Assembly: GCF_024518835.1 (NCBI RefSeq)
Contig: NZ_JANIGO010000002.1
Span: 377,522 to 441,521, forward strand
DNA length: 64,000 nt
Direction: 5' to 3'
Origin: Limnobacter humi
GTDB lineage: Bacteria; Pseudomonadota; Gammaproteobacteria; Burkholderiales; Burkholderiaceae_B
The position numbers and the translations under genes are program-made. The notes beneath the pieces are model-generated. The model saw only the letters and a list, made by a program, of their open reading frames with translations, was not told the DNA's origin and ran no database searches. How positions within the stretch are numbered: the first letter of the stretch is position 1; each line of letters begins with the position of its first letter. This document shows, piece by piece, positions 1-64,000 of this stretch.

Positions 1-1268
1 ATGTAATTCAGTTGCGCCTCGATGATGATGAATGCAGACGAACTGACGGCAATGTTGGGACCAAACATGAGAAAAGCATTCGGACATCCCTCCACCAGCG
101 TGCCCAGGTAGCCCTCGGGGCTGCCCTGCCAAACCTCGGCCATGCTTCGGCCATCACGGCCGTGCACACGCTGCGCAATCGGTGGCTCGGCAATCTCGAA
201 ACCAGTGCCCAGAATGATGACATCGGCCTGAACCGTGTCGCCGTTTTCGGCAATCAGGGTTTGGCCGTCCACGCCGATTAGCGCACTGGTCAACACCTTC
301 ACATTGGGTTGAATGAGTGCCGGGTACCACTGGTTGGACTGCAGGACGCGCTTGCAACCCATCACATAATCCGGGGTGAGCTGTGCTCGCAATGTTGGGT
401 CTTTTACCGTGCGCGCCAGATTCCATTGCGCAATTTTCTGAATATGCTGCATGGCTTTGAGGCTTTGCATGCTGCCATTGAGTGCCTCAAACAGGCCATA
501 AGTGGCGCCCCGCAGGGCTTGCTGAGTGGTGGGCAAGGCTTTAAACAACAGTTGAACCCAACGGGGCAATGACTGATCGAGTTTGGGCAACACCCATTGC
601 GGCGTGCGCTGAAACACGGTGAGCTCAGCCACCTTCGGCTGAATGGCTGGAACAAACTGAATGGCCGACGCGCCGGTGCCGATCACAGCCACTCGCTTGC
701 CGGTCAAATCCACCGCATGGTTCCAGCGGGAGGAATGAAATATCTCGCCCTTGAATTCGGACAATCCGGGAATGTTGGGCAACACTGGCTCGTGCATGGG
801 TCCGCAAGCCAGAATGATGAACCGACTGCGTAAGGTGTGTGTGGGAGTTTGTACCTCCCACAGATTTGCATCATGTTGCCAGGCCAGACTCAAGGCTTCC
901 TGGCCAAAATGCACATGGGGCATCACCTTGAAGCGGGCTGCAGTGTCCTGAAGGTATTGTTTAATCTCCGATTGACCAGCGAACAAGCGGCTCCAACGGG
1001 GGTTTGGTGCAAACGAATAGGAATACAGCGCTGAAGGCACATCACAGGCACAGCCCGGGTAAGTATTTTCCCGCCAAACGCCACCCAATTCACTGGCTTT
1101 TTCCAACAACAGAAAATCATCAAAACCCGCCTGCAACAGTCCAATGGCTGCACCAACTCCAGCGAAACCACCCCCAATAATCAGGGTGTGATGAATATGA
1201 TCTTCTGACAGCGGCAGTTGAGGGGTGTCTGCATCAATAGCGGACTGACTTGTTTGGCGTTTTTGCAC
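1..1268 (-). CDS. Flavin-containing (Baeyer-Villiger-type) monooxygenase, C-terminus cut by window edge
   Basis: This gene is read from the reverse strand and is open at the left edge. The N-terminal region has a Rossmann FAD site (IIGGGFAGVGAA). About 150 residues on is the flavin-monooxygenase fingerprint FKGEIFHSSRW, followed by a second dinucleotide-binding motif (VAVIGTGASA), presumably for NADPH. Such enzymes oxygenate ketones or soft nucleophiles. No ATG precedes the FAD motif, so the GTG at 1268 (with AGG upstream) is the likely start. The substrate cannot be read from sequence. It runs divergently from the queuosine-precursor transporter gene. The class is secure; whether it is a true Baeyer-Villiger enzyme is inference. 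Confidence 0.85.
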   Translation of the reverse strand, partial: MQKRQTSQSAIDADTPQLPLSEDHIHHTLIIGGGFAGVGAAIGLLQAGFDDFLLLEKASELGGVWRENTYPGCACDVPSALYSYSFAPNPRWSRLFAGQSEIKQYLQDTAARFKVMPHVHFGQEALSLAWQHDANLWEVQTPTHTLRSRFIILACGPMHEPVLPNIPGLSEFKGEIFHSSRWNHAVDLTGKRVAVIGTGASAIQFVPAIQPKVAELTVFQRTPQWVLPKLDQSLPRWVQLLFKALPTTQQALRGATYGLFEALNGSMQSLKAMQHIQKIAQWNLARTVKDPTLRAQLTPDYVMGCKRVLQSNQWYPALIQPNVKVLTSALIGVDGQTLIAENGDTVQADVIILGTGFEIAEPPIAQRVHGRDGRSMAEVWQGSPEGYLGTLVEGCPNAFLMFGPNIAVSSSAFIIIEAQLNY

Positions 1269-1434
1269 AATCAACCTGTCGATAAATATCAAACGATTGG
1301 TGGAATAAGACACTGACAGATGCTGGCATTGCAACGTCCGTCTGTCAAACTCCCGAACCTAGTCCGCGGTCGACGGGTCAAATCAGTACAATAAAATCAG
1401 ACAACACACCAACAACAGCATTTCGGGCAACACC

Positions 1435-2157
1435 ATGACTGCACCCTCCACCGCCGCGACGCTTCCCCGGCAATACAAGTACTACGATTTCATTCTCGTC
1501 GCCTTTGTGGTGGTGCTGCTGTGCTCCAACCTGATTGGCCCGGCCAAAATTGCCCAAGTAGACTTGCCTTGGGTGGGCAGCGTTACCTTTGGCGCCGGTG
1601 TGCTGTTTTTCCCCATTTCTTACCTGTTCAGCGACATTCTGACCGAGGTATACGGCTACAGCCGCGATCGCCGTGCCGTGTGGAGCGGCTTTGGTGCGCT
1701 GGTGTTTGCATCCGCCATGGCGTTTGTGGTGGTCAACCTGCCGCCAGCCCCCTTCTGGGCAGACAGGCAACCCGCCATTGAAACCGTGTTTGGCAACACC
1801 TGGCGCATTGTATTGGCTTCATTGATTGCGTTCTGGAGTGGCAGTTTTGCCAACAGCTTTGTGCTGGCCAAATTGAAGCTGCTCACCCAAGGCCGCTGGT
1901 TGTGGACCCGCACCATCGGCTCAACCCTGGTGGGCGAGCTGATTGACTCGGCCTTGTTTTACACCATTGCGTTTTGGGGCATCATGACCACCGACCAACT
2001 GATCACCGTCACATTGACCCAATATGTGGTGAAAACAGGCTGGGAAGTGGTGGCCACACCGCTCACCTACTGGGTGGTGAGCAGCCTCAAGAAAGCGGAG
2101 AACGAGGATTACTATGACCGCAATACCCGCTTCACACCGTTTAGCCTGAAGGTTTAA
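1435..2157 (+). CDS. VUT/YhhQ-family queuosine precursor transporter
   Basis: The 240-residue integral membrane protein has about six hydrophobic segments. It carries VUT (DUF165) family hallmarks: LLCSNLIGPAKI near the N-terminus, FFPISYLFSDILTEVYGY at the second/third helix, and a late LVGELIDSALFYTIAF segment. Members import queuosine precursors such as preQ0 or preQ1 for tRNA wobble modification. Length matches the family. It is a single gene, divergent from the flavin monooxygenase and overlapping the convergent nitronate monooxygenase by 4 bp at its 3' end. I looked for a preQ1 riboswitch in the 166-bp upstream gap and saw none. Substrate assignment rests on the family only. Confidence 0.88.
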   Translation: MTAPSTAATLPRQYKYYDFILVAFVVVLLCSNLIGPAKIAQVDLPWVGSVTFGAGVLFFPISYLFSDILTEVYGYSRDRRAVWSGFGALVFASAMAFVVVNLPPAPFWADRQPAIETVFGNTWRIVLASLIAFWSGSFANSFVLAKLKLLTQGRWLWTRTIGSTLVGELIDSALFYTIAFWGIMTTDQLITVTLTQYVVKTGWEVVATPLTYWVVSSLKKAENEDYYDRNTRFTPFSLKV

Positions 2158-3185
2158 AGCCCGCTCAGCAGGCGCTGCGTAATCACCGCGGCGGGTTCCT
2201 CGGTTGTGGTGGCCAAATGCTGCCCAACCCACAATGGTGAAAAATCACCCAGACCCGCCCGCTCTGCAGCAACCCGCAACGGTGCCATGGCCGCGGTGGC
2301 CAGCGGAAACTCGGGCACCTCGGACCGGATGAACCCCAATTCCTGCATCACGCGGTTCACCATGCCTCGGGCGGGTCGCCCGGAAAACAGATTGGTCAGC
2401 GCGGTGTGGAAACGCGCATCCGACTTCAGTGCAGCCCGATGAACTGCTGACGTGGTGGCTTCATTCGCCAACAAATAGGCAGACCCCACTTGAACAGCAC
2501 TGGCACCCAGTTCGAGCGCTGCCCGCACCGCCTGTGGCGTGGCAATACCACCGGCTGCAATCACCGGAATGTCCAACATGCGCACCAACTGGGGAAGCAA
2601 GGCCAGTGTGCCCATCTGCTCGGTGAGGTCGGGGCTTAAAAAATGCCCCCGGTGCCCACCAGCCTCCAGCCCTTGGGCGATCACGACATCCGCACCGTTT
2701 TTTTGCAACCACAGGCCTTCCGCCACGGTGGTGGCCGTGCTCCACACCTGCGCACCAAGGGCCCTCACGCGGCGCAGCAAATCAGCACTGGGCAAACCAA
2801 AATGAAAGCTCACCACAGCGGGTTTATAGGCCTCCAGCACTTCAGCTTGTGCCGCAGAAAACGGCTGCCGACCGGGGCCCGACACCACCTGCGAAACATT
2901 CAAATCCCATTCGTCAAAGTAAGGCTTCAAGCAGTTCAGCCAGGCTGCCTCTTGAGCTGGATTGGGCTGTGGCGTGGTGTGTGCAAAAAAATTGATGTTA
3001 TAAGCCTGCAGACCAGCCTCTGTTAACAAACGGAGTTCGGCCTGCAATTGATCCAGTCCCAACATGGCACAAGGCAGCGAACCCAAACCACCCGACTGGC
3101 CCACCGCGATGGCCAATGCACTGCCCTGCGAGCCGGCCATCGGCGCCTGAATCAGGGCTGGAAAACTATCGTAAACCCTAGTCAT
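2154..3185 (-). CDS. Nitronate monooxygenase (2-nitropropane dioxygenase family)
   Basis: This is an FMN-dependent TIM-barrel protein of 343 residues. Family motifs appear in order: QAPMAGSQG and QSGGLGSL at the N-terminus, NINFFAH, VSFHFGLP with the candidate catalytic His, AQGLEAGGHRG, VIAAGGIA and ASAVQVGSAYLL for phosphate/FMN binding. Class I nitronate monooxygenases oxidise alkyl nitronates such as propionate 3-nitronate to oxo-acids and nitrite, which is a detoxification role. Length is typical. It stands alone, convergent with the transporter at 1435-2157. Some relatives annotated this way act on other substrates, so the reaction is family-based inference. Confidence 0.85.
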   Translation of the reverse strand: MTRVYDSFPALIQAPMAGSQGSALAIAVGQSGGLGSLPCAMLGLDQLQAELRLLTEAGLQAYNINFFAHTTPQPNPAQEAAWLNCLKPYFDEWDLNVSQVVSGPGRQPFSAAQAEVLEAYKPAVVSFHFGLPSADLLRRVRALGAQVWSTATTVAEGLWLQKNGADVVIAQGLEAGGHRGHFLSPDLTEQMGTLALLPQLVRMLDIPVIAAGGIATPQAVRAALELGASAVQVGSAYLLANEATTSAVHRAALKSDARFHTALTNLFSGRPARGMVNRVMQELGFIRSEVPEFPLATAAMAPLRVAAERAGLGDFSPLWVGQHLATTTEEPAAVITQRLLSGL

Positions 3186-3277
3186 CTTGAAAATTGCCCG
3201 GAATTTGTCTGTAATGCCTGAGCGGCATTCTCACGAGCGCAGTGTAATCCCACCCCAACCTTTTTGGAGATGACACC

Positions 3278-3541
3278 ATGAAGAAACTGATTCCCGCCTT
3301 GCTGGTTTGTTTGTTTGCCCTGCCGGCCTATGCCGATCCAGCGGCCGAGCAGGCCTGCGAGGCCAAAGCAGTGAGCAAGGACGGCAAACCCCTGGCCGGT
3401 GCAGCAAAAGCATCCTCCATGAAAAAGTGCCTGGCCGGGAGCAAACAGGCCAGCTGTGAAGAAAAGGCCGTGGATAAAAACGGCAAAAAACTGGCAGGTG
3501 CCGCAAAGAATTCGTTCATGAAGAAGTGCCAAGCGTCCTGA
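3278..3541 (+). CDS. PsiF-family periplasmic protein with two PsiF repeats
   Basis: An 87-residue secreted protein begins after a good ribosome site (GGAG, 9 bases upstream). Residues 1-19 form a signal peptide ending PAYA. The mature part is two copies of a roughly 30-residue unit, each containing C-E-x-K-A-V-x-K-x-G-K-x-LAGAAK and ending in MKKC. This matches the PsiF repeat of phosphate-starvation-inducible proteins, whose biochemical role is unknown. Paired cysteines in each repeat suggest disulfides in the periplasm. The next small exported protein follows 62 bp later in the same direction. No Pho box was recognised upstream. Confidence 0.85.
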   Translation: MKKLIPALLVCLFALPAYADPAAEQACEAKAVSKDGKPLAGAAKASSMKKCLAGSKQASCEEKAVDKNGKKLAGAAKNSFMKKCQAS

Positions 3542-3603
3542 ACGGGCTCGGGGAGTGAGCCTCCCTGAACGGACGCTGTTTGATTGATTTGTAGGAGACA
3601 TGC

Positions 3604-3951
3604 ATGAAATCCCTGAAAACCCTGAGTTCCATCACCCTGGCTTGCACAGCACTGCTGATGGCCCAGTCCGCTCTGGCTGAAACCAAAGCGGCCGCTGCAG
3701 CACCGGCCGCGGCACCTGCACCGGCCGCAGCACCAGCACCTGCTGCCACACCGGCCAAGCCAGTCAATGTCAAGGCCAACAATGCCAAAGCCAAGGTAGC
3801 GGCCATCAACATCTTGATTGCCGACAAAAAGAAAGAACTGACAGCGGCCGGGGAAGACAAAGAAAAAGTGGCCAAAATCAACAAAGACTTGGCCGCGCTG
3901 GACAAGCGGTTGGCTGCTGCCAATGCCCAGGTGAAGGCAGCAGGCGGTTAA
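3604..3951 (+). CDS. Small exported Ala/Pro-rich coiled-coil protein, unknown function
   Basis: This 115-residue protein has a clear signal peptide (cleavage near QSALA-ET). An alanine/proline low-complexity stretch at about residues 29-55 follows. The rest is a charged helical segment rich in Lys, Ala, Asp and Leu, likely a coiled coil (AAINILIADKKKEL onward). An AGGAG site precedes the ATG. It lies downstream of the PsiF-like gene and ahead of a strong terminator. The layout suggests a periplasmic or envelope-associated linker protein, but I do not recognise the family and assign no function. Confidence 0.7.
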   Translation: MKSLKTLSSITLACTALLMAQSALAETKAAAAAPAAAPAPAAAPAPAATPAKPVNVKANNAKAKVAAINILIADKKKELTAAGEDKEKVAKINKDLAALDKRLAAANAQVKAAGG

Positions 3952-3980
3952 ATCCAAACGCCCGGGCACTGCGTCCATCA

Positions 3981-4005
3981 AGCCCGGCTCTTGCCGGGCT
4001 TTTTT
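3981..4005 (+). terminator. Rho-independent terminator after the PsiF/small exported protein pair
   Basis: An 8-bp perfect GC-rich stem (AGCCCGGC / GCCGGGCT) with a TCTT loop is followed directly by a run of T. It lies 29 bp after the stop of the preceding gene. Confidence 0.9.
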
Positions 4006-4118
4006 CATGGAGCAGGTGAAAAGCGCTAAGTGCAGGTTATTGCTCAATCATTTAAGCTCAATTCATGAGCCTGTGGTATCTTGTAGCTCAACGGCATGGC
4101 TCCATGGGAGAAGACATC

Positions 4119-4829
4119 ATGATCAACAACGATCGACTGTTTCAAATCGACCAACTGATTCAGGCGCACGGTGTGGTAAGCAAGGAAGCACTGATGAAGC
4201 GTTTGGGGGTGTCTTGGGCTACCCTGAAGCGAGACCTGTCTCACCTTCGTGACGACCTACACGCCCCGATTGTGTTTGACCGCGCTGCTGGTGGTTACCG
4301 TTTTGAAGCGGCCAAAGGTGGGAAATCGGCCAAATACCAAGCCAAGCACCCCTGGTTCAATGCGCAGGAAACCCATGCTGTGCTGGCAGCCCACCAATGG
4401 TTTGCCGCGCTGGACAAAAAAGGCAACCTGGGGCCCCACATACAACCCGTGATGGCTCGCCTGGCCGGGATACTGGAAGTCGATGGACTGAGCGCCGATG
4501 AAGCCATCAAGCGCATCCAGGTTGATCCCAGCCACACCCCATCAGCGGATGTGCCTCATTTTGAGCTTGTTGCGCTGGCCTTGCTCAAGCGGCAACGGCT
4601 GCTGCTGCAGGTCAAAGAAAAAGGCAGCAAAACCGGCAATACGGTTGAAGTATCACCACAACGCTTGGTGCAACAACGCAACCAGTGGACACTGGAAGCC
4701 CAACAGCACCCCAAGGGCAATCTGTTGGGTGTGGCCCTATCCAGCGTGACCGCCGCTGAAATGCTGGAGACCAAGGCCAAGCAGGTGGCTCAGAAATCAC
4801 TCGATGACGCTTTCGCCAAAAAGCGCTGA
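4119..4829 (+). CDS. HTH/WYL-type transcriptional regulator
   Basis: The 236-residue protein starts at an ATG preceded by GGAGAAG. An upstream in-frame ATG at 4065 lacks a ribosome site. Residues 1-60 form a winged-helix HTH of the DeoR/HTH_11 kind (HGVVSKEALMKRLGVSWATLKRDLSHLRDDL), with a wing ending FDRAAGGYRFE. The remainder resembles the WYL-domain regulators found widely in bacteria (VSPQRLVQQRNQWTLEA). These proteins usually sense nucleic acid or small ligands and often repress. An 11-bp gap to the next gene suggests co-transcription. Targets are unknown. Confidence 0.75.
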   Translation: MINNDRLFQIDQLIQAHGVVSKEALMKRLGVSWATLKRDLSHLRDDLHAPIVFDRAAGGYRFEAAKGGKSAKYQAKHPWFNAQETHAVLAAHQWFAALDKKGNLGPHIQPVMARLAGILEVDGLSADEAIKRIQVDPSHTPSADVPHFELVALALLKRQRLLLQVKEKGSKTGNTVEVSPQRLVQQRNQWTLEAQQHPKGNLLGVALSSVTAAEMLETKAKQVAQKSLDDAFAKKR

Positions 4830-4840
4830 CTGAACACGAC

Positions 4841-5380
4841 ATGACACCGTTGGACGTACTTCGACCGTTGGGCGTCATGGGCGCGGGTCTGGGTGGTGCA
4901 AACCCCCAGACCAACGCCTTTGATGACGCTTTCCTGAAATGGCTGGCATTGCACCTGATTGAGGGAAAGTTTCAGTTGTTTCCCGGTTTGACCCTGGTCT
5001 ATGTGCCAGAGCGGTTTGAATTGCAGGCGTACGGCCTGAACATTCCGTTGGACACGGCAGACTGTTCGATTTTGAATACACCCGGCGTGAAGTTCATGGC
5101 ATCCAGCAGCGCGCGGCTGACCGAGAGCTACCTGCGCCTGGGCAACATTCACCTGGCATTTACCCCCCGCTTTGATTTTGCCAACCTGACCCACTTTATC
5201 CGGACCTTCACGCTGGACATGCAAGGACAGGCTCAACGCGCCTTGCAGGAACGCCTGGAACTGCTAGAGAAAAAGCAGTCTCAACTGGCAGACCGCGCTC
5301 CAACGCTGGCCTGGTCCAACTGGCATGCCATTGAACTGTGCAAGGCTGCCCTGAAAAACACCCAGCACACTGGGTTCTGA
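4841..5380 (+). CDS. Conserved-looking hypothetical protein
   Basis: The 179-residue protein has no signal peptide or membrane segment. It looks mixed alpha/beta in the first 130 residues, then has a charged helix (QAQRALQERLELLEKKQSQL). I do not recognise the family. It follows the WYL regulator by 11 bp, so the two may act together, for example as regulator plus accessory protein, but nothing in the sequence proves it. It ends about 15 bp before the NtrC-like/sigma-54 region of the ammonium transporter. Start choice is weak because no clear ribosome site is seen. Confidence 0.6.
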   Translation: MTPLDVLRPLGVMGAGLGGANPQTNAFDDAFLKWLALHLIEGKFQLFPGLTLVYVPERFELQAYGLNIPLDTADCSILNTPGVKFMASSSARLTESYLRLGNIHLAFTPRFDFANLTHFIRTFTLDMQGQAQRALQERLELLEKKQSQLADRAPTLAWSNWHAIELCKAALKNTQHTGF

Positions 5381-5394
5381 ACCGGCGTCTTACA

Positions 5395-5411
5395 TTCACT
5401 ACTTTGGTGCA
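5395..5411 (+). promoter_or_regulatory. Putative NtrC-binding site upstream of amt
   Basis: TTCACT-ACTTT-GGTGCA departs at one position from the NtrC consensus TGCACY-N5-GGTGCA. It lies 9 bp before a sigma-54 promoter of a gene that NtrC would be expected to control. The site is closer to the promoter than classical enhancers, so binding is a prediction. Confidence 0.5.
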
Positions 5412-5419
5412 TAACAAGC

Positions 5420-5436
5420 TGGCATCGTGCTTGCTT
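5420..5436 (+). promoter_or_regulatory. Putative sigma-54 promoter of the ammonium transporter
   Basis: TGGCATCGTGCTTGCTT has the required GG-N10-GC spacing (GG at 5421, GC at 5433). It matches TGGCACR-N4-TTGCW at most positions. Transcription would begin near 5446, about 33 bp before the amt ATG. Confidence 0.7.
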
Positions 5437-5478
5437 TTAAGGGGCCCATGACCTGTCAAACCCTAAAAATTCACCAAA

Positions 5479-6681
5479 ATGGAACAAATTCAAACCTCCC
5501 TGGACACTCTTTTTGTGCTTCTGGGCGCCATCATGGTGCTTGCCATGCACGCTGGCTTCGCTTTTCTGGAAGTGGGCACGGTGCGCAACAAGAACCAAGT
5601 CAACGCCCTGGTCAAAATTCTGGCTGACTTTGCCGTCAGCACCGTCGCCTACTTTTTTGTGGGTTACGCAGTGGCGTATGGCGTCAGTTTTTACAGCCCA
5701 GCCAGCTCACTGAACCTCAACAATGGCTACGAGCTGGTGAAGTTTTTCTTCCTGCTCACTTTTGCCGCGGCCATTCCCGCCATTATTTCCGGGGGTATTG
5801 CCGAGCGTGCGCGCTTTGGAACACAACTGATTGCCACGGCGGTGCTGGTGGGATTGGTGTATCCGTTTTTTGAAGGTTTGGTCTGGAACAACAACCACGG
5901 CTTTCAACAATGGTTGCAAACTGCTTTTGGTGCACCCTTCCACGACTTTGCGGGCAGCGTGGTGGTCCACGCGGTGGGTGGCTGGGTAGCCTTGGGTGCC
6001 GTGGTCATGCTGGGTGCGCGCCGCGGCCGCTACCGCAGTGACGGCCGGGTCTCCAGCCACCCGCCCTCCTCCATTCCCTTCCTGGCGTTGGGCAGCTGGA
6101 TTTTGGCGGTGGGCTGGTTTGGCTTCAACGTGGTCAGCGCCCAAAAAATTGCCGGCATTTCAGGTTTGGTGGCGGTCAACAGCCTCATGGCCATGGTGGG
6201 CGGCACATTGACTGCACTGCTGATGGGCCGCAACGACCCCGGCTTTGTCTACAACGGCCCATTGGCTGGCTTGGTGGCTGTGTGTGCAGGCAGCGACCTG
6301 ATGCACCCGCTGGGCGCACTGGCCGTGGGTGGTGGTGCTGGCGTGCTATTTGTATTCATGTTCACCCTCACCCAAAACCGCTTGAAAATTGATGATGTGC
6401 TGGGTGTGTGGCCCCTGCATGGCCTGTGCGGCGCCTTTGGTGGCATTGCAGCGGGTGTGGTGGGTCAACAGGCCCTGGGCGGCATGGGTGGCGTGAGCTT
6501 CATGAGCCAACTGATTGGCACGCTCACCGGCGTGGCTTTTGCTGCCGTGGCGGGTTTTGCTGTGTACGGGGTGCTCAAAGCCACACTGGGTATTCGACTG
6601 AGCGAAGAGGAAGAATACACGGGCGCCGACCTCACCATTCACAAGGTAAGTGCCAGCCCCGAACGCGAAACCAGTTGGTAA
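5479..6681 (+). CDS. amt: Amt-family ammonium transporter
   Basis: The 400-residue, about 11-helix membrane protein carries Amt/MEP/Rh hallmarks. These include AMHAGFAFLEVGTVR near the N-terminus, the twin pore histidines (H164 in GSVVVHAVGG and H314 in VWPLHGLCGAFGG), and VGWFGFN. It conducts ammonium across the inner membrane. The C-terminus includes EEEEYTGADLTIHKVSA, the cytoplasmic tail on which PII proteins act in relatives. No glnK gene lies beside it. The upstream sigma-54 promoter with an NtrC-like site predicts induction under nitrogen limitation. Family assignment is secure. Confidence 0.95.
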   Translation: MEQIQTSLDTLFVLLGAIMVLAMHAGFAFLEVGTVRNKNQVNALVKILADFAVSTVAYFFVGYAVAYGVSFYSPASSLNLNNGYELVKFFFLLTFAAAIPAIISGGIAERARFGTQLIATAVLVGLVYPFFEGLVWNNNHGFQQWLQTAFGAPFHDFAGSVVVHAVGGWVALGAVVMLGARRGRYRSDGRVSSHPPSSIPFLALGSWILAVGWFGFNVVSAQKIAGISGLVAVNSLMAMVGGTLTALLMGRNDPGFVYNGPLAGLVAVCAGSDLMHPLGALAVGGGAGVLFVFMFTLTQNRLKIDDVLGVWPLHGLCGAFGGIAAGVVGQQALGGMGGVSFMSQLIGTLTGVAFAAVAGFAVYGVLKATLGIRLSEEEEYTGADLTIHKVSASPERETSW

Positions 6682-6685
6682 GCGC

Positions 6686-8116
6686 TTAAATCCGCAGTTC
6701 GTCACCCTGCTCGGGGCGATGAACTGTGGTGTTCGGCAATCGTTCTGCCAATGCGTTCATCGCCGCGGACTCTCCATGCACCAGCACCGTGTCCATGGGC
6801 TTCCCCGTGGCGGCATGCCAAGTCAACAAATCCGCCTGGTCTGCATGGGCTGAAAAACCATTGATGGTGTGCACCTGTGCGGCCACAGGAATTTCTTCAC
6901 CGAACAAATGCACGGTGCGAGCGCCGTCGATAATACGGCGTGCCAACGTGCCCTGGGCAGCAAAACCCACAAACACCACAGCACAAGCCGGACGCCACAG
7001 GTTGTGCCGCAAATGGTGACGAACACGCCCGCCGTTGCACATGCCGGCACCGGCCAAAATAATGGCCCCTGATTTGATCTGGTTCAAGGCCTGTGACTGG
7101 CTGCTTTCCCTGAGATTGTGCACACCAGACCAACTGAAGGGGTCTTCTCCGCGGGTCAACATGGCCTGCACTGGCTCACAAAACTGGTCTGCGTACCGTT
7201 TAAAAATCTCGGTGGCTGAAATGGCCATCGGTGAGTCCAGAAAAATCTGCATGCCTCTGGGAATGTTGTGTTGCTCTACGCCCATGCGCAGCACATTCAG
7301 CAGCTCCTGCGCACGCTCCAGGGCAAAGGTCGGAATGACCACATTGCCGCCTCGATGCCAGGTTTCCTCAATAACCTGGTACAACTCGTCAATTGATGGC
7401 TGCAAAGGCCGATGCAAACGGTCGCCGTAGGTGGTTTCCATCACCACCACATCGCATTGACCGGGTGGTTTTGGCGGCAAGAGCAGGGCCGGGTGCTGCG
7501 GACCAATATCGCCCGACAATAAAATGCGCCGGGCACCCTGCTCGGTCTGAATCTGGAATTCTGCACTGGCCGCCCCCAGGATGTGGCCGGCATTGTGCAG
7601 TGTCACACTGACAGAATTGTTCAATGCGTGGGCCTCACCATATGCCAGCCCGGGCGCAAAGCAGTCGAAACTTCGAAGCGCATCCACCACGGAATACAGC
7701 ACCGGCGCATCCCGGTTTTCGCCCCTGCGTTGCAACTTGCGCTGCTGGTATTGCGCTTCTTCTTCCTGCAGATGGGCCGCGTCTAGCAACACCAATCGAG
7801 CCAGTTCGCGTGTGGCCTCGGTGCACACAATCCGCCCTTTAAACCCCCGCTTCACCAGCAAAGGCAAGCGCCCGCAGTGGTCCAGGTGGGCATGGGTCAG
7901 CACCAGCACATCCACCGAACTGGGATCGAAGCCAAAAGGTGCTGCGTTGCGTTCATCAGCATCGCGCCCCCCCTGGTGCAAACCACAGTCCACCACAATC
8001 CGCAGCCCCCCAGCTTCCAGCAGGTGGCAGGAACCCGTAACCGCCTGGTTGGCGCCGTGAAAGCTGAGTTTGATTGAGCCCGTGTTATTGGGTTGGGATG
8101 GTGATGACAGGGGCAT
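6686..8116 (-). CDS. Beta-CASP metallo-beta-lactamase (RNA-processing exonuclease family)
   Basis: The 476-residue protein has a metallo-beta-lactamase core with the zinc motif THAHLDHCG (H75, H77, D79, H80) and a later GAGMCNGG segment. Its beta-CASP part ends in INGFSAHADQADLL, as in CPSF73/YSH1-like and bacterial YbcI-type RNases. These act on RNA 3' ends or as endonucleases in the cytoplasm. Its start overlaps the end of the upstream lipoprotein gene by 32 bp, so the two appear co-transcribed. An alternative, shorter start is possible because the ribosome site is weak. It ends 5 bp from the convergent amt gene. Confidence 0.85.
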   Translation of the reverse strand: MPLSSPSQPNNTGSIKLSFHGANQAVTGSCHLLEAGGLRIVVDCGLHQGGRDADERNAAPFGFDPSSVDVLVLTHAHLDHCGRLPLLVKRGFKGRIVCTEATRELARLVLLDAAHLQEEEAQYQQRKLQRRGENRDAPVLYSVVDALRSFDCFAPGLAYGEAHALNNSVSVTLHNAGHILGAASAEFQIQTEQGARRILLSGDIGPQHPALLLPPKPPGQCDVVVMETTYGDRLHRPLQPSIDELYQVIEETWHRGGNVVIPTFALERAQELLNVLRMGVEQHNIPRGMQIFLDSPMAISATEIFKRYADQFCEPVQAMLTRGEDPFSWSGVHNLRESSQSQALNQIKSGAIILAGAGMCNGGRVRHHLRHNLWRPACAVVFVGFAAQGTLARRIIDGARTVHLFGEEIPVAAQVHTINGFSAHADQADLLTWHAATGKPMDTVLVHGESAAMNALAERLPNTTVHRPEQGDELRI

Positions 8117-9125
8117 AGGATGGACGGTCCACAGATTTGATAAAAAGGAGCATGCGCAACAATGACAATGTCAGCTTGGAATTGAGGTCGGTGTCATCAA
8201 TCCAGAACCAATGACCACGCACATTAACCTTCACTTGCGCATTGTCCGGCTCTTTGTTGCCGCTTTGCACGCGCAACAACTGGCTGGTTAACAGGCGCGA
8301 ATCCACTTCAACGCCATCGCTATTGATGAGCTGAACCACTTTGTTGCTGTCCACCGGTGGCACCTCCACGGCATACCCTAAACCATGAAACACCGCCAAC
8401 ACTGACCTGCCCTGCATGGCAATCGAATGCGGTGTGTGTTGCACCCCATCAACCAGGTCGAACCGTTCTTCATTGGGGTCCAGGCCCAACATGTGGCGAA
8501 GCTCAACGGCCATGGGGTGCTGGGAACGGATGGTCAACACGATGCGGCGGTCGGCTGTGCTGTTGATGCGCAGCAGGCGCGCTGTTTGCAGCTCACCCAT
8601 TAAATCGGCCACGCGACCAAAACGATCGCGGTCAGGTACATCATTGTCAATGCCATTCACGGTTTCGATACAGCACAACAACAACCGTTCAGCAGACCAG
8701 CCTGAACGGGTCAGCGGTTCAATGATGGACGGTGTAAGAGGCGTCAGTACGTGTTTGGCAAACGCTTCTCCTTGCAAGTAGTTGTAGCTGATCACGGGCG
8801 CGTCACGGACCTCCACCCCCACCGAATTAATGCGCTCGCGCGACCCGTTGTCGATGAAGTTCAAACCCACACCCGCATTGGCGCTGGCCGCCATGCTGGC
8901 GTTGATGGCGGTGATATCCACAAACAAGGGGCTTTCGCCATAACGCACCCGCACCAGGTTCAGCAGCAACTGCTCATCCCAGGAACGGGAGATGGCATCG
9001 TTGTAATTCATGCGAGACGGAGAAATGCTGCGCGGCCCAACACCGGGCATGGCGCAGGCAGTGAGCAAACAAATCAAAGTCAATGCCAGGCTCTGGCGGA
9101 ATGCAACGGTGGGAAACAAGCTCAT
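8085..9125 (-). CDS. Predicted lipoprotein of unknown function
   Basis: This protein starts at the ATG at 9125 (a farther in-frame start at 9191 is less likely). The N-terminus is a lipoprotein signal with lipobox LLTAC. About 320 mostly soluble residues follow, with features such as MNYNDAISRSWDEQLLLNLVRVRYGESP. I have a general impression that this segment recurs in proteobacterial envelope proteins of unknown role. It is probably periplasm-facing and membrane-anchored. It overlaps the beta-CASP gene downstream and is divergent from the PaaX-like regulator. I assign no function. Confidence 0.7.
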   Translation of the reverse strand: MSLFPTVAFRQSLALTLICLLTACAMPGVGPRSISPSRMNYNDAISRSWDEQLLLNLVRVRYGESPLFVDITAINASMAASANAGVGLNFIDNGSRERINSVGVEVRDAPVISYNYLQGEAFAKHVLTPLTPSIIEPLTRSGWSAERLLLCCIETVNGIDNDVPDRDRFGRVADLMGELQTARLLRINSTADRRIVLTIRSQHPMAVELRHMLGLDPNEERFDLVDGVQHTPHSIAMQGRSVLAVFHGLGYAVEVPPVDSNKVVQLINSDGVEVDSRLLTSQLLRVQSGNKEPDNAQVKVNVRGHWFWIDDTDLNSKLTLSLLRMLLFIKSVDRPSYAPVITIPTQ

Positions 9126-9241
9126 GAACAGGCGGAATATGTCATACAGCCTCCAGACTAGCACTTTGTTTGCGAATACTGCGCGTCCCAAGAACCTGCG
9201 GGCACTGTATCCTTTCAGTGTTGAACCTTGTACGCCTTGCC

Positions 9242-10054
9242 ATGCGCACCAAAGCTTCGCCCAAACAACTCATCCTCGGCCTCATGCTGGCTGCCAAGGG
9301 AAAACCGGTCAAAGCGGCCCACATGGTGTTGGCGGGCCAGTTGTTCGGCGTCTCCGAAAACCATGTTCGTGTGGCATTAACACGCTTGAGTGGCGAGGGC
9401 TTTTTACGATCAGTGAGCCGCGGCGTGTATACCTTGGGCGCCAAGGCGGTGCCCACCGGCGATGATGTCAAAGACTGGACATCGCGGCTGACGGCGCCCG
9501 CCGCCTGGACCGGCCAGTTTATTGCCGCCTACACGGCCCACTTGGGCCGCAAAGACCGGCAACAGGTTCAATTGCGGGAGCGGGCGCTGGCCCTGTACGG
9601 TTTTCGCCCATGGCATGCTGGACTTTACCTGCGCCCAGACAACCTAAACTGGGGCCTGGACGGCCTGGAGGCACGCCTGCACGACAAAGGACTGGACCCG
9701 GAAACCACCCTGTTCAAGATGTTGCCCAGGGATGAGGCCGAGCAACATGCCATCCAAAAGTTGTGGGATGCCAAAAAGCTGGAGCGGTTTTACAAAACCC
9801 ACGCAGACAAAATGAATCTGTGGCTGAGCAACTACGGCAAGATGCCGCTGGAACGTGCAGCCAAAGAAGCCTATCTGCTGGGCAGTGAAGGCATTTATCA
9901 GGTTCGGCATGACCCATTGCTACCGGCACAATGGCTGGACACCACATTGCGCAGTGCATTTTTTCAATGCGTTCAACAATTTGACCAAGCCGGCCACGTG
10001 ATTTGGCACACCCTGCAGCAGCGCATTCTCAAAGACGAAACACCCCTGTATTAA
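9242..10054 (+). CDS. PaaX-like transcriptional regulator
   Basis: The 270-residue protein, taken from the ATG at 9242, begins with a winged-helix region (LFGVSENHVRVALTRLSGEGFL, then SRGVYTLG). This corresponds to the N-terminal domain of PaaX, the phenylacetyl-CoA-responsive repressor. The C-terminal region (HDPLLPAQWLDTTLRSAFFQ) resembles the PaaX C-terminal domain. No phenylacetate genes are in the window, so the ligand may differ. It is divergent from the lipoprotein gene. The 131-bp region downstream, with its repeated CATTACA elements, leads into the diiron hydrolase. Family call is moderate. Confidence 0.65.
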   Translation: MRTKASPKQLILGLMLAAKGKPVKAAHMVLAGQLFGVSENHVRVALTRLSGEGFLRSVSRGVYTLGAKAVPTGDDVKDWTSRLTAPAAWTGQFIAAYTAHLGRKDRQQVQLRERALALYGFRPWHAGLYLRPDNLNWGLDGLEARLHDKGLDPETTLFKMLPRDEAEQHAIQKLWDAKKLERFYKTHADKMNLWLSNYGKMPLERAAKEAYLLGSEGIYQVRHDPLLPAQWLDTTLRSAFFQCVQQFDQAGHVIWHTLQQRILKDETPLY

Positions 10055-10070
10055 CCGCGGGCACCCCGCG

Positions 10071-10149
10071 AATCATTACACCCACTTGATTTAATTTTTT
10101 ATCTTGTAACATTACATTATTCAATGTTAATGTATTCACTGTAATGATT
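10071..10149. promoter_or_regulatory. AT-rich operator-like region with CATTACA inverted repeats
   Basis: AATCATTACA at 10071-10080 and TGTAATGATT at 10140-10149 form a perfect 10-bp inverted repeat. A third CATTACA lies at 10110-10116, and TACATTA/TAATGTA (10113-10119, 10128-10134) forms an inner dyad. The tract is AT-rich and lies directly upstream of the diiron hydrolase gene. A dimeric regulator is likely, but which one is unknown. Confidence 0.5.
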
Positions 10150-10185
10150 GGATTGACCCCAACATCGGCCACCAGGAGTTTCAAC

Positions 10186-11046
10186 ATGATGAACCCGCAT
10201 CCCGACATTCAACATCCGCCGGTTTCCGTTCACCAGAAGGGATCCAGTTTTCCCGTTCGTCGAATGGATTTCGATTTCTCCGGTTTTGACAAACACTTTG
10301 TTGACCATGATCCAGCCTGTTCCCATGTGTGGACCGCATTTCAATCGATGTTTCCCGAGGGCGAACAATTCTTTGTGGATGCCGTGAGAAGTGCGAAACC
10401 CCGGGTGAAGGACGAAGCCCTGTTGCGTGAAATTAGCGCCTTCATCGGCCAGGAAGCCATGCATGGCAAGGAGCACCTGGCTGCCAACGCGGCCTTGAAG
10501 GCACAAGGCGTGTCGGTGGATGCCTGGGATGCACGGATTGGAACCCTGCGCCGCTTCTTGAACAAGCGCTTTGGGGTGCGTTCACGCCTGGCAGGTACTG
10601 CCGCCGTTGAGCACTACACAGCCGTGTTTGCTGAACACCTGTTGAAGCGTGACGACTTCACCGACCGCATCAATGACCCCACGATCAAAGCATTGATCAT
10701 TTGGCATGCCATGGAAGAGGCTGAACATCGGGCTGTTGCTTTTGACACCCATGTGGCCATTGGTGGACGGCATCGCGAGCGGGTCATCGCCATGACCGTG
10801 GTCAGCCTGGGTATCGTTCCCCTGGTGGGTGCAGCCATGATCAGTTGCATGCGGCAGGACGGGCAACTGCTGAACTTGCGGTCCTGGGCGCGTTTTGTGC
10901 GGTTGTATTTCGGGCCCAACGGTTTGTTCAGCCGGGCCATTCCAGACCTGCTGCGCTTCTACCGCAGGGACTTTCACCCCAAGCAAGCCCGCCTGGAACC
11001 CGATATGCAGCGCTGGGCAGCGCGCTTGGGATTCAACACGCCATAA
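10186..11046 (+). CDS. Metal-dependent hydrolase of the PF10118 (diiron, ferritin-like) family
   Basis: The start at 10186 has an AGGAG site 8 bases upstream, giving 286 residues. Carboxylate/histidine clusters typical of a helical diiron protein are FIGQEAMHGKEH, EHYTAVFAEHLL and WHAMEEAEHRAVAFD. These match the 'predicted metal-dependent hydrolase' family PF10118, whose substrates are unknown and whose members often sit beside lipid or aromatic metabolism genes. One hydrophobic stretch (VVSLGIVPLVGAAMI) may associate with the membrane. A conspicuous operator-like repeat region precedes it and a palindrome follows it. The role is unproven. Confidence 0.82.
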   Translation: MMNPHPDIQHPPVSVHQKGSSFPVRRMDFDFSGFDKHFVDHDPACSHVWTAFQSMFPEGEQFFVDAVRSAKPRVKDEALLREISAFIGQEAMHGKEHLAANAALKAQGVSVDAWDARIGTLRRFLNKRFGVRSRLAGTAAVEHYTAVFAEHLLKRDDFTDRINDPTIKALIIWHAMEEAEHRAVAFDTHVAIGGRHRERVIAMTVVSLGIVPLVGAAMISCMRQDGQLLNLRSWARFVRLYFGPNGLFSRAIPDLLRFYRRDFHPKQARLEPDMQRWAARLGFNTP

Positions 11047-11072
11047 AGCGGGGTTTCTGTTGGGTTCACCGC

Positions 11073-11098
11073 AAAAATGGGTCATATGACCCATTTTT
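11073..11098. terminator. 26-bp perfect palindrome, probable bidirectional terminator
   Basis: The perfect dyad is centred between 11085 and 11086. Its core is ATGGGTCATATGACCCAT, flanked by A5 and T5-6 tracts, and it lies 27 bp after the hydrolase stop. The A/T flanks favour a terminator, but an uninterrupted palindrome with no loop is also a possible operator for the FadL gene downstream. Confidence 0.6.
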
Positions 11099-11289
11099 TC
11101 TTTTCGGTTGTGCCACACATCCAAATTTTCAATGATAAAGTACCAATTCAAACAATCGTTTGAGGACAGACAGACCTCTGAAATTACCCAAATCAAAGTC
11201 ATTTAAAGACACGTAGCACAAACACTTTATTCGAACACAAGAGCCGGGCAACTGACCACGGCTCAAAACGAGAGGCAGGAGACAAGCCC

Positions 11290-12771
11290 ATGAGTGTGTT
11301 GCAGCAAAGCCTACAAAGGCAGGCCGCCGTATTGGCCTTTGGTTTGAGCATGGTGGCATGCTCGGTTCAAACAGCCTGGGCTGGTGGTACAGCCAACGAC
11401 AACCAGAGTGCCGCAGGCATTGCCACTGCCGGTGCTGGCCAGGCAGCAGAAGCGGGTGACGCATCCGTCATTTTCTTTAATCCAGCCGCCCTAACCCGTT
11501 TCAAACGCATCGAAGTGCTGAACACGGCGGCGGTGGCGCTGTTTTACAACGATTATCGCTCTACCCGAGACCAGGATGGTGCGCCCACCAATCAGGGCAC
11601 ACAGGGTTCCAACGGCCAGTCTTTTGAGCGCCGCGACGGCTACGACGCTGCTGAACTGATTCCCGCACTGTTCATTGTGGCACCCATCAACGAGAAGCTG
11701 GTCATGGGTTTCAGTGCATCGGGCTCGCACGGTTTGATGGCCCGCTACGATGAAAACTTCCCGGGCCGAGGACAAGGCCGAGATGTGGACTTGAAGGTGA
11801 CCCGTTTGAACCTGGGTTTTGGCTACAAACTGAGCCCGACGTTGTCATTGGGTGCCAACGGGTCTTATGAACGGTACTTTCAATCCATCAAGATTCGCCT
11901 GAACTTCCGCGATGCTGTCAGCAAACTGGGACCACCCGGAACCACCACGGCCTTGGATGGCACGGCGGCTCTGGGAGCAACACCACCCATTCCAGAAGAA
12001 ACCGATGCGAAATTGCGGATTTTCGGCTGGGCCTTCAATGCACAAGGTGGCGTGCTTTGGGAACCCACGGAAGTGACGCGGGTGGGTTTGTCTTATCGTC
12101 CCAAAACCAAATTCCGAAGCAACACGGGTACCTTGCAGATCAATGACACGGCCCAAACCGCTGCATTCCGCGACTTCCTGCAAGGCGGGTTGATTGGCGC
12201 AACAGGCCCTGCACTGGGCATCAATGGTCCGCAGGCTGCGGGTGACCTGGCACCGTATCAACGGGCCAAGCAGGACATCACGTTCCCCGATGAACTGCGC
12301 CTGTCGGTGTTTCACCATGCCACACCCAAACTCGACCTGATGTTCACCTATGGGCGCCAGGACTACACAGATACCAAATTGCGCTACACCCGCGAGAGCA
12401 ACGGCCGTGTGATTGAGGATGTGCCCCAAAACTTCAAGGTGGCTCAAACCTACCGCGTGGGCCTGAACTACAAGATGTATCGCCGGTTGACCTTGCATGC
12501 GGGCTATGCCACGGAAAATGGCGTGGTGGGTGATGACCTTCGCCTGCCCATCTTGCCGGACAATGACCGCAAGTTTTACGGCCTGGGCGCCAGTGTGGAT
12601 GTGAACCGTGACATCCGCCTGACCTTCGCTTACCAGTTGCTGGATGTGAAGGAAGGTGCGGTGGGTAACAACCGTTCCATCACCCCGGTGGAGGTTTCGG
12701 GTGCGCCCTACAACGGGATTGCCAACCTGGATGTGCGTTTCTTCTCAGTGGGTTACACCGAGCGCTTCTAA
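11290..12771 (+). CDS. OmpP1/FadL-family outer-membrane transporter
   Basis: The 493-residue protein has a signal peptide (ending QTAWA-GG). Near the new N-terminus is NDNQSAAGIATAGAGQAAEAGDAS, shown here only in part, then VIFFNPAALTRF, the NPA-type hatch motif of FadL-like porins. Many amphipathic strands follow (LSLGANGSYERYF, TRVGLSYRPKTKF), and the C-terminus ends SVGYTERF with the terminal aromatic required for outer-membrane assembly. Relatives import long-chain fatty acids or aromatic hydrocarbons. With the diiron hydrolase upstream and oxygenase/oxidoreductase genes nearby, uptake of a hydrophobic substrate is a reasonable inference. Confidence 0.88.
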   Translation: MSVLQQSLQRQAAVLAFGLSMVACSVQTAWAGGTANDNQSAAGIATAGAGQAAEAGDASVIFFNPAALTRFKRIEVLNTAAVALFYNDYRSTRDQDGAPTNQGTQGSNGQSFERRDGYDAAELIPALFIVAPINEKLVMGFSASGSHGLMARYDENFPGRGQGRDVDLKVTRLNLGFGYKLSPTLSLGANGSYERYFQSIKIRLNFRDAVSKLGPPGTTTALDGTAALGATPPIPEETDAKLRIFGWAFNAQGGVLWEPTEVTRVGLSYRPKTKFRSNTGTLQINDTAQTAAFRDFLQGGLIGATGPALGINGPQAAGDLAPYQRAKQDITFPDELRLSVFHHATPKLDLMFTYGRQDYTDTKLRYTRESNGRVIEDVPQNFKVAQTYRVGLNYKMYRRLTLHAGYATENGVVGDDLRLPILPDNDRKFYGLGASVDVNRDIRLTFAYQLLDVKEGAVGNNRSITPVEVSGAPYNGIANLDVRFFSVGYTERF

Positions 12772-12797
12772 CCGGTCGGTGTTTGATGCTGTTTAAC

Positions 12798-12825
12798 AAA
12801 AAAGCCACCGCAAGGTGGCTTTTTT
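12798..12825. terminator. Bidirectional Rho-independent terminator between the FadL porin and chemoreceptor genes
   Basis: The stem AAAGCCACC / GGTGGCTTT is flanked by A and T runs, so it can serve both convergent genes. Confidence 0.9.
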
Positions 12826-12873
12826 GTTGGGCCCGTTCGGGCTCAACGCATGAGCCCGATTAAACCTGTTGGA

Positions 12874-14655
12874 TCAGAAATCATCAAACTGGTCCATGCC
12901 CGCTGAGGCGTGTACCTTGCGTGAGGACGATCCACTTTTAACACCAGCAGAAGATCCACCGGTGACGAAGTCAGCGATTGCGCGCTCCTGACCCACCGTG
13001 AAGAAGGCCATCATATCCAGCAGCGCTCGGGCTTGTGCGTTCATTTCCTCAGCCGTGGCAGCCAACTCTTCCGATGCGGCCGCGTTGTGCTGGGTTTGTT
13101 GATTCAGATTGCCCATGGCTTCATTGATCTGGGACACACCGTTGCTCTGCTCTGACGATGCTGCCGTAATTTCCTGCACCAGATCAGAGGTTCGATTAAT
13201 CGCGGGCACCATTTCGTCCAGCAAGGTACCGGCTTTCTCAGCCATGCGCACGCTGCTTTCTGCCAGTGAGCCAATTTCCTGCGCTGCCAGTTGCGAACGT
13301 TCAGCGAGCTTGCGAACCTCGGTGGCCACCACAGCAAAGCCTTTGCCATGGTCGCCGGCACGGGCTGCCTCAATCGCGGCGTTCAGGGCCAACAGGTTAG
13401 TTTGGTAGGCAATGTCATCCACGATACTGATCTTGTTGGCAATTTCACGCATGGCTTGCATGGTTTCCTGTACTGCGCGCCCGCCCTCTTTCGCCTCAGT
13501 GGCCGCTTTGCCCGCAATTTGGTCGGTTACGCGGCTGTTGTCGCTGTTCTGGCGGATAGAGCCTGCAATTTCTTCAATCGAGGCGGTGACCTCTTCCACA
13601 CTGGCCGCCTGCGCGCTGGCGCTGGATGACAGTGACGTGGAGGTTTTCGTGATTTCCTGAACGGCATGGTTCAGTTGATGCGCATTGCGGCGCACATCTG
13701 AAATCACTTCAGCCAGACGGTCCACGGTGGTGTTTACGTTTTTCTGAACATTGGCGAGCAAGCCGGTGTATTGACCTTCCACTTTTTGGGTAATGTCGCC
13801 TTTGGCAATCGCCTCAAAGACTTCAGTGACTTTCTTCAGGCTTTCGTGGGACTGCTCCATGATCTGCTTGGCAGTTTGCACGGCGTCTGACACTTTGCGC
13901 TTTTCACCTTTCAGGGTTTCCATATCCTGGCTGAAATTCGAATTGGCATATTCAGTGATCAGCTCGACCATGCGCATTTTCACGTTGATGTGCGCCTGAA
14001 CCATGTCGTTCACGCCTTTGGCCATGTCGCGAAAATGACCAGTGAACTGGCTTTCGTTAATCTTGTGGGAGATGATGCCAAACTCATTGTGCTGCACCGA
14101 CATTTCGGTTTGCGCTTTCACAAACTTCTCAAGTTCATTGTGGTTGGTTTCCATGATGCGCTTGGCTTCTTGGACCGCATCCGACACTTTTTTCTTCTCG
14201 CCCGGCAGGGTTTCCATCGACTGGCTGAAGTTGTTGTTGGAGTACTGTGTGATGAGATCGACCATGCGCATTTTCACATTGATGTGAGCCTGCACCATGG
14301 TGTTGACATTGTTGGCCATGGTTTTGAAAACACCCTGGAACGCCGCTTCGTCGATGTTCTTGGAGATCAAACCCTGCTCATTGTGATACCGGGCCATTTC
14401 GGCTTGCGCCTGGACGAAACGGTCCAGCGTTGCGGACTGCTCGGTTTTTTCGGCTTCAAGCGCCTCAACACGGCGTTGGAGTTTGCCCACCAGGACATTC
14501 AGTTGGGTGGCCAATGCATGCGCTGAAGCCGGTAGCGCATTGACATCAAACAAACCAGACAGCAAACGTTGGGGTGACGGGGAATCACCCAAAACCTGCA
14601 ATTGCCCCTGCAGTTGTTCGATGGATTTCGAACCAAACCAAGCTAAGCCGCTCAT
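12874..14655 (-). CDS. Cytoplasmic methyl-accepting chemotaxis protein with duplicated HAMP-like module
   Basis: The start at 14655 has GAGGA 6 bases upstream and gives 593 residues. No membrane segment is visible. Residues about 80-169 and 178-267 are tandem copies of one module with a 98-residue period. Each contains [10 protein letters not shown] and a G-E-K-x-K-V-S-D-A-V end. A HAMP-like segment follows ([15 protein letters not shown]), then the signalling domain with the conserved tip ([20 protein letters not shown]). It should signal to CheA from the cytoplasm. No CheR-tethering pentapeptide is present. No che genes are nearby, so it is an orphan receptor. Confidence 0.88.
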
Positions 14656-14768
14656 GTTATTCCTCGTGATTGAAATGTTAAACAATCAGGCCGTCTCGGC
14701 TTGACGTTGATTTGATTATCCGAGGGGAAACCCGAGACCCATCACCAAATAAGACTACCCTATTGTGG

Positions 14769-15596
14769 TCAATTCTCAGGATTGCTATAAGCCACGCGAA
14801 AGCCAATGTGGGAGGTGCTGGCCGTGCTGCGAACACCGATTCGGGCAGCTGGTCGATAGCGCAGACAATACTCGGCAGCACACAGGTGTGAGCCCCCTTT
14901 GAGCGTCCAAAGCTGCTGTGTATCCCGATCTGGATAACAACTGCAGACACTGCTTGCGTCTGTTTTCGTGTAGGCAGACACGGTCCATTCCCACACATTG
15001 CCTATCATGTCGATGAGGCCGTAGCCATTGGCTGGAAACTGCCCCACTGGACAGGGACCGGGTACGCCGCCCGGTGCGTAGTACCACGGAAAGGAGCCCC
15101 GCCACACGTGGGCCATGCGTTGGCCATGCGGTGCAAACTCGGTACCCCAGGCGTAAGGCTCGCCATCGCGCCCGCCACGGGCTGCACGCTCCCACTCAAT
15201 CTCCGTGGGTAGCCGACCGCCAGCCCAGGCCGCATACACTTTGGCATCAGCCAAGGCAATGTGGGTGACTGGGGTTTGTGGATCGATGGTCGCGGTGGCC
15301 TCAGCGGGCCCGCGTGGGGTATGCCAGCACGCACCGGTAACCGGCAACCACCACAAGGCCGGGTTGCTCAAGTCCACCGGGCCTGAGGTGGGCACGAACA
15401 CGTGGGATGAACCTTGCTCTTCCGACTGGGTCACCCAGCCCGTGGCTTCCACAAAGCGACTGAACTGGGCAACGGTGACGGGTGTTTCATCCAGCCAGAA
15501 TGAATCCACCTCAACGGTGCGCTCCGGGCGCTCCTCCGGATAATGGTCGTTGGACCCCATCCGGAAAGCGCCACCGGGAACAAACACCCGCGTCAA
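14769..15596 (-). CDS. Formylglycine-generating enzyme (SUMF1 family)
   Basis: The 275-residue protein begins FVPGGAFRMGS and carries GGRLPTEIEWERAARGG, GNVWEWT and GGSHLCAAEYCLRYRPAAR. C239 and C244 align with the two active-site cysteines of copper-dependent FGE, which separates it from the many SUMF1 homologues lacking them. It oxidises the cysteine in CxPxR of sulfatases to formylglycine in the cytoplasm, before export. Its gene overlaps the end of the arylsulfatase gene by 4 bp. The neighbouring sulfatase is therefore the evident client. Confidence 0.92.
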   Translation of the reverse strand: MTRVFVPGGAFRMGSNDHYPEERPERTVEVDSFWLDETPVTVAQFSRFVEATGWVTQSEEQGSSHVFVPTSGPVDLSNPALWWLPVTGACWHTPRGPAEATATIDPQTPVTHIALADAKVYAAWAGGRLPTEIEWERAARGGRDGEPYAWGTEFAPHGQRMAHVWRGSFPWYYAPGGVPGPCPVGQFPANGYGLIDMIGNVWEWTVSAYTKTDASSVCSCYPDRDTQQLWTLKGGSHLCAAEYCLRYRPAARIGVRSTASTSHIGFRVAYSNPEN

Positions 15597-17986
15597 ATGT
15601 TCAACCCCATGGCATTGATGAAGCGCAACATTTCAACCGGGGTTGATTTGCTGATGTCAACCCGGATATTGACCACACCCAACCTTCCCTGAAACGGGAA
15701 TGGTCCTTTGTAACGTGTGGACACCTGGTTGCCCAGGTCGCTGCCCAAGGTAAAACCATCGTACGAGGTGGAAAACAACACGCGCTTGAAGGTGTGTTGC
15801 GCCATTTTCTTGCCATTGACGAACAGGGCACCTTCCCCATCGAATGGCCGCGCGGTCATGGTCTGCTGGTAGCGAATGCTCAACTTGCCCTCGGGCAATG
15901 CATCAGCCACCTCGATGCGTTCCACCCAGGGAATCAGGCTTTGCTCATAGACCAGCTTGCCATTCTGAATGTAAAGCACCCAGCCTGCGTACTTGGCACC
16001 TTGGGCCACCAACACGCCATCGCCTTTGCCGGGCAAGCGCTCACAATCCACATCCACCGTGTGCGAAAAGCCGCACACGATCGGTGCCACATCCCGGGCC
16101 AGGCGTTCAACGGGTGGATGGAATGTCCATTTTTCGCGAAGGCTCTTTTGCTGACGGTCCTGTGCCAATCGAATCACAAAATTGCGATCATCCAGGGGCA
16201 GCACCTGGTATTGCTGCGCAGCCTGCAACCATTTGTCCATCAACCGCTTCACGATGTCCGGGTGTGCACTGGCGACATCATTCAATTCATTGGGGTCTTT
16301 GGACAAGTCAAACAGCTCCCAAGGGTCTTTTTCAAAATCCTTGCCTTTGGTGTGGCGGGCCACCAGTCGCCAACTGCCTTCCTGGTAGGCCCGGTTGCCG
16401 CCCAATTCAAAATACTGCTCGGTCCGGGTGGGTGCATCGGCCTTTGCGAAGGTGGGCACCACGCTTTGCCCCTCCACCGGCTTTTGCACTTGGCCCTTGT
16501 AGGTTTTGGGGCGCTCCACACCGGTGGCTTCCAGCAAGGTTGGGAACAAATCAACCACATGCACGAAGTTATGCCGCACCTCACCTTGGGCTGAAATGCC
16601 CTTGGGCCAGCTCACAATCAGGGGGTCAGCCACGCCGCCCAGGTGGGTGTATTGCTTGTACTGCCGATAGGGTGTGTTGGAACACGCTGCCCAGCCCATG
16701 GGGTAATGCGGAAACGTGCCCTCCTCGCCCATGACGTCATACAACTTTGCCGCTTCTTCGACGGGCACTGGCCGACCAAACGCGGGGGCAAACACATTGG
16801 GTGTGCCGGTGGGGCTGCCTTCTGGCGAACCGCCATTGTCCGAAAACAGCACCACAATCGTATTGTCGCGCTCGCCGATTTCTTCCAGACTGGTCATGAG
16901 GCGGCCAATGTTCATGTCCAGATTGCTGATCAGGCCCGCATACACCTCCATGTAACGCGACATGATTTTTCGATGCTCTGCGGGCACCTTGCTCCACTCC
17001 GTCGCGCCCAGGCTCAAGGGCGGCAATTCCACGGTGTCTGGCATCAGGCCCATTTTCTTCTGGCGTTCAAGCCGCTTCGCACGGATTGCATCCCACCCTT
17101 CGTCGTATTGGCCTTTGTAGGCATCACGGTCTTGCGGTTTTGCCTGCAAGGGTGAATGTGGGCCCGGGTAAGCCAGGTGCAGGTAAAACGGCTTGTTTGG
17201 TTCCAGGGCTTTTTGTGTGCGCACATACGTGATGGCCCGGTCGGTCAAGTCGTCGCACACATAGTAATTGGGGTCATCGGGCGGCTCCACGGGTGCCACA
17301 CCGTCGAACAATTCAGACGGCTTGAAGTAATCCGTGGAATGGCCCTGAAACCAATAGGCGCGGTCAAATCCCCGCTGGGTCGGCCAATTGTCATAAGGAC
17401 CATTGGCACCAGTCGTGTTGGCATTGTTGACATGCCACTTGCCCACCAACAATGTTGACCAGCCGGCATCGCGCAACACCTCGGCCAGCGTGGCCGCTTC
17501 ATGGGTTAAGTCGCCCCGGTAACCAGGGTAGCCCGCATCAATGTCGGCCAGCCAGCCCATGCCGGCTGAGTGGTGGTTCAAACCGGTGAGGAAAGAGGCT
17601 CGCGTGGGGGAGCACATGGCGGTGGTACGGAAATTGGTGTACTGCAAACCCTGTTTGGCCAAGCCGTCGACTGCTGGCGTTTTGATTTCACTGCCATAAC
17701 AGCCCAGGTCCGCAATGCCACAGTCATCCAGAATAATCGCCACCACATTGGGAGAGCCGGTTTTGGCCTTCACACGCTCGGTGTTGGCCGGCCGTGAATC
17801 AGCGAAAGACAGGCCGACCTGCGCGGCTTGGCCTGGCTCCAGTGCCTTGGGCGTCATCAGGGTTTTGGCCTTGGACGCAGCCACATAGGCCCCCGACCCG
17901 ACCACACCGGCCCCCGCTGCACCTGCTGCCATGCCGGCCAGAAAGGCACGGCGCTTTTGTCGTTTTGTGTTGTCCTGCTCGGCCAT
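15593..17986 (-). CDS. Tat-exported arylsulfatase (Cys-type)
   Basis: The 797-residue protein belongs to the sulfatase/alkaline-phosphatase superfamily. The N-terminus has a twin-arginine signal (RRAFLAG followed by a hydrophobic stretch). Calcium-site aspartates lie in ILDDCG, the formylglycine precursor motif CSPTR starts at C125, then GKWH and LFSDNGG follow. About 250 extra C-terminal residues match the long AtsA-like sulfatases. It hydrolyses sulfate esters in the periplasm; the natural substrate is unknown. The downstream FGE gene overlaps by 4 bp, so enzyme and activator are coupled. A dyad 50 bp upstream is shared with the divergent GST gene. Confidence 0.92.
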   Translation of the reverse strand: MAEQDNTKRQKRRAFLAGMAAGAAGAGVVGSGAYVAASKAKTLMTPKALEPGQAAQVGLSFADSRPANTERVKAKTGSPNVVAIILDDCGIADLGCYGSEIKTPAVDGLAKQGLQYTNFRTTAMCSPTRASFLTGLNHHSAGMGWLADIDAGYPGYRGDLTHEAATLAEVLRDAGWSTLLVGKWHVNNANTTGANGPYDNWPTQRGFDRAYWFQGHSTDYFKPSELFDGVAPVEPPDDPNYYVCDDLTDRAITYVRTQKALEPNKPFYLHLAYPGPHSPLQAKPQDRDAYKGQYDEGWDAIRAKRLERQKKMGLMPDTVELPPLSLGATEWSKVPAEHRKIMSRYMEVYAGLISNLDMNIGRLMTSLEEIGERDNTIVVLFSDNGGSPEGSPTGTPNVFAPAFGRPVPVEEAAKLYDVMGEEGTFPHYPMGWAACSNTPYRQYKQYTHLGGVADPLIVSWPKGISAQGEVRHNFVHVVDLFPTLLEATGVERPKTYKGQVQKPVEGQSVVPTFAKADAPTRTEQYFELGGNRAYQEGSWRLVARHTKGKDFEKDPWELFDLSKDPNELNDVASAHPDIVKRLMDKWLQAAQQYQVLPLDDRNFVIRLAQDRQQKSLREKWTFHPPVERLARDVAPIVCGFSHTVDVDCERLPGKGDGVLVAQGAKYAGWVLYIQNGKLVYEQSLIPWVERIEVADALPEGKLSIRYQQTMTARPFDGEGALFVNGKKMAQHTFKRVLFSTSYDGFTLGSDLGNQVSTRYKGPFPFQGRLGVVNIRVDISKSTPVEMLRFINAMGLNI

Positions 17987-18035
17987 GTTGTCTCCCCCGG
18001 TCGATGTTGAAATGGTTAAACAATTTTTTATTGGA

Positions 18036-18060
18036 ATAGTGACACGCTTTGTGCCACTAT
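18036..18060. promoter_or_regulatory. 25-bp interrupted dyad between sulfatase and GST genes, probable TetR-type operator
   Basis: Half-sites ATAGTG-A-CAC and GTG-C-CACTAT are arranged symmetrically about 18048, with 9 matching bases per arm. It lies between the starts of two divergent genes. Related half-sites occur ahead of the TetR gene at 20403-20435. Confidence 0.6.
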
Positions 18061-18073
18061 ATTCAAATCATGG

Positions 18074-19186
18074 ATGAATCACAAGCAGAACATGAACCCA
18101 CCAGAACCCCTGAAAGTGCACGGCCTTGACCTGTCTTATTTCACCGGAAAATTGGAGGCCTACTTGCGTGGCAAAGGCATCGCCTATGACCTGATTGAAA
18201 TGGATACTCGAGACTTCAAGGCCTGCGGCCAAGCCACTGGTGTGGCTCAAATGCCGCAGGTTGAGTGGGAAAACGGCCAGTGGCTGAGCGACACCACGCT
18301 GATTCTGGAATTTCTCGACCGTGTTCGGCCAGAGACATCCATCACACCAACCGACCCCGTCGCCTGGTTCACCAGCCGCGTATTGGAGGATTTTTCCGAT
18401 GAATGGCTGTGGCGGCCTGCCTTGGCCCACCGCTGGGCCAACCCGCAGGATGCGCGCTTGATGGGCCAGCGCCTGGCCGAGGGCATGATGCGGGATGTAC
18501 CCTTGCCCACCAGCCTACGGCGATGGGTGATCACCAAGCGCCAGCAACTGCATTTTTTGTGGATGGACGGCTACCGACCGTCCACCGGGCAACGCATCAA
18601 GGCGCATTACACCGAGTGTTTGGCAGCACTTGAAGCGGTGCTTCAACATCAGCCGTATGTCATGGGGGCTCGGCCAACCCTGGCTGATTATGGGTTTTTC
18701 GGTTCCATGTTCAGGCACTTTTTTTCAGATCCTACCCCCGCCGGCATCATGCGGCGCGAAGCGCCCAACGTCATGGAATGGGTGGCGCGGCTGTGGAATA
18801 CACGGCTTGTTCGCTTGAACGCGGAACCCCTGCCAAGCGGTGTACTGCCGGTGCTCAACCCATTGATGCACATTGTGGTGTCCGAATTCATACCCTATGC
18901 ACAGGCCAATGAAAGCGCCGTGATTGCCAATCGCCCAAAGTTCACGTTTCACAGCGGGGGGGTGGATATCACCGTGCCGATACAGCGATACAGGGCCTGG
19001 CGGTTTCAACGGCTACGCACCCAGTACCAAGCATTGCCAGCCAACGCACAGGCAGCCCTGCAAGCCTGGCAACCTGCCCTGTGCGCGGCACTGACTGCCC
19101 CGATTGCACACGCCATCGAGGCGCAGATCAAGCAGCTACCGATTGCGCCCAGAGCACACCGAACGATGGTCGCCCGGACATGGTGA
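18074..19186 (+). CDS. Glutathione S-transferase-like protein (long form)
   Basis: The 370-residue protein has an N-terminal thioredoxin-like GST domain (VHGLDLSYFTGKLEAYLRGK, then AQMPQVEWENGQWLSDTTLI, where the cis-Pro and substrate-loop pattern are seen). An alpha-helical C-terminal domain follows (PTLADYGFFGSMFRHFF), with about 120 further residues. A second ATG at 18092 is an equally possible start. It is a paralogue of the protein at 20512-21642, which has the same LSYFTGK motif and overall length. It overlaps the following TetR gene by 7 bp. The substrate is unknown. Confidence 0.82.
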   Translation: MNHKQNMNPPEPLKVHGLDLSYFTGKLEAYLRGKGIAYDLIEMDTRDFKACGQATGVAQMPQVEWENGQWLSDTTLILEFLDRVRPETSITPTDPVAWFTSRVLEDFSDEWLWRPALAHRWANPQDARLMGQRLAEGMMRDVPLPTSLRRWVITKRQQLHFLWMDGYRPSTGQRIKAHYTECLAALEAVLQHQPYVMGARPTLADYGFFGSMFRHFFSDPTPAGIMRREAPNVMEWVARLWNTRLVRLNAEPLPSGVLPVLNPLMHIVVSEFIPYAQANESAVIANRPKFTFHSGGVDITVPIQRYRAWRFQRLRTQYQALPANAQAALQAWQPALCAALTAPIAHAIEAQIKQLPIAPRAHRTMVARTW

Positions 19187-19764
19187 ATAGGCCGGATACC
19201 CACACCGACGGGCGCCGCACCCGTGGCTTGATCAACCGCCAACAGATTGTTCAGGCCCTGATTGATCTGACCTGCGAGGGTGTGATGTCGCCCACCGCCG
19301 AGCAAGTGAGTGAACGGGCTGGGGTGGGTTTGAGAACCGTGTTTCGCCACTTTGACGACATGGAAACGCTGTATCGGGAAATCAGCGCAGCCATGGACCA
19401 AAAGGTGTTGGAAACCTTGAAAAAACCGGTTCAGGGCGACACGGTGGAGGAACGGCTGCTGCATGCCATTGAACGGCGTGCCAGCATGTTTGAACAATTG
19501 ATGCCCATGCAGTTATCCAGCCTGGTGCACTTGCATGAGTCGGCTTATCTTCGGGAACAACAGGCCCGCAATGTGGAGATGCAGCGCTTTTTGCTCAAAC
19601 TGTTTTTGCCCACCCACTTGGTGGCCGACAAACCCTTGTTTGAGGCCCTGGATTTGTGCCTGAGCATCGAAACCTGGATCCGCCTGCGACGGGACCAAGG
19701 TTTGAGTGTACGCAGCGCCAAACAGGTGATGCAGCGCTGCGCACTTCAGTTGATCAAGCCGTGA
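19180..19764 (+). CDS. TetR-family transcriptional regulator (first of a convergent pair)
   Basis: Taken from the ATG at 19180, the protein has 194 residues. The N-terminal HTH is TAEQVSERAGVGLRTVFRHFDDMETLY, typical of TetR. The C-terminal helices form a ligand-binding/dimer region. Its start lies inside the last codons of the GST gene (ATGGTGA overlap), so it is likely co-transcribed with GST and may control it. Its stop overlaps the convergent TetR gene by 11 bp. The ligand is unknown. Confidence 0.85.
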   Translation: MVNRPDTHTDGRRTRGLINRQQIVQALIDLTCEGVMSPTAEQVSERAGVGLRTVFRHFDDMETLYREISAAMDQKVLETLKKPVQGDTVEERLLHAIERRASMFEQLMPMQLSSLVHLHESAYLREQQARNVEMQRFLLKLFLPTHLVADKPLFEALDLCLSIETWIRLRRDQGLSVRSAKQVMQRCALQLIKP

Positions 19765-20374
19765 TGGCCTGGGGTGATTTGAGCAGAATGCGGTCCAGCA
19801 CGCGATCCATTTCGATGAGGCCTTCATCGCGGGTAATCAACCCATCGCGAATCATTTGCCGAACACCCCAGAAGGCCATGACGAGCATCCAGGCCAGGGT
19901 ACGGCCCTGCTTTTCATCCCCATCGCGCAACTGTTTCAACATGGGTGCCCACAGTTGAAGAATGGTGTCGCGAATACCGATCCGGATGGTTTCAAGCTCG
20001 GGCGAGCCCAGGGTGGTGCCCGAAATGAGTTGCCACAGGGCATCACCCCGCCCGCGCGGCAAATCCAGCGACACCAGGGCCGCTGTGCGAATGGCCATTT
20101 TGATGTTGCCAGCATGCTCGGCAATCGCCTTGCCTGTGCCCTCCGCAGTGGCCATGTAAATGTTCATGGCGGTGGCGGCCAGCAGGCTTTCCAGGTTGGG
20201 AAAGTGCTGATACACCAGTTGCCGGGAGACGCCCGCCTTGTCGGCCAATGCACTCATGGTGAGCACGGACCAGCCTTGGCTTTCAACCAGTTCAGCGGCT
20301 GTTTTCAACAACGATTTGCGGCGCTCGTCCTTGCCCAGGTAGGGGCGTTTTTCTCGAGTTTTTTCTTTGATCAT
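19754..20374 (-). CDS. TetR-family transcriptional regulator (second)
   Basis: The start at 20374 is preferred because AAGGA precedes it and it keeps the dyad at 20403 upstream; in-frame ATGs exist up to 20404. The HTH is LTMSALADKAGVSRQLVYQHFPNLESLL. About 150 helical residues follow. The gene faces the GST operon starting at 20512 and probably represses both itself and that operon through the sites at 20403-20435. Relatives of this form often sense lipids or aromatic compounds, but that is family-level inference. Confidence 0.85.
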   Translation of the reverse strand: MIKEKTREKRPYLGKDERRKSLLKTAAELVESQGWSVLTMSALADKAGVSRQLVYQHFPNLESLLAATAMNIYMATAEGTGKAIAEHAGNIKMAIRTAALVSLDLPRGRGDALWQLISGTTLGSPELETIRIGIRDTILQLWAPMLKQLRDGDEKQGRTLAWMLVMAFWGVRQMIRDGLITRDEGLIEMDRVLDRILLKSPQAITA

Positions 20375-20402
20375 CCCTTGAAATCCTTCCATCATGGCCA
20401 TC

Positions 20403-20435
20403 ATTGTGTCACAATCAATAAGAAATAGACACTAT
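20403..20435. promoter_or_regulatory. Two adjacent dyads between TetR and the GST-SDR operon, probable TetR operators
   Basis: ATTGTG-T-CACAAT (20403-20415) is a perfect 13-bp dyad. ATAG-ACA-CTAT (20425-20435) is a second one. They share GTG/CAC and ATAG/CTAT elements with the dyad at 18036-18060. They lie between the divergent TetR start and the GST start. Confidence 0.55.
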
Positions 20436-20511
20436 GTAAATCTTAGAGTTTGAGCGATGAAGCCCAAACGGGCACTCACTTCTAACGCACAACCCCATCA
20501 GAAGGGCTACG

Positions 20512-21642
20512 ATGAGACGACAATACACCCTCTTTGGCTGGCACCTGTCCTACTTCACAGGCAAGGCGCTGTGCTATCTGCGGTACAAACAGGTGGATTT
20601 CCGCCTGAAACCTGTCAACCTGCTGACCCTGACCTGGACCATCAAGAAAAAGACGGGTGCAGCCGTCATGCCGGTGTTGCGCTCTCCTCAAGGCGAATGG
20701 ATTCAGGACACCAGCGTCATCATTGACCGGATTGAAGCCCTGATCCCAGACAACCCAGTGATTCCCGCCACACCGGTGCAAGCTTTCGCATCCCGCATGC
20801 TGGAGGCCTGGGGCGATGAATGGTGGGTTCCAATTGCCATGCACACCCGCTGGAATTATCCGGAAAACTATGCCTTGTTCGAGCATGACGCCGGCAAAGC
20901 GCTCTTGCCCTGGGCACCCACGTTTCTCCAAAAAAAAGCCGCCGCCAAACCGGCCCGCTTTTTGAGAAGCATGTTGCCCTACGTTGGGATTGTGCCCGAG
21001 CAGTACGATCGCATGAATCGCTGGACAGTGAAGATGCTGGATGCATTGGATGCGCATTTTTCTGCCACCCCCTTCCTTCTGGGGGAACGCCCCAGCCTGG
21101 GCGATTTCAGCCTGGTGGGCACCATGTACGGGCATTTGGGGCGCGACCCCTGGCCCAAGCGCGAATTGATTGAACCCCGCAAACACCTCAGTGCCTGGTT
21201 GGAACGGATGAAAAACCCGGCACCGCACAGCACCGGCGCATTGCTGCCCAACGACGGCATTCCACGAACACTAGACCCCGTGTTTTATTCGGTATTCCAT
21301 GAATTTGTGCCCATGGTGGAAGCGGTGGCCGAGAACACGGCGCGCTACGCCGCCAAGCATGGATTGAACCAAAAGCTTCCGCGGCGTGTAGGACAAGTGA
21401 CCACCACCATGGCCGGCGAACCGTTTACCCGGGGCGCACTGCCCTACATGGTGTGGATGCTGCAGCGCGCATTGGACACTTACCACGCCATGAATGCAGC
21501 AGACCAAGCGAACGTTCGCCAATGGCTGAGCGGCTACGGTGCGGCGCATGTGCTGGAGCTGGACCTGCCACGCGTTAATCGTGTGGCTTTGAACGTGAGC
21601 GTCGAAAAACTGCCATCGAATTTTCTGGAGCAAGCAGCATGA
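20512..21642 (+). CDS. Glutathione S-transferase-like protein, first gene of the long rightward operon
   Basis: The 376-residue protein starts after AGAAGGGC. It has a GST N-domain (LSYFTGKALCYLRYKQVDFR, AAVMPVLRSPQGEWIQDTSVII) and a helical C-domain (PSLGDFSLVGTMYGHLGRD), plus an extended tail. It resembles the protein at 18074-19186 in motif order and length, indicating an old duplication around the TetR pair. The stop overlaps the SDR start by 4 bp, so the two are translationally coupled. A pathway-specific glutathione conjugation or lyase step is possible; none is proven. Confidence 0.82.
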   Translation: MRRQYTLFGWHLSYFTGKALCYLRYKQVDFRLKPVNLLTLTWTIKKKTGAAVMPVLRSPQGEWIQDTSVIIDRIEALIPDNPVIPATPVQAFASRMLEAWGDEWWVPIAMHTRWNYPENYALFEHDAGKALLPWAPTFLQKKAAAKPARFLRSMLPYVGIVPEQYDRMNRWTVKMLDALDAHFSATPFLLGERPSLGDFSLVGTMYGHLGRDPWPKRELIEPRKHLSAWLERMKNPAPHSTGALLPNDGIPRTLDPVFYSVFHEFVPMVEAVAENTARYAAKHGLNQKLPRRVGQVTTTMAGEPFTRGALPYMVWMLQRALDTYHAMNAADQANVRQWLSGYGAAHVLELDLPRVNRVALNVSVEKLPSNFLEQAA

Positions 21643-22385
21643 GCAACACCACCATCATCACTGGCGCGTCCTCGGGGATTGGCAAGGCATTGGCGCTGGA
21701 ATTGGCCAAACGCGGTCACAACCTGGGGCTGACAGCCCGCCGAATGGACCGACTGGAAGCACTGAAAGCCGAGATCCACGCACAACACCCCCAATTGCTG
21801 ATTGAATTGCGCAGCCTGGATGTGAACCAGTGTGAAACGATAGCGCCTTCCATGCAGGCCCTGATTGACCAACTGGGCACCGTCCACACCGTGGTGGTGA
21901 ATGCCGGCGTCAATGCGCTGACGGCCGTGGGCAAAGGGCAACTGGCCGAACAACTGGCCATTGTTCAAACCAATCTGATGGGTGCCATTGCCACCGTGGA
22001 TGCCGCTGCCGAGTATTTCAGGGCCCACAAAGGGGGGCATGTGGTGGGCATTTCGTCCCTCGCGTCGCTCACCCCCATCCCCAAACAGGCGGCCTACTGT
22101 GCAACCAAATCCGCGTTTTCGATGTATATGGATTGTGCGGCCATTGAATTGAAGAAGCACAACATTCACTTCACCAAGATTTTGCCGGGTTTTGTGAAAA
22201 CAGAGATCGTCGACAACATGGAACAGTTTCCGTTCCTGGTATCGGCGGAGCAAGCAGCGCGCGAGATGGCCGATCACATCGAAAAAAAGCATGCCGTGGG
22301 AGTTGTCCCCGGCTATCCCTGGAAATTCATCAAGCCGCTGATGAGCAGCATCCCCACCGGCCTGTGGAAATACATGAAGGTTTGA
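21639..22385 (+). CDS. Short-chain dehydrogenase/reductase
   Basis: This classical SDR of 248 residues has the cofactor motif TGASSGIG (8-15), NAG at 88-90, catalytic S139/S140, Y153 and K157 (YCATK). The end is hydrophobic (WKFIKPLMSSIPTGLWKYMKV), suggesting membrane contact, as in SDRs acting on lipids. It is coupled to the GST gene by a 4-bp overlap and is 9 bp ahead of the parvulin gene. The cofactor is probably NADP(H), since R34 and R35 follow the second strand. The substrate is unknown. Confidence 0.9.
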   Translation: MSNTTIITGASSGIGKALALELAKRGHNLGLTARRMDRLEALKAEIHAQHPQLLIELRSLDVNQCETIAPSMQALIDQLGTVHTVVVNAGVNALTAVGKGQLAEQLAIVQTNLMGAIATVDAAAEYFRAHKGGHVVGISSLASLTPIPKQAAYCATKSAFSMYMDCAAIELKKHNIHFTKILPGFVKTEIVDNMEQFPFLVSAEQAAREMADHIEKKHAVGVVPGYPWKFIKPLMSSIPTGLWKYMKV

Positions 22386-22394
22386 AACGGATCC

Positions 22395-23204
22395 ATGAAA
22401 CCCACCCACACCCTGATCGGTTTTGTTCTGGTGGCCTGCGCCATTGGGGTTGCGGAGTGGCTGACACCTGTTGCTGCGCCAGCGGATGTGATTGAAATTA
22501 CACCGGCCTATCGGCAATTCGTGCTCGATCAGGTGCAACAACCGGCCGGCGCTTTGCCCCAAACCCTGAAACCGGACGAAGCGCTGGACAAGGCCATTGA
22601 AGAAGAGGTGCTGTACCGGGAGGGAATCAAACTGGGGCTGGAAAAAGACGACCTGATCGTCAAGCGCCGGGTGGTTCAGAAAATGCGCTTCATGCTGGAG
22701 GATATGACGCCAGTTGCCGAGCCAAGCGACGCACAACTGCAAACCTGGCTGGACAAGCATCCGGATCAATATCAGACGGGGCGTCGTCTGACCCTGACCC
22801 ACCTCTTCTTCAGCCGGGGGAAACGGGGTGATCACGCCATTTATGATGCCCAACAACTACGGGTGAAATTGCTGGAAGGACAAACCCTGCAGTCACTGGA
22901 TGTGTTTCCACTGGATACACTGCACGGGCCTGTGGATGAGGCCACGCTGGTGCGCGAATTGGGCAGCACCCTGACCCAGGCGATACTGGACTTACCCCTG
23001 AACACGTGGTCGGAACCCATGAATTCAGCCATGGGGGTGCACCTGGTTCGGGTTGAGGCCCGCGATGGGGGCCACACCATGCTCTTGAAAGAGGCGCGAG
23101 AACGGGTCCGTGTGGACCTGATGTCCGCCCAGCGAGAGGCAGTCAATGCAGCCAGTGTGGCAGCATTGAAATCAAAATACCGCATTCATGAGGTTAAGCA
23201 GTGA
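22395..23204 (+). CDS. Periplasmic parvulin-type peptidyl-prolyl isomerase
   Basis: The 269-residue protein has an N-terminal hydrophobic anchor or signal (LIGFVLVACAIGVAEWL). A SurA/PpiC-like chaperone region with the motif EALDKAIEEEVLYREG follows. The C-terminal half is parvulin-like (RRLTLTHLFFSRGKRG, LNTWSEPMNSAMGVHLVRVEAR). It would assist folding in the periplasm. It overlaps the HupE/UreJ gene at GTGA (4 bp) and precedes the DUF3604 gene. I recall the same trio from other proteobacteria. A dedicated folding role for the neighbouring exported protein is inferred. Confidence 0.82.
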   Translation: MKPTHTLIGFVLVACAIGVAEWLTPVAAPADVIEITPAYRQFVLDQVQQPAGALPQTLKPDEALDKAIEEEVLYREGIKLGLEKDDLIVKRRVVQKMRFMLEDMTPVAEPSDAQLQTWLDKHPDQYQTGRRLTLTHLFFSRGKRGDHAIYDAQQLRVKLLEGQTLQSLDVFPLDTLHGPVDEATLVRELGSTLTQAILDLPLNTWSEPMNSAMGVHLVRVEARDGGHTMLLKEARERVRVDLMSAQREAVNAASVAALKSKYRIHEVKQ

Positions 23205-24229
23205 TTGCGGGCCTGATGCGCGGCTTGGTGTTTGGCCTGACAATGCTGCTGGGTTGGCCACTGGCGCATGGGCATGAAATGGGCACAGCCGCGCTCATGA
23301 TTCATGAATGGGGGCCAGGACAAGCCCAGGTGGTCTTCAAACGCAGCAAAAGCGCAGATGGCACGGTGCCCCCCATCGCATTCTCCCTGTCACCCCCATG
23401 CGAGATTGCTGATCAAGGCACCACGTGGGAAGAGGACCGCGAAGTCATCCAGCGGGCCAAACTGGCCTGTGCAGGCCCTTTGAACACCCACACCTTGGAA
23501 GCGACAGGTTTTACCCGGTTGGCGCCGGACTTGATTGTGTCCGGGCAACTGGGCGAGGGTCAAACATTGACTGGCGTGCTCACCCCCAAAAAACCCACGC
23601 TGATGCTCAATGGTCAGAAAGCGTCGGATGGCCCCCTGCTGGACTACCTGTTGATTGGTCTTGAACACATTCTGTTTGGCATGGACCATGTGCTCTTTGT
23701 GGCGGGCATCTTTTTGCTGTGGCGCAAGCGACAACAAACGGTGGCGCAATTGCTGGGCCTGTTTACCACGTTCACCGTGGGCCACAGCCTGACGTTGGCC
23801 CTGCTGGTGTTGGGCTGGATGGTGGTGCCTACCCGAGCAGTGGAAGCCTGGATCGCCCTGAGTGTGCTGTGGGTGGCTGTGCAACTGGCGCTTCATGACC
23901 CCAAGCAGTCACAACACCGCATGGTTCGCTCGCAATTGCTGCTGGTTCTCTTGTTCGGTTTGCTGCATGGATCGGGCTTTGCACTGTCCATGGAAGACCG
24001 TGGTTTCCCTGCCGACCAATTGATGCCGGCACTGCTGCTGTTCAATCTCGGTATTGAACTGGGCCAGATCATCATCGTCACGCTCATGGCTGGTTTGTTT
24101 GCATGGTTTCAAACCCTGTCAGCACGGCGTTACCCACACCTTCTGCCTTGGGGCGAGCATGCCCTGATCATTCTCACGGGCGGATTCGCCCTGTTCTGGA
24201 CCGTTGAAAGGATTGCCACCTATGCGTAG
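23201..24229 (+). CDS. HupE/UreJ-like (PF13795) membrane protein
   Basis: The GTG start at 23201 overlaps the previous stop and has GAGG upstream. The 342-residue protein has a signal peptide and an extracytoplasmic N-domain of about 130 residues with paired cysteines. About six to seven membrane helices follow, with GLEHILFGMDHVLFV, FTTFTVGHSLTLAL, LLHGSGFA and FNLGIELGQ. These histidine-rich helix motifs are shared with HupE/UreJ nickel transport proteins. For this subfamily neither metal nor function is settled. It is tightly coupled to the parvulin and DUF3604 genes. Confidence 0.85.
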   Translation: MIAGLMRGLVFGLTMLLGWPLAHGHEMGTAALMIHEWGPGQAQVVFKRSKSADGTVPPIAFSLSPPCEIADQGTTWEEDREVIQRAKLACAGPLNTHTLEATGFTRLAPDLIVSGQLGEGQTLTGVLTPKKPTLMLNGQKASDGPLLDYLLIGLEHILFGMDHVLFVAGIFLLWRKRQQTVAQLLGLFTTFTVGHSLTLALLVLGWMVVPTRAVEAWIALSVLWVAVQLALHDPKQSQHRMVRSQLLLVLLFGLLHGSGFALSMEDRGFPADQLMPALLLFNLGIELGQIIIVTLMAGLFAWFQTLSARRYPHLLPWGEHALIILTGGFALFWTVERIATYA

Positions 24230-26513
24230 CCTTGCATTGAACTTCACCCTGGGCTTCAGTGGATTGGTGTTATTGGCCGGCTGTATGGGCTCAGGCGATG
24301 AGCCCGTGAGCACCGCTGGCTCAGGCTCGGTGGTCACACCGGCCGAGGCCCCCAAGGATGTTGAATGCGCCAAAACCACCAGCAACAGAAAGCAGGCCTT
24401 CTTTGGTGACCTGCATATTCACACGAAATTGTCATTTGATGCGTATTTTTTCAATTCGCTGAACGGCCCGAGGGAGGCATACCGATATGCAAAAGGCGCC
24501 GATGGCTTTTTGCCCGCTGGCGATGACCCCGACACTGCCAAACGCAAGGTGAACATCGGTCGGCCACTGGACTTTGCAGCCGTCACCGAGCATGCGGAAC
24601 AACTGGGGACTTTCTACAACATCTGCCAGGTGCAGGGCAATGTACCGGCCGGCACCAACCCGGCTTGTGATGTGCTGGGTGGATTCATTCGGGACAACGT
24701 GTCCGTCTTCATCACGGGTGATGTGCCCCTGTATCTGCAGTTGGTCACCAGCGCTGGCAGCCGGGTTCCAAGCACCCGCACCTGGCAGGATATCCAAGCC
24801 ATTGCTGAGGAAGAAAATGAACCCTGCAAATTCACCACCTTCAAGGGCTATGAGTTTTCATCGAACAAAGGTGGACAGGTATTGCACCGAAACGTGATTT
24901 TCGCAGGCAGCACGGTGCCAGCCGACGTGGTCAGCTCGATTGCCCCATTGCCCACCAATGACAACACCAACGATGAATGGGGTCTGTTCGACAAACTCAA
25001 AACCGAATGCCTGGATAAAAATGGCTGCGATGTGGTCACCATTCCCCACAGCACGAACCAGAGTGATGGACGGTTTGCACGAACACGCGAAGTCAACACT
25101 GGCCTGCCCCTGGCCCGCAACAATGCAACCCTGACCAAGGAAGATGCCATGCTGCGCAACCGCTTGGACCGGTTGATGGAAATTGCCCAGCACAAGGGGG
25201 TCAGTGAATGCCTCACCGGCTTCAACAAAGGATTGGTGGGTGGTGAGGAATCGGGTTGTGGATTTGAGGAATGGAAAACCTTGTGCAGAGGCTTGCCGGA
25301 TGACCCGGCGGAATGTGCCCGGGTGTGCAAAGGCAAAGCATCGGACCCCCTCTTCTGCCAAGTCAACCGACTGCAAGGTAGCAAGCAATCCCTTCATGCG
25401 TCACAACCCTGCACCAGCAGCAGTCCGGGTGCTTCATCCCCGAACGACTGTACGGCCCCGCTGGACTACGCACGCAATGTGATTCCCGAGGGCATGGCAT
25501 TGAAGCGCAAGCTGGGTATCAATCCCTACCAATACGGTTTCATTGGCTCCAGCGATACCCACAATGGTCTGGCTGGCCGAACCGACAAAACCAAGTTTGC
25601 CCAAAACCCCGGGCACGGCGGTGTACTGGACGATGAGCCGGCTGAAGTACTGGGCCGCTGGGAATGCCGCCCCCCGGCACTACCCACAGACTCAGTGACC
25701 GGGTTTAAGCCACCAGTGGGCACAGGCTCACCGAATGATCCTGGCAATTGCCAGGACCGTTACTTCGCAGCCGTGGCCTCCAACTTTACGCCGGGTGGGC
25801 TGGCTGGCGTTTGGGCCCGAGAAAACACCCGCAAAGAAATTTTTGCTGCGTTGAAGCGTCGCGAAACCTTTGCAACCTCGGGGTCCCGCATGCGCATTCG
25901 GACACTGGCATCCAATAAACCATTCCCGGCAGATATTTGCGAACGCCTGGGTCGCGGTGAAAGCCCCATCGAGGATGGACTGGTCAATGGCGTGCCCATG
26001 GGGGGAACGCTCGAGGCGAGCAAAGGCGGGCCCTATGTGGTGGCCTACGCCATTCAGGACCCGGGCGGTGACGAACCTGGCATTCCATTGCAAAAACTGG
26101 AGCTGGTGAAAGTGTGGGCCAATGGCCAGCAGGAAATCCAGCAGCAACTGTTCACACTGCAGGAGAACCGGAATGCACCAACACCCGGGAACCGCTGCGA
26201 GATGGATTACAAGGGACCTGAGCAAATGTGCGCCGTGTTCCAGGACAAGAATTTCGATCCAAAGCTGGGCGCGTCTTACTATGCTCGCGCGCTGGAAAAT
26301 ACCTCATGCCGGTGGACAACACGGATGTGCGCAGCCAAACAGGTGAAATGTGAAGCGCTGGATAAATCCAATGGTGTATTTCCCGACAGCAGCGGATTTG
26401 CTGGCTATGAAGGATGCTGTCGGATCAGCGGAGAGCCTGGAAACTTCAAAGGTGAATTCCGGTTCATCACCCAACAGGAACGTGCATGGACCTCACCCAT
26501 CTGGGTTGAATAA
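24222..26513 (+). CDS. DUF3604 lipoprotein (predicted metal-dependent hydrolase)
   Basis: Starting at 24222 (GAAAGGA upstream), the 763-residue protein has a lipoprotein signal with lipobox LLAGC (C21). The DUF3604 core then shows four metal-site-like motifs in order: FGDLHIHTKLSFDA, FAAVTEHAEQLG, TIPHSTNQSDG and FIGSSDTHNGLAGR. These resemble PHP-type metal phosphoesterase ligands. About 20 cysteines suggest disulfides, in keeping with an exported location and the upstream isomerase. The start overlaps the end of the HupE-like gene by 8 bp. The substrate is unknown. Confidence 0.85.
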   Translation: MRSLALNFTLGFSGLVLLAGCMGSGDEPVSTAGSGSVVTPAEAPKDVECAKTTSNRKQAFFGDLHIHTKLSFDAYFFNSLNGPREAYRYAKGADGFLPAGDDPDTAKRKVNIGRPLDFAAVTEHAEQLGTFYNICQVQGNVPAGTNPACDVLGGFIRDNVSVFITGDVPLYLQLVTSAGSRVPSTRTWQDIQAIAEEENEPCKFTTFKGYEFSSNKGGQVLHRNVIFAGSTVPADVVSSIAPLPTNDNTNDEWGLFDKLKTECLDKNGCDVVTIPHSTNQSDGRFARTREVNTGLPLARNNATLTKEDAMLRNRLDRLMEIAQHKGVSECLTGFNKGLVGGEESGCGFEEWKTLCRGLPDDPAECARVCKGKASDPLFCQVNRLQGSKQSLHASQPCTSSSPGASSPNDCTAPLDYARNVIPEGMALKRKLGINPYQYGFIGSSDTHNGLAGRTDKTKFAQNPGHGGVLDDEPAEVLGRWECRPPALPTDSVTGFKPPVGTGSPNDPGNCQDRYFAAVASNFTPGGLAGVWARENTRKEIFAALKRRETFATSGSRMRIRTLASNKPFPADICERLGRGESPIEDGLVNGVPMGGTLEASKGGPYVVAYAIQDPGGDEPGIPLQKLELVKVWANGQQEIQQQLFTLQENRNAPTPGNRCEMDYKGPEQMCAVFQDKNFDPKLGASYYARALENTSCRWTTRMCAAKQVKCEALDKSNGVFPDSSGFAGYEGCCRISGEPGNFKGEFRFITQQERAWTSPIWVE

Positions 26514-26546
26514 ACAAGCCCAACCAACAAAACGACTGAGACAATC

Positions 26547-27620
26547 ATGATTAAAAAAATAAGCTGGGCATTGCTGGGTATTGTGTTGGTGGGTGGCGCC
26601 GTGGCGTACACCCAACGTTTGGCCATCACCGGCAAGATTGTGGAACGGATGGTCGGTGAGCGCATGGCAGACCCGCTGACGGGCTTGGTGGATGGACTGC
26701 ATGTTGGCCTGTGCGGCACCGGCTCCCCCTTTCCCGACCCACAGCGCGGTGCACCGTGCACACTGGTCATTGCTGGCAAGCGGGTGTTTTTGTTTGATGC
26801 CGGCAGTGGCTCGGCCAAGCAGATCTCGCGCATGAAATTCAGCACTGGGCAAATTCAATCGGTGTTCCTTACCCATTTTCATTCAGACCACATCGATGGG
26901 CTGGGCGAAATCATGATGACACGCTGGGCGCAAACCACGGGGGACGAACGACTGACCGTGATCGGGCCCACGGGTGTAGAACAGGTGGTCAAGGGCTTTG
27001 AAGAAGCCTACGCGCACGACACCCAATACCGCATTGCACACCACGGAAAGGCCACCATGATCCCCAAGCTGGCCGGCGCTGAGGTGCAATCCTTTGATGC
27101 GCCAGCCCAAGGTGTCATTCCTGTGTATCAGGATGAAAACACCACCATCGAAGCGTTCCGGGTAGACCACGGGCCCGTGGAACCTGCCGTGGGTTATCGC
27201 ATCCGTTACAAAGACCGCAGCATGGTGATCAGTGGCGACACCCAAAGCAGCAGCAACCTGGCCATGGTGGCCAAGGACGTGAACCTGCTGGTGCATGAAG
27301 CACTCAGCCCGGAACTGGTTGCTCGCCTGGAAGCCATTGCCGGTGAACACCACCGGGACAAGTTGCAAAAAATCTTTCACGACATTCCGAACTACCACAC
27401 ATCACCGGAGGAGATTGCCAAACTGGCCACGCAGGCCGGCGTGCAATCCGTGGTACTGAGCCACATTGTTCCACCGCTGCCACTGCCGCCCATGAAGGAA
27501 CTGTTTTTGGGCAAAGCGCCGGAGATATTCACCGGACCGCTGCGGATTGGCGAAGACGGCGACCTGATCCACCTGCCAACGGGTAGCAGTCAGATCCAGT
27601 TTGAGCGGCGTTGGCAATAG
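26547..27620 (+). CDS. Metallo-beta-lactamase-fold hydrolase with N-terminal membrane anchor
   Basis: The 357-residue protein has an N-terminal hydrophobic helix (residues 4-20), then an RNase Z-like metallo-beta-lactamase domain. The zinc motif is THFHSDHIDG (H110, H112, D114, H115), with VDHGPVEPAVGYRI, ISGDT and VLSHIVPP as later ligand regions. The anchor suggests periplasmic, membrane-bound action on a small ester or phosphoester rather than on tRNA. It lies 33 bp after the DUF3604 gene on the same strand. The substrate is unknown. Confidence 0.83.
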   Translation: MIKKISWALLGIVLVGGAVAYTQRLAITGKIVERMVGERMADPLTGLVDGLHVGLCGTGSPFPDPQRGAPCTLVIAGKRVFLFDAGSGSAKQISRMKFSTGQIQSVFLTHFHSDHIDGLGEIMMTRWAQTTGDERLTVIGPTGVEQVVKGFEEAYAHDTQYRIAHHGKATMIPKLAGAEVQSFDAPAQGVIPVYQDENTTIEAFRVDHGPVEPAVGYRIRYKDRSMVISGDTQSSSNLAMVAKDVNLLVHEALSPELVARLEAIAGEHHRDKLQKIFHDIPNYHTSPEEIAKLATQAGVQSVVLSHIVPPLPLPPMKELFLGKAPEIFTGPLRIGEDGDLIHLPTGSSQIQFERRWQ

Positions 27621-27695
27621 CCTTGGGAGTTGCGAATCCAATTGCCGCACCCTGACGTATAAACCGTACAGACCTGCTTGCCCCAAACCGGCGGC

Positions 27696-28379
27696 ATGCC
27701 CGACATTCAACCGTTTGAGATCACCATGGTCAATACCCAAAACGATACGCTTCAAGTGCAGACTGCAGCCGACATTCTGGCCGCTCCGGATGCTGCGCCT
27801 TCCATGCCAGCCGTGGTTGACCAAACACCCCCGGCCGAACTGGCGGTACCAGTGGTCGAACAAGCCCCAACAGCCATCGGTGCGCAACAAACCCCGCCAG
27901 TGCAAGCCGAGGTTTTGCCAGACGAAGCGCCCGTCCAGGACGCCGCAAGCGCGGCTGTTGACAACCCGGAAGACACCGAGGCAGCCTCCATGGGCTTGTT
28001 TGGTGGACTTTTGGGTGGTGGTTTTGCCGCCCTTACCCCTGCCACGGCAGCCGCTGGCGCACTGGGCGTGGCCTTTGTGGCCAGCAATAACAGCGGCGAT
28101 GACAGTGCCCCTGCACCGGCCAGTGGTGGCGGTACCCTGTCCGGCGCGACCAGCCAACTGCCAGCGGAAATCACCGGGCCCATCGGCGACTCGCCATTGG
28201 GTGACCCATTGAACATGGTGGTGTCTGGTGTTGACAGCGGCAGCAGCGCGCTGCCCACCGATGCCTTGCCACTGGATATGCTGCCCGCTGGCGGCGGTGC
28301 GCCGTCGGGCGATGCCTTGCCCATCAGCAGCTTGCCCACGGATGCCCTGCCCACCAGCAGCTTGCCTCTGCCCGTGTAA
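27696..28379 (+). CDS. Low-complexity Ala/Pro/Leu-rich protein, unrecognised
   Basis: Starts at 27678 (TTG), 27696 or 27726 are all possible; 27696 gives 227 residues. The first part is an acidic Ala/Pro/Val-rich region. A glycine-rich hydrophobic stretch follows (MGLFGGLLGGGFAALTPATA) and could insert in a membrane. The C-terminal 45 residues repeat a short unit around LPTDALP and SSLP. There is no signal peptide. It sits between the metallo-beta-lactamase and acetoacetate-decarboxylase-like genes. I do not recognise the family. Confidence 0.55.
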   Translation: MPDIQPFEITMVNTQNDTLQVQTAADILAAPDAAPSMPAVVDQTPPAELAVPVVEQAPTAIGAQQTPPVQAEVLPDEAPVQDAASAAVDNPEDTEAASMGLFGGLLGGGFAALTPATAAAGALGVAFVASNNSGDDSAPAPASGGGTLSGATSQLPAEITGPIGDSPLGDPLNMVVSGVDSGSSALPTDALPLDMLPAGGGAPSGDALPISSLPTDALPTSSLPLPV

Positions 28380-28414
28380 GGTCTTAATCTTCTCGGCTGC
28401 ATTGAGGAGATTTC

Positions 28415-29131
28415 ATGAGTACGCTGTACCCGAACACATCGCCGGCCCTTGGCGCGTCAACCCAACATCAAGGTCCCGCCTTGCCAGCCCCGTGGACCCT
28501 GCGCGGCAACGGTGTGATTGTTGTGATCAAACCGCGGCATGGCGACCTTCGGCATGACCAAGCCATTCCGGATGACATCCGCAGCACCCTGAAAAGCCCA
28601 CTGTCGGTGTTGATGTTTGTGAATTACACCGAATCAAATGCAGGGCCATACCAGGAATTGCTGTTCATCCCGGGTACCTGCGACTTTTCCGGCAAACGGC
28701 TGGCCACCATCAGCAATATTTACGTGTCCACGCAGTCCAGTGTGGACCATGGTCGGTCCAACTGGGGCATACCCAAACAACGCTGCGAATTCACGCAGAC
28801 ACAGCCCGAACAAGGCCATGTTCGCACCATTGCCAGCATCGACGGTGTACCGTTTTTTGACCTGCAAACCAGCAGCCTTGGCCCCCGATTGCCGATCAAC
28901 ACCGCGTGGGTGCCCAGTTTTTTGAAAACACTGGGCCAACGCATGAATGGTCGGCAGTTTGTCTACAGCCCTCAGGCCAGAGGCCGTTCACGGCTGGCCC
29001 GAATACACAAACTGCAAAGCATGGACAACCATTTTCCACACCTGAGCAGTGCGGATGTGGTCACCGCACTGGAAATCACGGATTTCGAGATGGTATTTCC
29101 AGTGCCCGACATCCGTGATGTGGTGATTTAA
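28415..29131 (+). CDS. Acetoacetate decarboxylase-like (ADC superfamily) protein
   Basis: The 238-residue protein follows a GAGGAG site. Recognisable ADC-family segments are MFVNYTESNAGPYQELLFIP, then ATISNIYVSTQSSVDHGRSN and WGIPKQRCEF. The Schiff-base lysine of true acetoacetate decarboxylase cannot be placed with confidence, so the reaction may differ (aldolase- or dehydratase-like activities are known in the superfamily). It is the last gene of the rightward string, 35 bp after the low-complexity protein, and overlaps the convergent GMC oxidoreductase by 4 bp. Confidence 0.72.
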   Translation: MSTLYPNTSPALGASTQHQGPALPAPWTLRGNGVIVVIKPRHGDLRHDQAIPDDIRSTLKSPLSVLMFVNYTESNAGPYQELLFIPGTCDFSGKRLATISNIYVSTQSSVDHGRSNWGIPKQRCEFTQTQPEQGHVRTIASIDGVPFFDLQTSSLGPRLPINTAWVPSFLKTLGQRMNGRQFVYSPQARGRSRLARIHKLQSMDNHFPHLSSADVVTALEITDFEMVFPVPDIRDVVI

Positions 29132-30798
29132 GCAACCGGGGCTGCTGCCATCAATTGCGCATGGGTGGATGCTTGCTGTACAGGCTCATCGACTGAGCCT
29201 ACCCGGGAATGCCCCCGAATGAGGTCCACTGCTTTCTCCGCCATCATGACCACTGGGGCATTGGTGTTACCGCCAACAAGGCTTGGCATGGCAGAGGCAT
29301 CCACCACCCGCAAACCTTGAACGCCGCGCACCCGCAATTCCGTGTCGAGCACCGCTTTGTCATCACTGCCCATGCGGCAAGTGCCGGTGGGGTGATAAAC
29401 CGTGTCCACACGATTGCGAAGCACTTCACGAATGTCATCATCGGTTTTCACATGCGCGGTGAACTTGTCTTTCACCACCCACTGCGCCAATGCAGGTGCC
29501 TGCATGATGCGCTGTGTCATCTTGAACCCTTTGACCAGGTCCTCCAGATCATCAGGATGGTTCAAGAAACCAATGTCAATCAACGGTGCGTCGGCCATGG
29601 ATGTGCTTTGAATGGTCAAGCTGCCACGGCTGCGGGGGCGCAACAGGCATACATGACAGGAAAACCCATGTCCGAAGTGGAATTTGCGCGCATGGTCATC
29701 CACCATGGCAATCACAAAATGCAATTGGATATCGGGCGCTGACAACGACGGGTCTGTTTTCAGAAAAGCCCCGCCTTCAGCGAAATTGCTGGTCAACATG
29801 CCGCGGCGTTCGCGACGGAAGCGCAGAATTTCCTTGAGCATGCGCCAACTGCCCCGCAAGGAAACCCCCAGGTTGTCGGTGCTTTGGGTTTGGTAACCAA
29901 AAATGAAATCTGGATGGTCTTGCAGATTCTTGCCCACCTCGGGAGAATGGGCCACCACCGGAATGCCCAAAGACTGAAGTTGGGCGGCATCGCCCACACC
30001 GGAAACCATGAGCAATTGGGGAGTTTGCAAAGCACCTGCAGCCAGAATGATTTCTTTTCGGGCTGTGATGCGTTGAACTTGTCCGCCCACATTCACGTCA
30101 ACCGCCACGGCCCGTGTGCCTTCAAACACAATTTTTTGTACCAGCGCGCGGGTGTGGACGATCAGGTTCTTGCGGTGCAAGTTGGGCAGCAAATAACCTC
30201 GGGCCACGCTCCAGCGTTCACCATTTTTTTGGGTTACCTGGTAAATGCCAACACCTTCCTGGTCCTCGCCGTTGAAGTCATCGGTGATCTTGAAACCGGC
30301 CTGGCGGGCAGCGTTCAGATAATGTTGCTGGAAGGGATTGTCCGACCGCAGGTCGCTGACATTCAATGGCCCTTGATTGCCATGGTAAGCATTCCGAATG
30401 CGTTCGTTGCCTTCAGACAACTTGAAGTACGGCAGTACCTCTTGGTAGGACCAGCCTGTACAACCCTCCTGGTTCGCCCACCGGTCGTAGTCCTCCCGAT
30501 GACCGCGCACATACACCATGGCATTGATGGCGGAAGATCCACCCAGGGTTTTTCCCCGAGGCTGGTAGCCACGACGGCCATTCAAGCCGGGCTGTGGGGT
30601 GGTCTCAAAGCCCCAGTTGTTAATCTTCGTGGGCAACATGGCCACGGCACCACTGGGAATGTTGATGAGTGCACCGGTGCCATCGCCGCCAGCCTCCAGC
30701 AGGCACACCGTGGTGTTGGCGTCCTCGCTCAGCCTTGCTGCCATGACACAGCCCCCCGAACCACCACCCACCACCACGTAATCGTGTGTTGTCTCCAT
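29128..30798 (-). CDS. GMC-family FAD oxidoreductase (choline/alcohol dehydrogenase-like)
   Basis: Starting at the ATG at 30798 (GGAGCGAGA upstream), the protein has 556 residues. It has the ADP-binding motif VVGGGSGGCVMAARLSED, then GKTLGGSSAINAMVYVRG and ALQTPQLLMVSGVG (GMC signatures 1 and 2). Near the end are YHPTGTCRMG and GGNTNAP, which supply the catalytic His and Asn. It oxidises an alcohol using FAD, with electrons going to quinone or oxygen. The resemblance is to BetA and to the alkane- or polyethylene-glycol-alcohol dehydrogenases. No betaine genes are near, so choline is not favoured. Confidence 0.9.
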   Translation of the reverse strand: METTHDYVVVGGGSGGCVMAARLSEDANTTVCLLEAGGDGTGALINIPSGAVAMLPTKINNWGFETTPQPGLNGRRGYQPRGKTLGGSSAINAMVYVRGHREDYDRWANQEGCTGWSYQEVLPYFKLSEGNERIRNAYHGNQGPLNVSDLRSDNPFQQHYLNAARQAGFKITDDFNGEDQEGVGIYQVTQKNGERWSVARGYLLPNLHRKNLIVHTRALVQKIVFEGTRAVAVDVNVGGQVQRITARKEIILAAGALQTPQLLMVSGVGDAAQLQSLGIPVVAHSPEVGKNLQDHPDFIFGYQTQSTDNLGVSLRGSWRMLKEILRFRRERRGMLTSNFAEGGAFLKTDPSLSAPDIQLHFVIAMVDDHARKFHFGHGFSCHVCLLRPRSRGSLTIQSTSMADAPLIDIGFLNHPDDLEDLVKGFKMTQRIMQAPALAQWVVKDKFTAHVKTDDDIREVLRNRVDTVYHPTGTCRMGSDDKAVLDTELRVRGVQGLRVVDASAMPSLVGGNTNAPVVMMAEKAVDLIRGHSRVGSVDEPVQQASTHAQLMAAAPVA

Positions 30799-30948
30799 TG
30801 TCTCGCTCCAGTTGAATACCTTGGGATTCACTGCTGATGAATGCCTTGGGAAGGCTCAGCTTTGGCATTCATCATAGAGGATGCATGCAGAGTCCAACAG
30901 GCCCATGGGCCTGTGTACATTGATATTTTCGGTCAGACCAAGGGACAA

Positions 30949-33030
30949 TCAGGCCGAAGCCGTCAATTGCGCCAGCGACTCCCGAAGCTGCGCTGCCTCA
31001 ATGGGCTTGGCAATGTAATCATTCATGCCGGCTGCCAGACAAGCCTCACGGTCTTTGGGCAAGACATTGGCCGTCATGGCAATGATGGGCACCGGAGACT
31101 TGCCCTGAACCCTTTCCAGATCCCGAATCATGCAGGTGGCTTCAATGCCACTCATCACCGGCATTTGCATGTCCATCAGCACAGCCAGGCACGGGTGTGC
31201 CGACAACTGCTCAAGTGCCTCACGGCCATTGCTGGCGGTCACCACCGAGTAGCCCCATTTGGACAACAGGTGAGTAGCCAGCTTTAAATTGACCGGGTTG
31301 TCTTCAACCACCAGCACGGGCGATGGGTGATCCTGCCGGGGCGCAGGCGGAAGCACTGATCGGACCGGATGGACAGGCAACATGGCATTGACCTGTTCGG
31401 TGTTGGGCAACTGCGCTGGCAACATCACGGTGAACACACTGCCCCGCCCCACTTCGCTGCTCACCTCAATGGTGCCGCCCATCAGTTCAACCAGGCGTTT
31501 CGTGATGCTCAATCCCAGCCCGGTGCCGCCATAGTGGCGTGTGGTGGATGTGTCGGCCTGTTCAAATGCTGCAAAAATACGATCCACCTGATCGGCAGGA
31601 ATACCGATGCCCGAGTCGCGCAGCTCGTATCGAATAGCCGCCACGCCACTGGCCGATAACCGGTTGCGGTCACGCATGGCATGCGCCTCATACACGGGCG
31701 ACACCGTCAATTCAATGTCGCCGTGCTCGGTGAATTTGATGGCATTGCTGATGAGGTTGGTCAGCACCTGAACCAGTCGGTGTGAATCGCCCAACACCGC
31801 ATCGGGAAGGTCATCATCCAGATGCACCTGAAGTGCAATTGCTTTTTTGTCGGCTTTGGGCTTGAACGGTGACACAGCGGAGTCCACCACCGGCGCAAGC
31901 TGGTAAGGCAGATGTTCCAGTGTGATCATGCCTGCCTCAATTTTTGAAAAATCCAGAATCTCATTGACGATGGTCAACAAATGGTCCGCCGATTGGCGCA
32001 CGATTTCCATGAACTCGCGCTCTTGGGGATTCAGATTCATGTCCAGCAAGACATCGCTCATGCCGATGATGCCATTCAATGGCGTGCGGATTTCATGGCT
32101 CATATTGGCGAGAAATTCGCTTTTGGCTCGATTGGCACTCTCTGCGCTGTCTTTGGCTTGCTGAAGCTCCTGTCGGCTGGCCTCTCGGTCGGCCACAATG
32201 CGGGCCAGGTATTCGGTCACTGCAGTCAGGTCATCGCTGCGGTCTGGCTGCGAGCGTGCACCCTCGGGCAACAGCGTTACCAGCAACTTGCGCAACAGGG
32301 CCAGCGCCTGGTCACGCGACTTCAGTTCATGGCGCAAATGCAGCGTGGTTTTTCTCAACACTTCAAAGGCCGGGCGAAATTCGCTGGGCACCTCCTGCAA
32401 CATTTCAATGGCGAAATCGGTCTGCTCGCGCAAGTTTCGACCGGTCACACTGGACACCTGCTCCACCCCCGTCAACCAGCGCTTGAGCGGGTAGCGAATG
32501 ATGAAAAATCCGCCAATCGCGGTCACCAGGGCCAGTGCCAGTGACGCTTGAATCAGTTTCCAGAAGCCGTCTGTGATGACATCCACATCAAAGATAAAGC
32601 GCAGCACACCATAATCACGCCCGCCCACATTGATGTTGCGGTTCACGTCATACAGCTGGCTCTGGACTTCATGGCGAAGCCAGCCGGGCGCACGGGTGTG
32701 AACCACGGAATTATTGTGGCTTTGAATTTTTGCACCCTGCAAATCAATGAACAGGGCTGCGGCAAACCGAGAACCAACGAGTGACTTGTTCAGTGTGCGC
32801 TGAATGGTGTCGTAATCACCAATCACAGCGCTATCGCCGACAGTTTGCGACACCACCTCGACCAACATGTTGGCGGAATCCTGCGCATCATCGATGAGGG
32901 CTTTGTATTGAAATGAATAAAACAGACCAAACGTGAACACCACGAAAAACAACAATGTGGACGTGTATAGCAGGTAAATACGCCCAACCAGGGATTCCGG
33001 CAACCAGGGTTCTAGCTTGCGCAGCAACAT
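30949..33030 (-). CDS. Hybrid sensor histidine kinase with receiver domain
   Basis: The 693-residue membrane kinase has two transmembrane segments (about residues 17-40 and 158-178) around a periplasmic sensor domain. A cytoplasmic linker and coiled coil follow. Then come HisKA (FLANMSHEIRTPLNG), the HATPase with N box ISNAIKF, G1 DSGIGIP and G2 GTGLGLS, and a C-terminal receiver (VVEDNPVNL, phospho-acceptor in LMDMQMPVMSG, MTAN, KPI). There is no Hpt or output domain, so it needs a partner. The gene begins 2 bp after the PhnD-like binding protein, which likely presents a ligand to its sensor. Confidence 0.92.
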   Translation of the reverse strand: MLLRKLEPWLPESLVGRIYLLYTSTLLFFVVFTFGLFYSFQYKALIDDAQDSANMLVEVVSQTVGDSAVIGDYDTIQRTLNKSLVGSRFAAALFIDLQGAKIQSHNNSVVHTRAPGWLRHEVQSQLYDVNRNINVGGRDYGVLRFIFDVDVITDGFWKLIQASLALALVTAIGGFFIIRYPLKRWLTGVEQVSSVTGRNLREQTDFAIEMLQEVPSEFRPAFEVLRKTTLHLRHELKSRDQALALLRKLLVTLLPEGARSQPDRSDDLTAVTEYLARIVADREASRQELQQAKDSAESANRAKSEFLANMSHEIRTPLNGIIGMSDVLLDMNLNPQEREFMEIVRQSADHLLTIVNEILDFSKIEAGMITLEHLPYQLAPVVDSAVSPFKPKADKKAIALQVHLDDDLPDAVLGDSHRLVQVLTNLISNAIKFTEHGDIELTVSPVYEAHAMRDRNRLSASGVAAIRYELRDSGIGIPADQVDRIFAAFEQADTSTTRHYGGTGLGLSITKRLVELMGGTIEVSSEVGRGSVFTVMLPAQLPNTEQVNAMLPVHPVRSVLPPAPRQDHPSPVLVVEDNPVNLKLATHLLSKWGYSVVTASNGREALEQLSAHPCLAVLMDMQMPVMSGIEATCMIRDLERVQGKSPVPIIAMTANVLPKDREACLAAGMNDYIAKPIEAAQLRESLAQLTASA

Positions 33031-33032
33031 GG

Positions 33033-33884
33033 TTAACGCACACTCATGGGTGCTGACTCGTAAAACCGTCGATAGGCGGAATAATCAGCATTGGTGGCGG
33101 ACATGAAATAGAACTTCTCGCTCAGTCCAACCGTTTCGGACGCCTGTTTGAGGATGGTTTTTCCGTGGGGATCTTTGTGCATGTTGAAAAATGCTTGGGC
33201 CACGGCCCGCACAGCAGGCTCTGGCACCTTGGCAGCCGCCATCAGGGCCAGGTCGTGATACCCCTCTGAAGTCCACAACACACGCAAGGCTTTGCCCTCA
33301 CGCTCTTCAAACCCGTCAATCAAGGCTGAATTGCTGCCCACCGCTTTGGCCCGGCCTGCAAACAACTGTGAAAATGCCGCATTTTGATTGCCGGCAAACA
33401 CCGGATTGATGGGAATGCTCCGTTTGAGCAACTCGGCATACGGCAGGCGATAACCCACAAAGGCCTCTGGACCAGCAAACACCACATCCATGCCCTTCAG
33501 GTCTTCAAGACGCCGAATCGGGGAATCCTCCGGCACTGCGATTTGCCCGTACAACATGGGGCCCGCACGTCGGCCAAACACCCGCCACCCCAGTTTTTCC
33601 CGCTCGGGGCTGAACAAGTGGTTCGAAAATACGAATTCAACCTCTTGTGCCAACACATACGCGGTGGTGTCCGCTGAGGTTCGCCCAATTTTGAGTTCAA
33701 GTTTTACGCCGCTCTTGGCGCTGACATACTGAATGATGGGATTCCAGTACGCCGCTGTCTTTGTGATGTCCCACTGGTTCACAGGTGAAAACCGGTAAAC
33801 AGCCGTTTCTGCCATGGCAGCGCTGCCAAGGGCCATGCCCAAAAACAAACCCAGGCATTTGGAAAAGGTCAACCAACGACACAT
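33033..33884 (-). CDS. PhnD-like periplasmic substrate-binding protein
   Basis: Starting at 33884 (CGGAG upstream; a GTG at 33911 is less likely), the 283-residue protein has a signal peptide ending AAMA-ET. It has the type-2 binding fold of phosphate/phosphonate binding proteins: YRFSPVNQWDITKTAAYWNP, RRLEDLKGMDVVFAGPEAFVGY and FAGNQNAAFSQLFAGRAKAVG. No ABC permease or ATPase is adjacent. It immediately precedes the hybrid kinase gene, with 2 bp between them, so a sensing rather than transport role is likely. The ligand is unknown. Confidence 0.85.
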   Translation of the reverse strand: MCRWLTFSKCLGLFLGMALGSAAMAETAVYRFSPVNQWDITKTAAYWNPIIQYVSAKSGVKLELKIGRTSADTTAYVLAQEVEFVFSNHLFSPEREKLGWRVFGRRAGPMLYGQIAVPEDSPIRRLEDLKGMDVVFAGPEAFVGYRLPYAELLKRSIPINPVFAGNQNAAFSQLFAGRAKAVGSNSALIDGFEEREGKALRVLWTSEGYHDLALMAAAKVPEPAVRAVAQAFFNMHKDPHGKTILKQASETVGLSEKFYFMSATNADYSAYRRFYESAPMSVR

Positions 33885-33984
33885 GCAATCACTCCGAACC
33901 AGAACTGGCACAGAGGGTATCGCGATTGCAACAACCTTTAAATCAGGAAAAGCGTGTATTTAACGTTCTTTCTTCTCGGACCAC

Positions 33985-34015
33985 GGCCCATGCGCGTGCT
34001 CGGCGAACATGGGCC
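33985..34015. repeat. Inverted repeat GGCCCATG / CATGGGCC
   Basis: Eight-base perfect arms are separated by 15 bp, just beyond the 3' end of the VOC pseudogene. No T run follows, so intrinsic termination is uncertain. Confidence 0.5.
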
Positions 34016-34023
34016 AAGGCGAT

Positions 34024-34391
34024 TTAACCCATTTTAAAGAAATTCATTTTGTAGCCTTGCGGTGTGCGAAAGTAAGCCGCGTAAAAGCCAGGCATGCGCT
34101 CGCCAGGGGCGCCCTCACAGGTGCTGCCCAAGCGGAGGGCCAATTGGTACATTTGGTCGACCTGCTCACGGCTGCTGACCGGCATGGCCACCATGGTGCC
34201 GTTTCCGCAGGCCGCCGCTTTGCCATCAAAAGGCTTCATCACGCCAATGAAAGGTTTGCCCAGGTCGATGCCCCAAAACACGCCCCGGGCACCTCCAGAA
34301 GGCGCTTGGCACCCAGTGGCTGAAACAATTGGTCAAAAAATGCCGATGTCTTTTCCAGATCATCGGTGCCCAGCGTCACATATCCCAACAT
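34024..34391 (-). pseudogene. VOC-family (glyoxalase-like) gene with apparent single-base frameshift
   Basis: The start at 34391 has a perfect AAGGAG site and encodes MLGYVTLGTDDLEKTSAFFDQLF, shown only in part elsewhere, up to LLEVPG. The family then continues in a different frame: VFWGIDLGKPFIGVMKPFDG and on to PGERMPGFYAAYFRTPQG and KMNFFKMG. The frame changes at the CCCGGGGC tract near 34285. One missing G (five to four) would account for it. The two halves together give a complete VOC protein of about 122 residues. Either the gene is inactivated or the base is an assembly error. Confidence 0.8.
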
Positions 34392-34537
34392 TGTGTGTCT
34401 CCTTGTTCAACATCCATGCCTCCGACCATCCGGAGATGTTGGACATTATCACGGCATCGGGCAAATTTCCCGTCCATTTCGTTGTGAAATATGGCTCAAT
34501 AACACGGACCTGATATTCAATACCGATCCATCACACC

Positions 34538-36577
34538 ATGCACGACTCCCGTTTGACACAAGCACTCTTGGGCGCTGGCCTGTTGGGCATGGCCTTGCCC
34601 GCTCTGTCCCAGACTTCACCCGGCAACGCCCCATTGGATGATCTCGTGGTCACCGCTACCCGCGAGGCCAAAGACGCTTTTGATATTCCTGCATCGATTG
34701 ACAAGATCAACCAGGACACGCTGAACAGCGCTGGCGGGTTCCAGGTCAACCTGTCGGAAACGGGTTACCGCGTGCCAGGCCTGGTCATCAACAACCGGAA
34801 CAACTTTGCGCAGGACCTGCAAATTTCCATTCGGGGGTTTGGTGCACGTTCCACCTCTGGGGTTCGTGGTGTTCGCCTGTTCTCCGACGGCATTCCAGCC
34901 ACCATGCCGGATGGCTCTGGTCAAATTTCCCATTTCAGCTTGAGTTCCGCTGAATCGATTGAAGTGCTGCGCGGCCCGTTTTCCTCCTTGTACGGCAATT
35001 CATCGGGCGGCGTGATCAACATCACCACCCGGGACCCAGAACCCGGTCAACGACTGGAGGCCGGATTGGTCTTTGGATCGGACCATGCACGAAAAAGCAC
35101 GCTCCAGTTCAACACAGGCAGCGAAAATTTTGGCTGGGTGCTGGATGCGTCGCAATTTGAAACCAACGGTTACCGAGACCACAGCCAAGCTCGACGCGAC
35201 AACATCAACAGCAAAATGGTGTTCAAGCTGGACAGCACCAAGGTCACCTGGGTTGTGAATGCAGTCGACATTCCCGAAGCGCAGGACCCACTGGGCTTGA
35301 CTGCAGCACAACTGGCCAGCAATCGCCGGCAGGCGGGCACCAACGCGGTGGCTAGCAACAGCCGGAAAAGTGTTCAACAAATGCAGACCGGGTTGGTGAT
35401 TGACCACAGTTTCAATGCAGACACAGGGTTGGTGTTCACGCCGTATTCGGGCGAACGACAGATTCGGCAGGTGGTGGCCAGCGGCACCGTGATCGACCTG
35501 AACAACGATTTCTATGGCGCAGACCTGCGCCTGCGGCACCGGTTTGCGCTGCTGGGCGCACCATTGCTGCTGAACACTGGCTTGACAGCGGGTGTGCTGG
35601 AACAAACCCGGCAGGGGCAATCGGCAGAAAACCAACCCATCAACCGGTATGAACAAAATTCGGCCAGGCAGCTTGACCAGTATGTTCAAGCCGAGTGGCT
35701 GTTCAATGAGCAATGGAGTCTGCTTGCAGGGCTACGCAATTCGTCCATTGACATTGAATCCAAAGACCAGTTTTTGACCAATGGCGATGGCAGTGGTGCC
35801 AAAGACTACGGCAAGGTGACGACCAACTTGGGCGTGAATTATTACCTCAGCCCAACACAAAACCTGTATGCCGCGTATGGCCAAGGCTTTGAAACCCCAA
35901 CCCTGCTGGAAACCGCGTATCAAAATGTACCGGGTGCGCCCAACTTCAACCCCAACCTGAACGCCTCGGAAAGCCAGCAATATGAGGTGGGCTACAAAGC
36001 CCGCCATGGCAGCACCAAAGTGAATGCGGCCTTGTACGCCGTGGACACCCGCGACGAAATTGTGGTGAAGTCTGCAGCCGCTGGACTGACCTCCTTCCAG
36101 AATGCTGGCCGAACCTGGCGCCAAGGTGTGGAGCTTGGCCTGCAACATCGCTTCAATGCACAATGGGCAAGCGCCCTGGCGGCAAACTGGATCACTGCGG
36201 AATACAAATCCAGCAACACAGCGTTGACAGCCGGCAATGCGTTGCCATCCATTCCCAAGCAGAGCCTGTTCGGTGAACTGACCTATCAAGCTTCGGAACA
36301 GCTGGAAACTGCGGTGGAATACCGCCACATTGGCCGGATGTATGCCAATGACGCCAACACGGCACAAACGGACGCTGCAGACCTGCTGAACTGGCGCATC
36401 ACCCACAACCAATCCTTGGGTGATGGGTGGCGCTTGCGCACCTATGCACGGGTTGACAATGTGTTGGCGCAACGTTACGTGGGTTCTGTGATTGTGAACC
36501 AGGCGCAACAGCAGTTTTATGAGCCCGCAGCCGAACGGCAAGTGTTGGTGGGTGTTTCGGTGACACACCGGTGGTGA
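34538..36577 (+). CDS. TonB-dependent outer-membrane receptor
   Basis: The 679-residue protein has a signal peptide (cleavage near PALSQ), a TonB box-like segment (DDLVVTATR) and a plug domain (ISIRGFGARSTSGVRGVRLF, VLRGPFSSLYGNSSGGVINI). About 22 beta strands follow, with the usual C-terminal aromatic (SVTHRW). Such receptors import siderophores, heme, cobalamin or other large ligands. No siderophore or TonB genes are close, and no Fur box was recognised. The ligand is unknown. An attenuator-like terminator and tRNA-Arg follow downstream. Confidence 0.92.
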   Translation: MHDSRLTQALLGAGLLGMALPALSQTSPGNAPLDDLVVTATREAKDAFDIPASIDKINQDTLNSAGGFQVNLSETGYRVPGLVINNRNNFAQDLQISIRGFGARSTSGVRGVRLFSDGIPATMPDGSGQISHFSLSSAESIEVLRGPFSSLYGNSSGGVINITTRDPEPGQRLEAGLVFGSDHARKSTLQFNTGSENFGWVLDASQFETNGYRDHSQARRDNINSKMVFKLDSTKVTWVVNAVDIPEAQDPLGLTAAQLASNRRQAGTNAVASNSRKSVQQMQTGLVIDHSFNADTGLVFTPYSGERQIRQVVASGTVIDLNNDFYGADLRLRHRFALLGAPLLLNTGLTAGVLEQTRQGQSAENQPINRYEQNSARQLDQYVQAEWLFNEQWSLLAGLRNSSIDIESKDQFLTNGDGSGAKDYGKVTTNLGVNYYLSPTQNLYAAYGQGFETPTLLETAYQNVPGAPNFNPNLNASESQQYEVGYKARHGSTKVNAALYAVDTRDEIVVKSAAAGLTSFQNAGRTWRQGVELGLQHRFNAQWASALAANWITAEYKSSNTALTAGNALPSIPKQSLFGELTYQASEQLETAVEYRHIGRMYANDANTAQTDAADLLNWRITHNQSLGDGWRLRTYARVDNVLAQRYVGSVIVNQAQQQFYEPAAERQVLVGVSVTHRW

Positions 36578-36598
36578 GCGAATTTGCATGCCAGATGT

Positions 36599-36631
36599 AA
36601 AAAAGCCCGTCTCAATGAGACGGGCTTTTTT
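36599..36631. terminator. Bidirectional terminator between the TonB receptor and tRNA-Arg genes
   Basis: The 13-bp stem AAAAGCCCGTCTC / GAGACGGGCTTTT with loop AAT is followed by more T. It serves both convergent transcripts. Confidence 0.92.
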
Positions 36632-36641
36632 GTACTGCATT

Positions 36642-36718
36642 TGGTGCGGCTGGCAGGATTCGAACCCACGACCCCTTGGTTCGTAGCCAAGTACTCTATC
36701 CAACTGAGCTACAGCCGC
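36642..36718 (-). tRNA. tRNA-Arg (anticodon ACG)
   Basis: A 77-nt cloverleaf is read on the reverse strand, including encoded CCA. The acceptor GCGGCTG pairs with CAGCCGC. The D arm contains AGCTCAGTTGGA, the anticodon loop is CTACGAA within a TTGG/CCAA stem, and the T loop is GTTCGAATC. The wobble A is normally edited to inosine by TadA. Confidence 0.97.
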
Positions 36719-36808
36719 TGTGAAGAAGCGAGATTATGCATGAAAGCGTGCGTTGGCGCAAGACGGTGTTGTCATTTTCAAGAAAATATTTGAATCCGAT
36801 GCATCCCG

Positions 36809-38305
36809 TCAAACACCATACTGGGCAGCCAATGCCCTGAACTGCATCTCCTGACGATCCAACTCCGCATCGCTCCAACCCAATTCGTCCTGCAGGGTTG
36901 CACGAACCGAAAACAGGCAATCCAACGCAGCGGCGCTGTCGAGAAACAGAGCGCGGCTGCGTCGTGCCAACACGTCCTCAATGGTCATGGCCATCTCCTC
37001 GAGCACCGCTTGCGAAATCTCGGCCTGCGTGAGTTGCAGGCGGGGGTGCAAACGGGCCTCTGGATTGCGGTTGGGCAAGTCATCCTCCAAACGCAGCATG
37101 CGGGTTCGGCTGGGTTTGTTGCGAAGGGCCAATTGCCTGCACACCAGGTTGACCACCTCTTCAGCCATGCTGCGGTAAGTGGTCCATTTGCCGCCGGTGA
37201 TGGTGATCAGACCACTGTCTGCCGTGGCAATGGTGTGTTCGCGGGAAATGCTTTTCGTATCACCAGCCCCGCCCTGTTTCACCAATGGCCGCAGGCCCAC
37301 AAACACGCTGCGTACATCGGCCAGCGTGGGAGCCGTGGCCAGGTACTGTCCAGCCGTGGTCAAGATAAACGCCACTTCACCGGGCAATGCGTTGGGCTCA
37401 AAGGGTGCATCCTGGCGAGGTGTGTCTGTGGTGCCAATCAATGTTTTTCCCAACCAAGGCACGACAAACAACACACGGCCGTCGCTGGTCTTGGGCACCA
37501 GCAAAGCATCCTGCGCCGGGTAAAAATGCTGGTCCACCACCACGTGCACGCCCTGGCTGGGGCTCAGCATGGGTTTGGCCGCTGGGTTGTCCAATTGACG
37601 AAGCTCATCCACCCACACACCGGTGGCATTGATCACCGCCCTGGCCTTCAGGCTCATCTCATGCGCCGTAAAGGCGTCTCGAACCTTCACACCAGTGATT
37701 TTTCCCGATTCCTTGTCAAAGCCCACCACGGGCAAATAATTCAGTGCAACACCACCGAGCTTGAACACGGTTTTCATCAAAGCGACAGCCAGTCGGGCAT
37801 CGTCAAACTGTGCGTCAAAATACCGCACGCCACCACCCAGCTTGTCCTGTCGAATGGTGGGCACAGCTTGAATCACCGACTGACGGTCCATCGTCCGGGT
37901 TGGCCCCACACTGAGTTTTCCAGCCAGCAAGTCGTACATTTTCAGGCCGATCCAGTAAAACATTTTCTGGAACCAGCTGCTCACCGGAATGACAAAAGCC
38001 AACGGCTTGACCAGATTGGGCGCATTCATCAACATGCGGCCACGTTCCTCCAAAGCCTCGCGCACCAGGCTGAAATTGCCCTGGGCCAGGTACCGCACAC
38101 CACCATGGGCCAGCTTGGTTGCCCGTGAACTGGTGCCCTTGGCGAAATCATTGGCCTCCACCAGCAATACACTCAAGCCCCGACTAGCGGCATCCACGGC
38201 GCTACCTAAACCAGTGGCACCACCACCGATCACAATCAGGTCCCATTCAAACCCGGCAGAGGCTTTTTGCTTCACCGCCTCCAGGTGTTGTTTGCGGCTA
38301 AGCAT
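36809..38305 (-). CDS. glpD: Aerobic glycerol-3-phosphate dehydrogenase
   Basis: Starting at 38305 (AAGGATGGG upstream), the 498-residue FAD enzyme has [60 protein letters not shown] and [10 protein letters not shown]. The C-terminal DAO_C domain is present. It oxidises sn-glycerol-3-phosphate to dihydroxyacetone phosphate and feeds electrons to quinone at the membrane. It overlaps the end of glpK by 8 bp, so kinase and dehydrogenase form an operon. No glpF or glpR is adjacent. Length and motifs are typical. Confidence 0.95.
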
Positions 38306-39788
38306 CGGCCCATCCTTTTGCACGTTCTACAGCGCGGTGCCAACGATCCAGCAAGGCACCCCGTTCATCAATTCCCATCGCAGGCTCAAAACGAGCATCC
38401 ACCGTCCAGTTGGCCTTCAGGCTGTCCAAACCATCGAACACCCCCACGGCCAAACCGGCCAGGTAGGCTGCGCCCAAGGCGGTGGTCTCGGTCACTGTGG
38501 GGCGCACCACCGGCACGCCCAGCAAATCAGCCTGGATCTGCATCAACAAACCATTGTTGGACGCCCCACCATCCACCCGCAATTCGCACAAGGGCGCAGC
38601 ACCGTCACGCTGCATGGCTTGCACCAGGTCCACAGTCTGCAGGGCAATGCTCTCCAACGCGGCGCGTGCAATGTGCGCTTTCGTGGTACCGCGGGTCATG
38701 CCCACCAGCGTGCCGCGGGCATAGGGATCCCAATGCGGGGCTCCCAAACCAGCAAAGGCCGGCACCAGGCAAACACCATCGGTGCTGGGTACACTGGCAG
38801 CCAGGGGCTCCACCTCAGCAGCGTGTTGGATCATGCCCAAACCATCCCGCAGCCATTGCACCACAGCCCCACCCATGAACACGCTGCCTTCCAGCATGTA
38901 ATGGGTTTGGCCGTTCATGCGCCATCCCACCGTGGTCAGCAACCGGTTGTGGCTTTCAACAACCTCGGCACCCGTGTTCAACAACATGAAGCAACCGGTA
39001 CCGTAGGTGTTTTTGGCTTCGCCCGGTGCAAAGGCAGTTTGTCCAAAGGTAGCCGCCTGTTGATCACCGGCCGCCGCGGCGATCGGAATGGGCGCCCCCA
39101 GCAGGCTGGCATCACACTGCGCCATCAGGCCGCTGGAATCCACAATGGTGGGCAACACGCTGCGGGGCACATTGAACAGTTCGAGCAGTTCATCGTCCCA
39201 CTGCAGGCTGTGAATATTCAGCAACATGGTGCGTGAGGCGTTACTCACATCAGTCACGTGGGCAGCGCCCCGCGTCAGGCTCCAAATCAACCAGCAATCG
39301 ATGGTGCCAAAGGCCAGCTCCCCAGCCTGTGCCATGGCCCGCGCGCCGGCCACATGGTCCAGAATCCAGCTCAACTTGGTGGCGGAGAAATATGCATCCG
39401 TCTCCAATCCAGTGCTGCGTTTAATCAAAGGTGCCTTGCCCTGCTCACGCAGCCTGTCGCAGGTTGCAGCCGTTCGGCGGTCCTGCCACACGATGGCGTT
39501 GTACACCGGTTGTCCGGTTTTACGGTTCCACACCACCGTGGTTTCGCGCTGGTTGGTAATCCCAATCGCAGCAATATCACGCCCTTGCAAGCCAGCCTGT
39601 TGCATGGCCTTCTGCGCGCAAGCCAGTTGGGTGTTCCAAATGTCCATCGGCCGGTGCTCCACCCACCCTGCTTTTGGAAAAATTTGCTCAAACTCCTGCT
39701 GTGCACTGGCCACCACGCGGGCAGTCTCGTCGAACACGATGGCACGCGAACTGGTGGTTCCCTGATCCAGGGCCAAGATGTATCCCAT
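38298..39788 (-). CDS. glpK: Glycerol kinase
   Basis: The 496-residue FGGY kinase starts after AAGGAG. It shows [16 protein letters not shown] (phosphate 1), [35 protein letters not shown] and VDGGASNN. It phosphorylates glycerol to glycerol-3-phosphate in the cytoplasm. It lies 28 bp after the alpha/beta-hydrolase gene and overlaps glpD, so the three genes are likely one transcript. No glycerol facilitator is visible in the window. Confidence 0.96.
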
Positions 39789-39816
39789 GAACGGTCTCCT
39801 TTGTCTGAATGGATTG

Positions 39817-41049
39817 TTATTGGTTCAAGGTGTCGTAAATGGTTTGCATCAAGGCCTTGTAGAACGCTCGCCTTGGAAAGTCATTCTTGCCCAGATTAAA
39901 GGTTTTGTAACTGACCGCCCAATGGTGCGCCCGAACCGCACCCAGGTGGACAATGCGTTCCGCCGGAATGTGGGGTGGATGAGGGATCAGATTATCGGTC
40001 ATCACCACCTGGCCGTCGTTGTAAATCGAAATCGGGTCGCTGACCTTGGCTTGCAGCCACATGGTGTAATCGTCCAGATTGAACTGCCACCAGCGGCGTT
40101 TGTAGTCGCTCAACGGCAACACGGCACTGACCGAAAAATAGTGCAAGTGCGCAGGCAGATTTTTGGCATACTCGGCGATTTTTTCCTGTCGAACAGCCCG
40201 CGTGAGAGAACGCACACCGCCTTCCATGTCGTCTTGAAACTGGCGCGTGGGCATCCCCACCAGTTTGCTGAGCCACGGGTGCTTTCTGCACCGCTGGACC
40301 AGCTTGGGGATGTACACCAGCTTGGATTCCGGTCGCATCACATCATCAGCCAAGTATGAACCACCAATGGCGCCGCACAGGGCAAGCATGCCACGGGTGT
40401 TTTTCAAGATGAATTCATCTGGAAAATGCCGGGCATTCATGCCAGCTAACAGCTCCAGCGACAAGGGGCATCCATAAGAGTACCCCATGAAAAACAATTG
40501 ATACCCCTCTTCCTCCACCCAACGCCTCAGGGTCACGCTGTTGTGCAATAGGTCAAACAGGGCAGGCACAATGTGAGAAGAATCCGCGTTGCTACGGGGA
40601 TAGCGCGCATACACCAGTTTGAAACCCGCACCCTGTGCATACAGTGTCTCCTGACTGGGCTCACCCTTTGCGCCTGGACTTAACATCAACACTTCGTGCG
40701 GCGAATCTTTACGCTCCACCTCCTCATGCAGAGAAAGGTTTTTCAGTGTCTCGTGGGTAAATCCGGGCACCAGCACAATGATGGTTTTGTTGTTGCTGTA
40801 AAAGGACCGATCCACAAACCGATCCCCAGCAAAACAAGCCTCTTGGGCCTCCTGAATATCCTGCTCGGTTAGTGCCAGCCGGCTAAAATCCTGATCACGC
40901 TGCGCACCCAGGACATTCAGATCGGTGGGCTTGTGGGGCCGCCAAACATAGTTGAGCATCTGCGCTGGCGTGTAACCGGCATCACCCAAATAACCAACAA
41001 AATGCCGAAAAAACTGCCGAGCCCCAGGCGCAGGATGAAGCGTACTCAT
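39817..41049 (-). CDS. Alpha/beta-hydrolase-like protein, first gene of the glp operon
   Basis: The 410-residue protein has a good ribosome site (CGGAG). It contains [12 protein letters not shown] as the likely oxyanion region and GYSYG (GxSxG), whose central Ser is the presumed nucleophile. There is no signal peptide, so it acts in the cytoplasm. I do not recognise a named family. The sequence ([19 protein letters not shown]) is unlike common lipases. Its position 28 bp ahead of glpK suggests that it releases glycerol or a glycerol derivative from an ester, but this is inference from context. Confidence 0.75.
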
Positions 41050-41106
41050 GTTTGTCTCCGTTGGTGTTTTTATCGTGTGTGCGAGCAGCCTGTGCTGCCT
41101 CGGTCG

Positions 41107-41529
41107 TTATTGACGCTGCCCGGTGGTTGTCCAGCGCCTCACATGCTTGTTCAAAAACTGCTGCAAACCAACCGCTTCAAACAGGTCTACCCGCCACTCA
41201 TGCCGCTGCAATTGATCGTGATTCAACCAGAGGTACGTATCCACTTGCAGTGGCTCCTTGAGGCTTTCAAGCTGCACCGCAATGGTCTGGCGAGTGTATT
41301 CAGGCCCTTCAAAAGCATCCAGCCGTTCGATGTCCTCAGGGGTTACGTCCAACCAGACCATGCCCTGAACCTGCGCACCGGCTTGCTCAACCATGGCCGG
41401 GTAATCTTCTTGGGGCACCGCGTAACGGGCATAGCCCACAGCCGTCGCGGGCTGCCGGGCATACTGGCCTTTCACCACCTGTTGCCACACGGGCAAATAC
41501 ATCAGCGAACCGTAGACAAACACATGCAT
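41107..41529 (-). CDS. Gamma-glutamylcyclotransferase-fold (AIG2-like) protein
   Basis: The 140-residue protein has the substrate-loop motif VFVYGSLM at the N-terminus. It also has the family Glu in LDAFEGPEY (E74), matching the catalytic Glu of gamma-glutamyl(amine) cyclotransferases. A GGAGAG site precedes the ATG. Such proteins remove gamma-glutamyl groups from amines or peptides, but many bacterial members are untested. It lies 57 bp upstream of the alpha/beta-hydrolase gene on the same strand and could lead that operon. Confidence 0.82.
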   Translation of the reverse strand: MHVFVYGSLMYLPVWQQVVKGQYARQPATAVGYARYAVPQEDYPAMVEQAGAQVQGMVWLDVTPEDIERLDAFEGPEYTRQTIAVQLESLKEPLQVDTYLWLNHDQLQRHEWRVDLFEAVGLQQFLNKHVRRWTTTGQRQ

Positions 41530-41648
41530 GCCAGCCTCTCCGGTGAGTCAAGGCTTGAATGGTACCTTTGCTGGGCGGTTTTGGATTACAGTCAGTAAAA
41601 CTTTAGACCGAACATTCGATAACACAACAACACCACCGGAGGAGACCT

Positions 41649-42422
41649 GTGAAATCACTGCAAGACCTGTTCAACCTGAATGGCCAAGTGGCCCTGATTA
41701 CCGGCGCAACCCGAGGCATTGGGTTGGCTTGTGCAGAGTTGTTGGCCGCCCATGGGGCAACCGTGATCATTTCCAGCCGAAAAGCCGACAGTTGTGCAGC
41801 GGTGGCTCAAACCCTGACTGACAAAGGCTTCAAAGCTGTGCCGATGGCTTGCCACTTGGGTGAAATGGCTGAGATTGAAGCCCTCTGGAAACAGATTGAG
41901 CAGCAGTTTGGTCGGCTGGATATTTTGGTCAACAATGGCGCAACCAACCCACACTTCGGGCCCATATTCGATACCGACCTGTCCGCCTTTCAAAAAACAG
42001 TGGATGTGAACATTCGGGGTTATTTCTACATGAGCAGTCTGGGTTACAAACTGATGGCCAAACACGGTGGCGGCAGCATCATCAATGTGGCGTCCGTCAA
42101 TGGGGTTATTCCTGGTTTGTACCAAGGCATTTATTCCATCACCAAGGCGGCCGTTATCTCCATGACGAAAGCATTCGCCAAAGAATGTGCACCCGCCAAG
42201 GTTCGCGTCAATGCCATTCTGCCGGGGGCAACCGACACCAAGTTCGCCTCTGCACTGGTCAACAACGATGCCATTCGAAATGCACTGCTTCAGCATGTCC
42301 CCATGAACCGAATTGCCCAACCGTCGGAGATGGCCGGCACGGTGCTTTACCTGGCCTCGGAAGCCTCCACCTACACCACGGGTGCCTGCATCAATGTGGA
42401 TGGGGGCTACCTGGTGGCTTAA
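41649..42422 (+). CDS. Short-chain dehydrogenase/reductase
   Basis: A GTG start is supported by a strong GGAGGAG site 6 bases upstream. The 257-residue classical SDR has TGATRGIG (18-25), NNGA, S149, Y162-x3-K166 and the C-terminal GACINVDGGYLVA. It is likely NADP-dependent because R44 follows the second strand. It is a single gene, flanked downstream by a GC-rich hairpin. The substrate (often a 3-hydroxyacyl group or a sugar) cannot be inferred. Confidence 0.92.
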   Translation: MKSLQDLFNLNGQVALITGATRGIGLACAELLAAHGATVIISSRKADSCAAVAQTLTDKGFKAVPMACHLGEMAEIEALWKQIEQQFGRLDILVNNGATNPHFGPIFDTDLSAFQKTVDVNIRGYFYMSSLGYKLMAKHGGGSIINVASVNGVIPGLYQGIYSITKAAVISMTKAFAKECAPAKVRVNAILPGATDTKFASALVNNDAIRNALLQHVPMNRIAQPSEMAGTVLYLASEASTYTTGACINVDGGYLVA

Positions 42423-42440
42423 CCCTGTTTAAGACTGGAA

Positions 42441-42462
42441 ATGGGGGGCAAACACCCCCCAT
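42441..42462 (+). terminator. GC-rich hairpin after the SDR gene, possible terminator
   Basis: ATGGGGGG and CCCCCCAT form an 8-bp stem with a 6-base loop, 19 bp after the stop. The T-poor tail makes intrinsic termination less certain. Confidence 0.55.
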
Positions 42463-42547
42463 TCACCTTTGTTGACGATTCAGGGATGGCAGCGTGCGCA
42501 GGGACTTGCTAGGCTGGTTTTGTCTGGCCAACGTCCCGGAGCACACC

Positions 42548-43387
42548 ATGAGTACCAAGCTGCAGACCATTCTTCAAGCCGCCTGTTCCCTGCCTTCCAT
42601 TCCACGTGCTGTACAAGAGGTGTTGGGACTGCTGGAAAAACCGGACCTGACCATCGGCGAACTGGCTGAGGCACTGTCCCACGACCCGGTGATGAGCGCC
42701 AAAGTGCTGCGGCTGGCCAACTCGGCTTATTTCGGCGTTCAACGCGAGGTGGACACGGTTGAGAGCGCAGCGCTCATGATCGGGATTGATTCCATCCGGA
42801 CCATGGTGCTGGCCTCGGGCATGATGGACACATTCAAGGACATGGCCCGGTTTGACCGTCAGCGGTTCTGGACCATCTCCCTGCTGTCAGCGTACATTGC
42901 CCGCGATCTGGCCAACTCGGTCGGCCTGAACGGCAACAAGGCTTACACCGCCTCGCTCATTCATGGCCTGGGCGTTCTGGCCATTCACAAAGCCCTGCCC
43001 GACCTTGCCGATCAAATTGATCAAAATTGCAAAGACGAATGCCCCTATGACCGTGCCGATGTTGAAAACGCATTGCTGGGCTTTCACCACGGCGAGGTGA
43101 GTGCCGAAATCGCCAAAGGCTGGAAACTGCCCGAGGACATTGGCGAATCCATACGCCAATACCCACACCCCCGTCGAACCGGCCCCTATAGCCTGTCTAG
43201 CATTGTTCACTTGAGCGTGGCATTGGCCATGGACCTGACCGACGACATGCCCGAAGAATTGTGGGTGGATAACCTGGACAGCAGTGTGGAAGAGTTGCTC
43301 AGTACCACACTGGACAATTTGAAAACCCTGCGCCCGCGCTTTGACAAATCCCGGGAGTTTGTGGAAATGCTGGTGACCACCCACTGA
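42548..43387 (+). CDS. HDOD-domain signalling protein
   Basis: Starting at 42548 (GGAG upstream), the 279-residue protein has the HDOD fold: LPSIPRAVQEVLGLLEKPDL, LSHDPVMSAKVLRLANSAYFG and LIHGLGVLAIHKALP. The usual HD pair is replaced by H-G, as in this non-catalytic class. HDOD proteins act in chemotaxis, motility and stress signalling by protein contacts. It is transcribed alone and convergent with the AdeT-like gene. The partner is unknown. Confidence 0.88.
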   Translation: MSTKLQTILQAACSLPSIPRAVQEVLGLLEKPDLTIGELAEALSHDPVMSAKVLRLANSAYFGVQREVDTVESAALMIGIDSIRTMVLASGMMDTFKDMARFDRQRFWTISLLSAYIARDLANSVGLNGNKAYTASLIHGLGVLAIHKALPDLADQIDQNCKDECPYDRADVENALLGFHHGEVSAEIAKGWKLPEDIGESIRQYPHPRRTGPYSLSSIVHLSVALAMDLTDDMPEELWVDNLDSSVEELLSTTLDNLKTLRPRFDKSREFVEMLVTTH

Positions 43388-43429
43388 CGGCGTGGTCACC
43401 TCAACGGGATCCGATGTGCCCACTGGCGA

Positions 43430-43462
43430 CTCAGTTCCAGCTCAGTTCCAGCTCAGTTCCAG
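43430..43462. repeat. Three tandem copies of an 11-bp repeat
   Basis: CTCAGTTCCAG occurs three times head to tail. The last copy contains the stop region of the AdeT-like gene on the reverse strand. It looks like slippage duplication at a gene end. Confidence 0.9.
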
Positions 43463-44517
43463 TTTTCACTGTTGGTGGAGCACTCAGAATCAGCCGGGTT
43501 AACGCCGCAACGGATCTTCTTGAGAATCTTCAAACCACCTTTATCATAGAGACCTTGATCGGCAATTGACACACGCGACTCCCGCAACATCACCGTGTAC
43601 TTGATCATGTTCTCGGGTGTGAGGTCACTCCAGGTTCCTTCGGGAATGGATTTTTCCGCGCGGGTGATGATGGAGAGCGCCCGGTCAAACTGCGACAACC
43701 AGTAGGTTCTGGACTTTGCACCAAAGCCGCTGGGGAATTTGGTGTTGTTGATCACCATTTGGTAACTCAAAATCACAATGGGAAACCGATTGATGGCCCC
43801 TTTGGTGCCAATGCCACGGTACAGCTCCAAAGGCTTGTAGGCCGCTGCCGGTGCAGCAATCATGTCCACGGCACCGTTGTTGAACTTGCTGGCAAAATTG
43901 GTAATGTCGGCGGACACAGGCTGGGCACCAATTTTTTGGATCATCACGGCTTGCGCTTTGTCATAGTCAAAGGCTGCAATCTTTTTCCCAGCCAAATCCT
44001 CCACCGTGCGGATTTTCCGATCATTGATAACCGGGTAAGCCGTACCAAATGGAATGATGCCGGCAATTTCATATTTGCCATTCACGTTCAGCTTGGCTGC
44101 AGCCGGTTGGGCAAACAATTGAATGGCCCGCCGCACCACGTCATAACTGGCTGGCATGTCCACCTTGTTGTTTTTCACGATGGATGAGACGCCCAAGGAG
44201 TCTAGCACCGCTGTGGTGGCATTGAACTGGCGAGTCCGAAAGCCAGTGGCGTACAGGGCATCGCATTCGCCGGCAATGAAGTCTTGCGTCGCAATTCGCT
44301 CATCCGTGTATGCGCGCAACTCAATATCAGCCCCCCACTGCTTGGCGGCCACCACATAGTCTTTCGACATGTTGTACACGTCGCCAGTCGCGCCCAGCAA
44401 ATCGTAGACGCACAATTTCGAATTGGCTGCGGCTTGTGCCGGTGCTGCAACCCCAAGGGTCAGGCCCAATGTTGCCAATACAGATGCCGCCAGGCCTTGA
44501 GCTGGTTTGAACTTCAT
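43453..44517 (-). CDS. AdeT-like putative solute-binding protein
   Basis: The 354-residue exported protein has a signal peptide ending AQAAA. It has the family pattern KLCVYDLLGATGDVYNMSKD, GADIELRAYTDERIATQDFI, LYATGFRTRQF and IIPFGTAYPV. This matches the 'putative solute-binding protein' family (AdeT1/2-like), related to TRAP-type binding proteins. No permease is adjacent, so it may serve a remote transporter or act as a sensor. A GGAG site lies upstream. The ligand is unknown. Confidence 0.82.
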   Translation of the reverse strand: MKFKPAQGLAASVLATLGLTLGVAAPAQAAANSKLCVYDLLGATGDVYNMSKDYVVAAKQWGADIELRAYTDERIATQDFIAGECDALYATGFRTRQFNATTAVLDSLGVSSIVKNNKVDMPASYDVVRRAIQLFAQPAAAKLNVNGKYEIAGIIPFGTAYPVINDRKIRTVEDLAGKKIAAFDYDKAQAVMIQKIGAQPVSADITNFASKFNNGAVDMIAAPAAAYKPLELYRGIGTKGAINRFPIVILSYQMVINNTKFPSGFGAKSRTYWLSQFDRALSIITRAEKSIPEGTWSDLTPENMIKYTVMLRESRVSIADQGLYDKGGLKILKKIRCGVNPADSECSTNSENWN

Positions 44518-44698
44518 CTCTCTGTCTCCATGTGTGAATGCCCTTCAATGGGCGTCATCGCCAGGGCTTTGTCAATGCGTACCCTGTGCATTCAAATATT
44601 ATTGCACTGGGAATTTGCCTTCAAATTGACCATTCAGGACAAATTTCCAGCCCATTCGAACACGCAGCAGGCCGGGCTCGGTTATAATCCGCCCCTTC

Positions 44699-44788
44699 GG
44701 AGACGTGCGAGAGCGGCTGAATCGGCTTGACTCGAAATCAAGTAAGGGGGCAACCCCTTCGAGGGTTCGAATCCCTCCGTCTCCGCCA
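44699..44788 (+). tRNA. tRNA-Ser (anticodon CGA)
   Basis: A 90-nt class II tRNA has encoded CCA. GGAGACG pairs with CGTCTCC in the acceptor. The anticodon loop CTCGAAA sits in a CTTGA/TCAAG stem. A long variable arm (AAGGGGGCAACCCCTT) follows, then the T loop GTTCGAATC. Confidence 0.97.
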
Positions 44789-44798
44789 TCCATTCCAT

Positions 44799-44824
44799 AA
44801 AAAAGCGCCGCTCGGCGCTTTTTT
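44799..44824 (+). terminator. Terminator of tRNA-Ser
   Basis: AAAAAAGCGCCG and CGGCGCTTTTTT form a perfect stem with a minimal loop and a T run, 10 bp after the CCA. Confidence 0.9.
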
Positions 44825-44891
44825 ATTTCAAGGTAGTATGTCGAATGAGACAATTTTCCGAATCATCGAATCACCAATTCTTGAGGAATGC

Positions 44892-45053
44892 ATGAACATG
44901 AGACGTTTAGTGGCTTTATCCGTGTTGGTTACACTGTTGTATGGTTGTGCGGTCTACACACCCGCGGGAAGCGTCGTTGTTGATCCTGCTGGTGGGCGGG
45001 GCGATGGGGGCGGCTTCTGCCCGCCAGGACAGGCCAAAAAGGGTAACTGCTGA
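44892..45053 (+). CDS. Small lipoprotein of 53 residues
   Basis: The GAGGA site at 44883 supports a start at 44892 or 44898. A short signal peptide ends in lipobox LLYGC. The mature chain of about 30 residues is Gly-rich and ends GGGFCPPGQAKKGNC, with two cysteines that may form a disulfide. The FCPPGQAKKG-type tail recurs in small proteobacterial lipoproteins of unknown role. It is probably anchored in an envelope membrane. It stands alone after tRNA-Ser. Confidence 0.7.
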   Translation: MNMRRLVALSVLVTLLYGCAVYTPAGSVVVDPAGGRGDGGGFCPPGQAKKGNC

Positions 45054-45151
45054 CCCAGTGCGAATTGTTGGACAATGCAACGGGGATAAGCCTTTCCCAA
45101 ATGGCTTGAACACTATATTATTTACACACCGTAACTATTATACATCCCGCA

Positions 45152-45577
45152 ATGTCCAACAAACTCATCCGCCTGGGCTTTCTCTCCGCTGGCCTCACCA
45201 ACCTCATTGGCATGCTGGCTGTCAGTGAGGCCTTCACCAACACACTGTTCAATGAACTCTCGCCCACCGTGTTCTCCAATTTTGGAGCGGTGTGCATCAT
45301 GCTGTGGGGCTTGGCTTATCTGTCGGTCGCCCACAAGGCGCTGGAAGTGCCGCTGCTGTGCCTGGTGTTCGCGGTTGAAAAATTCTTGTACACCGGCACT
45401 TGGGTGGTGTGGGCGCAGCACAACTGGGGGCAACTGGCCACCATTCAAACCCAATCGCCCCAAACCGCGCTCTTTTACAGCAGTTATGGTTTGATCGACC
45501 TGGCCTATGGCCTGTTCTTCCTGTGGGTTGCCCTTCTGGGCTTCAAACAACAGCCCCCAGCACCACACGCGCACTGA
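45152..45577 (+). CDS. Four-helix integral membrane protein, unknown
   Basis: The 141-residue protein has about four hydrophobic helices (LGFLSAGLTNLIGMLAV, FGAVCIMLWGLAYLSVA, LLCLVFAVEKFLYTGTWVVW, SSYGLIDLAYGLFFLWVALL). Small charged loops and a His/Pro tail follow. I do not recognise the family and see no catalytic motif. It is a single gene, and a 23-bp palindrome follows its stop. No function is proposed. Confidence 0.7.
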   Translation: MSNKLIRLGFLSAGLTNLIGMLAVSEAFTNTLFNELSPTVFSNFGAVCIMLWGLAYLSVAHKALEVPLLCLVFAVEKFLYTGTWVVWAQHNWGQLATIQTQSPQTALFYSSYGLIDLAYGLFFLWVALLGFKQQPPAPHAH

Positions 45578-45600
45578 ACGCACCACACTGCGTCGGCCTT

Positions 45601-45623
45601 GATCCGGTGCAACGCACCGGATC
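45601..45623. repeat. Perfect 10-bp inverted repeat with 3-base loop
   Basis: GATCCGGTGC-AAC-GCACCGGATC lies 23 bp after the membrane protein stop, in the 371-bp gap before the nitrate-transport genes. The lack of a T run argues against a plain terminator. The GGTGC/GCACC arms recall NtrC half-sites, but in the wrong relative orientation. Confidence 0.6.
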
Positions 45624-45775
45624 TGCACGTCAATACGGAACAAAGGTTACAAAACTTTTCCGCACCGCACCAAATCGGGCACACAGCGCATCCGGGTTAC
45701 GGCCCCTGCTTCCATTTCGCCCCGAAATTGCGCATTTCAATGCCACACGTCGATCAATTGACGCTTTGTGGTGCC

Positions 45776-45792
45776 TGGCACGGTCCCTGCTA
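45776..45792 (+). promoter_or_regulatory. Putative sigma-54 promoter of the nitrate-type ABC operon
   Basis: TGGCACGGTCCCTGCTA has GG-N10-GC (GG 45777, GC 45789) and differs from TGGCACR-N4-TTGCW at one position. A start about 12 bases on (near 45802) would place the first leader hairpin 4 nt into the RNA. Confidence 0.7.
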
Positions 45793-45805
45793 TTGGTTCA
45801 ACGTA

Positions 45806-45920
45806 GACCTTTGCCAAAGACGGATCAGGTCGAAGTTGCACTGAAATAGAACGGACAACGGCGTCCATCCCTTGCCAGGCCCATCGGTGGACCCGGCATT
45901 GGCGATGTTCGCCGTTTTTT
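45806..45920 (+). promoter_or_regulatory. ANTAR-type antitermination leader: two hexaloop hairpins plus intrinsic terminator
   Basis: Hairpin P1 (45806-45831) has stem GACCT/AGGTC, a 3x3 internal loop, CC/GG and hexaloop AAAGAC. Hairpin P2 (45853-45866) has GGAC/GTCC and hexaloop AACGGC. Both loops have A at position 1 and G at position 4, the feature recognised by ANTAR-domain proteins such as NasR and NasT. The 3' strand of P2 can instead pair with TGGAC at 45888-45892. GGCGA-TGT-TCGCC followed by G and T6 (45901-45920) is an intrinsic terminator, 28 bp before the binding-protein ATG. The layout resembles the Klebsiella nasF leader. No ANTAR gene is in the window. Confidence 0.68.
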
Positions 45921-45948
45921 ATTTTGATTTTCTAATGAAGGAAAAATC

Positions 45949-47286
45949 ATGGATTCGAACAAGCCATCCAAACCCGCAATGCTGCAGGACCTCGGAGGCG
46001 TGTCATCCGACCGCCGCACATTCATCAAGCAAAGCTCCCTGCTGATCGGTGCTGGCGTTCTGGGTTCAATGGCTGCACCCAGTATTGTACGGGCTCAATC
46101 CACGAGCCTGGAAACCAAGGCAGCCAAACTCGGCTTCATCGCCTTGAGCGATGCAGCCCCATTGATTATTGCCGAGGAAAAGGGATTCTTCAAAAAACAC
46201 GGCATGACCGACGTGGAGGTTCTGAAACAATCCTCGTGGGGAACCACCCGGGATAACCTTGTTTTGGGTGCAAAAAACAACGGCATCGACGGGGCTCACA
46301 TCCTGAGCCCGCTGCCGTATCTACTCACCACGGGTGCGGTCACGGCCAACAACGTTCCCACCCCCATGTCCATCCTGATGCGGTTGAATGTCAACGGACA
46401 ATGCATCTCTGTGTCGAATGAGTTCAAAGACCTGAAAGTTGGCTTGGACACCCGGGACTTTGGTCGGGCCATTCTCAAAAAGAAGGCCAGCGGCAAAGCT
46501 GTGAATGCGGCGATGACCTTCCCGGGTGGCACACACGACCTGTGGCTCCGTTACTGGATGGCAGCCGGTGCCATCAACCCGTTGACCGACATTTCTACGA
46601 TTGTGGTGCCACCACCCCAGATGGTGGCCAACATGAAAGTGGGCAATATGGATTGCTTCTGTGTGGGCGAACCGTGGAACCTTCAACTGGTTAACCAGGG
46701 CATTGGCTACACCGCACTGACCACTGGCGAACTGTGGCACAACCACCCCGAGAAAAGCTTCGCCATGCGCAGCGACTATGTGGCGGCCAACCCCAATGCG
46801 ACCAAGGCGATTGTAAAAGCCATCATGGAGGCACAAATGTTCTGCGACGACCCGGCCAACAAGGAAGAAGTGGCCAAGCTTTGCTCGCAGCGCCGTTGGT
46901 TCAACGTGCCGGTGGCCGACATTGTCGACCGCCTGAAGGGCCACTTTGACTACGGCACCGGCCGCGTGGTGGACAGCAGCCCGGAGACCATGAAGTTCTG
47001 GAAGGAATACACCTCTTACCCCTTCCAAAGCCATGACCTGTGGTTCCTCACAGAAAACCAGCGTTGGGGCTACCTGCCCGCCAAGCTGGACACCAACGCC
47101 CTCATCAAGAAAGTAAACCGCGAAGACATCTGGCGCACGGCTGCAGCAGAGTTGGGTGTCGACAAAAAGGACATTCCCAAATCGACCTCACGCGGCGTTG
47201 AGAAATTCTTTGATGGCAAGGTGTTTGACCCGGCCAAACCCAAAGCATATCTCGACAGCCTGGCCATCAAATCCATGAAAGGCTGA
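45949..47286 (+). CDS. Nitrate-type ABC transporter substrate-binding protein (NrtA/CmpA family)
   Basis: The 445-residue protein starts after AAGGA. It has a Tat signal (DRRTFIKQSSLLIGAGVLGS). The NrtA/CmpA core shows KLGFIALSDAAPLIIAEEKG, then KQSSWGTTRDNLVLG, DGAHILSPLPYL and DCFCVGEPWNLQLV. It binds nitrate, nitrite, bicarbonate or a similar anion in the periplasm. The leader with ANTAR-like hairpins and sigma-54 promoter favours nitrate. The permease and ATPase genes follow directly. No assimilatory nitrate reductase lies in the window. Confidence 0.92.
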   Translation: MDSNKPSKPAMLQDLGGVSSDRRTFIKQSSLLIGAGVLGSMAAPSIVRAQSTSLETKAAKLGFIALSDAAPLIIAEEKGFFKKHGMTDVEVLKQSSWGTTRDNLVLGAKNNGIDGAHILSPLPYLLTTGAVTANNVPTPMSILMRLNVNGQCISVSNEFKDLKVGLDTRDFGRAILKKKASGKAVNAAMTFPGGTHDLWLRYWMAAGAINPLTDISTIVVPPPQMVANMKVGNMDCFCVGEPWNLQLVNQGIGYTALTTGELWHNHPEKSFAMRSDYVAANPNATKAIVKAIMEAQMFCDDPANKEEVAKLCSQRRWFNVPVADIVDRLKGHFDYGTGRVVDSSPETMKFWKEYTSYPFQSHDLWFLTENQRWGYLPAKLDTNALIKKVNREDIWRTAAAELGVDKKDIPKSTSRGVEKFFDGKVFDPAKPKAYLDSLAIKSMKG

Positions 47287-47300
47287 GTGGAGCACACACC

Positions 47301-48170
47301 ATGATGAACACCGACACACTGGACCAACTCAACCGGGCGCAACTGGCCAAACGCCACACGCCGCTGATTGAAACCGAGTTTTTCAAACAGTGCATGAAGC
47401 AATTGGGCAAGGTGGTTCCGCCCGTGCTCATCACTGCCTTGCTGTTGCTGATCTGGGAACTCCTGTGCTCTGGCCAGGGGGCTCGCCTGCCCTCGCCCAG
47501 CAAAGTGATCAACGACACCTGGGAACTGATCATTGATCCGTTTTTCTTCCGAGGTGGCACCGATGTCGGCATGGGTTGGCAAATTCTCGCCAGCCTGAAG
47601 CGGGTGGCCTACGGCTATTCGATTGCCGTGGTGGTGGGTGTGGCCTTGGGTGTGTTGGTGGGCCAGTCCACCTGGGCCATGCGCGGGCTTGATCCAATTT
47701 TTCAGGTGTTGCGCACGGTACCACCGCTGGCTTGGCTGCCGCTCTCGCTGGCTGGTTTTCAGGATGGCAACCCGTCGGCAATTTTCGTGATCTTCATCAC
47801 CTCGGTGTGGCCCATCATCATCAACACCTCGGTGGGCATTCGCAATATTCCGGAAGATTACCGAAACGTGTCCCGCGTGATCCAGCTCAATGGCCTGGAG
47901 TTTTTCTGGAAGATCATGCTGCCGGCTGCAGCCCCCTACATTTTTTCAGGCTTGAAAATTGGTGTGGGTTTGAGCTGGTTGGCCATTGTGGCGGCTGAAA
48001 TGTTGATTGGTGGTGTGGGCATTGGCTTCTTCATCTGGGACGCCTGGAATTCCTCACGCATCAGCGAAATTGTATTGGCCCTGCTCTACGTCGGCGTGGT
48101 CGGCTTCATGCTGGACCGCCTGATGGGTTTCGTTGGCCAAAAAATTACCCGTGGTACCAGCGCCGGTTAA
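47301..48170 (+). CDS. Nitrate-type ABC transporter permease (NrtB family)
   Basis: The 289-residue membrane protein has about six helices. It resembles NrtB/SsuC-type permeases, with VLRTVPPLAWLPLSLAGFQDG as the coupling-loop region and WLAIVAAEMLIGGVGIGFFIWD near the C-terminus. It forms the inner-membrane channel for the anion delivered by the preceding binding protein, 14 bp upstream. ATG codons at 47301 and 47304 are both possible starts. The ATPase gene follows by 39 bp. Confidence 0.92.
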   Translation: MMNTDTLDQLNRAQLAKRHTPLIETEFFKQCMKQLGKVVPPVLITALLLLIWELLCSGQGARLPSPSKVINDTWELIIDPFFFRGGTDVGMGWQILASLKRVAYGYSIAVVVGVALGVLVGQSTWAMRGLDPIFQVLRTVPPLAWLPLSLAGFQDGNPSAIFVIFITSVWPIIINTSVGIRNIPEDYRNVSRVIQLNGLEFFWKIMLPAAAPYIFSGLKIGVGLSWLAIVAAEMLIGGVGIGFFIWDAWNSSRISEIVLALLYVGVVGFMLDRLMGFVGQKITRGTSAG

Positions 48171-48209
48171 ACACCGTCCGCACCATCCGGCAACACAGGA
48201 GAACACACC

Positions 48210-49067
48210 ATGTCAGACCGCTTTCTCAATCTCTCCAAAGTTCACATGAACTTTGAAAAAAACGGCACCGTCAACCCGGTGCTGCGTGATGTCAATCTGG
48301 ACGTTCAACGTGGCGAATTCATTTCGCTGATTGGGCACTCGGGTTGCGGCAAATCCACCGTGCTCAACATCATCGCCGGCCTGCTTCGGGCCAGCGAAGG
48401 CGTGGTGCTGGTGGACAACAAAGAGGTGAACGCACCGGGGCCAGACCGAGCCCTGGTGTTTCAAAACCACTCGCTGTTGCCGTGGCTCACGGTGTATCAA
48501 AACGTGGAGTTGGCAGTGGACAAAATTTTCCGCAACAGCAAAACCGCAGCCGAACGGAAAGACTGGATTCTTCACAACCTGGAAATGGTGAACATGGGCC
48601 ACGCGCTAGACCGCCTGCCTTCTGAAATTTCCGGCGGCATGAAACAGCGCGTGGGCATCGCGCGGGCGTTGGCCATGGAACCCAAGGTGCTGCTGCTGGA
48701 TGAGCCCTTCGGTGCACTGGATGCGCTGACACGTGCCAAGTTGCAAGATGAAGTGATGCGCATTCAAAGTGAATTGCAAAACACAGTCGTCATGATCACC
48801 CACGATGTGGATGAGGCCGTGCTTCTATCGGACCGGATTGTGATGATGACCAACGGCCCGGCAGCCACCATCGGCCAAATTCTGGATGTTGATTTGCCCC
48901 GCCCACGCGACCGCATCGCCATGGCAGACGATACCCGTTACAACCACTATCGCCATGAGGTGCTGAGCTTCCTGTACGAAAAACAGCGCAAGGTTGAAGA
49001 CTTCGACAAGCACAAGCAGCAACGCAACAGCACGGTCGCATCCGGCTCGACGAAAGCGCACGCTTAA
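48210..49067 (+). CDS. Nitrate-type ABC transporter ATP-binding protein (NrtD family)
   Basis: The 285-residue ATPase follows AGGAG. It has Walker A GHSGCGKST, Q-loop VFQNHSLLPWLTV, a variant signature ISGGMKQR, Walker B VLLLDEPFGALD and the H-loop in MITHDVDEA. It powers anion import. It lacks the extra regulatory domain of cyanobacterial NrtC. It ends the three-gene operon, before a weak terminator at 49096. Confidence 0.93.
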   Translation: MSDRFLNLSKVHMNFEKNGTVNPVLRDVNLDVQRGEFISLIGHSGCGKSTVLNIIAGLLRASEGVVLVDNKEVNAPGPDRALVFQNHSLLPWLTVYQNVELAVDKIFRNSKTAAERKDWILHNLEMVNMGHALDRLPSEISGGMKQRVGIARALAMEPKVLLLDEPFGALDALTRAKLQDEVMRIQSELQNTVVMITHDVDEAVLLSDRIVMMTNGPAATIGQILDVDLPRPRDRIAMADDTRYNHYRHEVLSFLYEKQRKVEDFDKHKQQRNSTVASGSTKAHA

Positions 49068-49095
49068 GGCAGCGAGTGCGGCATTGTGCAAAGCA

Positions 49096-49128
49096 AGCCC
49101 TTGTCGGTCACAACTGGCAAGGGTTTTT
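49096..49128 (+). terminator. Terminator after the nitrate-type ABC operon
   Basis: GCCCTTG and CAAGGG form a stem with a 14-base loop, followed by T5. It lies 29 bp after the ATPase stop. Confidence 0.7.
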
Positions 49129-49258
49129 GACAATTTAACTTTGTTAATTATTCAACTGAAAAATAAATAACATTTTTGCCTGTTCTCCCGCTTTGGGTGC
49201 ATGCACCCAATGATTAACATGGGACAGCGAATCAACACCACCCTTGACCTTGCTGACC

Positions 49259-49852
49259 ATGCAGTTACCCATTCAATATCAAGCCGCGCTGGCGGTGGCC
49301 CACCAAGCAACCAGCCTCAAAACCCGGACATGGCCCACACCGTTCTTTCCCGTTCATCACCATGCAGAACAGATGGCCACCGAGGCGATGCGATTGAACC
49401 TGGACAGCGCCGCCGTCAAGGCCGCCATTCTTCATGATCTGGTGTTGATGAGCCCGATAACCCTGGACGACATTGAACGCGTGGCGGGTCATGAAACCGC
49501 AGACTTGGTTCAACTGATGACACCGGATACTCGCGTGCTTGAAAACCCGGCGCAATTTGATCTCACGGCCTATTGCGCAGACGTGGCTCGAAGCAGCACT
49601 GTGGTGCAAACACTGGTGCTCATGGACTGGCTTCAAACTGCATCGCTGATCGGCGCTTCCAGCCCGGCGCTGGCTCCAGGCCTTGGATTGCATTTGCAAC
49701 AGGTTGCAACAGCACTTCACCAGGCACCCCACGTGCTGCAGGCGCGAGCCGCCTGGATTGCCAGTTGGCTTGAACGTCGCCCCTATGAGCAACAAGTTGC
49801 GCAATACGCCGTGCAATCCAGTTTACGTAGTAACCCTGTCGCAAATTTGTGA
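49259..49852 (+). CDS. HD-domain-like protein, possibly RelA/SpoT hydrolase-related
   Basis: Taken from the ATG at 49259, the 197-residue protein has an HD-like pattern: PFFPVHHHAEQMATE then AAILHDLVLMSPITLDDIE and GHETADLVQLMT. This resembles the metal-dependent phosphohydrolase HD part of ppGpp hydrolases. It also has long C-terminal helices. The second conserved Asp of a full HD site is not obvious, so activity is uncertain. It stands between the nitrate-type and TRAP transporters without evident link to either. Confidence 0.6.
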   Translation: MQLPIQYQAALAVAHQATSLKTRTWPTPFFPVHHHAEQMATEAMRLNLDSAAVKAAILHDLVLMSPITLDDIERVAGHETADLVQLMTPDTRVLENPAQFDLTAYCADVARSSTVVQTLVLMDWLQTASLIGASSPALAPGLGLHLQQVATALHQAPHVLQARAAWIASWLERRPYEQQVAQYAVQSSLRSNPVANL

Positions 49853-50001
49853 AAAAGGTTTTCTTTAACGAAATCATCAGGGTTTGCCACTATTTCGGCC
49901 TTTGATCACTGCCCCTTACATTGTTGAACATAAAAAAAGCATAAAAAAACTACCGGGCCAATAAAAAAGTAGTTCAGCGTTGTAAACCAAAGGAGGCACT
50001 G

Positions 50002-51123
50002 ATGACTGACATCATCAACAACAAGAAGCGTCGCGACTTCATCAAAGGCACATCTGCGGCCGCTGTGGGTGCTGGCACCCTCGCGTTCCCCATGATTGCC
50101 ACCGCGCAAACCACATCCCTTCGATTCCAGAGCACCTGGCCATCCAAGGACATCTTCCACGAATACGCCACCGACTTTGCCAAAAAGGTCAATGAGATGT
50201 CGGGCGGCAAACTCAAGATTGAGGTACTGCCAGCCGGTGCCGTGGTCAAGGCATTCGACCTGCTCGACGCCGTGAGCAAAGGCACACTGGATGGCGGCCA
50301 CGGTGTGGTGGCTTACTGGTATGGCAAAAATCCCGCCGTTGCGCTGTGGGGTTCAGGCCCGGCATTTGGCATGGATGCCAACCAGGTGCTGGCTTGGCAC
50401 AACTACGGTGGCGGCAAACAACTGCTCGATGAAATTTACGACAGCTTGAACCTGGAGGTGGAGTCGTTCCTGTATGGCCCCATGCCCACGCAACCACTGG
50501 GCTGGTTCAAAAAACCGGTAAAAGGGCCACAAGACCTCAAGGGCTTGAAGTACCGCACCGTGGGCCTGTCCATCGATATTTTCACCAAAATGGGCCTGGC
50601 TGTGAATGCACTGCCCGGCGGTGAAATTGTGCCAGCCATGGACCGCGGCCTGCTGGACGCAGCCGAGTTCAACAACGCCTCGTCCGACCGCTTGCTGGGC
50701 TTCCCGGATGTGGCCAAGGTGTGCATGCTGCAAAGCTTTCACCAGGCCTCTGAGCAGTTCGAAATCCTGTTCAACAAGAAAAAGTATGCGGGCCTGTCGG
50801 CTGAGCAAAAGGCCATCATCAAATACGCGGCCGAGGCGTCGTCTGCGGAAATGAGCTGGAAGGCCATTGACCGCTATTCCACCGACTATCAGGAAATGCA
50901 GACCAAGCAAGGCGTGAAGTTCTACAAAACGCCCGACACCATCCTCAAGGCACAACTGCAGGCTTGGGATGAAGTGACGAAAGCCAAGTCCGAAGAAAAC
51001 GCCACCTTCAAGAAGGTGTTTGAGTCGATGCGCAACTTTGCCAAGCGCACTGCGAAGTGGCAAAACGACACATCGGTGGACTACAAGATGGCTTACAACT
51101 TCTACTTCGGCGGCAAGAAGTAA
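50002..51123 (+). CDS. TRAP transporter substrate-binding protein (DctP family)
   Basis: The 373-residue protein starts after AAGGAGG. It has a Tat signal (KKRRDFIKGTSAAAVGAG). The DctP fold shows LRFQSTWPSKDIFHEYATDF, then GGKLKIEVLPAGAVVKAFDL, GLKYRTVGLSIDIFTKMG and ALPGGEIVPAMDRGLLDAAE. The last contains the conserved Arg region that binds a carboxylate. It captures an organic acid in the periplasm. The small and large permease genes follow, completing the transporter. The substrate may be a keto- or hydroxy-acid, judged by subfamily resemblance only. Confidence 0.94.
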   Translation: MTDIINNKKRRDFIKGTSAAAVGAGTLAFPMIATAQTTSLRFQSTWPSKDIFHEYATDFAKKVNEMSGGKLKIEVLPAGAVVKAFDLLDAVSKGTLDGGHGVVAYWYGKNPAVALWGSGPAFGMDANQVLAWHNYGGGKQLLDEIYDSLNLEVESFLYGPMPTQPLGWFKKPVKGPQDLKGLKYRTVGLSIDIFTKMGLAVNALPGGEIVPAMDRGLLDAAEFNNASSDRLLGFPDVAKVCMLQSFHQASEQFEILFNKKKYAGLSAEQKAIIKYAAEASSAEMSWKAIDRYSTDYQEMQTKQGVKFYKTPDTILKAQLQAWDEVTKAKSEENATFKKVFESMRNFAKRTAKWQNDTSVDYKMAYNFYFGGKK

Positions 51124-51141
51124 CCGGTGTCCATTCGGAAG

Positions 51142-51178
51142 AAGCCAACAATTGGGTAACCGGTTGTTGGCTTTTTTT
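51142..51178 (+). terminator. Intergenic hairpin/attenuator between dctP- and dctQ-like genes
   Basis: AAGCCAACAA and TTGTTGGCTT form a 10-bp perfect stem with a 12-base loop and T-run, 19 bp after the binding-protein stop and 23 bp before the small permease. It would lower permease expression relative to binding protein. Confidence 0.82.
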
Positions 51179-51200
51179 AAACCCTCTTGGTTTTCGCATC

Positions 51201-51770
51201 ATGCAAACATTTTTGTTGTTTATCGACAAGGTGTCGACCTGGATCGGTCAGGTGTTTTCCTGGTCCATCGTGGCACTCACCTTGCTCATCGTCTGGGAAG
51301 TGGCTTCCCGGTATATTCTCAACAGCCCGCACCCTTGGGTGTTCGACGTAACGTACATGCTCTACGGCGTACTGTTCATGATGGCCGGTGCCTACACGCT
51401 GGCCAAAAATGGTCATGTACGGGGCGACGTGCTGTATGGCTTTTTCACACCGCGCACGCAGGCGTTCTTCGACCTCATCCTGTATGTGCTGTTCTTCATT
51501 CCGGGTGTTGTTGCCCTGTCATACGCGGGTTATCAATTCGCATCCGACGCCTGGATCATCAAGGAACATTCCTCGGTAACCGCCGACGGACCGCCCATTT
51601 ACCACTTCAAAACCATCATCCCGATTGCCGGCACCATGCTGCTCTTTCAGGGTTTTGTAGAAATTGTGCGCTGTGTGATGTGCCTGAAAAACGGTGAATG
51701 GCCCAGCCGAGAAGAAGACGTCGAAGAAGTGGATGTCGACAAACTCAAAGCCATGGTCGGCAAACAATAA
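51201..51770 (+). CDS. TRAP transporter small permease (DctQ family)
   Basis: Starting at 51201, the 189-residue protein has four membrane helices in DctQ order (TWIGQVFSWSIVALTLLIVW, WVFDVTYMLYGVLFMMAGAY, LILYVLFFIPGVVALSYAGY, and IIPIAGTMLLFQGFVEIV). It also carries AKNGHVRGDV, a DctQ signature. A charged tail (EEDVEEVDVDKLK) lies in the cytoplasm. It sits between the binding protein and the large permease; the latter starts 11 bp after this stop. It forms the membrane complex with the large subunit. Confidence 0.9.
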   Translation: MQTFLLFIDKVSTWIGQVFSWSIVALTLLIVWEVASRYILNSPHPWVFDVTYMLYGVLFMMAGAYTLAKNGHVRGDVLYGFFTPRTQAFFDLILYVLFFIPGVVALSYAGYQFASDAWIIKEHSSVTADGPPIYHFKTIIPIAGTMLLFQGFVEIVRCVMCLKNGEWPSREEDVEEVDVDKLKAMVGKQ

Positions 51771-51781
51771 AGGGGCATGGC

Positions 51782-53764
51782 ATGAGAAAGGAACTGTATT
51801 TCGGCCTATCCATCATGGCCATGATTCTGATCGGGGTGGTGTACACCCTGCCCTCACCGGCTGACATGACCAATGGTCATTTGGGCCTGTTGATGTTGTC
51901 GCTGGTGGTGGTCGCCATCATGCTGGGCTTTCCCACGGCGTTTACGCTCATGGGCATGGGCATGATTTTCACCTACCTGGCCTACGATCGCGACATCGGC
52001 AAAACCTTGGACCTCATGGTGCAATCCACCTTCAAGGTCATGACCAATGACGTGCTCATCTCGGTGCCGCTGTTTGTGTTCATGGGCTACCTGGTGGAAC
52101 GGGCCAATTTGATTGAAAAACTCTTCAAGAGTTTGCATTTGTCGATGGCCCGGGTACCTGGCGCATTGGCCGTGGCTACCCTGGTAACCTGCGCCATTTT
52201 TGCAACCGCCACCGGCATTGTGGGTGCGGTGGTCACGCTCATGGGTTTGCTGGCCATGCCCTCCATGCTGAAAGCCGGGTATGACACCAAGATGGCGGCA
52301 GGCGCCATTACTGCAGGTGGTTGCCTGGGCATTCTCATCCCGCCGTCGGTGTTGCTCATTGTGTATGGTGCCACTGCGGGTGTGTCCGTGGTTCAACTGT
52401 ACGCCGGTGCGTTTTTCCCGGGCATCATGCTCGCGGGTTTGTATATTTTGTACGTCATCATTCGCGCAAAGCTGAACCCGAAAAGTGCACCACCACTCTC
52501 GGAAGAAGACCGTCGAGTACCCCTCAGCCCGGCACTGGCTGCGCTGAAAAACGCAGTGGGCACCAAACATGCCATCAGCGCCTTGCTGGATGGCTTGAAG
52601 GGCCGTGCCGCCGGCAGCTTGAGTACTGCTGACGTGTTCAAACAGTTTGTTGTAGCCCTGTTGCCTGCCCTGTTTGCGGCATTCCTGTTTGGCTTGGTAT
52701 ACACCAAACTGACGGCCCCCATTGAAGCCGACACGGCAGCCGATGGCTTGGTGAGTTTTGATGCCACCAGCAGCGAAATTCAGCCCAGTGGTGTTACCGA
52801 CAATGGTGACCTGGCCGAACCACCATCAGAGGAAGGCGGCTTGCAGGAACCGGAAGGCTCAAGCGCTGAGCCAGGCGCACTCAGTGAGCCTCAAACCAGT
52901 GAGCCTGAGGGAGCCAGCCAGGAACCTGCAGCAGTGACTGCAGCAGAGCCATCACCCGCTGAAGCCAGCATGCCTGCAGCAGAAGCTGTGGCAGAGGCAC
53001 CGGTCATTCCAGACGCACCGCGTGGCTTCTGGATCTCACTGGCTGTGGTGGGTGTTTTGCTGGCTTTGTACTATGCCAAGTTGAGCTACGAGCGTCTTGA
53101 AGTATTCAAGATGTTGCTGCAGTCCTTCTTCCCGCTGGCGTTTCTCATTTTGGCGGTGTTGGGCAGCATTGTATTTGGTCTGGCCACCCCATCAGAAGCA
53201 GCGGCTGTGGGAGCCTTCGGTGGGTTCCTGTTGGCAGCGGCCTACAAGCAACTAAATGTGGGGCTGGTTCGGGAGTCGTCCTACCTCACCGCCAAAACCA
53301 GCGCCATGGTGTGCTGGCTGTTTGTGGGCTCTTCGATTTTCTCTGCCGCCTTCGCGCTGCTGGGTGGTCAGGAAATCATCGAAAAATGGGTGCTGTCACT
53401 GGGTCTAAGCAAAACCGAGTTTCTGGTGCTGTCTCAAGTGATCATCTTCATCTTGGGTTGGCCTCTGGAATGGACGGAAATCATCGTGATTTTCATGCCG
53501 ATTTTCATTCCATTGCTGGAGCACTTCCAGATTGACCCGCTGTTCTTCGGCCTCTTGGTGGCCTTGAACCTGCAGACCGCATTCCTCTCGCCGCCTGTGG
53601 CCATGGCGGCCTTTTACCTGAAGGGAGTATCACCGCCCAGTGTCACCTTGAATCAGATTTTCGCGGGCATGATCCCGTTCATGATGATTCAGATTCTGGC
53701 GATCGTGCTGTTGTACATGTTCCCTGGCATTGGCTTGTGGCTGCCCGAGGTGCTGTACAAATAA
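51782..53764 (+). CDS. TRAP transporter large permease (DctM family) with an acidic insert
   Basis: From the ATG at 51782 (AAAGGGG upstream), 660 residues. DctM motifs are MLGFPTAFTLMGMGMIFTYL, LISVPLFVFMGYLV, AGGCLGILIPPSVLLIVYG and LATPSEAAAVGAFGGF; the last helices are present. Usual DctM proteins are about 425 residues. Here a roughly 100-residue low-complexity Glu/Pro/Ser/Ala-rich segment (about residues 315-412) lies between the membrane helices LLPALFAAFLFGLVYT and GFWISLAVVGVLLALYYA. The insert is strongly acidic, and its function is unknown. The carrier uses a sodium gradient in relatives. Confidence 0.9.
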   Translation: MRKELYFGLSIMAMILIGVVYTLPSPADMTNGHLGLLMLSLVVVAIMLGFPTAFTLMGMGMIFTYLAYDRDIGKTLDLMVQSTFKVMTNDVLISVPLFVFMGYLVERANLIEKLFKSLHLSMARVPGALAVATLVTCAIFATATGIVGAVVTLMGLLAMPSMLKAGYDTKMAAGAITAGGCLGILIPPSVLLIVYGATAGVSVVQLYAGAFFPGIMLAGLYILYVIIRAKLNPKSAPPLSEEDRRVPLSPALAALKNAVGTKHAISALLDGLKGRAAGSLSTADVFKQFVVALLPALFAAFLFGLVYTKLTAPIEADTAADGLVSFDATSSEIQPSGVTDNGDLAEPPSEEGGLQEPEGSSAEPGALSEPQTSEPEGASQEPAAVTAAEPSPAEASMPAAEAVAEAPVIPDAPRGFWISLAVVGVLLALYYAKLSYERLEVFKMLLQSFFPLAFLILAVLGSIVFGLATPSEAAAVGAFGGFLLAAAYKQLNVGLVRESSYLTAKTSAMVCWLFVGSSIFSAAFALLGGQEIIEKWVLSLGLSKTEFLVLSQVIIFILGWPLEWTEIIVIFMPIFIPLLEHFQIDPLFFGLLVALNLQTAFLSPPVAMAAFYLKGVSPPSVTLNQIFAGMIPFMMIQILAIVLLYMFPGIGLWLPEVLYK

Positions 53765-53815
53765 GCCGGAAGACCGTGGTTGCCGATCGGTTGTCACCAT
53801 GGGTAACCACATAAC

Positions 53816-53843
53816 AAAAAACCCGCCTTAGGGCGGGTTTTTT
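53816..53843. terminator. Bidirectional terminator between TRAP operon and tRNA-Ser(TGA)
   Basis: CCCGCC and GGCGGG form a 6-bp stem, extended by A6/T6 flanks that serve both convergent transcripts. Confidence 0.9.
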
Positions 53844-53847
53844 GATT

Positions 53848-53937
53848 TGGCGGAAGCTGTGAGATTCGAACTCACGGAGGGCTCGCACCCTCGCCGGTTT
53901 TCAAGACCGGTGCATTCAACCACTCTGCCAAGCTTCC
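53848..53937 (-). tRNA. tRNA-Ser (anticodon TGA)
   Basis: A 90-nt class II tRNA on the reverse strand has encoded CCA. GGAAGCT pairs with AGCTTCC. The anticodon loop CTTGAAA lies in a CCGGT/ACCGG stem. A long variable arm (GAGGGTGCGAGCCCTC) follows, then T loop GTTCGAATC. Confidence 0.97.
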
Positions 53938-54018
53938 AATGGGCGCAATTATACCCACTTTACAACCCGGTGACGACCTGTTCTGCCGAACGGGCCTTTA
54001 ATTGGCCTTTAATGCGCC

Positions 54019-55377
54019 TCAGTGTGCCTCCAGCCCAAGCCGCTTTTTCATGGCTCGCATGGACAGGTAAGAAAACACGGCGATGACAGGAATCGCCACA
54101 GCGGTCACCAATTCAGGCGCCAGATGCACCACGTCCAGCACTTTCAAGCCTTTGGCGATGTAACCAGCCAAGCTCGCACCATAGTAAGAAATTGCCACGA
54201 TCGACAGGCCTTCCACCGTTTCTTGCAAACGCAGCTGGGTTTTGGCTCGGCCATCCATCGACGTCAGCAAACGCTGGTTCTGGCTTTCGCGCTCAATTTC
54301 AACCCGCGTGCGCAACAGCTGGGTGACCCGGGAAATCCTCGCGGCGAGCTCATCCTGTCGCCGTGCTGTCCAGGTGCAGGTTTTCATGGCGGGGCCCAAG
54401 CGACGGTCCATGAATTCACCGAAAGTTTGCATGCCCACCATTGGAATTTCTTTCAATTCCGTGATGCGCTTTTTCACCAAGTCGGTGTAGGCCTCGGCGG
54501 CTGTAAATCGCACGCGGTTTTCGGCACTGAGTTTCTCAACCTTGGCTGCCAAATCGGTCAATTGGCTCAACAGTCGGCGATCCATTTCCAGGTCCTCGGC
54601 TGTGACAGCCTGAAGATGCTCCGACTTGCTGGTGGCCGCCATTTCACTGGCCAGTTCAACCAATTGGTTTTCATAACCGCTGAGCTTGGGCAAGGTGGCC
54701 CTGGCCACTGGAAAACTCAGCAGTGCCATCATGCGGTAAGTTTCCATTTCGATGGTCCGCTGCACCACGCGGCCCAACTGGCGCGAACCCATGCTCAAAT
54801 TGCAAATCAGGAAACGGGTTGCTCCACGGTCTGCTATTCGCAAGTCTGAAAACACCTGTCCGGCCCCGTTGGCGATCATGCCGCCAATCAGTGTGTTGCC
54901 GTCAAAATAACCCGCCACGCTTTTGGGCTCACGGGGTTTTTCTGTTTTTTGAACAAACAGCTCCAAGGCCACCAACAGCGTACCGGGCAAACTGGCCATC
55001 CAACTGGCCGGCAAGCGACGCGTCACGGGGCGATCGAACACAATGGCGTGATCTGCCCGCTCAAAAAACGTCAAGGTGATGAACTCATTGTGCTTCTCAA
55101 GCCGCAGGCGCAATGCCGACTCACCCAAGCACAGGTTGATGCTGACCTGCGGCGCTGAAAGCTCAGCCTCGCTCATGGCGGGGCAACCGCAGTATTCAAT
55201 CAATTCTTGAAGCGCGTTGACCAGCGCCGCATTGACATTGCCTTGAACCAGCATGGCAATGTGGAATACGCGTTCCTGGGGCCACAGCGCTTCGGTGGGG
55301 CGTGAGTGTACCTCGTCATTCAACACCTGCCGCAGCGGGTGTGCTTGCGGCAGCACATTGCTTTTGTTCTTGCTCAT
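54019..55377 (-). CDS. DUF3422 family protein
   Basis: Starting at 55377, the 452-residue protein begins with HPLRQVLNDEVHSRPTEALW, the hallmark of DUF3422. It contains RRLPASWMASLPGTLLVALE, a predicted coiled-coil middle (residues about 250-330), and a C-terminal membrane pair (TVEGLSIVAISYYGASLAGY, LVTAVAIPVIAVFSYLSMRA). It is probably an inner-membrane protein with a cytoplasmic domain. Function is unknown across the family, which occurs in Alpha- and Betaproteobacteria. It ends a run pgsA-DUF3422 on the reverse strand, with a 13-bp gap. Confidence 0.88.
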   Translation of the reverse strand: MSKNKSNVLPQAHPLRQVLNDEVHSRPTEALWPQERVFHIAMLVQGNVNAALVNALQELIEYCGCPAMSEAELSAPQVSINLCLGESALRLRLEKHNEFITLTFFERADHAIVFDRPVTRRLPASWMASLPGTLLVALELFVQKTEKPREPKSVAGYFDGNTLIGGMIANGAGQVFSDLRIADRGATRFLICNLSMGSRQLGRVVQRTIEMETYRMMALLSFPVARATLPKLSGYENQLVELASEMAATSKSEHLQAVTAEDLEMDRRLLSQLTDLAAKVEKLSAENRVRFTAAEAYTDLVKKRITELKEIPMVGMQTFGEFMDRRLGPAMKTCTWTARRQDELAARISRVTQLLRTRVEIERESQNQRLLTSMDGRAKTQLRLQETVEGLSIVAISYYGASLAGYIAKGLKVLDVVHLAPELVTAVAIPVIAVFSYLSMRAMKKRLGLEAH

Positions 55378-55390
55378 CGTGGGCAACCAG

Positions 55391-55960
55391 TCAGCTTCTG
55401 GCCCGAATTTCAGGCCAGGCTTTCATCAGGTAATAGCACATCGACCACACGGTGAGCACAGCCGCCACGTAAATCAGCAGCATGCCCAATAGCCGCATGT
55501 CGATGCCCAACACAGGCTCATTGACCAGCAACATGGGAATCGCGACCATTTGTGCAATGGTCTTCAGTTTGCCCAACCAATTCACAGCCACACTGTTGCG
55601 TGCGCCAATGCTGGCCATCCACTCCCGCAAGGCTGAAATGGTGATTTCACGGCCAATAATAATCAAGGCGATGAACGGACCAATCCGACCCAAATCCACC
55701 AGAATAATGAGTGCTGCGCCCACCATCAGCTTGTCGGCCACGGGGTCTAGAAAGGCGCCAAAGGCAGAGGTTTGATTCCAGCGGCGGGCCAAGTAACCAT
55801 CAAACGCATCGGTGATGGCAGCCACGATGAAAATCCATGCACCAACCCAGTTCTGAAGATGAACCGGCAACACTGTATCCGGCAGAAAATACACACCCAC
55901 CACGAGCGGAATCAGCACGATTCGTATCCAGGTGAGGATCATGGGCAGGTTTAAGGGCAT
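55391..55960 (-). CDS. pgsA: CDP-diacylglycerol-glycerol-3-phosphate 3-phosphatidyltransferase
   Basis: The 189-residue membrane enzyme has the CDP-alcohol phosphotransferase motif DAFDGYLARRWNQTSAFGAF then LDPVADK. This supplies the four catalytic aspartates in D-x2-DG-x2-AR-x8-G-x3-D-x3-D. It makes phosphatidylglycerol phosphate in the inner membrane, the first step to phosphatidylglycerol and cardiolipin. Length and five to six helices match PgsA. The gene follows uvrC by 88 bp, a linkage shared with many Proteobacteria. Confidence 0.94.
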   Translation of the reverse strand: MPLNLPMILTWIRIVLIPLVVGVYFLPDTVLPVHLQNWVGAWIFIVAAITDAFDGYLARRWNQTSAFGAFLDPVADKLMVGAALIILVDLGRIGPFIALIIIGREITISALREWMASIGARNSVAVNWLGKLKTIAQMVAIPMLLVNEPVLGIDMRLLGMLLIYVAAVLTVWSMCYYLMKAWPEIRARS

Positions 55961-56048
55961 GGTGTTCTAATTGTTGTGGTGGTTGGTGAGGAATCTTTGC
56001 CTTCAACCGTGAATATATCAGCGTGACCCCAGCTTGAGCAGCCCGCCC

Positions 56049-58013
56049 TTAGTGCAGACGGCGATAAATTTCCTCAGCCAAGGTGGACGAAATGCCGTCG
56101 ACTGTCATCAGGTCTTCGACACTGGCCGCTTTTACACCCCGCAGGCCGCCAAACCGGGTCAACAGCTTTTGTTTTCGCTTGGCCCCAATTCCTTCAATTT
56201 CGTCCAGGGCTGAGGCTTGGCGAGCCTTGGCACGCTTGGCACGCATGCCGGTGATGGCAAATCGATGTGCCTCGTCGCGAATTTGAGCAATCAACATCAA
56301 GGCCGGGTGCCCGGGCCCCAGTTCCAGGCTGGGTCGACCATCTGGAAATACCAGGGTTTCCAAGCCCACCTTGCGGTTTTCGCCCTTCTTCACGCCCACA
56401 ATCAGACCAATGTCCAGGCCCAGTTCAGTGAACACTTGCCGCACCACCTCGATTTGCCCCTTGCCGCCATCGATCAGCACCACGTGGGGCATGGCGATGG
56501 GCTCTTTGCCTTCCCGCTGATAGCGACGCGTCACAGCCTGCCGCATGGCCGCATAATCGTCGCCTGGCGTGATGCCCTCGATGTTGTAACGGCGGTACTC
56601 CCGGCTTTGCATGTCGTGGTTGTGAAACACCACACACGATGCTTGGGTGGCCTCACCAGCTGTGTGCGAAATATCAAAGCATTCCACCCGCAAGGTGGCC
56701 AACAAATCGACAGGCTCCAGTTCGGCGGCTGCATCGTCGGTGCCTGGGGCAACCGGCAATGGTTTGATATCCATCTCGCGCGTGCCACCCTGCTCTTGCA
56801 ATGCTTCTTCCAGCCGGGCTTCCAGGCCCAGCGTTTCAACCAGGGCACGGGTTCGGAATTGCGCCGAGCCCTGTTCTGCAATCCGCCGTTCAATGGCAAT
56901 GCGCGCATTGTCAACCGCCATGTCGAGCCATTTGCGGCGTTCACTCTGCGGCTGGCGGATCAAATTGATTTTGCGTCCCGCCTGTTCCGACAAGGCCATG
57001 ATCAACTCGGGCGCATCCAGGTCCTGGTTCACAATCAGCAGGGGTGGAATGGGTCGGTCCACATACGCCTGGCTCAAGAATGCTTCCAGCACCTCAGGCC
57101 CCAAATCTTCTGACACCTGGTTGACCGACGGAAACAAGGGCTTGTCGCCCAAATGGCGCCCGCCCCTGACCATGGCCAGGTTCACGCACACCGCACCACC
57201 CTGAATCACCACAGCAATGATGTCGGCGTCGTCCTCCCCGCCAGTGGTGTCCACACTCTGCTTTTGCAACACACGGCCCAAGGCGGATAATTGGTTGCGA
57301 AACACAGCCGCCTTTTCAAATTCCAGCAAACTGCTGGCTTCCAGCATTTTGTCCTCCAGCTCGGCCAGCACTGACTTGTGGTCTCCTCGCAAAAAACGGG
57401 AGGCGGCCGCAACATCCAGCGCATAATCCTCCGGTGTAATGCGCCCCACACAGGGCGCACTGCAGCGTTGAATCTGCGCTTGCAGGCAAGGCCGTGAGCG
57501 ATGGGCAAACACGGTGTCCTCGCAGGTGCGCAGCAGAAACACCCGCTGCAACACCTGAATACTCTCCTTCACCGCCCACGCATTGGGAAACGGACCGAAA
57601 AACTGGGAACGCTTGTCCACTGCACCCCGGTAATAAGCCACACGGGGATAGGTGTGATTGGTGATGCGCAGGTAGGGGTAGCTTTTGTCGTCGCGAAACA
57701 AAATGTTGTAACGCGGGTTCAGGCTTTTGATGAGGTTGTTTTCCAGCAGCAGGGCTTCCGCCTCGGTGCGTGTGGGGGTTACATCCACCCGCACGATGCG
57801 CTCCACCATGTGTGCAGTGCGCGGGCTAGAATGGGTTTTCTGGAAATACGAGGACACCCGTTTCTTCAGGTTTTTCGCCTTGCCCACATACATCACGACC
57901 CCATTCGCGTCGATCATGCGGTACACACCGGGGCGTGTGGTCAACTCACGCAAAAACGCGGCAACATCAAAGACCTCTTCCGGCGGTGTGGCGGCTTGCT
58001 GGGTGTCGTCCAT
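56049..58013 (-). CDS. uvrC: Excinuclease ABC subunit C
   Basis: The 654-residue nuclease has an N-terminal GIY-YIG domain ([20 protein letters not shown]). A UVR motif ([20 protein letters not shown]) and the RNase H-like UvrC domain follow ([43 protein letters not shown]). A C-terminal helix-hairpin-helix pair ([30 protein letters not shown]) ends it. It makes both incisions in nucleotide excision repair with UvrAB. Length is normal. It lies upstream of pgsA and downstream of the UDG gene. Confidence 0.97.
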
Positions 58014-58039
58014 GGTGCGTTGGCTGGATGAAAGCTGCC

Positions 58040-58774
58040 TTATTGCGGCAAATGGTCAGGCAGGTAATCCACAATGGCCTGCAACACCGCTTCAAACATG
58101 GGCGCAGTCAAACGGCCTGTTTGCGTGTTGTAGCGGCTCACATGGTAACTGTCGAACAGGCGAACGGCGCCCAAGTCATGCTGCGCAGCATGGCCAAACT
58201 TGAAAGCACTCTGCTTGTGACCTGTAGCCTTCAACACGGCCTGATGGGCAACCAACCCCAGCGCCAAAATAGCTTGGGGTGGGTGCTCCACCAATTCACG
58301 CGCAATGAATGTGTTGCAGGTTTTGATTTCCGCTGGCGTGGGTTTGTTTTCTGGAGGAACACACTTCACCGCGTTGCTCACCCGGGCGTTGCGCAATTGC
58401 AAGCCGTCCCCCACAGCCACCGACTGCGCCTTGGTGGCAAAGCCAAACTTGTTCAAGCTGCTGTAGAGCAAATCACCACAGTAATCGCCGGTGAATGGCC
58501 GCCCGCTGCGGTTGGCACCATGCAAACCGGGGGCCAGGCCAACAATCAACAATTGGGCTGATTCGGGACCAAACGGCGGAACCGGGCCATTGAAATGGTC
58601 TGGAAACTTGACCCGGTTCTGTTCATGAAAACTGTGCAAACGTGGGCAAGCTGAACAGTGCACATCAAACACCGCAGTGGGCCACTGCTGGTCCATGGGC
58701 AACGGCGCCCAGGGCTTGCAGGCCTGCTCAACCAAAAGTTCAGTGTGCATTTTACCGGGTTGCATTTTATTCAT
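58040..58774 (-). CDS. Uracil-DNA glycosylase, family 5 (UDGb)-like
   Basis: Starting at the ATG at 58774, one base after the purL stop, the protein has 244 residues. The cysteines CSACPRL near the N-terminus could be iron-sulfur ligands. [19 protein letters not shown] is motif A, where the usual polar Asp/Asn is replaced as in family 5, and [15 protein letters not shown] is motif B. Family 5 enzymes excise uracil and other deaminated bases. Later ATG starts (58765, 58750) are possible. The tight link to purL suggests translational coupling. Confidence 0.88.
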
Positions 58775-58775
58775 G

Positions 58776-61700
58776 TCAGCCCAATGCCTTGCGGGCATTC
58801 CAGAACAAGCGCATCCAGGGCGAGAATTCGCCCTCACCTGTGGGTGACCAGCTCATTTGCACCGTGCGGAATACGCGCTCAGGGTGCGGCATCATGATGG
58901 TGAATCGGCCATCGGGTGTCGTAAAACCAGCCAGCGCTTCCGGGCTGCCATTGGGATTGAATGGATATTGCTGCGTGGGCTCACCGTTTGAGCCCACATA
59001 CTGCACAGCCACCAGGCCACTTGCAGTCAGTTGCGCATGGTTGCCCTGCCGTGAAAAATCTGCCCGGCCTTCGCCATGGGCAACCACCACCGGCACTACG
59101 GACCCTTCCATGCCTTGCAGCAGAATCGACGGTGTTTTGTTGACCCGCACATTCACCAAACGGGCCTCATACTGCTCGCTCTCATTGCGCATCAGTTTGG
59201 GCCAGTGCTGTGCACCGGGAATGAGGTCGCTCAAGGTGGCCATCATTTGGCAACCATTGCACACGCCCAGGCCGAATACATCGTTGCGAGCGAAGAATGC
59301 AGCAAACTGGTCAGCCAACACACTGTTGTAGCGAATGGTTTTGGCCCAGCCTTCACCGGCGCCCAACACATCACCATAACTGAAGCCACCACAGGCTGCC
59401 AGGCCTTGGAACTCGCTCAATGTGCGTTTGCCGGTGAGCAAATCGCTCATGTGCACATCGACCGCATCAAAGCCGGCTTGCGTAAACGCGGCGGCCATTT
59501 CCAGTTGACCGTTCACGCCCTGCTCGCGCAACACAGCCACACGGGGCTTTTTGCCAGTGGAAATGAATGGTGCGGCCACGTTGGCTTGTACATCAAACGC
59601 GGGCTGCCACACCAAGGCATTGGGCAACTCGGCTTGCACGGCATGTTCGCTCTGTGCGCATGCGGGGTTGTCGCGGCGTTTGGCGATGTGGAAGCTCACC
59701 TCGTCCCACTGACCTTGCAACACGGCACGGGTTTCCGAATACACACACTTGGCATCGCGATACAGCTCAATCACATCGCGGTCATTGGGTTTGCCGATGA
59801 TGTTGCTGTGCTTGCTCAAGCCCACCGAACGCAGCACATCCATGGCTTCGCTTTTGCGGGCTGCGGGTACTTGCAACACAACGCCCAGTTCCTCGTTGAA
59901 CAGGGCTTTCAGCGTGAGTTCATTGCGCTGCACCGCCACCTGCTCCGGGCGAATTTTAAAATCGCCCCAATCGGCTGCATGGGGGTCAATGGTGATGATG
60001 TCGAGGTTAATTGACAAACCGGTGCGGCTTGCAAAGCTCATCTCGGCCAGCGCTGCCATTAAGCCACCATCGGAACGGTCGTGATAAGCCTTCACCAGCC
60101 CATGAGCGCGCAATTCGGTCATGGCTTTGGCAAAGGCCTTGATGTCGTCCGCACTTTCAACGTCGGGCGTGTCGTCACCCAACTGGTTGGTGACCTGGGC
60201 CAGCACACTGGCGCCCATGCGCATTTTGCCGCGGGCCAAATCCACCAGCACCAGCACGCTGTCCTCTGTGGTGTCCAGCACCGGGGTCAGCGTGCCGCGC
60301 ACATCGTCCACCTTGGCAAAAGCCGACACAATCAAACTGACTGGCGACAGCACTTCTTTCTGCTCGGCACCCTCGCTCCAGCGGGTGCGCATCGAGAGGG
60401 AGTCTTTGCCCACCGGAATGCCCAGACCCAACTGTGGGCACAATTCTATGCCCACAGCCTTCACGGTGTCGAACAACGCCGCATCCTGCCCAGGCGTACC
60501 ACAGGCAGCCATCCAGTTGGCACTCAGCTTCACATCTTCCAGTTGGGCCACGGGCGCAGCCAACAAGTTGGTCAGGGCTTCAGCAATCGCCATGCGGCCA
60601 GATGCCGGCGCGTTCAATACCGCCAACGGGGTGCGTTCGCCCATGGCCATGGCCTGGCCGGTGTAGCCGGTGTAATCGTTGGTGGTCACAGCCACATCGG
60701 CCACCGGCACCTGGTAGGGGCCCACCATTTGGTCGCGCGCGGTAAAACCACCCACGGTGCGATCGCCAATCGTGATCAAAAACCGCTTGCTGGCCACAGC
60801 CGGGAACTTCAGCACCTGTGAAATCACCTCGCCCAATTCACTTTGGGTGAGGTCCACCGGCGCTTTGGCTGGCTCCACATGCTGATCTTTGCGTTCCATG
60901 CGGGGCGGCTTGCCCAACAACACTTCCATGGGCATGTCGACCGGGCTACTGGCGCTTTCAGCGTCCAATACCTTCAACTGTCGTTCTTCGGTCACCACGC
61001 CCACCACGCAGAAGGGGCAACGCTCGCGCTCACACAGCTCGGTGAACAGGGCCAGCGACTCGGGTGCAATCCCCATCACATAGCGCTCTTGCGATTCGTT
61101 GCACCAAATTTCAGCCGGGCTGAGTCCGCTTTCATCCAGGTTGACTTTGCGCAAGTCGAAAGTGGCACCGCGATTGGATGCATCCGCCAATTCAGGGAAT
61201 GCGTTGGAAATACCGCCCGCGCCCACATCGTGAATACTCAGGATGGGGTTGTGCTCACCCAGGGTCCAGCAACGGTCCAGCACCTCCTGTGCGCGGCGTT
61301 CCATTTCCGGGTTGCTGCGCTGTACCGAATCAAAGTCCAGCGCCTCGGTGTTGGTGCCTGCATTCATGGAGGATGCAGCACCACCGCCCATGCCAATGCG
61401 CATGCCTGGGCCACCCAATTGAATGAGCAAGGTGCCTTCGGGCAAATCCAGCTTGTGGGTGTGGCCATCGCGAATGTTGCCAATGCCACCGGCAATCATG
61501 ATGGGCTTGTGGTAACCGTACACGCGCTCACCGACGCGCTGCTCGAAGGTGCGGAAATAACCGCCCAGGTTGGGCCTGCCAAATTCGTTGTTGAAGGCAG
61601 CCGCGCCAATGGGGCCGTCAATCATGATTTGCTGCGGTGTGGCAATGCGGCTGGGAATGCCCACGGGCTTGGCCTCACCACGTTGTTCCAGCGGCTGCAG

Positions 61701-62816
61701 GGCATCCTGGCCGTTTTCCCAGGCCTGTGGCGCATCGTCAAAGCGCAAATGTGACGTGGTGAAACCGCACAGGCCAGCTTTGGGCTTCGCGCCTCGGCCG
61801 GTTGCCCCTTCATCGCGAATTTCACCACCAGACCCAGTGGCGGCTCCCGCATAGGGTGAAATCGCTGTGGGGTGGTTGTGGGTTTCCACCTTGGCCACAA
61901 AGTGGGTCAACTCTTCATGCGGGCGGTACACGCCATCCGCATCGGCAAAAAAGCGTTGCACAGTGTGGCCTTCAATCACGGCGGCATTGTCCGAATACGC
62001 CACCACCGTGCCCTGCGGCGTGGTCTTGTGGGTGTTGCGGATCATGCCAAACAGGGTTTCGCTTTGGGCCTGTCCGTCGATGGTCCAAGTGGCATTGAAA
62101 ATTTTGTGGCGGCAGTGCTCGCTGTTGGCCTGCGCGAACATCATGAGTTCCACATCAGTGGGCGAACGGCCCATGCTGGTGTAGGCATCCAGCAGGTAAT
62201 CGATTTCATCATCGCTCAAGGCCAGGCCCAGCTCGCTGTTGGCTTTCACCAAGCTGTTGCGGCCTTCGGTTAGCTCAACAATCTGCAGTGCCTTGCCCTG
62301 CAACGGCAGGAATAGGTTTTTGGTGTCATAACCATCGGGCAACACGGTTTCCGTCATGCGGTCATACAGCATCGCCTTCAACTGCGCCAGGGCTTCGCCT
62401 TCCGGCAATTTCGCGCCCCCCAACAAGCCTTTTTTGAACAGGAGTTGAAACTCAACACCCCGCTCCATGCGCACCACGCTGGACAGCCCAGCATTGTGGG
62501 CAATGTCGGTGGCCTTGGAGGCCCAGGGGCTGACCGTCCCGAGACGCGGCACAACCACACAGCGTACATCCACGCGATCCAAGGCCGGGGCCGGGTGACC
62601 ATAGTCGAGCAAGCCTTCCATCACATGCAGTGCCTGGCCTTCCAATACCGATTTGGAGGCCACAAAGTGCACAAAGTGTGCGGACACAGCCGCCACATTC
62701 GCATCCACGGATTGCAGGCGTTTCAGCAAGCCCTCGGCACGAAACGCAGACAGTGCGGAGGCACCATGAAACACGGAAACAGCGAATTGATCAGCCGAAG
62801 ACAGGGCGAGAGACAT
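58776..62816 (-). CDS. purL: Phosphoribosylformylglycinamidine synthase (large, single-chain)
   Basis: The 1346-residue enzyme matches the long PurL of Proteobacteria. After an N-terminal PurS-like region come the FGAM synthase halves ([59 protein letters not shown]). A C-terminal glutamine amidotransferase follows, with nucleophile in [11 protein letters not shown] and His/Glu in MPHPER. It converts FGAR to FGAM using glutamine and ATP in purine synthesis. It is divergent from the hydrate epimerase gene and precedes the UDG gene. Confidence 0.97.
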
Positions 62817-62942
62817 GACAGCGGAGGGCTAGGTTGAGGTAATCTTGAATTATACCGGAAGCACCCCGCATCAAAGGGGCATCCGCCTGCGCAAGGGGCG
62901 TGGCAAGCCCCCAAAGCCCACGATTAGAATACGATTCGAACC

Positions 62943-64000
62943 ATGCACCCAGCCAAACCTGCCGATTCTTTGCAACAGCAAGCAAGCCCCGTGACAAACC
63001 CGTCGCAGGCACTCCCGCAGCGTAATTTGAACACGCTGCCCAGCCTGCTGGAAGCGGCGGCCTGGCAACCTGCCCACCAGCAGGATTGGCTGGTGCTGTC
63101 GGTTGAGCAGGTTCGCCAGGTGGAGCATGCCGCTTTTCGGGAAGTAGCGTCTTACATTCTCATGCAGGCTGCAGGACAGCGCTCCGCACAGAAAATCATG
63201 GACCTGGTTCAACACCTCGACCACCGCTGCCCCCAGGTGGTGGTGTTGGCGGGCCCAGGCAACAATGGTGGGGATGCCTGCGTCGTGGCCAACGCCCTGG
63301 CCGAGCAAGGGCTGCCGGTTGAACTGTGGCAGTTTAAAGGGGGGCGTGAAGGCTCTGCAGACCGACAAAAGGCCGAAGCTGGCTGCAAACATCCCAACCT
63401 GCGACATTCCCAGTGGGGGAAAACGACCCTGCAATTAAAACCTGGGGCACTGGTGGTGGACGGGCTTTTGGGCATCGCAGGGCGGGACCGCCCCAAGGGA
63501 CCCATTGCAGAAGTGATCGCAGCCATCAATGCGCAACGGGAAGGACTGGGACGTACAGGACATGTGCACGTCGTCGCATTGGATTGCCCCAGTGGACTGG
63601 ACTGCGACACAGGCCTGGCACCCGGCGAGGTGCTGGCAGCAGACCTCACGCTCACCTACATCGCAGCAAAAACCGGTCTGTTTATGAGCGATGGCAAAGA
63701 TGTTTGCGGCGAGATCTGGCTCGATACCCTGCACTGCGATGCCTTGATTCACCAACGGATTGCACAGGGTACCTTGGGCGCAGTCGTGCGTGTTCGGGGA
63801 AGACTGAGCCAAATGCAGCGCCTACCCCGGCGGCAGCATGCCCAGCACAAAGGCAGTTTTGGCAGTGTGGCGGTTTTGGGTGGCCAACACGGCATGGTGG
63901 GTGCAGCCGTACTCACCGCCCGCAGCGCCCTGCTGATGGGTGCTGGCCGGGTGGCCTTGAGCTTGCTGGCCGAACATGGACATTCATCGCCCGACGTTCA
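62943..64000 (+). CDS. Bifunctional NAD(P)H-hydrate epimerase/ADP-dependent dehydratase, C-terminus cut by window edge
   Basis: The 352 visible residues begin at ATG 62943. After an N-terminal extension, the YjeF_N epimerase part shows VVVLAGPGNNGGDACVVANAL, cut here at the last residues of the motif. Then come ALDCPSGLDCDTG and LTYIAAKTGLFMSDG. The dehydratase part begins HKGSFGSVAVLGG and GAAVLTARSALLMGAGRV. It repairs NADH and NADPH hydrates. This is the NnrE-NnrD fusion. The 126-bp gap to the divergent purL holds both promoters. Confidence 0.93.
   Translation, partial: MHPAKPADSLQQQASPVTNPSQALPQRNLNTLPSLLEAAAWQPAHQQDWLVLSVEQVRQVEHAAFREVASYILMQAAGQRSAQKIMDLVQHLDHRCPQVVVLAGPGNNGGDACVVANALAEQGLPVELWQFKGGREGSADRQKAEAGCKHPNLRHSQWGKTTLQLKPGALVVDGLLGIAGRDRPKGPIAEVIAAINAQREGLGRTGHVHVVALDCPSGLDCDTGLAPGEVLAADLTLTYIAAKTGLFMSDGKDVCGEIWLDTLHCDALIHQRIAQGTLGAVVRVRGRLSQMQRLPRRQHAQHKGSFGSVAVLGGQHGMVGAAVLTARSALLMGAGRVALSLLAEHGHSSPDV

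Follow-up and report, generated by a model that had tools for sequence, protein, structure and literature searches.

The window, by which we mean the whole 64,000-nucleotide stretch analysed here, contains three consecutive genes that, judged by their protein family matches, form an NrtABC-type nitrate transporter operon. Upstream of this nitrate-type ABC operon lie a sigma-54 promoter, two hairpins with six-base loops that have A at position 1 and G at position 4 (A1/G4 hexaloops), and then an intrinsic terminator. The features are as follows, where alignment A1 is the leader alignment described below and MFE stands for minimum free energy:

45776..45791, + strand: sigma-54 (-24/-12) promoter TGGCACGGTCCCTGCT, agreeing with 11 of the 12 specified positions of the consensus
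45806..45831, + strand: hairpin P1, present in the MFE fold and covarying in alignment A1
45832..45852, + strand: linker between P1 and P2, 21 nt, without a third hexaloop
45853..45866, + strand: hairpin P2, the putative antiterminator, near-invariant in alignment A1 and alternative to the terminator
45857..45920, + strand: intrinsic terminator, MFE -40.8 kcal/mol against -33.6 kcal/mol with P1 and P2 forced
45901..45913, + strand: hairpin of 5 pairs, GGCGA/TCGCC, separated from the U-run by one base and compatible with a formed P2
45949..47286, + strand: substrate-binding protein of a nitrate-type ABC transporter (NrtA-like, NMT1_2), Pfam PF13379, 347.2 bits
47301..48170, + strand: ABC permease of the nitrate type (NtrB/NrtB), TIGR01183, 317.5 bits with a cut-off of 209.05
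48210..49067, + strand: ABC ATPase of the nitrate type (NtrCD family), TIGR01184, 344.3 bits with a cut-off of 291.8

Among the matches listed, the top-ranked named relative of the NrtA-like protein belongs to Limnobacter sp. CACIAM 66H1 (75% identity), and identity reaches up to 77% in the best segments of 80 loci; in a 61-genome family sample, no near-full-length match above 41% identity was found outside the protein's own genome. Directly after the transporter genes, an open reading frame at 49244-49852 has weak HD-domain similarity (RelA/SpoT-like), below the cut-offs. On the other side, upstream of the promoter, a perfect 10-base inverted repeat (GATCCGGTGC/GCACCGGATC, 45601-45623) was seen by eye and may mark where the preceding gene ends.

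The preliminary description of this DNA had placed a promoter, two A1/G4 hexaloops and a terminator in the leader, and all of them were found there in the window sequence. The promoter was scored against the -24/-12 consensus of sigma-54. Hairpin P1 reads CC[AAAGAC]GG, with its hexaloop at 45816-45821, and P2 reads GGAC[AACGGC]GTCC, with its hexaloop at 45857-45862, each loop being closed by a C:G pair. The four pairs of P2 are contiguous; those of P1 fall into two and five, separated by a 3x3 internal loop beyond which the lower stem GACCT/AGGTC forms (45806-45810/45827-45831), a shape that by eye is common to the relatives L002-L004. The linker between the hairpins shrinks to 15 nt if an extra AAC/GTT stem forms. 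In the terminator, AACGGCG (45857-45863) pairs with CGCCGTT (45910-45916) and CATC (45866-45869) with GATG (45904-45907), and the U-run at 45915-45920 is separated by 28 bases from the ATG at 45949. Together, P1 and P2 provide the dual A1/G4 hexaloop that characterises ANTAR substrate leaders. Folding, which had been proposed as a check, gave -49.5 kcal/mol for 45800-45950 (z -3.0), a value reached by 0 of 200 shuffles. Taken singly, the parts are common: a promoter consensus of 11/12 is reached at three places in the window, and the two strands of the window hold 179 A1/G4 hexaloop hairpins with at least 4 pairs, only one of which, P2 itself, has the GGAC[..]GTCC form. It is the arrangement of the parts and its conservation that exceed chance.

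Conservation was followed from the first gene, for which at least 521 relatives were found among the candidates and 80 loci were kept. Alignment A1 comprises the window and 24 of the first 29 loci (L002-L030), chosen for having a P2-like hexaloop and a sigma-54 site of the TGGCA[CT] type; L018, L024, L025, L027 and L029 were left out by eye as not fitting these patterns. A TGGCA-type site thus stands before P1 in 24 beta-proteobacterial leaders of A1 as a condition of selection, passed by 24 of the 29 loci, and the invariance of the P1 and P2 loops is partly a product of construction, the loops having been located by A1/G4 patterns. The stem of P1 covaries over the 25 leaders, with changes on both sides in 8 of its 10 pairs. 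For the whole structure, 84.7% of the cells are paired, compared with 71.2% after shuffling and 33.5-48.9% after sliding. The covariation score of 0.296 (0.111 shuffled) was not attained in any of 500 shuffles; relatedness among the sequences inflates such figures. The earlier expectation that the hexaloops are conserved in relatives is thereby borne out by the alignment and the covariation of P1, within the limit that loop invariance is partly constructed.

A covariance model trained on the 24 relatives, with the window excluded, was then searched in the window's own 3.2-Mb genome, where it returned 12 places at E <=10. The window ranked first with 47.9 bits (E 3.7e-11), so the covariance-model check suggested beforehand singles it out as the best place in the genome. 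The second place, with 22.1 bits, was also outside the training set and lies on contig C23 (C23:372868-372955; L115, L152); a model including the window gave 55.2 bits for the window, 20.9 bits for this second leader and 15 places. The second leader consists of a sigma-54 site CTGGCACACCCCTTGC, the hairpin GGAC[AACGGT]GTCC and a U-run, has a loop-to-loop distance of 57 nt without a third A1/G4 hexaloop, and stands directly before a gene matching NirB (TIGR02374, 927.6 bits, cut-off 578.35). The next long open reading frame after nirB is a molybdopterin oxidoreductase with Fdh-alpha and NasA/NasC as best named matches, all below the cut-offs. Given the identities of nrtABC in the window and of nirB, the two best leader matches in the genome both precede nitrate-assimilation genes. 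A second nrtABC-like set in the same genome (G000:C1:274168-277328; L112:4169-7329), with a histidine kinase and a NarL-like regulator nearby by eye, was not counted as a member of this regulon, the ANTAR leader model having no match near it.

The ANTAR gene, which had been expected elsewhere in the genome, is indeed there: a search of this 99.7% complete genome gave one ANTAR match, on C23 and hence on a different contig from the window. It encodes a protein of 212 aa with Response_reg and ANTAR domains, and the gene overlaps that of a 332-aa NMT1_2 protein by one base. By its domain content, this receiver-ANTAR gene beside an NMT1_2 (NasS-like) gene is a NasT-NasS arrangement. The pair adjoins neither target operon, the nirB leader being about 10 kb away, and its near neighbours are, by eye, not nitrate genes. 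A NIT domain had no match in the genome, the control genomes of that search being equally without a match. Where the preliminary description had left the regulator as of NasR or NasT type, the NasT-NasS kind is present, whereas the NasR/NIT kind was without a match in a search with silent controls.

Leader and regulator also occur together more widely. For 200 genomes of the order, drawn alike for ANTAR and for a leader model with stricter filters (R1), the two sets were taken as identical, the listed handles agreeing and the non-matching genomes being listed in part. All 26 genomes with a leader match at E <=1e-5 had an ANTAR gene, compared with 101 of the 200 overall, and in 21 of the 26 the leader lay within 5 kb of it; the Fisher p of 4.8e-9 is too small since the genomes are related. 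At E 0.01, leader matches occurred in 73 genomes, 56 with and 17 without ANTAR; several of the weak matches were fetched and lacked P2 and the U-run, and matches of this kind are probably due to chance.

As to control at the promoter, the window's genome combines the -24/-12 site with rpoN (466.6 bits), and ntrC is also present (638.5 bits for the main piece), both over their cut-offs. A sigma-54 promoter also precedes Klebsiella nasF, and the consensus of NtrC sites is TGCACC-N5-GGTGCA. Over the 250 bases upstream, the best NtrC-like sites of the 25 leaders have a mean of 2.72 mismatches against 4.19 in mononucleotide shuffles, while the best one in the window has 4/12 mismatches against 4.36 in shuffles and is at chance level. 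Because the group is enriched and the window is at shuffle level, control by NtrC is plausible for the leader group on sequence grounds and unproven for the window.

The structural models also bear on how the leader could switch. In the MFE fold of the window, the terminator takes the P2 loop and the first base of the 3' arm of P2, and a fold made to contain P1 and P2 is 7.2 kcal/mol less stable. The GTCCA/TGGAC stem (45863-45867/45888-45892) that had been put forward as a possible switch can be drawn, but it is absent from the MFE fold and reaches only -32.1 kcal/mol when forced, against -40.8 for the terminator; in these predicted folds, the main switch is P2 versus the terminator, not this stem. 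Of the 25 leaders, 24 have an MFE fold in which three or all four bases from the 3' arm of P2 pair with the terminator; in the window, the one exception, two of the four do so. Once P2 is formed, 23 of the 25 are predicted to have no hairpin of at least 4 pairs at a distance of 2 nt or less from the U-run, and such a hairpin survives only in the window (5 pairs, 45901-45913) and in L004 (4 pairs). From these two counts, we suggest that in the group a protein holding P2 would shorten the terminator and part it from the U-run, which is the mechanism published for ANTAR proteins (PMC3369936, PMC3369931). In the window, P2 and the long terminator stem are mutually exclusive, and the short 5-pair hairpin is compatible with P2; since it remains one base from the U-run, P2 may not fully disable termination, and a weaker terminator could survive.

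From its anatomy, its conservation and the regulator found in the genome, we propose that the leader, a well-supported member of its kind, is a NasT-type (ANTAR) antitermination leader behind a sigma-54 promoter that switches nrtABC by nitrate or nitrite, and we put the probability of this reading at about 0.88. The anatomy, the 47.9 bits of the model and the NrtABC matches agree with the preliminary description of a sigma-54 promoter and a two-hexaloop ANTAR leader ahead of a nitrate-type ABC operon. In Paracoccus, NasT is released from NasS in a nitrate- or nitrite-dependent manner (PMC3795266). We propose the following hypothetical multistep mechanism, in which (i) RNA polymerase with sigma-54 would start about 10 bases past the -12 GC; (ii) by default, the nascent leader would fold P1 and then the terminator, absorbing the loop of P2 together with some of the 3' arm; (iii) transcription would end, with the terminator formed, about 28 bases before nrtA; (iv) nitrate or nitrite would cause the sensor NasS to let go of NasT, as transferred here from Paracoccus; (v) NasT on the A1/G4 hexaloops would hold P2 and prevent the terminator, so that nrtABC would be transcribed; and (vi) the nirB operon on contig C23, with the same promoter and leader, would be controlled by the same NasT.

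The closest parallels are the NasS-NasT systems of the Paracoccus denitrificans nasA leader and of Azotobacter and Pseudomonas, in which NasT is likewise encoded beside NasS and hairpins and a terminator precede nitrate-assimilation genes (PMC3795266, PMC5424462); in contrast to these, nasTS here adjoins neither target operon, and the window's target operon encodes a transporter. The C:G closing pairs and A1/G4 positions of both hexaloops agree with the SELEX results for NasR (PMC7496416). The leader also has the layout of Klebsiella nasF (PMC3369936), where P1 is followed by a P2 that overlaps the terminator, each loop carries A1 and G4 and a nitrate assimilation operon lies downstream; this is the layout that a NasR-type one-component (NIT-ANTAR) antiterminator would use. 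However, the only ANTAR match in the genome is the receiver-ANTAR protein beside the NasS-like protein, and no NIT-ANTAR gene was found there in the search with silent controls, which makes a regulator of the NasR kind scarcely credible here. The Enterococcus eut leaders share dual A1/G4 hexaloops and a P2 embedded in the terminator (PMC3369931, PMC8934654), but their linkers measure 5-12 nt as compared with 21 nt here, and EutV is activated by phosphorylation, whereas NasT is released from NasS. Several points count against a NasT-type leader, namely that only two contiguous pairs stand beside the P1 loop, that the 21-nt linker is beyond the tolerance of EutV and that activity was reported to be relatively unaffected when the second hairpin, HII, of P. 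denitrificans was mutated (PMC5424462).

A different form of attenuation (ribosome stalling, a riboswitch or an sRNA), with the A1/G4 loops being incidental, would be expected to show the same fold better than shuffles and the same terminal terminator, as would any attenuator, and the short hairpin by the U-run that outlasts P2 formation would suit it. Against this stand the conservation of the hexaloop hairpins with a covarying stem and the association of the leader with ANTAR genes, and the leader has no Rfam family at gathering score; we regard such attenuation as unlikely. More improbable still is a plain terminator region with the operon controlled solely at the sigma-54 promoter. The promoter, rpoN and ntrC needed for this are all present, yet a terminator that stands after the promoter and before the first gene requires a bypass, and P1, which the terminator can do without, is nevertheless conserved. 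A leader of the NasT type, as preferred here, is a kind already known; the more interesting part lies in by-products concerning loop number, spacing and Rfam families, which we offer as leads.

For loop number and spacing, 95 candidate leaders were considered (25 of A1, 69 R1 matches and the nirB leader of the window's genome); a script kept the 62 with a sigma-54 site, P2 and a U-run and dropped 33, and P1 was found in 60 of the 62. A third A1/G4 hexaloop was absent from all 10 leaders with a linker below 14 nt and from all 21 with 14-24 nt (0.12 expected), and it was present in 13 of the 29 with at least 25 nt (0.83 expected from shuffled linkers) and absent from 16. Among hairpins with stems of at least 5 pairs in the long linkers, 12 of the 14 with six-base loops are A1/G4, other loop sizes also being present. 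The three-loop leaders (P1, Pm, P2) are L134, L140, L141, L142, L144, L145, L147, L149, L150, L205, L212, L218 and L002; the 13 are not independent, 12 being spread over five families of the order, with f13 contributing five, f6 four, and f20, f49 and f50 one each, and the 13th being the Limnobacter locus L002. Their distances are 13-21 nt between Pm and P2 and 16-34 nt between P1 and Pm, compared with 16-70 nt (median 33) between P1 and P2 in the 47 two-loop leaders. L202 and L207 have three loops too and were dropped from the count, their promoter being unrecognised.

The window leader is of the two-loop form, and its 21-nt linker lies outside the EutV-type spacing of 5-12 nt. A vestigial third loop in this linker, GTTGC[ACTGAA]ATAGAAC, considered by eye against L002, was rejected for its broken pairs. 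For EutV, natural linkers are reported to span 5-12 nt, with 14 nt drastically reducing induction (PMC3369931), and 20 added nt to abolish read-through, successive binding of the loops having been proposed (PMC8934654). Many long linkers are predicted to fold, but P1 was taken as too short or placed on a wrong hairpin in at least the window, L002, L003 and L004, and we draw no general rule that such folding brings P1 and P2 together. Among the matches listed for third or triple ANTAR loops in the open-licence literature, only PMC3369931 was on topic. A further variant is seen in 21 nrt leaders of Pseudomonas and Stutzerimonas (L031-L046, L051-L054, L058), many of them near-identical, in which the predicted 5' hairpin carries an A1/G4 hexaloop in 0 of 21, pattern matches in the 5' hairpins of L039, L045, L053 and L054 clashing with the predicted stems. 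In 17 of the 21, P2 has an A1/G4 loop; the other four (L052-L054, L058) have G at loop position 1. ANTAR genes were present in all 11 searched genomes of this set.

No Rfam family reached its gathering score in the leader, only tRNAs did so window-wide, and among the relatives a single tRNA was found in 14 of the 80 loci. The models of narK RNA (RF03032) and P11 (RF00625) align on the leader from first to last position, covering promoter and P2, at 14.2 bits each and thus far below the gathering scores of 43.2 and 70. Across 274 genomes of the class, the RF03032 model had 13 matches at E <=1e-3, which fall in 12 genomes; two of these matches are over gathering, and 11 of the 13 have two A1/G4 hexaloop hairpins of at least 4 pairs, and of the others, L160 has one convincing hexaloop and L161 has one inside an apparent coding sequence. 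Judged by eye from translated starts, the genes that follow these places (L153-L165) look like narK, nrtA/nasS-like, nitrate-reductase-like and nirB genes. In 11 pseudomonad genomes, RF00625 matched 16 places at E <=0.1, seven of them over gathering, with matches below cut-off in 2 of 14 controls. A nirB-like start follows all seven by eye, and six have at least two A1/G4 hexaloops of at least 4 pairs, L187 being the exception; three weaker P11 matches (L188-L190) precede, by eye, a cobA-like start. Most narK RNA (L153-L165) and P11 (L181-L190) matches look like promoter, hexaloop and terminator leaders of nitrate genes. For the narK leader of B. diazoefficiens, NasT hairpins had already been predicted, yet narK rose in a nasT mutant (PMC6759348). 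We found no work in the open-licence literature that ties narK RNA or P11 to antitermination, which is weak evidence of novelty. P11 may already have been treated in a 2012 paper on nirBD antitermination in P. aeruginosa.

At even odds, we put forward that NasT-type leaders belong to a single widespread class that is modular in both the number and the spacing of its loops, comprising two loops 16-70 nt apart, three loops in a row, or the pseudomonad P2 with a plain hairpin in place of P1. Such a class would depart from EutV spacing and fit a loop-to-loop hand-over of NasT as the RNA emerges, and narK RNA and P11 would be members whose models include promoter DNA.

In summary, the unlinked NasS-NasT pair is tied to two operons of one genome, in a two-gate model in which nitrogen status would act at the sigma-54 promoter and nitrate via antitermination, and which is testable. 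Beyond this genome, the longer linkers and three-loop forms of the natural leaders described here bear on the ANTAR spacing rule derived from EutV, and such RNAs make models of simultaneous binding and of hand-over testable. Two Rfam families, narK RNA and P11, thereby gain a likely function.
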